64,000 bases of DNA. Origin: Tetrahymena thermophila SB210 (lineage: Eukaryota; Ciliophora; Oligohymenophorea; Hymenostomatida; Tetrahymenidae). The notes below the pieces were generated by a model. The model had not been told where the DNA came from. It worked only from the letters and a program-made list of their open reading frames with translations, and ran no database searches. Location of the stretch: the NCBI RefSeq assembly GCF_000189635.1, contig NW_002476434.1, positions 1,426,001-1,490,000 on the forward strand, read 5' to 3'. Position numbers and translations under genes: made by a program. Each line of letters begins with the position of its first letter. Position 1 is the first letter of the stretch. Below, one piece after another: positions 1 through 64,000 of the stretch.

Positions 1-1800
1 TTAACAAATATAAATAACAAACATAAAAGAAATAAAGGTAATATATATCTCATTTAATAGTTAAAAGAGATTTACTTTAATAAGAATAAAATATTATGCT
101 AAATTAACATTTATAATATCTTTCTAAGTAAACTATAGAAGAAAATAAGAGAAAGAATTTCAAAATTACATTTAGATAAATATTATGCTTAAGTTGGTAA
201 ATATTTAAATAAAATATAAAAATTAAAAATTAAAAACTGGCTAGTAATATTGAAAAATACTAATTTATCTATTATCAATTTTTTTCTTTATATTTTCTTC
301 ATAAAGTCTTTTTATGGATAAAAAACTATCAAATGTCCATGCGAAGAGCTACAAAAATATTGTATTATTTAGGTTTTTAAAGTAATATTAGTACAAGTTA
401 AATAGATTTTGAGTGTTTTATTTCAAAAATTATATTTTAAATGTTAAAAAAATGTATTTAAAACATCTTTAATTATTTTTACTACTAACATAGGGATTAA
501 TGTCCAAAAAAACCTTTACTATGGAGAGTCAGTCCTTTTTTTAATAAAAATAAAACCTAATTATAAAAATATAATGATTTGTTATAGCATAACATAAAAA
601 TATAAATTTTTATTAAAATAATCTGAAATTTTTCAAATGACATAAGAGATTTGTATATTTATTTAAAATAGAAAAAAAAAGAAGGTTTTTCAGATTTTTA
701 ATTTTTTGTTTAAAAATAATAAGCGACAACACAAAGATGCTTAAAAAGATAATAATCTTAGAAAATAGAGATTTTTTTGATTAGCTATAAAGTAGTTAGT
801 GGATCATTTAAATTTACAACAGCAGATTACACAATTATCAAATTAATTACAAAATTTTCAAAGAATTTATGAAAAGCTAATTTTTATAAACTAAGCAAAT
901 TTTGGTGAAAGCTGTCTGTCTATTATCTAAATTACTCAACTTAGAAACAGTTTTTTTTCATGTTAGAATGAGTTTACATAAAGATAGCAATTAATTAATA
1001 TAATCATAATTTTAAAGCTATTCTCTCACAATTGATTTTCATTTTTAAATACTAAATAATCAGATAATCTATTTGCTTAAATTACAATTAAATATCTGCT
1101 CAAATCTTTTTTCCTAAAGTATGAGAAACATTACATTATTTTTTTAAAAAAATATTGTCATTTTATTGAAAAATATTAAATTCATTAAAAAGAAACTAAA
1201 TAAAGGAACTTACATTCCTTTATATTTAAATTATTATTGTTTGCATTATTAATTTTCATAGTATTTATGAGAAAAACTTATTTCTTTTCCTAAATAGGCA
1301 AAAAAATTACTACTTTGTGTGAAATCTTATTATTAAAATATTTCAAATGAATCCTAATAAGAAAACTAGTTATATTTATGTTATTATTTACTGGATTTTT
1401 ATTTATTGTAAGGGATTTGTAAAATAATTCGATGGAACAGTGTATAATATTTGTTTTATGCTGGATGGAAGAGACTTTTTAAATTTACTAACGCATAATT
1501 TTAAATAAAAAAGAAAAACGCTGTGACTATCAATTATCAACGCCAAACATAAATAAATAAATAATTAATTATAATTTGGGGTTTTAATTAATTACTGAAA
1601 CGAAAATATGTTATTGATTGTAAGTAATTATCTTTTTGGGAATTGTAAAGTAAATAAAAAAAAATTAAGGTAAAAATATAAATAGATGATACAGTAGTAA
1701 TTATAAGTGGGAATCAAGAAATATGATATAATCTATTTTTTCAAATTAATTATTAAAAAAATCACATTTCAGAAAGGAAAAAAAAAATTATATCTATAAA
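1..1800. other. intergenic, AT-rich
   Basis: No coding frame, RNA gene or convincing repeat was seen here on either strand. The stretch consists of A/T runs with scattered short homopolymers and is taken as upstream spacer of the small ORF that begins at 1801. Confidence 0.5.
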
Positions 1801-2247
1801 ATGAGCTTATATATGAACAACTTGGAACAATTAACTTTGGAATATGTTAAGATATATCAAAAGATATATATGGCTAGATAGGATATATTTGACTCCTTAA
1901 ATATCTTTAATGGCAAAGCATCTATCTAATGTTCAACTGAATAATCAGACTTTAAAATTATCGCATAAGGCATAAAGAAAATGTCTAACTATCTCAAAAA
2001 GGACATGAGTATGGTACGCATGTTCGAAGAAACTCTTAAATAATGCAAATTATAGCTTTTAGCTTTTGAAAATCAATATTCTAAGATTGTCAACTCTGCT
2101 AAATAATTTATCAAATACGATGGCTAGTTGAGCGAAAAAAGAGCAGTCTTGCTCAAGTATTTCGAAATAAATATGTCTGAGTTAGAAAAAAGTAATAAAT
2201 AACCAATAGATAACAGCTACTCAATTGAAATTTCTTTAGCAAATTGA
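1801..2247 (+). CDS. small hypothetical protein (148 aa)
   Basis: A single-exon frame of 148 codons runs from ATG 1801 to TGA 2245-2247 once TAA/TAG are read as Gln; seven such codons lie inside. The product starts MSLYMNNLEQLTLEYVKIYQ and is rich in Lys, Leu, Glu and Ser with a heptad-like helical character. No signal peptide, membrane segment or catalytic motif is visible. GC is higher than in the flanks, and codons such as GAC, CTC, AAG and GTC support real coding. I do not recognise a family; a small helical adaptor-type protein is possible. The start is the first ATG after an A-rich leader. Confidence 0.55.
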
Positions 2248-2787
2248 AATTTCCCAAGTTCGTATTTTCTATCATTATCGTAATATTCGAGTTAATTTTA
2301 AGTATCTCATTGATTCATTAACTCAAATAGTATTTAATTAAGAAAATATTTATGATTAATTAATTAATAATTAAAAAAATAACAATCAATTCTCTCAGAA
2401 TGCCTCTTAAAAATTTTCAATTATCTAAATTGCTTTGCTAATAAACAAATTAGCAATCAATCAATCACACTAAAATGATACAATAACAAAAATAAATGCA
2501 AACAAATAGAAGTTAATTATAATCACATACTAATAATTTATATGCCTGTATAGAATATAGCTAATTTATTTATATTACTAAAAAACAATTAAAAATCGTA
2601 CTATGACTACTGTCTGTCTTTATATTACTCTATGTATCTTAACTTTTGTAATCAATTTTTATATCTTTCAAAAATACTTATCTCTCTTTTCTGTATTTAC
2701 TTTTGGATTATTTTTGAATTTTTCTATAAGTTACTATCTTCACAATATATAAGATTGGTAATAAAAGATAAGATAATCCCTTAAATG

Positions 2788-2819
<32 letters not shown>

Positions 2820-4690
2820 CTAATTTAGAAAATATACAAAAATATATTTAAAATTGCTTTTGTTAATTTGAGTCAAACATTTACAAAATTAAAAAGAAAC
2901 TTCAAAAGAATCCAAGTTATTCATTCCTTTTTTTTACACCTATTTTAAATTACATAATTTGTATTTGATTCATGCGTAATCTAATATAACTTTGATTTAT
3001 ATTTAAAGAGAGGTACCACAAATTATGTTCTGTAAATTAATTTTGTTACTTTCCACTAAAATATTTATAATCAGTATAAATTTAAATAACCGATATTTTG
3101 TTTGTTTGGTTAGTTTACTTTCATTTAGTTGCTTTTATTCCAAATATGAAAAAGGCTGGCTTTTTTTTAAATAACAATCACAAAATTAGAGTACCATCAT
3201 GACTTGACTTTCGAACATATAAAACTCATCTCAAATTATTTATTTATCTATTTCAATATAATATACATGCAAATTATTGTAACTTAATTATTATTCTGGA
3301 AAAGAAAAACTTAAATCTGAAAAGTAGATTGGACATTTTTCTAAAACTAATTATTTGAAGTCAGATTAAAAATCTCAAAAATAAAACAAAGCATTCTTTT
3401 AGGAAAATAGCATAATATAGCAATAATTCCTTGTATAAATTATAAGCAAATTAGTGTAAATAATTACTTATTCTCAATTAGTATGAAAATTTGTTTATTT
3501 TTCTTAAAATTAATAAAGAAAATTAATCTTTAATTGATAAACTAATTATTTATTAATTTTGAGAAAAACTCATTTGATAAATAATTATTTCTGATTAAAT
3601 CTAGATGGATATGCCATACTTTTAGTATAATTAATTATAAATAAAAAAATCATTATTTTTTCATTTTTTTGGATTAATTCACATTTTAATTATAAAATAG
3701 TTAAAACTTGCAAGACAAAATTTAAAAAAATTCATTTCAATTTTTTCCTGCAAAATTATTTTTTAATTTCTTGATGATGTGAGTAAAACTTTCATTTAAG
3801 TTTATTAAAATTTATTATCTACATTGCTTAAGATCTTTCTTTTATAATTTTTCTCTTTATAATGATAGTAGAAATTATCATATCACAATTCACTGGGGAA
3901 AATAGAAAGTACAAAACAAAACAAAATACAAATACAATTATAATATAAAATATACAATATTTTTTGAAATTTTATACTGACAACTTTAAAAAGTTAAAGA
4001 TTCAAAACAAATTAACAATATAAGACCAAATTTTAAAAAAATACCAAAAATGAAGCTACTTAAAATGAGTTTATAATTATTAATACAATAAAAATTAACA
4101 TAACATTCTTTAGAGGTATTAATTATTTATAATATTTTATCAAAATTATTTTTAAAATTTAATTTTTTAATTTAATTTATTTTATTTTATGTTTGTTTCT
4201 AAGTGGGTCTTAAGTTAATTTTTTAAATTATAAAATATCTCTAATAAAATTTGAATTATAATACAGTTTATAAAATGATTAAGATTTATAATAATTTTTT
4301 GAGATTAAAAAATAAACATAAATTTGTAATTTTCTATAAAAATAATTTATCTAACTTTTGAATAATATTAGACAATACAATACAATGTTAATTAATTATT
4401 TTGTTTGTTTGTTTGTTGTAAAGATTTAATCCTGAAGGAAAAGTAGAATATCGATTTTTCATAAAATCAATAGAAAATTTGTTTGAAAAAAGAAGTTGAT
4501 CAAAGTTATAAATTGTATTAATAATTATTCTTTAATAATTTCTGAATAATTTAATTAAATTTCTACCAATCAGCTAAATTTAAAAATTGATACTAATTTT
4601 TGATTAATTAAATATTTTTTAATACGCAAAAACTTCTTTTAATATCTTAAGCAACTAAAAATATATATTTTAGCAATTAGAAATATAAAA
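2248..4690. other. intergenic, AT-rich
   Basis: No gene was recognised. It contains an (AAT)n microsatellite (about 2788-2819), poly-A/T runs and short TTTG repeats near 4400. It is taken as the spacer upstream of the DEAD-box helicase gene. Confidence 0.5.
2788..2819. repeat. (AAT)n microsatellite
   Basis: About ten tandem copies of AAT/ATA in noncoding DNA. Confidence 0.85.
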
Positions 4691-6383
4691 ATGCATCCAT
4701 TTGCAAAGTTAGGATTAGACTCATGGATTTAGAAAACATGTGATAAAGTTGGATATTAAAATCCTACTAAGATTTAGGAATTAGCTATTCCTCCTCTACT
4801 AAGAAAGCAACATGTTATTGGTAATTATTATAAATTAAAAAATATTATAAAAGCTTGAAATAGTTTTTAGATTAAAGCAAATTTCATTATGAGGTTTTAT
4901 TAATACAATTTAAATTTAAAACTAATTTAGCTAACGCAGAAACTGGTAGTGGTAAAACAGCTACTTTTGCTTTCCCTATTTTGTAAGATTTAGCAAAAGA
5001 TCCATTTGGTGTTTTCGCAATAGTTTTAACAGCAAACAGAGAATTGGCTATGCAAATTTCTGAACAATTCACAATATTCGGAAGCTCTTTAAATTTAAGA
5101 GTCTCCACTTTAGTTGGAGGAGTAGATTTTAATAAATAATTGTCTGAGTTAGAGAGAATTCCTCATATTGTTGTAGGTACTCCTGGAAGAACATTAGATA
5201 TGATTGATAAGTCTCCAGTTCTAAAAGAATATATTGAAAATGTTAAATATTTAGTTTTGGACGAAGCTGATAGACTTTTTGAGGATTCTATTATTGAAGA
5301 TATATAATCAGTAAATTTTAGTTTAAGGCATAGCATTTAATTCATATTTTTAATGATAAAAAGATTTTAGAGTTTATACCATAAGAGAAATAAATTATTC
5401 TAGCTACTGCTACTATAAATGATGACTTTAATGATAAAAAGTTAAACGAAATATTAAAAACTAATGTGAAATTTGAGAGATTCTGTGTAAACCAATAAAA
5501 AAAAGTAGTTCAAACATTAAAGCAAGTAACTTATTTATTTATTTATATTTTAAAAATAAATAGTGATTTATTGATTATTCATTCTTAGATAAAGCATTTT
5601 ACATTATAGAGTGTGAACTTAATTATAATTTAATCAATTACTATGATAATCATGCAATTTTCTAAAATTATTTATTAAAAAAAGAAATTCGTCTTAGTCC
5701 CAGAAATGGTGAAAGATTAAAATTTCATCAATTTATTGAATAAATTCAAAGGAATTAGTATGATAATATTTGTAAATAAATGCAGAACTTGCCATTTTAT
5801 TAATGCTTTGTTGAATTAGTTAGAATTTTCATCTACTAGCTTGCATTCTGGTTTAAAATAGGGATAAAGAATATCACACTTAAAGACTTTTAAAAGCCAA
5901 GCTGCAAATATTTTAGTTGCTACAGATGTAGCTTCTAGAGGTTTAGATATACCTACAGTTGACTTAGTTATTAATTATGATATACCTAAAAATTCTGATG
6001 ATTATATTCACAGAGTAGGTAGAACTGCTCGTAAAGGTAAAAGAGGTCTTGCTATTTCAATCATGACACAATATGATGTACAGCTTATTCTCAATATAGA
6101 AAAAAATATCGGTGAAAAATTAGAAGAATTAAAAGTAGATGAAGAAGAAGCACTTGAAATAGCTCCTAAAGTTAACAAAGCTAAAAAGTTTGTTAAAATT
6201 GTAAGCAATTAAATTTTTTGAAATATTATTAATAATTTTTTTAATAAGAAAATGTCTGAAGATGGTAGCTCTGAAAACTTTGACAAACAAGAACAAGATA
6301 AAAAAAGTTACAAAGAATTCATAAGAGAATAAAAAAAGCTAAAAAAGGTTGAAAATAACAAAATATAAGAAGAAAAATAATGA
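4691..6383 (+). CDS. DEAD-box ATP-dependent RNA helicase, Dbp8/DDX49-like
   Basis: Five exons are supported: 4691-4820, 4931-5310, 5364-5525, 5685-6200 and 6249-6383, all in consistent phase, giving 440 aa. Motifs in order: N-terminal Q-motif region (KIQELAIP), Walker [11 protein letters not shown] (TLVGGVDF), TPGR, DEAD ([11 protein letters not shown]), motif III present as TAT, and C-terminal [13 protein letters not shown] and HRVGRTAR. The region after motif VI ([20 protein letters not shown]) and the LVPEMVKD linker match the Dbp8/DDX49 subfamily, which acts in the nucleolus on 18S rRNA/40S maturation. Motif Ia is unusual: TANRELA instead of PTRELA. The last intron (6201-6248) is inferred; without it the frame would stop at a TGA a few codons later, losing a Lys/Glu-rich tail. 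Subfamily assignment is by recalled similarity. Confidence 0.88.
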
Positions 6384-7221
6384 ATAATTTATTACCTAAT
6401 TTAATTTTTATATGTTGTATAATAACTAAAATAGCTCATAATTATAATTATTTTAATATTTTAAAAGGAACCAATTAAACTTACTCTTGATTATAAAATT
6501 TAATTAAATTTGTTTATATCTTTTAAAAATCAAAAAATAAATGAAATTTTAGTAATAAAATATGAACTTCACCTAATTATAAGAAAAATATTATAAATTA
6601 AATACCATAAATCCTCACCAACATACATTTTCACCATATTTTATGAATATTTATAATAAATTTTCTGAAAAAAATAACACCCTCTGACATTCATCTCGGA
6701 TCTTTGTGTGAGGAAATAAGGTAATAAAAAAGCAGAATCTTTAAAAATTATAATTTAAATAAATGATTAAAGGAAATTAAAAATTTATTTTTGTTATTTA
6801 AAAAAAGGTTTCGTTAATTATTTTATTTTCAAATAATTAAAATAAAACAATAATTATTTCTTGCTTTAATAAAATATTTATATTTATGTTTAAGTCTGCT
6901 TAAAATACTTCATAAAAATGAAGCTTTTAAAATAAATTTGGGCTATTAGTAATTTAATTGTAAAAATGTGCATTACCTATTTATTTAAAAGAATTTCAAT
7001 TTAACTTTTTTTACTGATTAAACATTTTTTAAGTAAAAATAAATTTTTAACAGTAATAAAATATGGCTTTTAAATTGTATTTGAAATGTACTGTCAAACT
7101 ATTTCAAAAATGATCAAACAGAAAAAAAATATTTATTATAATTTGCTGGATATTGAACTTCGTTAAAAATCTAAATTAAATAGTAGTAAAAATTGATTTA
7201 AAGCTCAAAAAAAACAAAAAA
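6384..7221. other. intergenic, AT-rich
   Basis: No coding frame or structured RNA was recognised; it holds the helicase 3' flank and the leader of the next plus-strand gene. Confidence 0.5.
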
Positions 7222-10200
7222 ATGCAAAAAGCAATAACACCAAAACATCTAAGGAGTAGCTCTAGCAACTACTTGTAAATTATTTATATAATTAATTTAT
7301 TAATAATATTTTATTAGTTCTTTCAAGCAGTAGAAGCCATGTCATTAAAACTATAATGTGTAGCAATAAAACCCTTTCTAGTTTGAAACATTTGTGACAC
7401 TTCAAAATATAAATAAATTCAAATAATCATTTAGCTAATAGATCAAGGACTGCAATCAAATTTCATTTGAGGATCTCTAAAAGCAAGTTTAATTTATAGA
7501 GTTTAGCGATTTCAATAAGATTTAAGACAACGAAGGAATTATTGTCATACAAGCATATTTTAATGATGTTGGAGAATTAGCTAGCAATAATTTAGAAAAT
7601 TCTACAATGTTTAGCCAAAGATTATAAGAAGTACAACAAAATATTACCAGAAACTATCCTTTTATGCAAGTTATAGTTAAAAAACTTTAAGAAAGTGAGT
7701 TAACAGATAACAAAGGAGCAAAGTATGGGCTTTTTGAGATTTTCATGTGCACTTAGTTTAATTTAGTTGTGAAAAAAGCAGTAATTTATTCAAAAGATCT
7801 ACTTATATAATTGCCAACAAGTTAAACAGTCTTATAAAACATATGTAATTAAATTAAATTAATTCATAATTATTATCTTAGTAATAAATTAAAAAAGAAA
7901 AATGCATTAGCACAATCAACTTAAGAGTAAATGTTACAGTGAACACATAGGAGAACTTAAATCCACTCATTATTAAAACTCAGTATTTTAGATAAAATAA
8001 ACCTACTTTAGAAAATGTTAAAATTACTCTCACACAAGTCAAAAAGGTTTAATTAATTATTTCATAATTATATTTAAAAACATCCTTTTTTTTAATTTAG
8101 AAACAGTAAGAAAAACAGTAAAACTAATTTAGTTCACCATAATCAAGAAGAGATGTTCTAAATTATGGTAAAAATATAAATTAAAATTAGTTTAAATTTA
8201 CTAAGCTTTAAAAATTTTAATAAAGTAAGATCTTCTGATATAAATGTTTTGAATTGTAGCAATCTTAAGAATACAGAAAATTAAACAGTTAGGAGTCATG
8301 CTGTAAGCAATAGCATATCCCTTAAATAGGGAATACAACTACTTCAAAGTTAATTATCAAATAAAAGTCAAAATCTTACTTCTAATTTGAATTCTACTTC
8401 TTTAACTCCAAGAAATGCTAAAAGTACAAGATAAAGCTCAGTCTCTAAAATTGAAAGCGAAGTTTTATCAAAATTAACTTTCTCAAGCTGTTCAAAGAAT
8501 ATAAGCTAAAAATAAAATATTATTAATTACACCTCAACTATAAATAATCAAGGTTAAGCTGAATTTAGTAATATTTTATGTGAATTATAGCTTTATGAAC
8601 TTAAAATACACTCAAGCAGCTACACTAAAGAGTGCACAATAGTAAATTTTATTATATAAATAGTTTATTAATTATTAAAATTTTATTTATTTAAACTAAA
8701 AATAATACTCATAAAATTAATTTTATTGATTGAATAAAAATTCAAATTAAAAATATTCAAAAGAATAAGTTGAATTTTAAGTTATTAAATTTTTATATAA
8801 CCTATTTTATTTTAAACCATCTCACAAATTAAAATTTTATCAATATTTTGTATTATTTTAATGGCAAAAAATAAAAATTTGTTTGCATAAAAAAAAATAA
8901 TATATTTAGAAAGGTTATAATTAAGAGAATAAATTTGATAATAATAAAAAATGAATTATGTAATTTAAAATATTTAATTAATAATTTTATTTTATTTCAA
9001 AAGTAATTAGACATAAATGATCTCAAAAGATAGCAAGTTAATGATAAACATTTAGATTTAGATATTCTAATTGATAGAAATGATATTTGTACTTGTGATA
9101 TAGTAGTTACTGGGAACTAAAAAGGTATTATGTAAAATGCAAATGTTTACATTTCGGATAGACCTTTCAGCTAAATCTTTATTTGTAAACATATTTGATT
9201 TATTTGAAATATTTTTATGATAAATTTCTTTTTGTATTAGAAAATTTGAATTAAGGAAAATAGACTGAAGCTATACAATTGAATTTTAATAGCTAAACAA
9301 GAAGATATAGCTTTTATACTCATCCTGGCTACTACTATATTTTAGTGTTTCACTAAAATTTTTACATCGAAGAGAGATAAATTTAAATTAATTAAGGAGA
9401 TAATCCTAAAGTAGATATAGATTTGAAACCTTTAACTATGGCTCTGATAAGGCTGAGAGCATTTGATATAATTAATCAGTGTATTGTTCAAAATGCTGAA
9501 ATACTAGTAAAAGACACATTAGATAACCTCTTATACTGTGGAAAGACTAATGAACTTGGCTTGATGGAATGCAAATTAAAATTTTCGAGAACATTTAAAG
9601 TATCTATCAGTAAAAATAATGAGTACATTTATTTCTAATAGATTGTATATTTAGAAATGAACAGGATAGCTGATAATAACCACACAATTTACTTAATACC
9701 TAACAGTATGATATAAAATAAATAGTTTGAAATTTTGGCTTATTTCCCTCATAAAAAATTTGATATTGATTTTAATGTAAGAACTTCAGATGGATTTAAT
9801 ATCAATAAATTTAGTCCTATCTAAAAAGTAATTATTCCTAGCTGCAATAATTAATATGATGAGATTGAGTTCAATAATTGTAAATTAATTGAGTTTTCTA
9901 TTCAAAACGTTGATAGTAGTATTGACTATGATATCGAAATATATTCTAAGTCAGGATTTTCAGATAAAAAATGGGAGGAATACTAAAAATAGAATCTTTT
10001 CAATCCTAATCTGAATGAATTAGAGGCTTTTTAACAATAAAAGAAACCTTTTCATAAATCAGCTTTGAACATGAATAATTTTTTTATTTAAAAAAGAATT
10101 TCTATTGATTTAAATTTAATAAAACCTTGTATCGAAATGCCTATAGAGAAAAAAGATTAATAAATACTTCTTCCATAAACAGTAACTTATAAAATTTAAT

Positions 10201-10644
10201 TTGAAAATAAACAATTTATTTTTTATTAGTATAAAAGCGAGAATTCCATTAAAGTATTTTTCATCTATAACAATTAAATTCAGCTATTTAGAGAGATTAA
10301 CTATGATTATGTTTAATAACCAACCTGCATTGCTTCTTTCATAAGTAAGATTTATTATATTCTATAAGAAATTTATGAAAATTTAATTAAATTTTAAAGG
10401 TACCAGTAAAATTTTCATAGAAAAAATGCAAACGCTCAATAAGCAAAAAAGAATTAGCAATGATGAAAATGAAACTCCATCCTCATTTTCAAATTTTTGC
10501 AATTAAACTTAATCAAAGTTTACACCAAAGAGTAGTCAAAGCGGGAAAATATATAACTTTGTTAGCATCAATGACAAATAAGAAACATAAAAATAAGTTA
10601 AGTAGCCACTAAGCCAAAGATTTATAGAAAATAAATTAATTTGA
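7222..10644 (+). CDS. hypothetical multi-exon protein
   Basis: A plus-strand gene was pieced together from coding-like frames with in-frame TAA/TAG (Gln) and short introns. ATG 7222 begins exon 1 (to 7274), followed by a 43-base intron. A Gln/Ser/Asn-rich part then runs to about 8643, with introns near 7850, 8050 and 8170. A roughly 359-base intron (8644-9002) is inferred; the C-terminal part runs from 9003, with an intron near 9190-9240 and one at 10345-10420, to TGA 10642-10644. The C-terminal part alternates hydrophobic and charged residues (ILIDRNDICTCDIVV) and could hold beta-rich domains, but I recognise no family. The two halves could be separate genes divided at 8644-9002; phase is compatible with one gene. 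Confidence 0.5.
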
Positions 10645-11339
10645 CTTGCTAAAAAAATAAATTCTTCTTATAATTTTTATTAAAAATGTTTTTTCTTATT
10701 GAATTTTTTATAATTTAACTTCAAAAAAAATCAAAAACATTTAATTATTATGTAATTTTGAAATAATCAAATTCATTTTTAATAAACAAAAATATTAAAT
10801 TTATTTTATTTATTTATTTTCTGTGATTTTTTGAAGAAAATCTATAAAATTTATTTGGTTAAATAACAAGTAAATTATTATAGTAAATAAATTCATTTAA
10901 GCTGCCATTCAAAAATTATAATATTCATTTAAGACTTTATAAAAAATATGTTATCATAAATTTTATTTAATATATCACTTCAATCTCAAAGTTGAGGCGA
11001 TTCTTTGCAAACGCCACTCTTTTTTATTTATTTTCTTCATAAAACTTACTTAAAGAAATTTAATTTAATTTTTTAATATATCACTTTAAAGTCAAAGTTG
11101 AGGTAATTAAACTCGGTATTTCTTTTTTTATGCTGAAATTGCTTGAAAAATGCTAAATAAAGATTTTGTTGAAGATTATTTTTTAAACATATTATAAATT
11201 AATTAGCTATAATAAGTCTTTGATTTTACTAAATAAAACATTTGCTAATGTTTATTTATTAAAGTAGAGCTTCACAAATAATTAATTTAAGCAGTATTTA
11301 TAAATTATTTTGAATTGTTTGAAAAAATTTACAACAATT
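10645..11339. other. intergenic with a short direct repeat
   Basis: There is no gene. It holds two 32-base near-identical copies of a TTTAATATATCACTT...CAAAGTTGAGG element at 10966-10997 and 11072-11103. Confidence 0.5.
10966..11103. repeat. pair of 32-base direct repeats
   Basis: Copies at 10966-10997 and 11072-11103 share the first 15 and last 12 bases and differ only in a short middle stretch. The start-to-start spacing is 106 bases, in the spacer between two plus-strand genes. Confidence 0.75.
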
Positions 11340-13129
11340 ATGAATGATTATATATAATTAATATCAATAAATTGTATATAAAGCATATTTTTTTAATTAA
11401 AGAAATAATAATAATCAGAAGTAGAACTATATTGAATTGACTGACATATTAAGAATATGGAAGTTAAATAATTAAAGAAGAAATCAGCAAACTCTCTGGG
11501 TTCTTTCTATTGTTTGATAGATTTAATAAATATCTAAGCACCCAACAAGCCAGAGAAAACTAGAGTAAAATACAATCTAAATAAATTGAATATTTTTAAG
11601 CCTACTTAAAACAGTTCTTCAAATCTATTCATAACACACATGAGATTTCTTCCATAAATTGTGATACTATAGATACATTACAGCAATAGGAAAAGTCAGA
11701 CCATTCTTAAAATGATTACTTCAAAAACTTTCACTAAGAAGTTAAGCCTGAAAGAAGAAAAAGCTAGCTTTCTTTATTGGATAAGCATGATGAAGTCAAT
11801 TCATATTATATTTCTAGGAATATATCTAATTTTGAGACTGAGATTGGATCTCCAAAAGGAAGTATTATTTTTGCACAATCATAAAGAAAGAATGTTGCTA
11901 GCGTAAAATAATTTTTGAATTTAAAGTATAAATTAATAAAATAAAAATAGAATAATCAGTCTAAATCAATCATAAATAGTAGCATTTTAAATGGAGCTAT
12001 TTCACCTCATCATTCAAGAAATGTATCGCTGCATAATAAAAGATAAATTAATTTCAGTCTAGATATGCTTAAGCCATTTTCTGTAAAGAGCTGTAAACAA
12101 TAATTAATTGAAGAAAGAAATAAATTAAAGGAAAAAATGGGAGTCGAACTAGAGGTTAAACTAAAAAAGAGCTAAGATTTGTATGTGAGTTTAAAAGAAG
12201 AAATGTCAAATTAAATTAAGCAAAAAAAGTAAAACAATATTTGTATAGTTGACAAAGACGAAGAACCAGCTAATTTTACATTTTAGTTAAACAAATAATA
12301 TAATTTGTGTGATAAGTAACTAAAACAAGAGTCTATTAATAGCAAGCTTCATAATGAGGCATCGCTTCTTCAAAATAACAAGTATTTCAGAAAGAAATAT
12401 AAAAGATAAGGTAAATAAATAAATAATTGTTTTTTTATAACTTTAATAATGTAATTAATTATTTCAGATGCATAAGAATTCATGAAAAGAGATCTAGAGC
12501 GCATAAAAGATTCTAATGACTTAATATAAATAAAACAAATGGAGGATTAACACACACATTTAATATCTGTAAGAGAAGAATCCTTAAAATGCACTAGCTA
12601 AAGAGATGATAAGAAACCTGAGTGGGATCCGAGCACAAATAAATATGAAAATAGGTAAGAAAAGAAAGCTTTATTTGATAAACACAAAAAGATAATAACA
12701 GAATGGTACATCAAAAGCAAATATAGAGGAAAAATAAAAGAATAAATAACAATTGAAAAAAAGTATCCTTACATGTCAAACTAGTAATACCTTTATAATA
12801 ACTTGTACAATGTTTAAGACTTGTATCCTTTAGATCCATATCAAGATAAAGATGTACTAATACAAAACGAGAAAAAAGACCAAAAGCTAATCAAGCTGAT
12901 AAATTATAAAGAAAGGTTAGTACATGCTCCAATTATCAAAGAGTTAGCATAGTAAATTAAAATAATTTTTTTAATCAATTTATTAAATTGGTTCAAATAA
13001 ATGAATCTTTATTTTATTTAATTTTATCCTATCAAAAGAAAGCTTAAGCAAAACCACCAAAGAGTTCCTCTTTTAATAAGCGATGCTTTTATGAAAGCAG
13101 AAAAAAAGCAGAATATACTTCATATTTGA
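11340..13129 (+). CDS. hypothetical coiled-coil-like protein
   Basis: The frame is open across many TAA/TAG codons from about 11450 to 12950. The 5' start is inferred: ATG 11340 begins a short exon whose donor (GTATATAAAG) joins in phase to an acceptor just before 11456, giving an N-terminus that continues into EEISKLSGFFLLFDRFNKYL. An intron at 12411-12467 is clear. A last intron (about 12953-13039) is inferred, leading to TGA 13127-13129. The middle is Ser/Asn-rich, followed by a long Lys/Glu/Gln helical part (about residues 220-450), likely coiled coil. There is no enzyme motif or membrane segment. Function unknown; a cytoskeletal role is only a guess. Both ends are uncertain. Confidence 0.55.
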
Positions 13130-13610
13130 CAAAAAATGAATGCAACATTTTAATATTTCAATAAAAAACACTTCAAATATTTTGTTAAGGAAAATAAATC
13201 ACTCATTTTAATAAAACCTTCTAAAAAAGCTAAAAAAAATAAACAATTAACTCATTTCAATACAGATTTTAATAATTCCTATTTTATGTATAAGGATTAG
13301 AAGACTAAGGTCTTATTTATTTGTTAGATGAAATAATATTTCTTAATTTTTTAAATTCCTTTTCTTTCATTTATTGTGCATGAATTTCTAATTACCTTCT
13401 CATTTCTTACTCTCTTTCTTTAAATTACCTAATTATTTTTTTATTTTAAAACATTTTCTCTAAAAAGTTAATAAATTTAGTTGCTTTCTTCAAATAATAA
13501 AATTAACTAAAAATTAAGACATTCTACATAATATTTTAATCCTTTAGTAAATGAGCTTTAGCTAGCTAAATAAATAATAAGTTTATTAATAAAAGTGTAT
13601 TTTAATTATT
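13130..13610. other. intergenic between convergent genes
   Basis: AT-rich spacer between the 3' ends of a plus-strand and a minus-strand gene; no additional gene was supported. Confidence 0.45.
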
Positions 13611-15902
13611 TCATATTTATTTTTATTCTAAATTAGATATTTTTGAAATACTAAAAATTATTTTTATAAATGAATCAATAAATGAATTAAGAAAGAAAGA
13701 TTACTCTCTAATTTCAACTCTCTCCTTTTTTTGTTAAATATTTTATTCAAATTAAATTAGCTTTTTTCTTCGAGCTCTTTCAACCTATTTTATGTTTTCT
13801 TACTGATTAGCTGATTTAATTAGACGATTCTTCCTAAAATAATAAAGAGAAGCTGTTTTATTTTAGATGCTCTATAAATATTTGATATTATCCATTTCTA
13901 TCTGCTCTATGATCTTCTTCTTCTTTTCTTGATCTAATTTTTCTTTTTGTTTTAAGTTATGCTAGATCAAAAGCCTCTTTTGCTCATAATCTGACAGTTT
14001 AATTGTTTTATTTTAACTTATGACTAATTATGCCTTTTCTTCGTCTTCTTTAATTTTTTATGCAATTCTTTTTTCCTTCTCTTCTTACATTTTTTAAGCC
14101 TATTACCTAGCTAATTCAACCTATTTTTGCTTATCTTCAAATTTAATACTGTGTTGCATTTGCTTTAATTAGAATATTTCGAATGTCATTTGATCATCTG
14201 CTTCTAATTTATCTACATATTAATTTATTTTATCAACTTTTTCAATATGCTTTTGAAGCTTTTGCTGAGATACTTATTATTCCTTTAGTTAAGTTTACTC
14301 TTTTTTCCACTCTAAAAACTTTTACTTGTCTTCCATTATTTCATTTAAAATAAATTCCTCCAATCTCATCTTATCTTAAAGCTTCATTTATCTCCATTCT
14401 TCTTAAAACTGTGCATTCCACTAAATTTATTCAAAAACAGTTTAAAGTAAACCATTTAAATAAAAAATTAGCTTCTAACAAATAAATAATTTATGAAATA
14501 CTCTTGTCATTTCTATTTTCTTATCCCTTTTTTTTGATTTCTCTTAGAGAATTGCAAGCTCTTCAGCTTTCTTACTATTTATTTTCTTAAAAATGATAAA
14601 AATAAAGCTATTAATTTGAAAAACTTATTTACATCAAATTTATGACTATATTCTTATTCTAAAAGGTTTTTTCTTTCTTAGACAGCTTAGAATTATGAAT
14701 CTATTAAACTTTAAGTTTACTATTAATCTTTCTTTCTTTTTAAGTCTATCTCTCTTAATCTCTTCCTTTCTTCTTCCTCTAGCTTTTATTTTTTTTCATC
14801 TTCTGCTCTTAGCTATTTTACTTCATCTTCAAAGAGTTTTTTATTTATTTTTTATAACTCTTTCTATTATTATTTTTCTTCTTCCAACTCCTTTCTTGTT
14901 TTGTTATATAACTCAATTTGCTTGGCTCTCTCGTTCCTTTCTAATTCTTTTCTCTTTTCTTCATCTTCTTATCTCTATTACTTCAATATCTAATTTTTTA
15001 TTAAATACATTTTAAAACAATAAAATAAAATTTATTTTAGGTATTAATTAATTATAATAACCTCCTACTATTGCTTCTACTTTTAGACCATTTCACTTTT
15101 TTACTCTGATATAACTTATTCTATCTTCTTGTTATGTGTATTGGCCAGTTTTGTCTTTTCTTTTTCTATCTATTTTCTTTCCTAAATATAAAAAAGAAGG
15201 TTATTTCTTAAATGAATAACAAACAACTTTTTATTCACTTTTTCTCTTTTTTGAAACTCCTTTTCTTCCTCTATAGCTCTTTGTTTAATTTTCTCATGTA
15301 ATTTATCAAGCTCCTTCTCTTTTTCTTCTATCATCTTTTCCTTTTCTAGCATTAAGTTTCTTCTATTGATTTGGCTTTATTTAAGTAGATGTTGCTAATT
15401 TTTAATGGCCTTTTCTTCCTTCTTCTTATCCTTTTTTTGTAAAGGAATAATATTTTTCAGATTTGAAAAAGCTTAAATTATTCTATATTACTGCAGCATC
15501 AGTAATTTTTTTCCTTTTTAAGTAAACAGCTTATTCATATTTTTTTTTTACTTCCAAAATATGATCTTAATCTCCTGTAAGGATAGCATCTTAAAGTTCA
15601 ATATAAAAGAGTTCAGCATCATCAAGCTTATCTTCATCTTCATTTTAATTCTCTTAATCCTCAATTTTCTTTTTCGAAGATCCACTTTAAATTTTATGCT
15701 CCAATTTTTTAGTACTTGTTTATTATATTTTTTATGATTGCTAATCATTCATCTATTATGATGGCTAGATAGTTATATCTTCAGCTTACTAATCAATTAT
15801 TTTTTATTAACCTTCCTTTGCTACATTTTTATCGACACTTTTCGTATCTTCATTTATCTCTGCACTCTCTTCTTCTATCACTTATTGTGATATTTAACTC
15901 AT
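13611..15902 (-). CDS. long Lys/Glu/Gln-rich coiled-coil protein
   Basis: The reverse-strand frame starts at ATG 15902 (MSQISQQVIEEESAEINEDT) and stays open across dozens of TAA/TAG Gln codons to TGA at 13611-13613. The N-terminal ~90 residues are acidic and Gln-rich. A helical segment follows (ELFYIELQDAILTGDQDHIL...) and then several hundred residues of nearly uninterrupted K/E/Q/R heptad-like sequence, typical of coiled-coil cytoskeletal or basal-body proteins. At least one intron is likely (about 15420-15485, before DKKKEEKAIKN), and others are possible near 15195, 15030 and 14590-14630. No globular domain was recognised. The plus-strand ORF at 14695-15015 is an antisense shadow of this coiled coil. 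A trichohyalin/trichoplein-like compositional match would not prove homology. Confidence 0.75.
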
Positions 15903-16157
15903 AAAGCAATATTTTTTTCAATATTTATTTCGAATAGAATTTAGAATGAACTGAACAAAAATCAAATTACTTTGCTATGAATCTATAACTTTTTACAGTC
16001 AATCAATATATCATTATAAAAATAATTGAAACCTTAAAAATAATACAGATATAAACTAAATAGAATATATTTATTATTGATTGTACAGAATAATAATAAT
16101 TTTTTTTGATTCATAAATTAAATTAATATCTAATTTTTATTTGATTAATATCATTTT

Positions 16158-17224
16158 TCATAAATTTAGTACAGTTCTCATAAACTTAGTATTCTATGTC
16201 AATAATGCAGTAGATTTTTTTAATATAAGCTCTTGGTAGTCATATTCAAACAGAGTGAATGCATTGTAAGAGGGTGAGTAGTATTTAGACAAAAAGCTAA
16301 TTCTGTTATTATAAAAACTTATTAAAAAAAGAAAATATAAAAAAATAATAATTACATTTCGTCACTTATTTTAAATGTTTATGCAACATTTATACATTTA
16401 TTAATGCACTTATAGAGATATTGCTTTGAAATATTTTGGAAACCACTAATCATAACAGGATTATGATTATATTCAAATAATTCTGGTTGTGCAAATCTAA
16501 CATTTCCATCTATAAAAATATAACTATATCTACCCTTCTGATTATACTTAAAAAAGGTGCTCTCACAAGTTATAATAAATTCCTTTTATTCAAAAAATAT
16601 TTTATTATATTTTATTATTTAAAATAAATAATTTACTTAAGCTTTCTTAACTTAACTGGATTTGAAATCATTTTCATTAGCCATTTAATTGTTAGCCTTT
16701 TTGCCAGAGTTTCTTACAGAATCAGAATTTCTAAAATGTTTATTGGTCATATTTATATTATCTAAATCTCCTAAGAGCTTATAGCAGTTCATTAGTTCAT
16801 CAAAAGCTGAGAGCCAATTTAAAAAAGGATCATAGTCTCTAGACTCTTTAATTAGATCTCCTCTAGAGTTAGTAAGTTGCAGATATTTATCAACCATATT
16901 GGATATATCTCTATCTTCTCTCATTTATTAATAAACCTAGAGCTTATCATTTAGGATAAAAGTCTTTGCAGCACTCAAAAAGTGGCTCATGCAAAGATAA
17001 ATATTATTTTAATAGCTTTCAATAAACATTTTTAGGCCGTCTATGATACTTTAATCAGATACATTATTCATGCTATCATTAGTATTATAAGCTGAGAACT
17101 AACTATTAACTAATTCTTTTAATATTCCCTATATTTGTTAATCGCTGTATCCAAACACAACTAATTCTTATTTAATCTTCTTTCTCTCAATTTCACTTTT
17201 TTTAGAAGCAATATATTTAGCCAT
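16158..17224 (-). CDS. hypothetical protein (324 aa)
   Basis: Three exons read on the minus strand: 17224-16637, 16582-16356 and 16317-16158, with GT...AG introns of 54 and 38 bases and exact phase (325 codons including TGA). The protein starts MAKYIASKKSEIERKKIKQE, has a helical N-terminal half, a polar Asn/Ser/Lys linker near residue 190, and a C-terminal part with alternating aromatic and polar residues (FFKYNQKGRYSYIFIDGNVR). No domain was recognised. It lies about 250 bases from the ATG of the downstream coiled-coil gene on the same strand. Gene structure is well supported; function is unknown. Confidence 0.7.
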
Positions 17225-17730
17225 TAATTCGAATACAATATTCTCATCTTTTAGATTCTATTTTGTTTTAATTAAAAAGTTAATTTAATTTATATTTTAA
17301 GTTCAAGCTTTAAAATTTATTTATAAAAATTGTTGAAATTAATTTATAAAAAATGAAATTAAAAATCAAAATATGATATTTACTTTACAAAATATAATTT
17401 AAGATAAGTTGAATTAACTAGATATTTGTTAAATTAAATTAATCATTATTATGAATTCCTTCTTAAATAAAGTAAGACGGATAAGTTTCATATTATTTAA
17501 TTATTTGTTTAAATATTTGTCTTATTTTTAAAGAAAAGATTTTAGGATAATTTTCAATTAAAAAATTTCTAAAAAAATGGTTTTTTTATAAATTAGCTTA
17601 ATATTTTAAGTAGAAACTATTAATAAATGTTCATTATTTGATTTTTCATTTATTCCAATATGCTTTTTAAAAATTAATTATTTAATAAAATACTTAAAGG
17701 TTAATTAATTTTCATTATAAAATTCAAAAA

Positions 17731-19805
17731 TCATTCACAGATAAAATTATATTTAGATTTTTATTTTAATTCTTGATTAAAAATTAAATTTACCTTTAGG
17801 AATGCAATAATTTCTTATTATCTGTTATCGAGAGGAATCAGGAATCTAACGAAGTATTCTATAATATAGTCGTAGGTGTCTAGTATATTTTGGCTTCTTA
17901 CGATAAAGTTGGATTTAAGTAAACAAAATGATATTTTTGCATTAAATTCGCAGATTATTGATGAGTTACTTGATTTTTCTCTGTTTTCATAAGCAAGCTT
18001 GGAAGTTTATTGCAAATGAGAGAAAACATTAATCCACAAAGATTAATCTAAGGTTTAGTCTCTGTTTAAATAAGCAAGAATCATTAATACTTATGTTTCG
18101 TATTTATCTTCCTTTAATTGACCCAAAATATTTCCTAATTCATCATAAATGTTACCTTCGAGTGTTGAACCATGAAATAGTTTTCTGTAATTATCAAGAG
18201 GAGATTCATAAAAATCAATAAAGTTATTTTCGTAATTTGGGTAATATTGTTCTATGCTATCGTATAGTAAACCTTTGATAACTAAGAATCTTTTTATGAC
18301 TTCGTGAACATATAAGTACTATTTATTAAATAAGTTTGATTATTATACTATAATTTATTTTTAATTTACTTTTAAGGTTGCCCAAACATATTCATACCAT
18401 TGATTTTTAGACATTAAATTCTTTTGAATTTAATTTTTATTAGAGCTCAAGTACGAAAAATAAAGCACTTCTCCTATTGTGTTTTTCTCCTAAAAGATTT
18501 TTGTCATAAAAAAAATTAAAATAACTATAAAAATATATTTATTTATTTAATCATTTACCTGTGATGATAACTAAGCTTAGCTCAAAGAAAGAAGCCAATT
18601 TTAATTTCCAACTTGATAATCAAAAATAAATTCTGGGTTAAAACCATTCTTTTTGTAGTGACTGATTCTGTCTTTTAGAACTTCAGAGTAAGTAAAGTTA
18701 TTTAAAATATCAACTAAGAAATTATTTTTGAGCTCATTTTAAATTATAAAAGTTTATAAATTATTTGGGTTGTTTGAGTCTGACAATAAGAAATCATGGT
18801 AAGGAAAAACTGAATCAATTAATGCCAAAGGAAGGTTCATTTTTTGATCTTTCATAAAACGGAAAGCACTTTCTTTTTAGCCTTGCTTAAGCAATGTAAA
18901 TACAGTTGTAAGTTTTTCGTTTTCATGTTTATTATTAGCCCAAAATTCAATTTACATTTTATCATTTTAGTCTCTTTTGTGATTGACTGTCTAAGGATCA
19001 AACGCTTCTTATGTTAAACAGTTGCTTTATATCCATTTAATAACTTTTGAAAATCTTTAAAGATGATTATCATAATAAATCAAATCTTATATGATTTCTA
19101 AATCTGAGTAACTCCTTGGAGCAAGCATTCCCTTAGATTTTTCCAGCGAAATTACTTCGTTATTATTTATTTAATTAGAGAATAAAAAGTTAGGCATTTT
19201 ATTGTGGTCATAGCTTTGTGTCTACATTCTTTATTTGTCTGATTTATTATACCATGTCTAATAAAACTCAAAATAAAATATAGATTTTTCCATTCTATCA
19301 TGACAAAGATTGTTAATTTTTTGTAAATTATCAGCTGAAGTATTTGATCTACTCAAAAGAGAAGTATCCATTTCGATATCCATATCTGGCTTTAAGCTTT
19401 GCTATTTTATAAACTGTGACATTTAATTGCGATATTCTCTACTAAATGGTTGAATATCATCTTCCTTAAGAATTTCCTACAAAAAGCTCCAGCAGCAAGC
19501 ATCTACAAAAGCTTTTTCTTTATTGTCTCTACTAGTGAAATCATTAGGTTCTAAGCTATTTTAAAACAAAAAAGACTATTTAAATGAAAAAAGCAAAGCT
19601 CTTTTATGTGATAATTCATTTAAATTTTTCAAATTTGGATTTAAACATATAATGAGAAAGAAAACAAGCATGAGAGAACTATTTACCTTGAATATTTCAT
19701 TTCTTATTCATCTTAATAAAAATTAACAACCTCTTTAAGCTCTTAATTTGATACAGTAGAATGACTAATAATATTATACACTTTGTTAGCGTCTAATTTC
19801 TACAT
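17731..19805 (-). CDS. probable nucleoporin, Nup107/Nup84-like
   Basis: The minus-strand gene starts at ATG 19805 and has introns near 19596-19684, 18500-18560 and 18320-18375, giving roughly 600 aa of mostly alpha-helical sequence. Parts resemble Nup107/Nup84, the Y-complex scaffold nucleoporin: a CxxWExxVWA-like stretch (NQWYEYVWATLK), then the segment matching ILG(E/Q)L...HLLRF..H (GNIYDELGNILGQLKEDKYE, SSIICEFNAKISFCLLKSNF) and the following YDYIIEYFVRFLI helix. The frame runs past FVRFLIPLDNRQQEIIAFLK to TGA 17731-17733, with no recognisable counterpart of the last ~300 residues of Nup107. The 3' end may be missed through an intron, or the protein may be truncated. Assignment is from recalled family features and is moderate. 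Confidence 0.55.
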
Positions 19806-21633
19806 TTATTTTCTTTCTAATAAAATCAAATATCTTGATACCAATTTTGCTTTCTAAAATCAATATAATTTTTGAAGCTATCAAAAAATTAAATTATTTG
19901 ATATTGGCATTAAAACAAATGATTTTTAGCTAAATACTAAAAAGATATAAAAACTTCAATCTACTAAAATTCATTTAGAATTTAATATTATTACTGCTAA
20001 ATAATATTTATTTATTTATTAATTTCAAAAAATTTAACTAATATAAATTTTCAATTTTTGAATTAAAATTCCAAGACAAAAGTAGAGGATAATTAATAGG
20101 TTGTGTTACACTAAAATCATTCTTTAAAATATATAAAGGAACATAAATTTTTACAATAGTTTAGTTAATAACAAATCCTCAAAGGCTCTTATTAAGTGTG
20201 GTACTATTTATTATTTATATGATATATTTTAATATGATGGTAGTTACTAGGCCTTAGTTTCTGCTTTAAGTTATAATCATCTTTAAATGAATTAAAAACT
20301 TAATCTGATAATTAATTATTAGAGTATATCGTATGATCATCATTGAAATATAATTTCGAATGCATTTCAAGATATTAGTGATAAATTTACTAATTTAATT
20401 ATTTTTTATAAATTTTTATTTCTTTTAAATTAATTTTTTATGTTAAACTTGATTTTACTTAACGAATTTTAAACATAAAAAGTTTCAAATTTTTTGACAT
20501 TTTATTGATTAATTTTAATAATTTTGTGAAAAAAACTGAAATTATAAAATATTCAGTTAAAAAAAAGGAAAACTATTTAAAAAAATGGCTATTGCTGCTA
20601 AACAGCACATAGCCATTAGGTTTTAAAAGTAAATATAAAATTTCTTTTTTAATTTTTTTATATGTATTTATAAATCAAATTTAATTTGTAAAATGAGGGA
20701 AAAATGGAATATTTTAAGATTTAAAAAAGGAGGGCAATTATATAAAAAATAAAATATATTTTAATGATTTTGTAATGTAATTTTCTATTAAAATTTATTT
20801 TTAAATTTGATCGAAAGTTGAATCCCAAATTATTTTAAAATATTTCATAAAATAGTATATTTTTTTAATTTCAAAGTTTGACATATAACTAAAGCAAACA
20901 TAAATAATGTAATACTAATTTTATTCAAAATAATATTTTTATTAAAAATTTAAATTTAAATTTTGATTTCTATTGATTCAAATCACTAAGCTTAAATCAT
21001 TAGAGGAAATTAAAATTTATATTAATTTTCAAAAACAAATATTTATTATAGTTTCTGAACTTCACTTCCAAAACATAAATTATTTTAATTGATTTCAAAT
21101 AAATAAATGAAAATCAAAATTAAATTATTTTGCTAAACAGAGTAAAAAAAATAAGTTCTTATTTTACTTGCTAGTTATTTATAATGTAGGAATCTAATGT
21201 TTTCCAAAGCTTTCATAAAACACAAATTTATATTCAATTTATGTTTAAAAAAGAAAAAATCGATCTTAATTTGTGAGGATTCAACAAATTTCAAAATGTT
21301 TTGTTTTACTTTGAACAAAATTATCTTTTTTAAAATAGTATTTTGATACATTTAGTCAAATAATTACCTAAATAAAATAAAGAGTAGTTTTTTTTTTTAA
21401 ATCTTTATTTTGAAGTAAATTTTTATTTATTATTAGCTGTATAATGTATGGGGGTTTATTAAAAGTATTATTCTGTTTATTCAATAAAAATTAAAAAATT
21501 TAATGTAATTAAATGTATTCATTAGATTGCTTTAAAAAATTAATTTTACTAAATTAAATTTTAAATAAATAAACTTTTTTTGTTTTGTTAATAAAAATAA
21601 TAGAAATTTTAATTATTAATATATAAAACAAAA
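19806..21633. other. intergenic, AT-rich, with a hairpin
   Basis: About 1.8 kb with no coding frame. A perfect nested inverted repeat lies at 20584-20617. It is otherwise AT-rich spacer between two minus-strand genes. Confidence 0.5.
20584..20617. repeat. nested hairpin in noncoding DNA
   Basis: AATGGCTA (20584-20591) pairs perfectly with TAGCCATT (20610-20617). Inside it, GCTG and CAGC form a second stem around a short loop. The stem is more GC-rich than its surroundings. It could be a structured RNA or terminator-like element, or chance. Confidence 0.55.
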
Positions 21634-23556
21634 TCAAGCAAATTCATTATCATCAAATAATTTAAAATATTGAACAAAAACTAAATTGTCCCAACCAGAG
21701 GATATTAACAGGTTTCTTCTTTCTAAATAACCTAAACCACTAACAAGAGCACTATGGACTTTAATTCTATTTTTAATTTTCCCATTTTTATCCCACACTA
21801 GAATAAGTTTATCTGTAGACCCACTTATTAATGCTTCATATTTTTTAGAGTATGCTAAAGTATTAATTGAGTCATAATGTCCTTTAAATTATTTAACTTG
21901 TTATGCTTGATCAACATTCCATATGTAAATATTTTTATCAACTCCTGCTGATGCTATAAAGCTATCTTAATTTTTTTCATAAAGATAAATCACTGTGTTA
22001 ACTTCTCCATAGTGACCAGATAATGTTTTTTAAACTTTATACGTATCTATGCTTGTTGCTTTAATTAAATTATCACTACTTGCACTGATTACTAAACCCT
22101 TCACTTCTATATAGCATAAACTCCTTATCATTCCAGAATGAATATTTAAAGTATTCTTTAAATCCATTTAAACTTGTAAATCCCAAAATTTTATTACATT
22201 ATCTATTGCTCCACTAACCAGAATTTGTTTATCACTGCAGTAACATAGACACTTTATTACATCAGTATGACCTAATTTTAATTAACATTTTATTTTAAAT
22301 TTAGCTTTATATCAAAAAAATATAACAAATAAGAAATAAAAACCATTTAAAACCTGAACACATTAAATCGCTTCTATATTCCACATTCGAATTGTCTTAT
22401 CGGCACTTGCAGAAGCTATGATGATAGAACTTATTCTCTGCAATGCCCACACATCCTTTTAATGGCCGTGCATATTCGCAAGTTAGTATCCTGAATCAAT
22501 ATCCCATATCCTGATGGTCTTATCCCCTCCAGCGCTAGAAAATTTAGAATTATCAATAATACACACACAATTTACTACATCAAAGTGGTTACTAAATACC
22601 TTCATAACATCTTTGTCTTTATGCAATTCATCTGAATGTACATCTGCTTGAATTCTATCTTTTGGAATATGTATTACAGGCCCTTATGATAAACTACTTA
22701 TTAAATTATCAGCAGAAATTCTCGGATTTAAAATCATTGATTTGCTCTTGGTTATTGATTCTAAGTCTACCTTTTTTAAAAATAAAATCATTTAAAAAGT
22801 TTTTTGAAATATTTTAGATATTATTACTGATTGCCTAGCTGCTTTGATTGGGTCTTCTTTGGTGAAAAGTAATCGAATATTTAATGACTTACTGAGTTCT
22901 CTTTACACACGATTTATATATGTTTAATTATTTAAGAATATATCTGTTTCAACTATTTCTTTGGAAAGAGCTCTAGTTTTTGTTTCTAATTAAGGAAGAA
23001 CTTAAGAAAGTAAGGTATCTTGGTAATTTAGCAAATTGTTTATTTAAGAAGATTAAACTGATAAAGCGTTATCAGAAAGGTAAGGAGCCAATGAACTTAA
23101 ATGTCCTTGGATAATATAAAGCTATTTTCCAATATCTTCAGTGTGTTTATTAAAGAATTTTTCGAGAAATGTGATACCTTCTTTTTCAATAGTTTCAATT
23201 TCTTGTCTAAATATATCTTTGATCGAAGCTATAACTGACCGAAACTCTTTTTTGCGTGTTTCCTTTGCTGTTACTAATTAATTTTAAAGTGAAAAAACCT
23301 AAGATCTCACTTGAAGAATTTCCCTTTATATTAATTGTGGTATCACACTTGTTTGTTCATTGAATTCTTTAAGTGGAATTATTTTAGATAAATGGCTATG
23401 AGTATGATCTAAAATGCAATCTGCACAGAGAGTTCTGTCATCGCATTTGTTCATCATGCAAACCATAGTACACATTTTACCATGAGAAGAACACTTTACA
23501 ATTTTATTGAAAGAAGGTATATTTTAAGGTCCTTCTAATCTAGGATAAACTCTCAT
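21634..23556 (-). CDS. B-box zinc finger / coiled-coil / WD40-repeat protein
   Basis: Two exons, 23556-22344 and 22271-21634, give 616 aa in exact phase; the 72-base intron interrupts a WD repeat (VLNG|HTD). Residues ~22-60 carry a B-box-like Zn pattern: C-x2-H, then C-x4-C, C-x2-C and closely spaced His (DHTHSHL). Residues ~90-230 are helical, likely coiled coil. From ~residue 320 seven WD40 blades follow, with GGDKTIRIWD, SADKTIRIWN, GAIDNVIKFWD, AGVDKNIYIWN and GSTDKLILVWD strands; the last blade ends GWDNLVFV. It presumably acts as a scaffold; B-box/WD40 combinations are frequent in ciliates. No RING finger is visible, so ligase activity is not implied. An in-frame upstream ATG at 23640 could extend the N-terminus by 28 residues. 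Confidence 0.85.
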
Positions 23557-24791
23557 TAATTTTAAATGAAATGCTTGCTTGTTTATAAAAGTCTGATAGA
23601 ACTTTTTAAAAACAAATTTTGATTAAATCAAAAATATCATCGCAAAAATAACAAAATAAGTCAGCAAATTAATGGTCTAACAATTACCTCAAATTCTCTT
23701 TGATTGATTTTATATTTAATAACATTTTATTTTTTAATAGTAAATTATTTCTTATTTATTCTCTGCATGAAAAAAAATATTTAAAATAAATTCTAATAAA
23801 ATTCTAAAATAAATTAAATTTATTTTAATTTTTTTTAATTTTTTGAGTAAAATTATTTTAAGAGATGTTTTCAATTTAATATTTCAATCTAACATACATA
23901 ATCATATAAAATTGAATATGAATAACTTATGTTTTGAAATCAATATAATTAATAGATGAATGAAGTAGGATATTAAAGTATGCAAATAAAATCAAAATAA
24001 AATAAATAAAAATTAAATAAATATTTGTTTAATTTTTGCAAAATTTTGAAAAAGTTAATCTTTAATTAATTGTCATTTAATTAAACTCTTAGTGGGTTGG
24101 GTGTAGATAGAGCTTATTAAATAATTTTGTAATATAAAGCTTGTTTTATTCATAAATAACTAATTTGAAAGCGCGCATAAAACAAAAGCATCTTGGTTGC
24201 TTTTAATATTTTATAATAAACTATTTAAAAATGAAATATTTAATTTTATTTACATTTCTATATGTGAAAAGAAACATTTTTTATTTGAAATTAAATATTT
24301 TAAGACAGATTTTTAAAATTAATTTTGGAATGAAGACTTGAGTGAGTGCGCGTATCTTTTTTTAATTTCTAGCAAAAATTATAATACAAAAGATGAATGA
24401 GTAGAGTTTTTGCTAGGTAGCTTGGTTTTTGTTATTTATTTAAGATTGCAAATAATGTTTGTTTTTATTTTATTTTTTCAAAAATTTTTAATTTTTTTCT
24501 CAAATTTAAAAAAGAATCAAATTAAGATATATGAATTGTTTTGAAGTGTATATGAATATATATAATATGCGGATATCATGAATGAATGAGATCTTGATTA
24601 TGAATGCAAAAAAATATATATATTTATGAATAAATAAATAAAAAAGATTAATTCATTTTTTAAAAGAAACAGAAAAAAATTAAAAATATATAATAAAGAT
24701 TTATTAAACAAAAAAATCAAAAAAAAGAAAAAATATATATTTTTATCGTCAATATTTACCAACATAAACAAAATCAAAAATAATATAAAGA
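23557..24791. promoter_or_regulatory. intergenic region between divergent genes; CCT4 upstream region
   Basis: This 1.2-kb spacer separates the minus-strand WD40 gene from the plus-strand CCT4 gene and so probably holds both promoters. It contains rare GC-rich spots: AAAGCGCGC at about 24168-24176 and TGCGCG at 24347-24352, plus GAATGAATGA-type repeats near 24572-24590. A similar AAAGCGCG lies upstream of CCT8. No binding site is proven. Confidence 0.4.
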
Positions 24792-27583
24792 ATGAGCGAG
24801 GGAAGTAAAGCCGCTGCTGTTAAAGTAAGTACCAACAGCAAGTAGGGAGATACCTAAAATAGATCTGAAAAGACCAATGACATCAGAACCACCAACATTC
24901 AAGCTGCTAAGGGTATTTATTAATTTCTAATTCTACAATCTCTCTATATCACTAGACAAAAGACATACACACATACACACATACCTTCTTTATTGCATAA
25001 TGCAAGCTAAAATATCTATTTAAAAACTTAAATCAGAGGGTTCCTGATTCATTTTATCAAAACAGTTTTCTTTAAGAGAAAGAAATCAATTATGCAGCAA
25101 GTTTTTTAAATTAAAATGAAACAATTAAAAGCGCTGTTGTTTATAGCACTTAAAAATAAATCAAGGTATCTGTTTGTTTTAATATCATAGTGATTAGAAT
25201 GAGAGTATAAAGCTGCTTTGAAATATTTAAAAGCATCTTATTTTACAATTCAAATCTAATATCTTTTTCTATTAAATGAAAGCTGTTGCTGATGTTATTA
25301 GAACCAGTTTAGGTCCTAGAGGTATGGATAAGATGATCTAAGATGCTAAGGTAAATAAATTAACATTCAATTAATTCATTATCAAAGTCAAGAGAATGCA
25401 TTTAACTTATATTCATCCAAATTTTGCATGAGCATGGCTAACTTAAGATTTAATAGTATTTTGATAGAACATTAATCCAAACATGAATAAATTAGTGATT
25501 GAAAAAAACAAATATTTTTCAAACAAAGTCTGATTTTATTCATCAAAGCAATTTAAAAATTGTCTTTGAGATGCCTCTATTGTATTACTTTAATCGATAA
25601 GTTCTCTTGACAAAATCGTTTGTTAAATTAGACTGTTTTACTCATTTTTATTTAATTAATAATAGGGTCAAGTTCTCATTACCAATGATGGTGCAACTAT
25701 TCTCAAGCAAATGGATGTCATTCATCCTACTGCTAAGATGGTAAATAAATTTATTTTTCTTTAACACTCTCTTCTTAAGTTTACAACAACAAAAAAGACT
25801 GACAATAAGCAATAAAAAAAGTCTAAATAAATAAACAAACAAGCAATTTATAGTAGAAATAGCAAACAATTATTCAATTCAATGTGCTTAAATACACCAA
25901 GAAGAATAGAAATAACTTGGGTCTATAAAAAATAACAAATAAAACTCATTTACTAAGAAGAAATAATATTGATTTAATAATGATGTTAACAAATACTTTT
26001 TATTTATTATAAAGCTTGTCGAAATTTCTAAGGCACAAGATATTGAAGCTGGTGACGGTACCACTTCAGTTGTCGTTATTGCTGGTGCTCTCCTTCACGC
26101 CTGTGAAAGTTTATTAGCTAGAGGTATTCACCCTACCACTATCTCTGAAGGTTTCTAAATTGCTTTAGATGAAGCCCTTAAGGTTCTTAAGGACATCTCC
26201 TAAACCGTTGACTTGAAGGACAGAGATGCTCTTATTACTTGTGTTAACACTGCCTTATCCTCTAAGGTTATTTCAACTAACTCTTAATAATTATCTCCCA
26301 TCGCTGTCGATGCTGTTCTTAAGATTATTGATCCCACCAAGGACACCAATGCTGATTTGAGAGATATTAAGGTTGTCAAGAAGTTAGGTGGTACCATTGA
26401 AGACACTGAATTGATTGAAGGTTTGGTCTTCACTAACTAAAAGCCCTCCTAATCTGCTGGTGGTCCCAGTAGAATTAAAGACGCTAAGATTGCTTTGATC
26501 CAATTCTGCTTGAGCTCCCCCAAGACTGATGTTGAAAACTCCGTCGTTGTCAAGGATTACACTGCTATGGACAGAATCCTCAAGGAAGAAAGAAAATATA
26601 TTGCCAATCTCGTTTCCAAGATTGTCAAATCTGGTGCCAATGTTATCCTTATTTAAAAATCTATCCTCAGAGACGCCACTAACGAACTCTCTCTCCATTT
26701 CCTTGCCAAGAAGGGTATTATGGTTGTTAAGGATATTGAAAGAGAAGATGTTGAATTTATCACCAAGGTAAATTATATTCATTTTTTATTTTCTTTTTTC
26801 TAAAAATTTTCTTTTATTAATTTAGACCATCGGAGCTATCCCTGTTGCTCACATTGATCACTTAACTCCTGAAAAGTTAGGTAAGGCTGAACTCTGTGAA
26901 GATGTTAAGCTTTCTGATGACTCTAGAATCTTAAAAATTACTGGAGTCCAATCTAAGGCTAAGACTGTTACCATTCTCTGCCGTGGTTCTAACTCTCTTG
27001 TATATTTTTTATTATTGAACAAATGAAATCAATAATTTTTTGCCAAAAATACCTTTTTTTAAATGTTTTATTTTGTAAATAAATAGGTTATTGACGAAGC
27101 TGAAAGATCTTTACATGATGCTTTGTGCGTTGTCCGTTCATTGGTTAAGAACAGAGGTTTAGTTCCTGGTGGTGGTGTTCCTGAAGTTGAAATTTCTCAA
27201 TAATTATCCAAATTATCTAGAGAAATGAAGGGTGTTAACTCTCTTATTGTTAGAGCTTTCGCTGATGCTTTAGAAGTTATCCCCTACACTTTAGCTGAAA
27301 ATGCTGGTTTGAACCCCATCAATATTGTAACTGATTTAAGAAATAGACACGCTCTCGGACATAAATACGCTGGTATCTCAATCAGAAAGGGTACTATAAA
27401 TGATGATATCACCACCGAAAATGTTCTTCAACCCGCTCTCGTCACCCAATCTGCCCTCACTCTTGCCACTGAATGTGTCAGAATGATTCTTAAAATTGAT
27501 GATTTGGTAAATAAATAATAATTCATTTAAAAAGCAAATTTACTTATATTTAAATATAAAAATAGGTCTTCTCTGCTCGTTGA
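24792..27583 (+). CDS. CCT4: CCT chaperonin subunit delta (TCP-1 delta)
   Basis: Seven exons join in perfect phase: 24792-24912, 25283-25350, 25666-25740, 26015-26767, 26826-26999, 27087-27506 and 27566-27583, giving 542 aa, the usual CCT subunit length. Group II chaperonin motifs: [44 protein letters not shown] (ATP site, canonical GDGTT), [43 protein letters not shown] and [20 protein letters not shown]. These match the delta subunit specifically. The protein folds actin, tubulin and other clients in the cytosolic eight-subunit ring. The last exon is only 18 bases (VFSAR-stop). Codon use is C-rich for this genome, suggesting high expression. CCT8 follows on the same strand. Confidence 0.96.
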
Positions 27584-29010
27584 ATTAACTTATGAAAACA
27601 TTAATACAGCACTAAAAATAATATTTTTGAGTTTTAATAGTTCTAGAAATTCATATAAATTTAATCTATTCTTCTTATCTGCATTATCAATAATATTAAA
27701 ATATGATATAATTAAAAAATCATGTACAAATTTAAGTATTCCTGCATAATATATATATGTGGTTTTTTAAACTCATATTCATTTGATGCATAGCACTCAA
27801 TATTATCATTTAATGAATATCTATTTTATACAATATCAGCTATTTTATAAATAAAAAAAATGGTATCCAATCAACAGCAATAAATAATACACATGATTTT
27901 AAGTAAATTCAACTTATTTCTACAAATTATCTAGAGATATTTTTTAATAAAAACATTAAAATTTTAGCTAAAAATAAATAAATCCATGTTTTTATGAATT
28001 ATGAAATTGGCATTTTTCAGCAAAAGTTGCACTATTTAAGTTGAAATTCATATTTAATGTCAATTATCAAGTAGTTAATAAGGAAAAGTATGTTTTGTAT
28101 CCAAATTTATTTAAATCTAAAAAAGAAATAATTTAGGTTTAAAAAGGAAATATATGCTGTTTTTTAAAACCTTTTATAAAGAGATGAATTTAAAATTTAA
28201 AGTAAAGTAAATGAAAATTTAAAAAATAACGAATACACAATTTAAAATATGAATGAGAAAAAAGCGCGAGATTAAATAAATAAATAAGATATTAGATTTA
28301 TGATAAGAAATGAATGAATTTAATTTGATATTTATTTTGTTTATTTAATTCAGTGTTTGCTTGGATTTTAAGAATTTTGAAAATATATAAATTTTAAATA
28401 TTTATATTTATATATTTTTTAATTATTTGATGAATTTATTAAATGAAGAAAAACTCTTTATTAAATCAATTAGATAGATGAATAAAGGGATATTATAATT
28501 TCTGGATTTTGCGATATCTTAAAAGATATATATAAATATATATGTGTATGTGTGTCAGCTGTATCTTAGATGTTAAATTATTGAATAAGACTTTTTAAGG
28601 CTAAGAAGATTTTTGAAATATTGAATTTTTAAGCTTTAAATATCTTTTAAGCAATATTAGATATGAATAAATGATTTGCATTGAATTTATAGATATGTGT
28701 TGCAAATATATATTGTCTTTATGTATGAATAATTGATTGAGTGATTGATAGAATGATTGAATGTATGAATGAACATTTATTTGTTTTTAATATTTTTTGA
28801 AAATAAACAAATAAAAATAAATAAGATATATAAATATATTAATTTTTGTGAAAGAAAGCAAAAAATTAAAAAAATCAAATATATTTCATATTTATCAAAT
28901 AATTTATTTAACAATAAAACAAAAAAATAATTAATTAAATAAATTAAAAAAAACCAAAAAAGTATTTTTAAAAGAATTAAACAAATAAACAAACAAATAA
29001 TTTAATCAAA
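27584..29010. promoter_or_regulatory. intergenic region; CCT8 upstream region
   Basis: No gene was seen. AAAGCGCGAG at 28261-28270 resembles the AAAGCGCGC motif upstream of CCT4. Short TGATTGAT/GAATGAAT-type repeats lie at about 28730-28772, with a similar element upstream of CCT4. Co-regulation is an inference. Confidence 0.4.
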
Positions 29011-31892
29011 ATGTCCCTTGCCTCTGCTTACGGTATCAACAGTCTTCTTAAAGAAGTAAAATATTTAAATTATAAAACTGATTTTGTTGATAGCATGTCA
29101 CTCATAGCCCATATTAAAGAATATTTTTCAGCAATAAGTCTTCTAATTTCCATCAAAAATTCCAAATTTATTTAGCGATTTGGTTAAATAGCATTCTCAA
29201 TTTAAACTCAGCTATGTATGGACAAATTAAAAAAATCTAAAAGGATCCCACAATTTTTATTATAGAGACATAAAATTTAAATAGGAAAGTCTAAACAAAT
29301 TTTAATAAATGAATAATAAGTCTTTAAAAATTAGTAGAATTAAATGTTGCCACAATTTATGAAAATTATTTCTTTAACATATTTGATTTTGTTCATTAAT
29401 TTCATAGAGGCTATCTTCAAAACTAGCAAATTTGATCATTTTATGTATTTATATATTTCTCATTACATTCAAAAGGGACACAAACATTTCTCTGGTATGG
29501 AAGAAGCTCTTTTGAAGAACATTAATGCTTGCAAAGAAATCTCTAACATGACCAAGACCTCTCTCGGTCCCAATGGTAACTACTAATTAATAATTATAAT
29601 TATAAAAAACTCAGCAAAATCAACAAAATTGTAGAGAGTAGTAAAGAACAACAAAATATTTATAGTAGCTAAATCCATAAATATAATAAAAAAACATTTC
29701 AAATGAAGCAGAAAAAAAATAGGATATTAATTAGATGATTCTAAACATAAAAGATTAAAATCACTTCTTTTATAGATACATAAACTCTACAAGAAGCTTC
29801 TGCTTCTTCAAAAAGCACTTTTATATTAATTTATTGTTATGAATAATAGGTATGAAGAAGATGGTTATCAACCACCTTGATAAGATTTTTGTTACTTCTG
29901 ATGCTGCCACCATCATGCAAGAAGTAATTCATCTATTTTTTATTTGATTCCCTTAAAATTGTCATAAAGCAATTAAGTAGACGAAATGATTCATATATAA
30001 GACAATAAATAAATAAATAAACAATTAATTTTATTAGCCTATTTTAAAGCCAAAGCAATTAACTAATTTTATTATAAAGATGGCCTTAAAAAATATATAT
30101 TTTCCAACATAATTTAATTTGTATTCTAACAAAAACTACTTAATAATTAGTTGGAAGTTCAACACCCTGCTGCCAAAATGATCGTTATGGCTGCTAAGAT
30201 GCAAGAAAACGAATGTGGTGATGCCACCAACTTAGTTATTGCTTTGGCTGGTGAACTCCTCAGTCAAGCTGAATCTTTAATTAAGATGGGTCTCCACCCC
30301 TCTCAAATTATTGCTGGTTACGAAAAGGCTCTTAAGGCTACCGTATCCCTCCTCCCCACTCTTTCCATTTACACCGTTGAAGATCCTACCAATTTGGAAT
30401 AAGTTAACAAAGCTATCAGAGCTTCTCTCTCCTCCAAGCTCATCCAGTAACAAACAAATTTATAAATATTTTAATAAAATTTTTAACTAAACAATTCTTT
30501 TTATTTTAATAGCCACGCTGACTTTTTCTCTAAGATTGTTTCATAAGCCTGTATTAACAGTAAGCCTGAAAATGATGGAGAGTTTGATTTGGAATACGTC
30601 AGAGTTGCTAAGATTTTGGGTGCCTCTATTGATGACTCCTACGTCCAATAAGGTTTGATCATTACCAGAAGCTCTGAAGGCTCTATCACAAGAGTTACTA
30701 ACCCCAAGGTTGCTGTTTACTCTTGCCCTCTCGATACCCAACAAGCTGAAACTAAGGGAACTGTTTTAATTCAAAATGCTGAACAACTCCTTAATTACAC
30801 TAAATCTGAAGTAAATTATAAAAACTTAACTTTTTTGTTTATATATAAACCTTTATTAAAAATAGGAATCCCACGCTGAATCCATTGTCAAGAAAATTGC
30901 TGATTCTGGTGTTAATTTTATCATTGCTGGTGGTTCCATCTCTGAAATCGTTTTACATTACGTCGAAAAATATAAAATGATGATTGTTAAGTGCACTTCC
31001 AAGTTCGAATTAAAGAGAATTTGCAAGGCTTTGGGTGCTTCTCCTGTTGCTAGATTAGATGCTCCTAATCCTGAAGAAATTGGTTTCTGCGACTCTGCCT
31101 CAGTTGAAGAAATCGGTTCTCAAAAGGTCACCATTATTAAGAAGGAAAGCTCCGACTGCAAATTAAATACTATTGTTTTGAGAGGTTCTACCCTTAACCT
31201 TTTGGACGATATTGAACGTGCTATTGACGATGGTGTCAATGTTTACAGATGTCTCCTCAAGGACGGCAAGTTTGGTAATTTGACTTATTACATCTCTTTA
31301 AACGATAAATTAATTAATTATTTTTAATAAATTTAGTCCCTGGTGCTGGTGCCACTGAAGCCATCTTATCATACAAGTTATAATCTGAAGCTAAGAGCTT
31401 AGAAGATCTCTCCCAATATGCTTTCAACAGATTTGCTTTATCTTTTGAAATTATCCCCAGAATTTTGTCTGATAATGCAGGTTTGAACTCTAACGAAATC
31501 ATCCCCAAGCTCAACACTGCCAATAAGGAAGAACCCCACGGTATTGATATTGATGTAAGAATAAATAAAAAATTAAAACCCAGCATAAATTTAATTCTTG
31601 ATATTTTATTTAAAAAAGAATGGCTCTATTAAGAAATCCTCTGAATTAGCTGTCTATGACCACTTACAATCTAAGTTATGGGCTATTAGATTAGCTGCTG
31701 ATGCTGCCATTACTATCCTTAAGGTTGATTAGGTAAACCCATTTAAATAATATTAATCACTACAAAAATAAATGAATTTGATTGAAAATATGCTTACTTA
31801 TTTTTGTTATTTTATAATAGATCGTAATTGCTAAGCAAGCTGGTGGTCCTAAGATGAACCAATAATAGGGTCACTGGGACGACTAAGAATGA
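29011..31892 (+). CDS. CCT8: CCT chaperonin subunit theta (TCP-1 theta)
   Basis: Nine exons fit in phase: 29011-29055, 29476-29575, 29850-29923, 30151-30446, 30513-30810, 30866-31274, 31337-31554, 31619-31732 and 31821-31892, giving 541 aa. Theta-specific features: LLKEGHKHFSGMEEA, TSLGPNGMKKMVINHLDKIF, ELEVQHPAAKMIVMAAKMQE, AVYSCPLDTQQAETKGTVLI, IVLRGSTLNLLDDIERAIDD, VPGAGATEAIL and C-terminal IAKQAGGPKMN...HWDDQE. The nucleotide-binding motif reads GDAT (ECGDATNLVIAL) rather than GDGT. It is a partner of CCT4 in the same ring. An intron splits the GPNG motif. The final TAA before the stop is read as Gln. Confidence 0.96.
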
Positions 31893-33407
31893 GGAATTTG
31901 AGTAGTTTCAAAAATTAAATAGTAATAATCACAATAACAACAATAACAACTTTAATTCAATAACATAAATTTAATAACCAAATTATTTTATTTTTCATTA
32001 AAAATATAATATAACATAAATTTTGTAAGCAGATATGCGACTTACAATTCTCAAATCAAATCACACTATCTATATCCTTCATTCATTTTTAACTTACAAA
32101 AATTAACTTAATTTAAATATAGTTAGTTTTGATTTTAGTTGTTTTTAATTATATATTCTATTTCAGTTTGAAAAATACTCTTATTCAGTTCTAAATAAAT
32201 TCCATAAAATTCTGTTTGTTTAATTATTCATTTATTTTTATTAAATTGTCTTTATTTTATTTTAATAAATAATTTCGTAGAACATTTTTTTTTTCCATAC
32301 TTTATTTTCGAAATATAAAAGATGAATTTAATTGTTTGTTTTCATTTTTGATATATTTTATATTGCTATGTAAATCTTTAATGATTATAAATATTTATTT
32401 ATTTATAATTTTAGATTTAAAAAACACTAAATTAACTAAATTTAATTTTTATAAATTAAATAATTTTTTTATATTCTTCTCAAAAAAAAATAAAAATAAA
32501 GAAGATCATTTATTAAATAATTTTTTTTTAAAAATGTTTAAAATTGAGAATTAAATTAATTTTACTTTCAAATATGAAAATTTAAAAATATGTAAAATTT
32601 AATGGTAAATCAACTAATAAATTAGCATTTATAATACAATTTTAATTTAATAATATCAATTATCAAAAAAATAATCTTATTTTTTAAGGTCTATAATAAA
32701 ATACATTTTTACTAAATAAGCGAAATTAAAAAGCTAAATATTTGAAATAAATTAATTTATTAAAAATAATTATAAAAATTGACACATAAAATTAAATAAA
32801 ATATTTTAGTTTTTCTATCATCTTTTAAAATTTAATAAATACATTTTTTAATTATAAATTGCACTAAAAATGATTATCTGAACTTTCTAATACACTAATT
32901 TTTGATAGTTTAAAAAAAAAATAATATTTTTTACTAAACTGTAAAATATATTTTTGAAAAAAAAGATTAAATATAATTTTACATTTTTATTTTGTTTTAG
33001 TGATTTTGTAACTATTGAAGTATTTATTATATATATCATTTAATAAATAGCACTAAAAAATAATTATCTGTATTTATAGTAATTATTTATTTATAGTTTA
33101 TAGCAAAAAAAGCTTTTTAGTTAATCTAGTGCATTTTAATTAGATGAACAATATTTAATATTTATTATGTTTAATAATAATACTTAAAAAAACATAATTT
33201 AAAATCTTTTTTTAATTAGAGAGCTAAATTATATATATGGATATAAAAACGAGACAAAAAAATATATATAAACTACTGAAGAATAAAATATTTTTAAACT
33301 TTTATCTATTTATAAATGAATTTATTTAAAAATACTTTTTGTTTTATAATTGTTTTTAAAGTTTTTTGATTGATAAATTAAATAAATATTTTTAGAGATA
33401 TTTTTGA
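31893..33407. other. intergenic between convergent genes
   Basis: AT-rich spacer of 1.5 kb between the 3' ends of CCT8 and the MORN gene. The short ORF at 32336-32554 has Asn/Lys/Phe/Leu-only composition and is taken as chance. Confidence 0.5.
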
Positions 33408-34010
33408 TCAATTATCTTTTTGTTCAACTCTACCGTCTTTATAGTAATAAGTAAATTAGCCTATTAGAACATCTTAATCAAAAGTTCCCTTTTTTTTGTC
33501 ACCATTACTATTAAAATAATACTCTCCTTCTCCATGCCATTTATCAGTTTTCCAATTTCCAACATATTTATTTCCTGATTTGTAGTAGTAAATTCCTTGG
33601 CCATCAAACATTCCTTCTTTAAACTACCCTTCATATTTCTCACCATTAAAAAACTTAAAAACACCAAATCCTTCTTGATGTCCATCTTACCATTAACCTT
33701 CGTAGTAATTACCATTAGAAAAGCGATAGACACCATAACCACTACGCTTATTTTTAGAAAATCTTCCTTCAAATACAGAACCATCTTTATACTAAAGTTT
33801 GCCAACTCCATCCATTTAATCATTATTCCATTCTCCATCATACTTGTCTCCATTATTGAAATTGTAAACCCATTAACCATTCTTTAAGGCCTTATTTTAA
33901 TCACTTTCTTTTTATGTTCTTTTCATATCAGATAACTATATTTCTGATTAATCTGTTACTAAACCTCTTCCAAGGTCCATAGAATTATTAATTGAAGTTT
34001 CCATTTGCAT
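33408..34010 (-). CDS. MORN-repeat protein (200 aa)
   Basis: A single-exon minus-strand gene starts at ATG 34010 and ends at TGA 33408-33410. After a ~50-residue polar leader come six MORN repeats of ~23 residues, each with the Y/F-x-G-x-W/F...G-x-G pattern: GDKYDGEWNNDQMDGVGKL, GSVFEGRFSKNKRSGYGVY, GNYYEGQWQDGHQEGFGVF, GEKYEGQFKEGMFDGQGIY, GNKYVGNWKTDKWHGEGEY and a final degenerate unit (GDKKKGTFDQDVLIGQF). MORN arrays bind membranes or act as cytoskeletal scaffolds, and ciliates use them at the cortex and cilia; the exact role is unknown. No kinase domain is fused. Antisense frames at the same place (33597-33887 plus) are artefacts. Confidence 0.92.
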
Positions 34011-34861
34011 GCTTATATATTTAATTACTTGTTTATTGTTATTATTTTTAATAATTTAGTATTTTAATATTTAAATTATATCAAAACATAGATTTCACAG
34101 AAATACTTCTATTAGAGTGATTGATTAATTCATGAATTTAATGTAAAATAAAAATAGATTTTTTTTTTGATCTCACTATTTATAATAAAACTATTAAATT
34201 AACATTTTCTCAATTTTTTCAACATATCTACCAGAAATTTGCCTTTTTTTATGACTAAAAGTGTACTTTTTTGATTATATTTATAATTTAATAAAATTAA
34301 ATTATTCATCATTCTCAAATGTTTATATTATTGGAAAGAATTAGGAAAAAAAGCTTGGTAATTAAAAAAATCTCAAGTATCATTATTGGAATTATTTTTC
34401 AAAGAAAGCTTGAAATAAAAGCAAATATCAAAATAAATATGATTACTTTATTTAAATAAATATAAATGTTGCATTTCAAACAAAATAAATTTTAAAGAAA
34501 AAATTTAATATTTCAAAGTTAAATTTATTTGGCCAACCATCAATATTGATTAAAGGCAGCTTTTTGAGAAGTTTACAAAATTTAATAAGGCCAAATATTC
34601 TAAATCAAAGAAGTAAAAATTGATAAATTCAAAAAATATTGTTCTGTTTATAAATCAAGTTAATTAATATGCTCAATAAAGATGCTATTGCACAATAAAA
34701 AATTATTTTACTTAATTTAATAATGTAAAAGATTTTGAAATTTGGATCAAATTAATAGTATTTTTAATGCCTTTGATTAACTAAAACATACTTATATTTA
34801 AGATACATTAAATTATTAATTTTAAGTATAACTATATAATTATTTATTTATTTATTCATTT
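34011..34861. other. intergenic, AT-rich
   Basis: Nothing but AT-rich spacer was recognised between two minus-strand genes. Confidence 0.5.
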
Positions 34862-37478
34862 TCATTAAGCTTCTCCTTCTGGTTGATCGGTGCCTCCTCC
34901 TTGTTGTTGTAAGGCTTATGCTGCATTTATCTATTGAAGCTTTATTAATTCTTCCCTTTTTCTTTGAACTTCAATTTCATGAGGAGTTGGATCAGGTTCA
35001 AACCAAGTAGGATCTTCTCTGGGATCAATCTTTGTTGGTAAGAGGTTCTCTTCTCCAGAATAAACATCAATAATTCTAGAAATAATTTCAGTCCAAGTAA
35101 ATCTTCTATAATTGTTAAGCTTTTGAGCTAGTTCAATAATCTTTTTATCCAAGCCATCAACTCTATGATCATCATAACATTTATTTGGATTGGCAATAGA
35201 TCTAAACTTATGCTCTTTTAATATTTCAGGATAGTTCCAAAGTTCAGGAGGACGAACAATATTCATTCTGATATTTGAATTTTCTCTCTCACTCAACTCT
35301 AAATAATAGGGAGTCTCATTCTTATCTTTCTTATCACCTCTCTTTTGCTTCTAGGTCAAACCGATTCTACCAATCAAATAAATAAATTAATAAATCAAAA
35401 AAAAAACTTCTAGTATTGTTAGGATCTTTTATATTTTGAATGAATTAACTGATTCATATAAATTAAAATTTTACTTGATATAAGAATCTTCAATATCTTG
35501 TTGAACAGCTTCATTAATATGTCTGAGCATTTCAACACATTCTTCAATTTCTTCACGAACATCTTCACCAATTAAATTTTCTAAATACCAATACCTTCCG
35601 TAAATTGCTTCGTCTCCTTCAAGAAGCTTTTTATTAAAAATTTTGTTATTGTATTTGATTTAACTGAAATATTTATTACTTTATATTCAGCAGGTAAAGG
35701 TTCTTCTTCTTATTTATCATCTTTCTTTACTGGAGAAGTTGTCTTTTAGGGAGAAGTGATATTCATTTTACTTTTGAGGGAAACAGTTGTTTCTTCCATG
35801 ACTTTTTTCTCTTCCATACGCTTTTTGAGAGGGGAGTTTGCACGTTCTTCTTCTTTAATTTTATTTAATATGGAGAGTTTTTCAGATTGAATACGTATCT
35901 TTTCTTCTCTTTCTTTTTTGGCAAATTTCCAACTCAAGATATGCTAGATCTATTTAAAGATGATTAGCTGAGGGATTGCGAGTTTGGTAATATTTTCATC
36001 TTTTTTGAGCAGATTTTCTCTGATTTTTTCATCACTTTTGTAAATAAGTCCGATGATATTGTAGAAGAAATTAAGTTAGTCTCTCTTGAGAGGATTACCA
36101 ATAATCTTTTCTGCAATAAGATCTGCATTTATTAACAATTCTATGCACTTCATAAGCTTTTCATTTGAGTGAAGAGGAATTCTCCAGTAATTTATACCAT
36201 AGATTTTCATCTCAATCAAACACTTTTGCATTTTTAAGAAGCAGTCATTTAGAGGCTTTAAATATTTGCTTTCAACAGGGTTCTTTTCCCATCCATAAAT
36301 ATGAATTTTATAAAATAGTCTCTTGCAGTCAGGAAGGCAGCTAATATTTGGCTTGATGCTTTCCTAAATTATAAAATTTAATTAATTAAAAATATATTAC
36401 ATTCTTCTAATAATTAGAAAATATTTTATGCTAATAAATAAATTACCTCATAAAGAACTCTAAATACTTCTTAAAGGTGATTGATGTATTTTTTAACAAT
36501 AACCCTAGACATAAAATCTCTAACTTCCTTTTCCACTTCTGGCTTATAAGTAATCATGAATTATCTATATTAGTTGTTAATATCAATTAAGTTAGTCAAT
36601 GGTTCTAGCACCTTTGCCTATTATTATTATTATTTATTTATAACAAATGAGAATGTTTGTTTTTAAAATGAAAGCCAAGTAAAATGAGCTGTTTTATAAA
36701 ATAATTTGCAAATTTGAAAAACAAGTTAGCTAATAAAAATCCTTTATTTTTGTAAATAATAAGAATATTTTATAAACAATCAAGTTACAATTTTTAAGTC
36801 GTAGATTTCAGGATGACCATATTTGATATGGGGAGTAAAGAATTTAACGAATTCTTTCATAATCTTGATAACTTCTTTTTTTGCTTTTTAAAATGTTTCA
36901 GGGTCAAGGTCATCTATATCCTTAATATATTTCATTGTTTCTATGAATTTGTGTCTGCAGAAATAACTTCTATCAGCATGCTCTTTCGTGACACCACAAC
37001 GAATACCATCTATAATAATCTTTTCTGTTTCCTTATCTTCACGACCAAAGAAGAAACTTCTAATATGTTCATGCTTGAATTCTTTCAATTTTCCCAATTT
37101 AACCTAATTTAATCAATTTAAAAAATTATTCACTTGCTATTGTTTTTTTATGTCATATTTCTATGATTGCTAATCGGTTTTTGCATAGTAAAATTAATAC
37201 CATCAATCCAAAAAATGTTAATTATTCGAAAGAATAGGCTAAATTATTCAAATCAAAATATAAATAAGCATTACCTTGTATAATTTAAAGAACCCAACAA
37301 GTTCATTTAGATATAAATACCAAGGACCTGTAAAATCCTTTGTGGTTTCTGTTATATAATCATAAGTTTCAAGCAACGTTGCAATTTTTTTGATTTGCTC
37401 GTATTCTGGCGAAGCTTTCCACTATTCAAATTATTATCTTTAAACTTCTGGATCGACTTTTTTCTTTCTTGGTGGCAT
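34862..37478 (-). CDS. conserved-looking protein of unknown function (676 aa)
   Basis: Six exons on the minus strand (37478-37275, 37103-36789, 36617-36447, 36363-35680, 35626-35475, 35366-34862) sum to 677 codons in exact phase. The protein starts MPPRKKKVDPEVQRQQFEQW. Residues 1-330 are helical and rich in aromatic and charged residues (GPWYLYLNELVGFFKLYK; HADRSYFCRHKFIETMKYIK). A Lys/Glu coiled region follows (~380-440), then a conserved-looking C-terminal region with PPELWNYPEILKEHKF, YRRFTWTEIISRIIDVYSGE and EDPTWFEPDPTPHE, and a Gln/Gly-rich tail. No catalytic motif, signal peptide or membrane segment was seen. The absence of low-complexity drift suggests a constrained protein, perhaps axonemal or cortical, but I cannot name a family. 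Confidence 0.8.
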
Positions 37479-39939
37479 TTTTATCTTATTTTTGAAGCTA
37501 TGCTATTTAAACTGTGTTTATAAATAATTTTTCTAAATATATTGATGGAGATATTTTAACTTGAGTCTCCTCTTTTTCTTAGTATTTGGATTGTTATCTT
37601 TTTTAAGATTTTAATATAACAAATTAATTAATTTAAAACCTCTTGTTTCTTAATATTAAATAAGAAAAAAAAAGATAAGAGAACAACTTTAACAATTTAT
37701 CATCCATTAATAATCAAATTTACATAGAAGAGTTTCCTTGCATGTATGTAGTTATTTTCATTAATTTATTAAAGATATTTTCAATATAAAACATTTCAAC
37801 TAAATATGTTCAGCTATTATTATTAATGATGATACCCAACCAACTAAATCATTCATTCTCTTAATAATAAATTCTTTATTTGGCTATAAAATAATTTACA
37901 TAAAAAATATGCTTTCAAATAGAATTAGAATTTTATATTCATTTATCTTATTATATCATAAAATCAAAACCCCAAATAATCAGATTTTTCATTTAAATAA
38001 TAAACAGAAAATTTTATTAATTTGTTCATTAAACAAACATTTTTTAGCAAAATTATTAAATTGCTTAAAAATAAATAAATCTAACAAGCATTTAATTTTT
38101 TATTTTTTAATTAAGAAATATTTTTTTTTTTTTATATTTGTTAAAAATTAATTAATGATGGTTAAATGTCATTTAAATTATTATAAGTTAGCTTTTATTA
38201 AAATCTTATGAATAAAAATTTATAGAAACATTATGAATGATTATTTATAAGTTTCTTATGTAATAATATGTATTAAAGAACTAAAAATATAATTTTATTT
38301 TGTGTTTAAAATGGTTTTAATTAAAATTATTATTTAAATTTTCAGGATTTATAAATGAAAAATAAATACGAGTTTTTAAATAGCTTTCAATTCATAATCA
38401 GATTAAATTTTTATTATATTAATATTAATATAATAGTGCATTGAGATTATTAAATTTATTTTTAATTAAATTATATAAAATAAAATATTTTAATATTTAT
38501 TTTTTGTAATAATTGGCAAAATAATTTGGTTTTATTAATGAAAAATAAAATATTTTGTTAAGTTGTTTAAGGATACCTTTATAGATAGATAGAAAAATAG
38601 ATAGAAAGTTTTTATTTATTTATTTATTTCTTTATTTTTACTTTCTAGTGCAAATTGTCTAAAATTGTTAGAAATATTAATGAATAATATTTTGCTTTGT
38701 TTTATTTAGTTTAGCTGAATTTTGTTGCATTTTAATATTTAGGAGTGATAAAAATATTTGTGTTTTGTTTTGGTCGAAAATTAATTAATTAATTAATTTA
38801 AGAAACATAAATTAATTTATATATACTCCAAGATTAAGATTGAAAAGAGTGGTGAATAAAACAAAGAGAAAGGCTGTTTTTTTGAAATGATTTTGATGAA
38901 TTAAGTTAGAACAGATTTAAATAAAAAGTTATCTATATGTAATAATATATTATGCAAGTTAGCTTACATAAAGAAGCAATTAGTTAAATTTAAATCTATA
39001 TTTCTATTATTCACATACAATAGATATATTTTGAGTATATTTTAAATTTTTGCTAATCTCCGTTTACATAAGGTTCTTCATCTGTACTGTTTGTTATAAT
39101 AATTATCATTAAATTAAAAATAAACTAATATTCAAAAATAAAATCAAAATTATCATTCTAAATGAATTAATGAGTGCTTTCTCACCAAATTGTAAACTAA
39201 TTATTTTATTTTTCATGCCAAAAAATAAACATCATATCATTCATCACTTTTTAAAAGTCCAACAAACTCATTTTAATTAATGCTTTTGAACAGATTAAGT
39301 TAGGATTTAGGATAATCAATTAATTAGAAGTAAATGGAGGAATTAATCATTGAATTGAATTAACTAAAAATTTGAATGCTTTTGATATTAATTGATTGGT
39401 TATTATTATTATTTTTTTGTTTCCATTTAGCGAATCCTAAATTATATAAAAATATTATAGGGATTATTGAAATGGTAATTTATTTGTCCATACATAAGTT
39501 AATTACTCTATGCAGAGAATAATATATGCGGTATGGATTTACTTATTTTTTTATTCTACTTCTTTCAAATAAATAGCTAATTCTAATGATTTATTTTGTG
39601 CATTCTACTTCCTTTTAGTTATTATTATTGATTCTATATAATTTGCTATTTTATCTTATTATTTTTATCCTCTACTTAGTCCTTTTTTGCTTGCTTAACT
39701 CTGTTCCTTGATTTTTTCTGTAATAAATAAATCAAATTATTATTTTTCTTTAAAAGAATACATGCATGCATGAAACTTTATTTCATTTCTTTTTTACTTA
39801 AGTCAGTACTACACTCATTCTAAAAGCTAAGTACTTCAGTTTAAGAAGCTAGTAAAGGCTCTTTCTTTAACTCAAACCTTGATTTAATCTATGGATTGTC
39901 ATTCGGTTTTTTAATCCTTTCATAATTGTTTATTTATAC
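37479..39939. other. intergenic, AT-rich
   Basis: About 2.5 kb without a supported gene. The short plus-strand ORF at 37909-38151 is Asn/Lys/Ile/Phe-only and rejected. GATA-type (about 38582-38607) and TTTA-type short repeats occur. Confidence 0.5.
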
Positions 39940-40429
39940 TCAATCAAGCTAACAATTTAGCTTAATTAAAGTAGATTTTCTTAAAGTTAATTTATTTGGA
40001 ATTAACTTTTTGGCTGATCGATTCATTAATCAATTGTTTTTTATTTATTTGTTGGACGATTTTAAAATGTTTACAGCTTTAATAAGGCCGATAATTCTAA
40101 TAATTAGACAAACTATGGCACTACTTAAATTCTATTATTAACTTTATCTATTAATACTTGATGGTAATTAATTTAGTAAAACGTTTTGGTAATTGACACT
40201 CATTGAATGATAATTTATTGATCGATTAAAATTAAATATGATTGATTAAATTGCTATTGCTATATGTTACCTTGACGAAACCAATGTGAGGAGCTTATTC
40301 TCTGAAGCATCTTCTGCAAGTCATCATTTCATACTTGGTGATAAGACCTTATCTGGCACCACAAACTCTGCATTCCTTAGAGTCTTTACCGTAGTTTCTG
40401 GGGTGAGTTCTCCACAATTTGTTAGGCAT
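39940..40429 (-). CDS. RPS29: 40S ribosomal protein S29 (uS14)
   Basis: Two exons on the minus strand: 40429-40271 (53 codons) and 39948-39940 (Leu-Asp-stop), with a 322-base intron, giving 55 aa, close to the usual length of eukaryotic S29. The sequence carries WRTHPRNYGKDSKECRVCGA, then GLITKYEMMTCRRCFREQAP and HIGFVK|LD. The four zinc-ligand cysteines (C-x2-C...C-x2-C) are present: two in ECRVCG and two in TCRRCF. The 9-base last exon was placed because the spliced C-terminus FVKLD matches the conserved FIKLD ending of the family. It is a small-subunit head protein in the cytosolic ribosome. Codon use is C-rich, as expected for high expression. The flanking antisense ORFs are shadows. Confidence 0.93.
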
Positions 40430-43400
40430 TTTGAATTGGTGTTAAAATATGTGATTATTGTCTTTTTTCTTAGTTTTTTTCTTAATAAATTCTTAATTAT
40501 TTCAAGCAGCTCTTTTCTCAAGTAAAAATTTAGTTGTATCTTTTACCCTGTTAAATTTGCCTTTTTCCCTTCTTTGTTATCCTTTAATCTCGTTTTAACC
40601 TATTGCTTTTTTTTACTTTTTCATTTACTTTTTATCATTTATTTAAACAAAAGCAGTCTGCCATTCCATTCATTCTTAGCTTAGATATGTATTTCTTAAA
40701 GCTTTCTCCATTCATTTTTTAAACTTTTTAATGATTTTCTTTATTTTTATTCTGCTCCAAAAAAACCTATTTTAAAAATAATTATTTAAAATTGGTTAAT
40801 TAATTCAAAAAAAAAAAATTATTTTTTAATATTTAATTTTTTTAATTTAATTAATTAATTTTATTTTTTAAAAGATTATCATTTATTTTAATCTAAATAA
40901 ATATTTTAATAAAAAAATAAAAAATAAATTTAATTTTCTAAGGCTAAAAAAAATGTTTCTTAGAACTATTTTTAAATAAAATAGAATTTCTTTTTATAAA
41001 AACAAAGTTTATTTAATCAAGAGATAAAAAAGTTAGCCATCAATAAATATTATTAGTAAATTTAATAAGAAATAATAATTCAATAACTTGTAGTTTTGAT
41101 GATTATCTTATAATTAAATATTTAACGATTAAAAGAAATACAAAGCGCTTCTCAAATAGTAAATAATACAAAATGAGAACAATAAAAAAACAATAATATT
41201 TTAAAGTCAGTTAAATAAAATAAAAATCATATTTATTAGCTTTTAAAAGTTTTTAATCCTTGCTTCTCTACCTTACAGAATCTTTGCACCATACAATAGT
41301 TTTTAAAAAGTTTCAAGATAATATTAAACATCATATACGCAAAGTTATTTACAGGCAAATATTATTACTGTTAATTCTGCCTAATTTCTGTAGTAGAATA
41401 TTTGATGTTTTTAAAGCTAAAATAAGTTAGATTTTTTCTTTTAGCTACTAATAAAATGTTATTAACTAATGATAATTCTCTTTACCTTTAAAATTTTGTA
41501 TTCCTTGGAGATAAATTTTTACAATAGATCTTATCAATAATTTAAGAAAAATAGTATTAATCTAATTTTAAAATCTCTCTTTTTTTATTCATTTTGTCCT
41601 AGGTAAAACCTACATAAACCATTTTACAGTTTAACAAAATAATGGATTCTATCAAAATATATCACATTTATTTATTACTAAAAACTCAAATTGTTCATCT
41701 CTCTTTTCCAACTAGAAGCTAAAAACATTTATCTAAATTATTACTTAATAAAAAAATTAACGAACTAAAATCAATAAAAAATAAAAAGAAAAAGAAATTA
41801 ATATAAAACTTGATAAAACATTCAAAGTAATATTTTAAAAAATACAAAAAAGAAATAATAATTTTCTAAATTTCATGAAATTAATACATATTTTATTTTA
41901 TTATTATTTGAAAACTGTACTATTACATAGTTCATCAAATAGAAATTATGAATTGACCTTATTAAAATAATTCCCTTTCTTTCTTTCTTTCTAATATTAT
42001 TTTTAATAACAACTGCTCTAATATTATAAAACTATCTGTATTAATAAGAATAGCTTATACATTTATTATCAACTACTAAGTATTATAAGATACTAAACTG
42101 CAAACCAAGTTTTTAATAAATATTTGAGAATTTTCTTTATCAATTTCCCACAAAAACTCTTTTAATAATATAGGAATAATCAAGTGTATATGCTTAAGCC
42201 CATTAGTAAATTTAACTTAGGCAATAAATAGAGTAAACATCAATTTGTTAAATGCATCATGTTCTATTTAAAATATTTTAAATATGTTTTATGACATATT
42301 AAATCAGTTTTATTGATTTTTTCTTTTACATGTCCATAAATTACAGAAAATCAAATTAAACAAAATGTTGGTGAAGTTTATGATTCAGAATTAGATGATG
42401 GTTTAGATAAAAATAAATTTTAATATTAACTTTTAAAATGAGGATTAATTAATTTTCTTATTAGATTTTCATTTATTTTTTCTAAACATTATTATACTAA
42501 ATAAAATTGAGAATTTTATTTGCAATTTTTGCTAAAATTTAATTGCTGCTTTCATTTTTAAAAATAAAATTATTTAATTATTAATTAGGAATTATATTTA
42601 TTACTAGCAAATTTAAATACAAAAATTAATTAATAAATAAAAATTTGTTTTTTGAAAAAATTAATTATTACATAAAATATTATTTTTTCATTTTTAATAA
42701 TAAAAATTTTTAAATTAGATTAACATTTTATAAAAATAAATAAAATAATCACAAATTTAAAATCAAGGTTTTATATTTCATTTTATATGAAATTTATTGT
42801 TTTGATAATTTTCTAACAATTTCATTTTTAAAAATAATTTTTTTTAATTTCAAAAAATTATTAGAATTTTGATAAAACTTTGTTTATAAAAATATTTAAA
42901 ATTTTTTCATTGAAAGAGTTGAATTTTATTTATATATTTATTGTCTTAGTTTTAATAAAAATAAGATATCCTTTTTATTTAAAAAAAGAAATAGATAAAA
43001 AAAGGAAGTAATATTTTAACATCTCATCTAAAATTTAAAATTGATAAATGAAAATAAATACATTTTTAAGTTATTAAAAATATTTGTAAGTGAAAAATAA
43101 AATTTAAAAAAGAAAAATCTTTTTTTATTTTTGATTCTCAAAAAAAACAAATTAAATATATAAATTTCTATTTTATTAGGTAAATATTACTAACACTTGC
43201 TGACTAAATCCATATTTAAAATAACTTAGAAAATATTAAATTTTTAATAACTAAGATGTAATAATTTTAGATATTACTATTTATAAACCAATTAATCTAT
43301 TTTAGAATAAATCTATTGTGATTGTTTGTTTATCTTCCTTCACATTTTAATTTTAGAATTATTGAATTTGTAAATATTAAATTAGAATATTTTATGATTT

Positions 43401-44006
43401 ATTTTGAAGAAAAATTTAAATTCTAAGATTTGATAGAAGGGTTGTAAATTATTATTTTTATGTAATAAAAAGTTTAACCGTTTTATATGTTTGTATAATT
43501 TAGTGAAATAAAAGAGAAAAAATTAAAATAGCACTTATATTTTTTACCTGAATCAAGAAATTTAAGTTAATTTTGTTTGTTTGTTTTATTTATTTATTTA
43601 TTTTTAATTTTATTTTATTGCATTAAGGAGATAGCGCATCAATCTCTGTTTGATTATTTGTTAAAAATTTTTGATAACTCAAGCAGGTAATTGAGAAAAA
43701 AAGTATGAGTAAATTATTGTGACACGAATCGAATTTCATGAAATAGAATGAGAAATATTGAAATTTCAAAACAATTTATTTCAATTAATTAACTTTGATT
43801 GCTGACTGGTTCTATTCCAAGACTTCCTATGAAGTTACTAATTTTTAATAGTGTATCTTACTCGGCGCTACTTTATATTTGCAAACAATTAAATAATATA
43901 TATTTAATTTTGATTGAAAAAAATTTAATTTTTCTTTAATTTATCCAAAAAAAAGAAAGAGAAGCATCAAATAAGCTTTCATTCATCAAAAACATATCAG
44001 AAAGAA
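40430..44006. other. long intergenic region, AT-rich
   Basis: A 3.6-kb gene-poor stretch. A TTTC-type microsatellite lies at about 41975-41992. A short protein-like frame at about 42347-42440 (ENQIKQNVGEVYDSELDDGL, ending in TGA) may be a stray exon or remnant. No full gene or RNA gene was recognised. The minus-strand side next to 40430 must hold the RPS29 promoter. Confidence 0.45.
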
Positions 44007-45732
44007 ATGGAAGAAGTTAAAAATATTGATCCAGCTGTTGGATTCGACCCTTCTTATTTAAGACCTCCTGCAGATTATGTCAACATCAAGCACGAAGGTA
44101 TATAAATAATTCTATTTTCATCTACTAATTAACAAATAAGAAGATTTATTGCATTTTTAAACTCACTATTCATATCTCTCCTTTAAATAGATAAATATAT
44201 TCTCCATGGTGAAGGAAAGAAGGCAGGTAGAAAAATTTATCATAATACTCAATTCTCTGCTTTTGAGTAGTAAGGTATTGCTCAATTCAAGTAGGTATTA
44301 GAAAAAGACTAAGAAATCAAACTTCCAAGCGAGTAAAATTTGTTTAGTTTGATTTGATTACAAGGATGAATCTTTAAAAATATTTTGAGATGATTGTTTT
44401 AATTATTTGATGACCAAATCCAAATTTTTAAAAATTATTCATTTAATTATAATATTTTTTTAAACAGTTGGACTGATGTTGATAACTTAAAGATGTGCTA
44501 CAGTGCCAGATTCGATATGTAAAAATGCATTAAGGTAATTAGCCTTTTTTCAATATTTTTGAAAAACGCATCAAGAATATTTTAAAAGAAAATAAGGAAA
44601 ATATTAAATGGTGTTTAATATAAATAAATAACAAATTATATAAAGCTCGCAGTTGTAAAAATATTAAAATCTGTTTTATAAATAAAATAGCAAACAAAAG
44701 AACACATTGCCTGGAGAAACGATGTTGATATGCACACAATTGACGAAGAATCTAAGAAGTTATTAGAAAGTGGCTTCGTTTATCTCCTTGGTAGAGATAA
44801 ATAATACCGTCCTGTTGTTGTTCTTGACTGTACTAAAATTAATGTTAAAAAGGTAAAAGCGATATTAAAATAATTAATTTAGCAAGCTAAAAAGTTTTTG
44901 CATAAGTTAGTTAGCATGCAGCAAGCCCTTTGAAATGCTTTAAAGTTTCTCTAATGAAATAGAAATAATTATATTTTACTTTAAAAGTATAAATCAATCA
45001 AAGAATTAATTTCAGGGTTTTAATTAAAAGTGAGTAGTTAATAAATAAACGAATGCAAATAGAATAAATTAAAAAATAGAAGATAAAACTAAATAAAAAA
45101 ATTTTTTAGATTTAAATAAATAACTCACTTAATACTTAATGCAATCAAAAAATTTATTTCAAATAAATAAATTTTTAATAATTTTAGCAAAAGCATTTAT
45201 TTAGTTAGCATTTTCCTTAATCTTAAATTAATCTTTTATCAATAAAAACAGCAAGGTGAAAAGAATGTTATGAGAGCTCTCTGCGTTTTATAAGACATGA
45301 TTAAAAAGTATATGTTCGTCAATTACCATATTGAAAATTGGGTTTTCATTATTGATACTGGTGGTATGGGTCTTTTCGATCTCCCCATTAATGCTTTGAA
45401 AATGATTATAGGTGCTATGTCTATTAATTATTGTGCATGTATGGATAAGGTTTTCATTCTCAATCCTAGTTTTGGTTTAAATGCTTCTTGGAGTGTTGTC
45501 AGTGCTATGATGGATCATGAAAGTGCCGAAAAAATTACAATGCTTAAAAAAGATAAATATCCTAAAATACTTGAAAAGATTCCTGCTGAAATGTTAGAAT
45601 AAAAGTTTGGTGGTAAAGTCCCTAATGTAACTTAATTTTGGTAAATAATCTATTTATTTAATCAAATTTACTTTATTTATCTTATTTTAATTTAATTAAT
45701 TTATTAGGCCACCTGTCGATATCTACCACTGA
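44007..45732 (+). CDS. CRAL-TRIO (Sec14-like) lipid-binding protein
   Basis: Six exons in phase (44007-44097, 44191-44332, 44468-44534, 44691-44852, 45252-45640, 45708-45732) give 291 aa. An N-terminal helical region (FEQQGIAQFKQVLEKDQEIK; MCYSARFDMQKCIKQTKEHI; WRNDV) resembles the CRAL-TRIO N-domain. The lipid-binding lobe follows, with YLLGRDKQYRPVVVLDCTKI, WVFIIDTGGMGLFDLPINAL, MSINYCACMDKVFILNPSF, a Trp-Ser-Val-Val segment and a C-terminal KYPKILEKIPAEMLEQKFGG with the family's final (L/M)...FGG pattern. Such proteins move or present phosphoinositides and other lipids between membranes in the cytosol. No GOLD, RhoGAP or membrane segment is attached. Ligand unknown. Confidence 0.88.
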
Positions 45733-48700
45733 AATAATTGTTATTTTTTATTTAGTATTTTATTATTATTAAGAAAATTTCTTGTTAAAATATCTATCTG
45801 TCTATCTATTTGTCTCTAAAATGCGCTTCATTAAAGTCTCTTCATAAATTAATAAATAAATAATTTTTTTTTTAAAATATGAAATTAAAATAAAATAAAT
45901 TCAAAAAAAATTAATTTGAATAATTTTCAAAAAACCTTTCATATTCATAATTATTATTTCTTTATCATCTTTTTACATTTTAATATAATAGATATGCTGA
46001 AAATCAATAAATATTTTTTTAAAAACTAAAATAAAAACTTATTCACTAATACTATGCTGAGATGTAAAAATTCAAAAAAGCATATTTAATCAGCTAATTA
46101 GTGATTTGTGGTAGATAAAAATAATTACAAATAATATGTTTGACCACTCACTTAAAAAAGTATTATTTTAATTTAAATCTTGTTTAAAAGTGATATTTAA
46201 AGGAAATTAAATTCTGTTGTAATTTTATATAGATTTTAATTTAAACATTGTAACTTTTATTAAATAAATATATTTATTTTAAGTAAATTTGTAAAATATT
46301 TGTCAAAAAGTAATTATTCTTTTCAAAAATAATTAGAAATAAAAACTAAATTAATAATCAATTCAATTTTTTTAAGAATAGATTTATATTTTTTATGTTA
46401 ATATATAAGTTGATTTTAATAATAATAATTTTTGCATTCATTATTTTTATTTATTTTATTAATGTGCTTAATTCAAAAAATTCATATTTATCTGGAAGAA
46501 TTTAATAATAAATGATTTTTATAATAAATTTTTTAAAACAAGATGGTTTCTGATTAAAGCATTGCATATATTTTAACTTTTATTAAAATATATCTCTTTA
46601 TTTTATAGAGTTCAATAAAGAATTTTACATAAAATTTTATTTGTATATTAAAAAGTAAATGTAAATATTAATATTATATTAGATCTATTTGTGCTTAATT
46701 TAATAAATAAATGAAATATTTCTTTTGAAAAAATATTAATTATTTCTAATATTTTTTTGGGGGGAATCATAATTAAATATAAAGTTATGACTTTGAAAAA
46801 TAAATCAAATCAAAAATTAAAGTCTAAAGACTAATAAAAAAAAATATATAATTAATAACAAAAATAAATTTGAAAAACAGAGGAAAAAATAATTAATAAT
46901 TAAGAAACAAGTTATATCTAAATGTTTATTTTCTCCAAAATTTACAAAAGTTTTTAAAACCTTGATATAGTTAATCTATTTTGACCAAAGATGAATAAAC
47001 TCCATCTTGGTCAAAGCGAGAGTTAAATTAATCATATAGATTAAACTATTTACGATTCAATAAGTTTTTAATGATACATGGAGAAGACTAAATATTTGTA
47101 TGATATAAATTGTATAATCAGATTTTAATCTGTGGAACTATCAAAACAAAATAAAAAAACCCTTAAATCTATACTCAAAGAAGATAGAAAAATTCTCTTT
47201 TAGAATCAAATATATAAAAAGTATTTTTTAAACCTAGGAAATTTTCAGACATGCTAAAATCTCGATATAATCTCAATCTCCATAAACGAAAAATGATTTA
47301 AGAAAGAACAGACAGACAGCACCTTATCACAAAAAAATAAAAAGAAAGATAATAAAAGAATAAATAAAATTTTTAAATAATAAAGGAAAAAAAGAAAATA
47401 TAAAAGAAATTAGTTAATTAAGAAAATATAAACTATTAATAAAAGAATAAACTAAACTAAAAAACAAACAAATTAAAAATTAAAACAATAACATAACATT
47501 AAAAAATACAGATAGAATTCATGCCATTTTTAAATTATAAAATCCTAAAGATAAAATCATAATATTCACACAAAAAATCAAACCAGCTTTTATTAAGATA
47601 AACATAAAATAATCAAAATTAATTTAAATGTTTTCTCAATTTTCTTCATAATTTTTAATTGAAAACAGTTTCTGCTTTATTTATCATACTTTTTTGATAT
47701 TTCAATGAATGAGTAAATAAATATGGTTTAAAAATGATATTATATATCTCTTGTTCATTTAAGACTTTTAATAGCAATTCTTAAAGAAAATAACTACTAT
47801 TTTATCCTATCAAAAACATACCAAAAAAATTATTGTAGAAAATGTCTCAACCAACCTCATCACCATTTTAATCGCGAAAATTTGATTTATTTATCATGTT
47901 TTTAATTTTGTTTAAATAAAAACTTATTTGTTTTTGGCTTTTAAGAAGCATAAAAAAATATGGTTTAAAATGCCTTCATATAATACTTTTAAAAACAGAT
48001 AATTAAAAATACTTCTTTGTAATATTAAATTACTTTTTACTATAATAATTGATCAAATATTTCCATTTTTTTTAAACATTTCTAAAAAATTTTTAATTTC
48101 TTTTTAATGAATTCAATTTTTTATAAAAAACAGTTGTGTATTAATTAGATTATCTAATTTTAAATATTTTACTCCTTAATAAATTCAGAGATAAAGGATT
48201 TATAATTTTTAAAATGACTAATTATTGTTTTAATGAAATTAAATTCAGTTTTACTAAAAATAAATAAAAAAGCGTTAAGATTCTAAATAATATATTTATT
48301 TTAGATAGTATATTTTAGATAAATTCTATTAATATTTTTTTCAAATTTAACTTAATTTCATGTTATGATCTTAATTGTGAAATATCAAAGCCAGCATAAA
48401 TTGGAAATATCTGAGATATTTATTAATTTATGTTCCTTATTTATCTATTTATAAATTAAAAAAAAATATTTGTAATTTCTTTATCAAAAAATTAAGAAAG
48501 TTTTTCAGTAGTTTAATATATTATTTTCTTAATTTAATTTATTTGAAATGTGTAGATAGATTTGTTTTTTTATATAAATAATTTAATATATCTTTGAATG
48601 TGATAAAAAACTTTCAAATAAATTAAATTATTAATATTCTATTAAAATTTGTTTTTGATTAATTTAGAAAATGTTTTTTTATAGCTTGCTAAAAAAGATT

Positions 48701-48814
48701 CTAAATTTGATTTTTATAAAGTAAATATTTATGTATAATAATTTAATGAAAAATGACTATGTTTAAATCATGCTTTTATCATCAATTTGTTTTTATTAAC
48801 AAATAAATCATAAC
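45733..48814. other. long intergenic region, AT-rich, with a hairpin
   Basis: About 3 kb with no coding frame on either strand. An imperfect inverted repeat at 46979-47016 is the only structured element seen. Slightly richer composition at about 46900-47300 could mark an unannotated RNA, but none was recognised. Confidence 0.45.
46979..47016. repeat. imperfect inverted repeat (hairpin)
   Basis: TTGACCAAAGATG (46981-46993) pairs with CATCTTGGTCAA (47003-47014) with a single bulged base. A flanking T-A pair extends the stem around a 9-base loop. Confidence 0.65.
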
Positions 48815-51800
48815 TCAATAAAATTTTATTGATAAATATTAAACAAATATTAAACATTCTTGATGGATTTTAGCTAATATTTTTATTATCTTAATTTTTT
48901 AGAAAAAAATTAAATTATGAATAAAGATTAAAAATAAAGATAAATAAATCTTTTAATAAAAAATCAATTAAAAATAGAAAAGAATGATAAAAGCAGATTA
49001 GGTAAAAAAAGTTTGCGAATTCCTTAGTTTTTTATAGATGACCTTATCAGGTTGCTTCACATCGGTTTCAGGATTAGTTTTTAAAATTTCAACACAGGAA
49101 AAGCAAAATAATTTTATCTGAAAATATATTCAAATTATAAAAATAAATTTGAAAGTGTATCATAAATAACAATTAATAATCAATCATTTATTTATTGGTT
49201 TACAAAAACCTATAAAAATATGAACAATACATACTAGCTTAATCGAATAAATTAATTTAAATTATCAATTTATTTTTTTCATCATATCTATTTTTAAAGG
49301 ACCCATCTTCTTCCCTTAACAAGACTGCTTCACCAGCTCTAAAGATTTTAAAACATCTTGCCAAAACAGCTTCATCTTTTTTAATAAATTTAATTTAATC
49401 ATAAAAAACTTGATAAAAAACAAACCGTTAAAATTAAAAAATTAGAAAATTTTCGAAAATTATTTAGAAAGAAATGAAAGTAAATAATTAAAAAAATAAA
49501 CAAAAAAATTGTTAGTGTAGAAAGAAAAAATTATAAAATTAAAAATAAAACATCTAATCTACCTCTGATTAAAAGCATTAGGAAAGATTAGCGTACATTC
49601 CAAATTCATTAGCGTAAGACCTAGATTTATCATAAAACTAGCTTGTTATTTACTTATCCAATTAGTAGGTGTAAAATGCAATCTAATCTTTCAAAACTTC
49701 TGGCTCCTTTAATCATAATTTGATGATTTTTTATTTCAAATATATATATAATTTAATTTTTACTTTAGAAGGGGCATCTATTGATTCATTACCATTAGAG
49801 GAAAATGTTTTTTTTAAACTATTGAGCATACTTTTGTTACCTAAAATAATATTTTTAAATATCAAATTAGATTTTTATTTTAAATTCTTATTTATTTATT
49901 TATTTTTATAAAACTCATAAAATAAACATTTATTGATATTTGTTTGCTTAAGCATTAAATTAAAAATATTTCGTGTATTACTTATCTTTTTTGAATATTC
50001 GTCTTACATCTGAGTTTTTAACTTTGAAAGTGTTTTAATTGAAAAGTTATTTTCTTTTTAGAATTTGAAAAAATGGTAGTAGTGGTTCTCTATGCTTCTA
50101 ATTTGATCTTTTATGCTATTTGCCTGCATCATATTTATGTTATTCATAATTTTATACGTATCAAGAATTTAATCAAACTAAATTTTGTATTATTAAAAGT
50201 CATTTTTATAAAGTGTGAGATTATTTATGAATTATTTTACTTATATATTGTTGTGGTTTTATACTTGCTGCTTGAAATGAATAGTGTTTTGGTAAATGTT
50301 GGTAAAGGTTGAACCTATATCGAAGAGAGTATTTGACACAACTTATAATTAACTCATCAAGTCTTTTGAGAGCTTTTTCAGTCTTTTATAGTAACCATCA
50401 TTTACATCTAAGTAAGTGTTTAGAGCTTCGTCAACTAATTTGCTTTCTAATTTACTGTAATCTAATCTGACCTAAATTAATTAAAATATTACAAAGTTAA
50501 ATTCTTTTTTTCTATGTGTTTTGAATTATAAATTAATCTTTTTACGAAGCCATCATGATTTAGAATATAAGCAATGTTCTTTGGTTTAGGAAATTTATCT
50601 GATTCTTTAATTTTTTCTTTGTATATTTTGTCATCAGTTATAGAAAGGAAATCTAAAATGAACTTGCTGTTCTTTAAATCTTTATTTTAAACCAATAAGT
50701 TTAGAAAATGCTCTAAGTATGTTTTTCTGTTCTTTTCTTGCTTTTCTGTTTTTATTTTCTTGGCTTAAATCAATTTAGGGATAACAATTCCAGGATACAT
50801 TTTTGTCAAAATAGCTTAGAGCCATTAGAAATCTTCTAATTTTCTGTTAACTTCCCATCCAAAAGGTTTAGTTTGTATTACATAATAGGTGGTAACTGAT
50901 CCAAAGAGACCAGACTATACTTATTTAATATTTGATATATAAACATTAACTTGTTTCTTTGTTGAAATTAAGCTTTAGCCCAATCTTTTGCATTGAATTT
51001 TAATAATATTATTGCTTTCAATAACTTCTGGCTATTATCCTGCACTGTACACGTTAAGTTATTTCAAAGTCTTAAAATCATTTGCTTTAAACTCCTCCAT
51101 TTATTTTTAAAATTCTATTTCTTGCAACTAAGAGCTATCAACTGAAGCATTACTACTGCTTTTTTTCTCTCTAACATCAGCTTGATTATTTGCTGTCCCA
51201 TTATCTATTGTATTTGATGCAGAGCTTCTGTTTCTTGTAACAGCTGCATTTTGGTCATTCTAAACACTGGAATCTTCTTTTATTTTACTTGTCACTTACT
51301 AAACTTGCTATTGATTTTCTTTACTTGAGATCGAATTTTTTTTTATCTAATCAGCTTGATCTTAATTGCTTTCTTTTTAAGGATTCTACTTGTCAAATGA
51401 ATCAAAGCCAACATATTAAAAGGGATCTTATACTTAACTAGAAACCTAATTGCTTTATATATTTTGAGCTTGAACTTTATTGTCAGAAAAATCTGGCATT
51501 TGCCAAATGTTGGATTGGAAATCATTATTTGGAGTAGATACTAGGTTTTACTGAAATTTTTCAAATGCTATATCCGTAGAAGATCTGTCTCTAATACTAT
51601 TTTCATTGCCTGGGCTCACTAACTACTTTTAGCATTGAATTACATCAAATTTTTCAAAGAGATCCTCTTCATGCTCTTCTTCTTATCCATTTATATGAGA
51701 ATTAGCAAGATGCTCTTCATTATGTTAGTTATTTTATATTTCCTCGCTTTAGTTCTATGTGATTTCTTCTTAGACTTATTGTTATTCATATTAAATTTCA

Positions 51801-52320
51801 TTTTATTGATCTTCTTGATTATCTTACTAAAAATCTTCATTATGATCTGCTTAATTATCATGCAACTATTCTTCAATATGATCTACTTCCTAAAATTGCT
51901 CATACTAGCCTTCATTTTGCTACTAGTAAATATTGTAATTCTCATCATATGCTACCTGTTAAGATAATTCATTTTATTCTCTTTATTCATCCAATGTTTT
52001 TGCCTACCTTTGAAAGTTTTTTACTATCTAAATATTAAAAAATGTTAAATTTTAGTCACTGCTAAAAATAAAAAAAGAAAATTTATTTACCAACTTCAAC
52101 TCTAAAAAATCTAACTTATCTATATCTATATGAACTGTTTAAAAATGATTTTAGAAAGATGCTTATTTTTAATTAAAATATTTTTACTTTCTCCACCAAA
52201 ATTAGCACTCATCATAGATTCTCTGCAAAAATTCTCAAATTCATTTTAATCATAGTTCTTATCTAAGATTTCTTTGCATAAGTACTTCTACTTCTTCTCT
52301 CTTTCTTATTCTATATCCAT
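48815..52320 (-). CDS. PX-BAR sorting nexin with long Q/N/E-rich N-terminal region
   Basis: ATG 52320 (MDIEQEREKKQKYLCKEILD) opens a minus-strand gene; exon 1 ends at 52188. The first ~430 residues are Gln/Asn/Glu/Ser-rich. A PX domain follows: NNIIKIQCKRLGQSLISTKK, TTYYVIQTKPFGWEVNRKLE, DFQWLQAILTKMYPGIVIPK, then NRKTYLEHFLNLLVQNKDLK. Next comes a helical BAR-like region (RLDYSKLESKLVDEALNTYL, YYKRLKKLSKDLMSQLQ, then FDIG|NKSMLNSLKK across a ~460-base intron at about 49850-50310, and AFYTYQLDKQITSQFYDKSR). PX binds phosphoinositides and BAR dimers sense curvature, so an endosomal/retromer-type trafficking role is likely. The 3' exons (about 49270-49440 and 48990-49130) are certain as coding but their joints and the final stop (48815-48817 or a little before 49000) are not. 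Plus-strand ORFs at 49720, 50073 and 51635 are shadows. Confidence 0.78.
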
Positions 52321-53118
52321 TTTACCTTGTTATACTACTTGATTGTTAGTAATGAAGACTATATTTGTTAAATATCTTATTTCAACCTTTCTTAAAAAAT
52401 ACTTTATTATTTTATTTAATAATAATATTAGTAATTGAAGTGTTTGTGAAATTAATTTATTTTGTTCCTAAATTTTTGTTCACAACTTTTATCAAAGGTT
52501 ATTTATCACGTAAAATAAATAATTTAAATTTATTTAAATTACATAGACCTTAATTAGCTAATTAATATTCATAAAAAATATTTCATTTTACAATTCTCAG
52601 TAAGCAGTGTAAATTTATATTTAAAAATTTAAGCTCATACTAAAACTATTCTAATATGTCATTAATTAAAATTTACTTAAAATTTGATTTTAAAATAAAC
52701 CTTAAAATATTTTAAACTGAATTTTTTGTAATTTTTGTTAAATTGTTGGTACCAAAATTAAATGCTAATAATATTGTTAAAATATTAAAAAATTAAAAAT
52801 TGTGAAAGAAAATAAATAGAGTATTTTAAATATTTAAGTTAAATATTTTTTTGAAGAATAGATTGACCAAAAGAAGAAGAATTAATTTTTAAATTATTAA
52901 ATGTTTTTCATATGATAAATATAAAAAACTAAGTTAAATTTTTGTACTTAAATTATATTTTGTAAAGTTAAATGCATTTTTTATTCAACTAATTTAAAAG
53001 TAAATATTTACTTTACATAAATTCATACTTGAAATAGAAATTTATTACTATATTTTCCACATATTTTAAGTTAGTTATCATTTTTTTATAAAAATTTGAA
53101 CATCTTTTTCAAACTAAA
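52321..53118. other. intergenic, AT-rich
   Basis: Spacer between two minus-strand genes. The short plus ORF at 52365-52553 has a membrane-like Leu/Ile/Phe composition but no homology, splice or coding support. Confidence 0.45.
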
Positions 53119-55941
53119 TCATTTAATATAAAAATCATATTTTACTAATTTTTTTATTTTTAGCAGACTGTTTACCAAACTAAAATTAACTTATACACCA
53201 GAATGCAAACTATCATAATTATATCTATCATAATATTAAAGCATAAGAAATTTAAGCTATGGACAATTTTTTAAATTAGAGCATAAAGCTAGTAAAGTTT
53301 ATTCATGTTCTTCTCTATATTTATTAAAACTTAAAAATATTTTTTATTATTTTTTTTTAGTAAAAAGTTAAAAGATGAGAAATAAATAAATAAATATAAT
53401 AATTAAAAATAAGAATTGAAATTGAAAAATTTTAAACACCCCAATGAAAAATGAAATAAATATATTTATTTTAAAATCTATCATAATTTTTATTTAAAAA
53501 TTCTAAATTTTACTTTAAAATAAGATATAAAATTACAAGATTTTTGCACTTAGCTAAAGCAAGACATATGTTAACAACACATTAATTACCAACATCGTTA
53601 TCGCTTTATGTTTAATAATAAAAATTTTTAGATTGAAAATCAAAGAGAAATAAAATAATTTTTTTTTTGAAATTAAAAATTTATAGATTATAAAAGCTAA
53701 TAGTATACCCTAACCAAAGTGTTAAGTTTGAAAGATTTGAGCAATTTGTTAGGCTCTGAGCTAATTCAAATGCAGAGTCTTAGATATTATTATCACTAAA
53801 ATATTATTAAAAAATATTGAATTTTTGCTTCAAATTGATTTATTGAAAAGTAAAAAATTTTAATTGAAAGTTAATTTATTTTTAATTAAAATATAATATA
53901 AATTATTTTAATATTATTAGCTTCTTTTATGTCAAAAAAATTTAATTTATAATTGTTTTAAATAAAAAGCCTGTTTTTATACCATAAAAAAAGATCTAAT
54001 TTTTAAAGAAGGACTAAATTTTTTAACTATGTTGCTAAAGCCTTAGTACCATTTTCCCCAATATTATTATGCCTTTTGATAAATATAGTTTATTTAACAT
54101 TTTAACAACAATGATTAAAAATTTTTTTTACATCAAATTTAATTTTAAATTAGTTAGATTTGTTAATTTAGCGAGCTAAAGTTATCCAAAAATATCATTT
54201 CCTCCAAGACCATTTTCACTTTAATTTAAAAAATAAAAGTAAACATTTGTATCCATAATAAAAATTTTTTAATAAATTCTTCCTCATTTGAAATATGAAA
54301 GCTCAAAAATATAATTTTATTACCTTAAATTGATATCCAAAGTAGAAAGGCATTTTAGATTTGCTAGACCGTTACCTAAATTTTAAGATAGACTTGCCTT
54401 AATATTATTTCTTCTATTGAATTTTATTTAAGAAATTATTAATTTATTATATCAAATTGATTTTTTAATATAATATTTTTACTCTAAAGATAGAATTAGA
54501 GTCTATAATTTAGTTTAGGTAGCCAATTATGAAGTCAGTTAAATGAAAAACTCATCTTCAATTTAATTTGATCTTATTTTAAGAATTTATAAATTTTATT
54601 TATAAAAAAATAAAAACAAATCAAAAAATAAATAATAAATGACAATAATATATTATAAAAGCCAATTTAGCATAATAATTATTTATATAGCTTATAAATA
54701 AAACACTTAAATACAATTTACAATCTAAATGCTCTTCATGATTAAAATGAGCAAAAATAATAGCATTTATTTAAAAATTGGTATGAAAAAGTTTAGAAAG
54801 TGCTTAAAAATATTGAAAAGTATTTTATAAAGATATAGAAAAAGTTTGTTTGTTTGTTTACTTTAATTCAATTTTTAGAGATAAAAGATCAGTAAATTAT
54901 TTAAAACTAAAATCTAGACTTTATGCTATATTTTTCATAATATTGTTTTAGCTTTTAAATTAAAAAAATAAATAATCAGATTTTATTTAAAAAAAATGAA
55001 AATTAAATAAATATTTAAAATTTTACTTAAGTAGAATTGTCAAATTTTTGAGACTATTATTTAATTGATCTCCTGAATCATGATTTTATTATTGATTTTC
55101 TTCAAAATTATTTTAGCTTTATTTTTATTTATATTATAATTTTTAGTATTTTATGATTCGATTACACAAAAAAAGAGAGACATATCAAAATATTATAAGT
55201 TATATCATTTTTTTAAACAAAAATTGTTGATTACAAAAAAAAAACACTCAAAAATTTATTTTTACCTTAAGTCTAAATACAATTCTTTTAATTTAGGATA
55301 TTTAGCAATCTCATGACCTAAATATTTCATAACATCTGAACCAATACTTACCTAGTTTCTGATAAAAAATAAAATAATGATTGATTACAACTTAAACTAA
55401 TAAAGTATTGAATTTTTATATATTTTCTTAAAGAAAGCAGACAGAAAGAATGATTATTTATATGCCAAAATATATAATTATTCCTTAAATCCGTTTTCTA
55501 AGAGTATGAATTAAGATATATTTGGATTTGATAAAATTTCTCATGGTATTAAAATTTGTTATCGAATACCGAAAGCAATTGAAAAAGTAAGTATGGTATG
55601 ACATATTATGTAACAAGAGTAAATTTTTTACTATAGATATAGATAGAAATATGAGAGGTTGGAGCATTTTGCTAAATTAGATCCTAGAATTGACATATCT
55701 TTAGCTGTAATGTTGTTGAATCTATTATTATTAAAATATTTATTTTACTTAGCATTTAAATAATTTATTAATTTGATAGTAGTTAGAATTCATAAAAATA
55801 TAAAAGATATTATTAGTTATTTTAAATTGAAAATAATACCCAAGATTAAGACATAGTGTTTGAAGATTTGTACAGTTTTTTAAAGCTAAACCTACATGCT
55901 ATATATTTTGTCCAATATTATTATTACTTTTATAGATAAAA

Positions 55942-55980
<39 letters not shown>

Positions 55981-58385
55981 AGTGAGTTTTTAAAATAACT
56001 AAAAATAATAACTATGTAAAAAAGTAAATTAAACTTAAATATTCATACCTGAAATGTATGCTCAGATATTATAGGCTGCAACAATTTGTAAAAGCAGGTA
56101 CTATAGATGATAAATCTTGTAATTCAATTTAATTGTGACTTATTATAATTTAAAGTAGGTTTAATTTTAGTAACTCAATATAAAAAGTAAAATAAAAGAA
56201 ATTAGTTGCATATATTGTAAATTAATATAAATCACTTTTTAAACAAAAATAGTACTTGTAAAAAATTGTTTATATGCAAATTGAGAATCAAATTTTAAAT
56301 TTAAATGTTATTAAACAAAGATTTGTTTTAAATTTTATAAAAATAAATGCATTCAAATGCATTTTAAATTTCTAAAAAATAATTTAAAAGTTTTTAATTA
56401 GTTTCTAATATAATAATCATAAATAAATAAATATCATTTCAGAATATTATAAATCAAATATTAAATAAATAAATTTATACCTAAGATCAAGAATCAAATC
56501 TTTTAGATTAGTGCAACTTTAAAAAGCAGTACATAAAAATGAAATTCCTTTTCCAATTTAATTATCCCTTTTAATTATGAAATTAGAGCATAAGTTTGAT
56601 TGATTACTTTAACATATAAATTGATTATATAATTTAAAATAAAGTGTAAAACTTTAAAGATAAAATTTAGCTTTTAATTGATATTTAATTGTACATTATG
56701 TTGAAAAATAATATTACCGAAGTTCAAGTGTTAATTCTTAGAGATTTCTGCAACTTACAAATGCAGAGCTTAATGAATATACTTCTTACGAGCTTAATTT
56801 TTTATTACTTTAATTATTATTTAAAGTTAAACAGTAAGATAATAATTACACATAAATTTTATCAAAGTTTATTATTAATTTATTTTTAAATTAAATGTTT
56901 ATATTGTTTAATAAAAATAAAATTACTTTAAAAAAAGTTCAATTTTTTATAAGCTAACACAATTTTTGAACAAAGAATTTAATTCAAGAAGGTCTTAATC
57001 TTTAAACTTATCAACTCTAATATAGCATAAAAAAATATAAATAATTTATTTTTTTAAATCAGATTGTTATTAAAAACGAAAGTATAATATCACATTCTTT
57101 CTTTTCAAACAAAGATGAAAGAAATTAAGTATTGTTTTTTTAAAAAAACTTTATCGCTTAAATAAATATAAAATACTGTAAATCTATCCTCAGAAATTTA
57201 AAACTTTTTTATTTTAGGCAGATTTATTTTTTTTTGTATAAATGGAAATACTCGAAATCAAAATTTAGGGGCAAATATATATTAATGAGGATTTACTGTA
57301 ATATTTTTTTTTAATGAATTTAAACTCAAATAATCATAAAATTAAAAAAATAAGATATTACTCTAACTTTATAGACAATTCAGAAAGGTTAACAAGACTT
57401 GATAAAGCAGAGAATAAGCCTAACTTTTAATTTTTTTAAAGCTATATATCTGTATCGCTTTTTGTATTAAGGAATAAATTATTTCTTAAAATCGATTAGG
57501 ATATTAAAAAAGTAAAGATAAATATATTAAAATATTTATAATTTCATTAGTGTTAAATACTCTTCTGTATTTCTAAAATTTATCTAAATAAATTTTACTA
57601 AAAATATAGTTCCAAAGTTTAGATATTAGTGAATTATCACAACATTTTACTTAAACTCTAAACTCCTTTTAACTAAATACCGCTTATTTATAAAATTAAA
57701 ATTAATTAAAAAAAATATTTAGATATTTATTAACATTTTTAATTAATAAGAATGATAATTAATTAGTAAATTAATACATTATTTAATTTTTAAATAAACT
57801 TAGGAATCAATAAAAATATCAAAAAGAAATATTAATTAATTAATTTATTTATTTTTACCTGAGCCTAAGTTTTAAAGTTGAGAGTAAATTGCATTTTTAC
57901 AAAGCTTTGCATAATGCAGCTAAATTTTTATCTGAATCAAAAAATCCACTTTAAATTAAATAAGAAACGATATTAAAATTTTTTATTCGAAAAAAATTGC
58001 ATATTAATTATTTAATAAATTTATTATATTTAATTAATAAGAGTTTTGATGTTAAAAATATTTTCTTAATTAAATTTTTATTTCTAAAGATATCAATCAA
58101 AATAAATTTACTCCAGTTCAAATACCTACAAATTATTCCACTATTTTATACCTTTGATAATGGCTTAAAATAATTCAGATGATCTATATTTAAATCTATT
58201 TTAATAAAGATATACTTAAACAACCAAATATCATTTGCAAAGATTAAAAAAACATTTTAAATTTATTAATCTTTTTCAGAGTTTACATAATTTAATACCT
58301 AAAATAAATTTTAAAAACCGAGAGATGAGTCCAATTTTTTAAAGCTTAAACTAGCTTAATATCTCCTTCATAAAACCATGAATGC
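53119..58385 (-). CDS. leucine-rich-repeat protein with one repeat per exon; possibly decaying
   Basis: On the minus strand each small exon encodes one ~29-residue LRR of the type NNIxxxGxxxLxxALxxCxNLxxLxLxLx. Exons: 58385-58299, 57948-57859, 57682-57599, 57457-57362, 57016-56927, 56807-56718, 56567-56481, 56138-56049, 55926-55840, 55721-55632, 55359-55266, 54572-54483, 54410-54324, 54218-54132, 54072-53983, 53795-53709 and 53603-53514; a last exon from about 53330 ends at TGA 53119-53121. Best repeats include DNNIQDSAFELAQSLTNCSN plus LSNLTLWLG, and NNIGQNIQHVGLALKNC. Nearly all exons are 87 or 90 bases and start with one codon base and end with two (phase 2). The exon at 57682-57599 has an in-frame TGA (57639-57637); the exon at 55359-55266 has one extra base. 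A degenerate unit lies at about 55027-55105. The 5' end is unresolved; a candidate upstream exon lies at about 58540-58594. The protein probably serves as a binding scaffold; partner unknown. Confidence 0.72.
53514..58385 (-). repeat. array of phase-2 symmetric LRR exons
   Basis: At least 17 exon-sized units of 84-96 bases are separated by AT-rich introns of about 60-350 bases. Each begins after ...AG with one spare base and ends two bases into a codon before GTAAA/GTATA-type donors, so units are interchangeable without changing frame. Confidence 0.75.
55937..55981. repeat. (AAAT)n microsatellite
   Basis: About eleven AAAT units lie in an intron of the LRR locus, directly beside the acceptor of the exon at 55926-55840. 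Confidence 0.9.
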
Positions 58386-59706
58386 CTTATCAAATATTAT
58401 ATAATTAATTTAATAAATTTAGTATTAAAAGAATAAAAATTAAACATCTAACTTAAATATTATAACTATTTACTAAAATAAACCTTTTATTTTTTATTAT
58501 TTTTTTTTTGAAAAATGGTTAAAGAAATAATTTTTTTACTTATCTTCAATGTGGCACTCATTAACTTCTGTCGATATGGGACACTCTGTAAACTTATTAA
58601 AAGATAATAATAAGTTTAATATTATATTCTTTCAATATTATTAATTACTTGATATATGCTAGAAAATTTTTTAATCATTTTATTTTGTAATACTAAACCT
58701 TCAGTAAATTTTATTTTATTAAATGATTATTAAATTAATCAAAGTAGAGATTTTATTCACTATTAGATTAAAACTATACGCCTGAAATTTAATTAATTAT
58801 GTAGATCAAATAAATTAAACAGATTCAAGCGTCTCTATTAAAAACCTAAATTAACCAAATTAATTAATATGAAATAGATAAAAGTGTCTTTGTTAAAAAC
58901 TTAAAATAAAAGTTATTGGTATTTACATATTTATTTTGCTTTCTAAAATAAGAAGGTTTGTTAAATTATAATCAAAATGATGGAGGAAAAAATTTGTTTC
59001 GCTATTTGAGAAAATTTATTCATATAAAATTTAACTATTTAAGTAGAAAAAATTAAGGAGATCATATTAAATTAAATAGAATCAAGTGTCTCTATCAAAA
59101 AATGTAAATTAATCAAATTAATTAATATAAAATATTAAAATATGTGTTTGTTTGTGTGCGTCTCTATTAAAGCTTAAAATAAAAATTATCAGATTTTATA
59201 TTTATTTTGCTTTCTAACATGATAAAGTTTTTGAAATTATATTTTAAAATAAATTAAATTAAAACAAAAAACAGTGTATTTCTAGTCAGATTTTGGCAAA
59301 TTTATAAAAAGATAGGAAATTTCTTTTCACAGCATTTAATAAATTTTTTATAAAAATGAAAAAAATTTTTTTTTCTAATAAGAATTTAACAAATTAAAAA
59401 ATGATATTTATCATACACATCTATCTCATCAAAAAAAATGTTTAAGCCTATTTAAAAGATAGAGAGTGAAAATTTTGATTTAAAATGGGGAAAAAAAATT
59501 ATATTAAACGGATTTATAATGTTATAATATTTATTTGCTAAATCGAAAGTAGATAGATAATATATAATTTTATTTAACTATTTAAATATAAAATTAAATT
59601 TGTTACAAATCAAAACAATCGTTGTTTGGTTATCTTAAATAATTTATATTTTTTAAAACTCTACTTGAATTTTATTATTTCAAATAGAATACTAAATATG
59701 AAAGAG
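58386..59706. other. 5' flank of LRR locus with diverged direct repeats
   Basis: It contains a possible LRR-gene 5' exon (58540-58594) and two diverged ~180-base direct repeats (about 58803-58985 and 59062-59245). No other gene was seen; the plus-strand ORF just beyond, at 59728-59919, is antisense to the next gene. Confidence 0.5.
58803..59245. repeat. pair of diverged ~180-base direct repeats
   Basis: Copy 1 (about 58803-58985) and copy 2 (about 59062-59245) share in order: GATCA..TTAAATTAAA.AGA.TCAAG, GTCTCTAT.AAAA, AAATTAA.CAAATTAATTAATAT, a CTTAAAATAAAA.TTAT stretch and TTTATTTTGCTTTCTAA. Copy 2 has a short insertion with GTTTGTTTGTGTGCG. Confidence 0.75.
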
Positions 59707-62700
59707 TCAATCAATCAGTAAATTATTTTGAAATTTGGGCATTATTTATTTTGCATTTTTTCCTTTGAATGTGTTTTTAATATTTTTACTATATTTTTGA
59801 AACAAATCTTGAATAATCTATTGTTTATAGGTTTTATTACTATTCTATGCAATTTTATTTTCAAAAATTTATTTATTTTGAATGAATTAGTTAGCCATTT
59901 AAAAATTATGTTAAGATAAACTCTTTTATTTTTTATTTAAAAAATTTCTAACAACAACATTTTACTTAGGATAGAACTAAATTTTTTAAAAATTGTTCAA
60001 CGATTCTTACTTTACTTATTTTTCTTAGATTTCATTATTTTAAATATATTCTTGCATTTCGTTAGTTAGATTTAAATTTTGTTTTTCTTAATCATCTTTT
60101 TACAAATGGTTTGTTTGGCTCTAAATATATTTTTAGTTATTATTTTAATGGTCTGCATTGCTTGCATAATGATTAATAACGCTTTGAAAATCTAAATTTT
60201 CTTAAATCTCAGTTTGATCCTAAGTTTTTACTCCTAAATAATTTTGATTCAGAGTCAAATTATTTCCCATATTATCTAAATAAAGATCTTAAAGTTGTTT
60301 CTTTTTAATTTTAAGATTTGTTGAATTTTTTGAATTGGACTATCTATTTGATATTGGTCCACTTTGAAATTCTTTTGGAATTTATGGAGAATACTTTGGA
60401 GACATTAAGTAACCCACTTGCTGACTAACATTTTTAGGAGTTTATCTTGAACTAATGTTCGTGCTCATCGATTGCTAAGCATTTGAGTAATATGTTTTAT
60501 TACCAAATGAATTAGAAGGTGTTTTAGAGCGGAGTAAATTATTTACATCTTAGATAGTTATTTTAGTATTAAATCTATCAAAACTGCTTTATGGCCTTAC
60601 ATTTTCTTATTATTACGAGTCATTTTAATTAAGTTTGGTTTTATTGTACTTTGAATCTTAAATTTAGTAACTATTTTAATCATAATTTAGGCTAGGATTT
60701 CTTTTTAACTCAAACTATTTAACTTTATCGTTTTTTCTTGGTTAATACAAAACGAACTTCCCACTACTTAGCTTTGGACTTTACAGCTTAAACAATTCTA
60801 CTTAATTTCTTTAAATTTGATGCACTGAATGTGCATTTCTGTTTTTATTGAGAGACTTATTTTGATGCTCATTTTCTTAATTATTATTTTAGTTCTTTTC
60901 TTTCAAATAATTAAAATTTTATTTCATCAGTGTTGGACCATAAGGTTCATAAGAAGTTGATCTCATTTAACTTTCCTCCTAAATCTCATCTTATTTGGAT
61001 TATTATTTAATAATAGCATTTTGTGATTAACTATTACAAGTTTCTTCTTCATCCATAGATAATCTTTAGCTGATAGTAGCATCGTTGGTTTCTGATCTTT
61101 TATGGCCCTTCTTGACAATATATTTTTCTGTTAAAGGGTTATTTTATAAAAGAATCGTGTTGTTATTTTTAGAGAGTGAAGTAAGAGATGTAGAAGGTCT
61201 ATTTGAAAAAGAGTTTTGTAATGTTTGGTTAATAATTAAATCTAAATGATTTTATATTTTTTTTTATTTTTCTCTAAGATTTTAGATTCTTACCATTTAT
61301 TTATCTTCTTCATTGAGATTCTTTTTTAAAATTTGATTTCTTTCTTGAATGGCTTATTGCTCCCTCTTTTTCTTTTCAGCCAATTGCTACTTATTCAATT
61401 CATCTTAAAAAGCTCTTTTTTTGTTTTTTTAGTAGTCTTCAATGCAATTAGTTTTAGTGCAATTCTACCAAACTGCTTGCTGATATCTATTCTCATCTAA
61501 AAACATATCAAAGCATTCTTGTTGAAATTTTGTAAGTTCTTTTCTAAGCGGTTTAGGCCTAAAATCATAAAAAGATGATATAATTTACTTATAATTTAAT
61601 TGAGGAGTACATCCACTCTCTATTTGATTGTAGCTAATCAAACTCAAATAACAATTTTAACAAACCCAAAATTATTTTGAGTAAAATTTTGGATTTTCTT
61701 TTATCTATTAATATGTATAATCAGTCATTTTAGGATGGATTTTTTAGAAAATTTCTGGAATAGTAATCTTAGAATTATTGTCAATTTTATCTCTCTAATT
61801 ATTGATTTAATCTATTAAGTCATCTATATCGTCTTTTTCATCATTTTTTAAAACATGGCTATTTAACCTGGCCATAGAAGCTGTAATTCCTGTTGTCTTA
61901 TTATTTTGCTTGAAATTATCGTCTCCATCTTCTAAAGTAGTATTAAGTGTATCCTTTTTAATCTTCTATTCATTTTAATATTTATTGTTTAAAACTTAAA
62001 TTTCTTTATTCTTTTAATCCCTACTGTAAATTAAATATTTGTAAGATATAGGAGCAAAATTCTAATGCTTGTGCAATTCATCACAATTCTAGCAAAGCAA
62101 ATCTTTTTCTAGCTAATTAGGCCTTCTTTAATCATAAGTAGCTCCTTTCTCTATATATTTAGGTATCTATACATAAAATATTTATCTTAAGTATAAGATT
62201 AAAATATAAAAAATACCTTAATGTCTGTTTCTAAACTTAATGGTCGCATATTTAGCTTGTTAGAGTAGAAAGTATTTGCTACGTAGTTTTTTTATCCATA
62301 AAAATTCTAAAAAAAGTAAAATTTGTAAATTATTAATAATATGATAATCTTACTTTAAGTTAAAGCCTGTAACAATTGTTCCACAGAAACCAAACTTTTC
62401 CAGTTTGATCTTACTTAAAAAATCCATCTGCTCTTTTGAAATGAGAATTACCATGAGAAAGAGCAAATATATGCTTTTAAAGTTAACTAAAATTAAAAAA
62501 ATGCAAACAATAGAATAAATTTACTAAGTGCATTCTTTCCATGCATTTTCTAATGACACCTGGAAGTAATCCACCAGCAACTGTACCTTAAAAGAGAAAA
62601 AAAAATATTTTAATAAAATTAAAAATTTCTTTTTTAAACAAAATTACAAAAAATGATTATTGATTTGAAAAGTGAAATTAAAAAGAAAAAAATTAATAAT

Positions 62701-63478
62701 ATAATTTCTTTTCATTATTCATATAAAATACTTATCAAAATTTTAAAGAATAAATTATATTTCACCAAGAATATTTGAATAAAAATTGTAACAATATTAT
62801 TAATTGAGTTTTTGTTGATTTACATTCATCTGAGAATATGTGATGACCCTCAAAAGTGCAGCATCGCTCATAAATATTTAAATTCGTATGGAATAAATTT
62901 TTCCTGTTTACTTTTTTTGAAACTATACAAGATCTTTCACACCAATTAGCTCTATATAATGCTGATTTAATTGTAAAAGATACTTTAGTATAAAATAAAA
63001 TATTTAATTTGAATGTTACCATTGTTTTCTCCTACAGGATCTATAAATTGCTAAAGAATACCTCTTTCTGGCCTCTAGTTTGGATTATCAAGAAAAGCCT
63101 CTAAAATAATAACATTTTTTTAGTTTATTTAATAAAAGAATAAACTGATAATGTAGGATTACTTAATTTAATTTCATCAAAATATGTTATTTATGTGGAG
63201 TTGTCTTCTGGGTCACTTTCAATAAAATAACCTAAAACATCACTTTTGGTTTTTTTATTTGTTGTGAAATGGTGGAATATGGCATCGTTATTAAGACTGA
63301 CGTTTCTCTTTTTTAATATTTGATCCTATTTATTTGTGAAAAACCACGCTATTGGATATTGATTTCTATAAACAACTGTATGAGGCAATCCAACTCCAAT
63401 ATTCGAATGATAAAGGTCTTTGTACTTCTCCCATAAAATAAAGTAAAAATCAATATTAATTCCTTCTTTTTCCTCCAT
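59707..63478 (-). CDS. large conserved protist protein with Cys-rich linker and Q/N-rich tail (1095 aa)
   Basis: Seven exons join exactly in phase: 63478-63163, 63100-63020, 62982-62824, 62586-62525, 62473-62354, 62306-62217 and 62166-59707 (1096 codons with TGA). Residues ~1-250 form a domain I recall from several protist and ciliary proteins: GILQQFIDPVGENN, a W...C...K..NRKNL segment, NIYERCCTFEGHH, GLLPGVIRKCMERMH and DQTGKVWFLWNNCYRL. The family has no name I can give. Two CxxC-type pairs follow (LLCQNCDELH; WVCQNCYLSL), perhaps a zinc site. Then comes a coiled coil (EDYQKTKKELFQDELNKQQL...) and a ~450-residue Ser/Asn/Gln-rich disordered tail. No membrane segment or enzyme motif is present. 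The ORF visible at 62762-63022 contains exon 3. Confidence 0.82.
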
Positions 63479-64000
63479 TTATCTGTCTGAATTTAGAAAT
63501 AGTTTGATGTTTGAAGAATGAATACTGATTAGAATTAAATATTAATAGATATTTATTTCTCCTACTTAATTAGGGCTTATTATTCCTTTGATGTTTGATT
63601 GTATTATATGAATAAAAATCAGTAAAACTTAATTTAGCGATATTTCAAAATAAAGAAAGCTAACTAACTAACAACTAAAAACTAACTTGTAAAGTTTTAC
63701 TTTACTTAAAGTTATATGTAGACTAAAGTATCATAAAAAACATGTAGATAATATATTCGTTACTTTCTTTTTCAAAAAATAAAAAAAGCAATCATAAAAT
63801 TAATAATAACTTTTCTTTGTTGAATATTAAGAATTGATTTTTCACTAAAAAAGTTGATCAAAAAAAATATTTCGCGTTAAATAAATAAAATCAGTAAAAC
63901 TTAATTTAGCAATACCTCCTAATTTCAAAATAAAGAAAACTAACTAAAAACTACTTAGAGTTAACCTTTATATTTTTAACTTACTTAAAGTTATATGTAG
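63479..64000. promoter_or_regulatory. upstream region of the 1095-aa gene with direct repeats
   Basis: AT-rich upstream DNA carrying two ~112-base direct repeats (63612-63721 and 63885-64000). No gene starts are visible before the window edge. Confidence 0.45.
63612..64000. repeat. pair of ~112-base direct repeats
   Basis: Copy 1 (about 63612-63721) and copy 2 (about 63885-64000) share AAAATCAGTAAAACTTAATT-TAGC, TTTCAAAATAAAGAAA.CTAACT, AACTAAAAACTA and the identical ending TTACTTAAAGTTATATGTAG. Copy 2 runs to the last base of the window and may continue. Confidence 0.85.

Follow-up and report, generated by a model that had tools for sequence, protein, structure and literature searches.

In the window, by which we mean the whole 64,000-nucleotide stretch of DNA analysed, a predicted gene lies on the minus strand between 58678 and 53119. 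Read with the ciliate code, the model is complete from ATG to TGA, with 20 exons and 605 amino acids. Two short exons (30 and 53 bases) form its upstream part, starting at 58678, and exon 1 is tentatively placed by frame and GT-AG borders. Downstream, 17 exons follow in succession from 58385 to 53514, each encoding one leucine-rich repeat (LRR), and an 18th repeat forms the beginning of the 211-base terminal exon (53329-53119). In addition, introns 4 and 12 contain stretches resembling decayed LRR exons, which are referred to as ghost exons. The features are located as follows.

58649..58678, minus: exon 1, ATG start, MIKKFSSIYQ; then a 56-base phase-0 intron
58540..58592, minus: exon 2, FTECPISTEVNECHIED plus two bases, phase-2 donor
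58299..58385, minus: exon 3, LRR1, 87 bases
57859..57948, minus: exon 4, LRR2, 90 bases
57599..57682, minus: ghost exon 1 in intron 4, apparently a decayed LRR exon, 84 bases; AATAAG acceptor, GTAAAA donor, in-frame TGA
57362..57457, minus: exon 5, LRR3, 96 bases
56927..57016, minus: exon 6, LRR4, 90 bases
56718..56807, minus: exon 7, LRR5, 90 bases; DNA weakly like exon 8, 75% over 52 bases
56481..56567, minus: exon 8, LRR6, 87 bases; the unit nearest in DNA to young LRR units elsewhere
56049..56138, minus: exon 9, LRR7, 90 bases
55840..55926, minus: exon 10, LRR8, 87 bases
55632..55721, minus: exon 11, LRR9, 90 bases
55266..55358, minus: exon 12, LRR10, 93 bases
55027..55094, minus: ghost exon 2 in intron 12, apparently more decayed; 3' part SLKNLTILL plus GTAAAA donor in phase-2 register
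54862..54951, minus: exon 13, LRR11, 90 bases
54483..54572, minus: exon 14, LRR12, 90 bases
54324..54413, minus: exon 15, LRR13, 90 bases
54132..54218, minus: exon 16, LRR14, 87 bases
53983..54072, minus: exon 17, LRR15, 90 bases
53709..53795, minus: exon 18, LRR16, 87 bases
53514..53603, minus: exon 19, LRR17, 90 bases
53119..53329, minus: exon 20, terminal, 211 bases; 18th repeat (LLALCSNLKNCPQLKFLML), C-terminal tail, TGA stop

The gene frame has no internal TGA, where the TGA rate of the introns would predict about 7.7; the other two frames contain 7 and 24. The GC content at the three codon positions (32.5, 26.7 and 17.3%) follows the pattern of selected coding sequence. The standard genetic code is ruled out for the gene, because the frame requires TAA and TAG (28 and 7 codons inside the coding sequence) to be read as glutamine. 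A plus-strand reading of this region is also ruled out, with no LRR array on that strand. In the same window, we notice telomerase exons, of which 28/28 and 48/54 residues agree with a solved telomerase, the mismatches lying only at the ends of the stretches; the PDB entries of that telomerase are presumably from T. thermophila. A match to a Tetrahymena snoRNA family is found within the window as well. On this evidence, T. thermophila is almost surely the source of the DNA.

All 17 LRR exons are preceded by AG and followed by GTA, and consist of one base, whole codons and two bases, without TGA. Of the 19 introns, only the first is in phase 0; the 18 that lie between exon 2 and exon 20 are in phase 2. 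A scripted search for LRR units in an AG-exon-GT setting (threshold 8) found 17 in phase (1,2) and 0-2 in each of the eight other combinations. On 100 dinucleotide shuffles, the same search gave a mean of 0.14 and a maximum of 1; it found none on the plus strand of the region, and three (minus) and one (plus) in the rest of the window. The count of 17 is partly circular, since the scoring pattern was devised after some of these exons had been seen, but the phase and shuffle contrasts are not accounted for by circularity alone. The preliminary description had proposed at least 17 small exons of one LRR each, starting with one codon base and ending with two, and both statements hold.

Its unit lengths of 87 or 90 bases apply to 15 of the 17 exons, five of 87 and ten of 90 bases (among them exons 13, 14 and 15), while the other two measure 93 and 96 bases. 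It also took the introns for unrelated AT-rich DNA. The introns between LRR exons span 59-401 bases (median of all 19 introns, 154 bases), and GC content is 14% for all introns together and 26% for the exons. With the low-complexity filter on, a single intron pair is alike at E <=0.001 (introns 4 and 11, 75% over 56 bases), and 37 matches appear at the same threshold without the filter, so that the account is correct except for an A/T-rich resemblance.

Tetrahymena genes with one LRR per exon were already published in 2019 (Xiong et al., PMC6564038). The majority consensus of the exons here is xNxIxxxxxxxLxxxLxxCxxLxxLxLxLx, with leucine at codons 12, 16, 22, 25, 27 and 29, exactly the exon positions 36, 48, 66, 75, 81 and 87 of the published family (PMC6564038). 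Phase-2 LRR exons also occur in 8 of 8 loci from elsewhere in the genome, chosen for their DNA match to exon 8. These loci hold 56 such exons, 48 of exactly 90 bases, and the remaining phase combinations add up to four calls. Of the 47 gaps shorter than 600 bases in these loci, 39 measure 240-320 bases. Judging from these features of the DNA, we consider it probable (about 0.82) that the locus is a protein-coding gene of T. thermophila and belongs to the published LRR kind with 90-bp exons and phase-2 introns, with an old array and two ghosts. As this design is already known from publication, the gene alone matters little; the added detail is the two apparently decayed repeat exons inside introns.

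The 605-residue product is predicted to be an LRR solenoid: 18 repeats are flanked by short ends, and no further domain is recognised. A Pfam scan of the model gave no family at the cut-off (best LRR_4, 18.9 of 27 bits), and neither NACHT nor NB-ARC was found beside the LRRs at E up to 1. Its putative function is protein binding, perhaps in the cytoplasm; a recognition role of such LRR genes has been put forward only as a hypothesis (PMC6564038). In the comparison with paralogous LRR loci, suggested earlier, the phase-2 design is shared, but no close paralog with a different repeat number emerged among the candidates scored. Used as the query, the whole protein is 22-41% identical to matches beyond the locus (72 of 82 candidates scored). 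With two exons as the query, identity elsewhere rises to as much as 62%, over only about 30 residues of one exon, and the first 56 residues match this locus only; these results concern the best candidates scored, so relatives may be missed.

The published family includes a young group III, whose intragenic DNA repeats are masked by one of 8 consensus repeats and whose introns are about 257 bp, and an older, unmasked group II with at least one 90-bp exon and introns of about 56 bp (PMC6564038). The diverged units of the present gene fit group II; its median intron does not. As to group III, only four unit pairs are alike at E 0.001 with the low-complexity filter, two of them on exons, but exon 8 matches many young units. 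Going by exon 8, the gene could belong to either group, the groups being defined by consensus-repeat masking.

Exon 8 may have stayed nearer to the young LRR family or arrived later from it. On average it is 0.693 identical to 48 young exons, above the other 16 exons (0.464-0.598); young exons of different loci show 0.695-0.818 among themselves. With the unit profile, exon 8 scores 51 bits, compared with 28.9 for the runner-up, and the match extends 35 bases into the following intron; among the matches listed (40 of 281 candidates scored) this exon takes 69 of the 81 non-self DNA matches of the locus. All of this would suit a mosaic array, into which ectopic recombination or gene conversion later carried exon 8 out of a young LRR gene; we regard this as a real possibility, though not the likelier course. 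Intron-only profiles, however, have no match beside exon 8. The first 35 intron bases after it average 0.58 to young introns, against up to 0.59 after other exons and 0.737 for young introns among themselves. The matches of exon 8 are 68-80% identical, with no near-identical donor among those listed. Adjoining exon 7 comes second in the profile search and is weakly like exon 8, so that slower local divergence fits equally.

Returning to the old array with two ghosts, introns 4 and 12 each appear to contain a decayed LRR exon that keeps the phase-2 register; the first is clear, the second weaker. With a profile trained without the two ghosts and applied to 10 of the 19 introns, those with a GTA far enough in, ghost exon 1 scores 21.1 and ghost exon 2 scores 4.2; when all introns are shuffled 500 times, no score exceeds 2.06. 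None of the 500 reaches either score, within its own intron or over all introns together. The intact exons score 6.7 to 40.2 when left out one at a time. The 5' part of ghost exon 2 is not recognisable.

The score of ghost exon 1 falls inside the intact range, and its AATAAG acceptor and GTAAAA donor are retained. With both sites present it might be included, in which case the first stop would come at position 102 and end the protein after 101 residues. Ghost exon 1 would then be a normal exon with a nonsense mutation, still spliced in, and the gene a pseudogene coding for a stub of at most 101 residues, its other exons relics. RNA-seq work suggests that recognition of splice sites in T. thermophila proceeds mainly across introns (PMC3274533), which would favour including an exon with good sites. 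We nevertheless find a pseudogene unlikely: no damage is seen in the other 17 LRR exons or at either end, an internal in-frame TGA is absent, and ghost exon 2, which scores below every intact exon, seems, if real, long dead in a gene that otherwise remained open.

That both ghosts are chance resemblances in introns that never contained exons is improbable. In favour of chance, the nhmmer matches over the whole window are weak (with the young-unit DNA profile, E is 0.11 for ghost 1 and 0.016 for ghost 2; with the exon profile it rises to 0.74 and 0.84), and ghost exon 2 is barely above the best shuffle. Introns 4 and 12 are two of seven longer than 250 bases, but length alone does not point to a lost unit: introns 3, 5 and 8 (350, 345 and 342 bases) are as long and have no ghost. 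Against chance, no shuffle reaches the ghost scores with a profile that was not trained on the ghosts, and both ghosts terminate at GTAAAA in exact phase-2 register.

We also scanned both strands of 36 loci, mostly young genes. LRR calls occur in 24 of them, 101 in all (99 distinct): 97 have an open in-frame acceptor, one has an in-frame TGA (L065), and three lack an in-frame acceptor (two repeats fused in one exon in L049, a half exon in L078, and a call within a longer open frame in L059). On 16 of the 24 loci, a DNA profile gave 100 matches, 11 of them outside called exons. These are the fused pair in L049 (two), the exon with TGA in L065, the half exon in L078, an intact exon missing one codon in a 672-base gap of L073, four cut by the locus end or N (L070 twice, L072, L073), a half match past the final exon called in L075, and, ahead of the first exon called in L077, a frameshifted stretch that lacks splice sites and may be another ghost. 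The remaining three long gaps (L063, L075, L077) gave no match to the DNA profile. Ghosts as a frequent feature are unsupported across these loci (L043-L078).

In silico, no removal of a single exon (0/17) or a contiguous block (0/153) breaks the frame or creates a stop, which supports in part the earlier proposal that the array may grow or shrink by whole repeats without frame loss. Among LRR genes of this species, the number of 90-bp exons is known to differ widely, from 1 to 51 per gene (PMC6564038). Every internal exon holds a single repeat, its borders falling between the LxLxL strand and the N-x-I turn after it, so that units can be combined freely. The array is read as old because its units are mutually diverged, resemblance among its introns has been lost, and two units would have decayed to ghosts. 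We infer that the ghosts leave with the intron by splicing; unless the gene is truncated, the array would then have shrunk already, which has probably happened. The two apparently decayed repeat exons suggest how such an array might give up a repeat and still encode an unbroken protein. If dead exons are spliced out, repeats could be lost by point mutation and splicing, besides recombination, and the ghost exons offer a testable lead on how repeat arrays shrink.

On a more speculative note, phase-symmetric one-repeat exons may form a mutation-tolerant array: an exon bearing a stop is skipped, exactly one repeat is lost, and the ghost decays in the merged intron. In a broad survey of eukaryotes, the section on skipped exons presents T. 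thermophila as the only non-animal with an animal-like excess of frame-preserving ones, and gives no explanation there (PMC6142364). Skipping of the many thousand LRR exons of this kind would also explain the excess. We hold this proposal to be rather doubtful, but it makes LRR exons a possible source of the unusual excess in this species.

Compared with groups II and III (PMC6564038), the gene shares, almost surely, the species, and further one unit per exon, phase 2 on both sides, the six leucine positions, a tandem array, AT-rich introns and the lack of any extra domain found. It differs in that only 10 of 17 exons are exactly 90 bases, the median intron lies between the published peaks, and two ghost exons are present; the terms pseudogene, exon skipping, alternative splicing and intron loss are absent from the main text of that paper. 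The protein also has a weak sequence match (E about 5e-4) to PDB entries 5irl and 5irm, listed as an uncharacterized protein. We take these entries to be NOD2. Mammalian LRR proteins of the NLR and ribonuclease-inhibitor type likewise have repeats of 28-29 residues, and their genes carry one or two repeats per exon; unlike the NLR type, the present protein has no NACHT or other signalling domain in the Pfam scan. Single-repeat exons and phase-2 introns are also found in the vertebrate glycoprotein hormone receptors (FSH, LH, TSH), which differ in being membrane receptors with shorter repeats in a fixed number.

Scoring candidate exons as AG-exon-GT plus a leucine-rich repeat (LRR) pattern, with translation by table 6 (TAA and TAG read as Q), we counted 17 single-repeat exons on the minus strand at 53.1-58.7 kb, in keeping with the at least 17 proposed in the preliminary description. 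Their uniform phase was likewise borne out: 17/17 have one codon base at the start and two at the end, with a GTA donor in every case. The proposed unit lengths of 87 or 90 bases apply to 15 of the 17 exons but not to two of 96 and 93 bases (in order: 87, 90, 96, 90, 90, 87, 90, 87, 90, 93, 90, 90, 90, 87, 90, 87 and 90). The complete model joins 20 exons into 1,818 bases encoding 605 aa; GC content is 25.5% in exons versus 14.1% in introns. The exons outside the 17 are as follows.

58678-58649, minus strand: exon 1, source of the ATG, followed by a 56-base phase-0 intron
58592-58540, minus strand: exon 2, phase 2 at its end
53329-53119, minus strand: last exon, with the 18th repeat, then a tail, then TGA

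Because the exon scorer was tuned by eye, we lean on the contrasts between phases and between frames. In the observed phase the locus contains 17 units at threshold 8, versus 0-2 in each other phase, and 100 dinucleotide shuffles gave a mean of 0.14 units (maximum 1). The three CDS frames carry 1 (the stop codon), 7 and 24 TGA, where the intron rate predicts about 7.7 in each. Within the gene, low-complexity filtering leaves only four unit-versus-unit matches at E 0.001, one of which joins exons 7 and 8 (75% over 52 bases).

As claimed for a modular array, removing any single exon or any of 153 contiguous blocks in silico keeps the frame, a result that follows from the exon phases and says nothing of actual skipping. 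Cassette exons are reported for 139 of 1,474 splicing events in T. thermophila, their introns being the longest class (average 279 bases, skipping intron included; PMC3274533), and in PMC6142364 no other non-animal shares the animal-like 3n bias of its skipped exons. Among the open-licence papers listed in literature searches, none had a title linking cassette exons or this bias to LRR exons.

As a DNA query, the locus matched at least 81 other places among the best 40 of 281 candidates, 69 of them on exon 8. The genome (101 Mb, 445 contigs) is probably the macronuclear one. Phase-2 LRR arrays were found in 8/8 fetched stretches of matched contigs, which do not sample LRR genes at random because they were chosen by match to exon 8; they hold 56 phase-2 LRR exons, 48 of exactly 90 bases, versus 4 calls over all other phases combined. 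The mean identity of exon 8 to the young exons, those of LRR loci fetched elsewhere, is 0.693, whereas the other 16 exons reach 0.464-0.598, and with the unit profile exon 8 scores 51 bits (runner-up 28.9). A recent transfer of exon 8 from a young LRR gene is possible but less likely than not, since intron-only profiles found no match beside exon 8, and the intron after it is not nearer to young introns than several others are. Several LRR genes among loci L012-L038 (e.g. L013, L014) have long arrays in a single open frame of up to 555 codons; these show 22-41% identity to the repeat of the present gene, and may be old intron-poor genes or retrocopies.

The introns were also searched with a 3'-anchored profile (17 exons plus 56 young exons), stops permitted. 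Two apparently decayed LRR exons, or ghosts, were detected: GVQSLSKML*QFTNIQTLELYF in intron 4 (end at 57599, score 21.1) and QQQNHDSGDQLNNSLKNLTILL in intron 12 (end at 55027, score 4.2). The top score in 500 shuffles of all introns was 2.06, and intact exons score 6.7 to 40.2 with leave-one-out profiles. No ghost was seen by this profile in introns 3, 5 and 8, of comparable length, and young-unit DNA profiles gave weak matches at both ghost sites (E 0.016 to 0.84). As the intron 4 ghost, of 84 bases, retains both splice sites, we keep in consideration, as unlikely, that the gene is a pseudogene with this exon still spliced in.

Elsewhere, 24/36 scanned loci yielded 101 LRR calls (99 distinct). 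Since 97 of them are intact, and 3/4 long gaps examined between LRR exons lack a ghost (the fourth holds an intact exon), ghosts are uncommon in this mostly young sample. An otherwise normal 90-base exon of locus L065 (end at 1259), with intact splice sites, has one in-frame TGA at the 13th codon from its end, the same repeat position as the TGA of the intron 4 ghost. A frameshifted stretch in locus L077 may be one further ghost.

Around the gene, a glutamine-rich open frame with a C-terminal PX domain (50378-52234, minus strand) lies directly downstream, and a Q/N-rich open frame without a Pfam match, 1,003 codons long (59707-62718, minus strand), lies upstream, outside the model. Telomerase exons in the window agree with solved telomerase, from PDB entries that are presumably T. 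thermophila, at 28/28 residues in one stretch and 48/54 in a second; mismatches in the latter are confined to the termini, and there the open frame probably extends beyond the exon. The window also contains the Tetrahymena H/ACA snoRNA TtnuHACA27 (39415-39500, minus strand; Rfam RF02333, 113 bits) and pieces of two adjoining TCP-1/Cpn60 chaperonin family genes (Pfam PF00118; 25973-27893 and 30659-31483, both plus strand), which sit in its two GC-richest 2-kb stretches. From the telomerase and snoRNA matches, the source was taken to be T. thermophila.

A Pfam scan of the LRR gene protein found no family at cut-off, the best being LRR_4 and LRR_5. The nearest solved chain by sequence is a leucine-rich repeat protein (E 9e-6), followed by T-complex-associated-testis-expressed 1 and two uncharacterized proteins (E 4e-4 to 5e-4). 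Judged from its repeats, the product may have a protein-binding role; bacterial sensing by such proteins is put forward as a hypothesis in PMC6564038.

The design of the gene is of an already known kind, published in PMC6564038. That study reports 90-bp-exon LRR genes for 10 Tetrahymena species, with more than 98% of the introns preceding such exons in phase 2; in T. thermophila, 1,500 of 1,874 LRR genes have at least one 90-bp exon, and the number per gene ranges from 1 to 51. The six leucine positions it gives for these exons are identical to those in the exon consensus of the gene described here.
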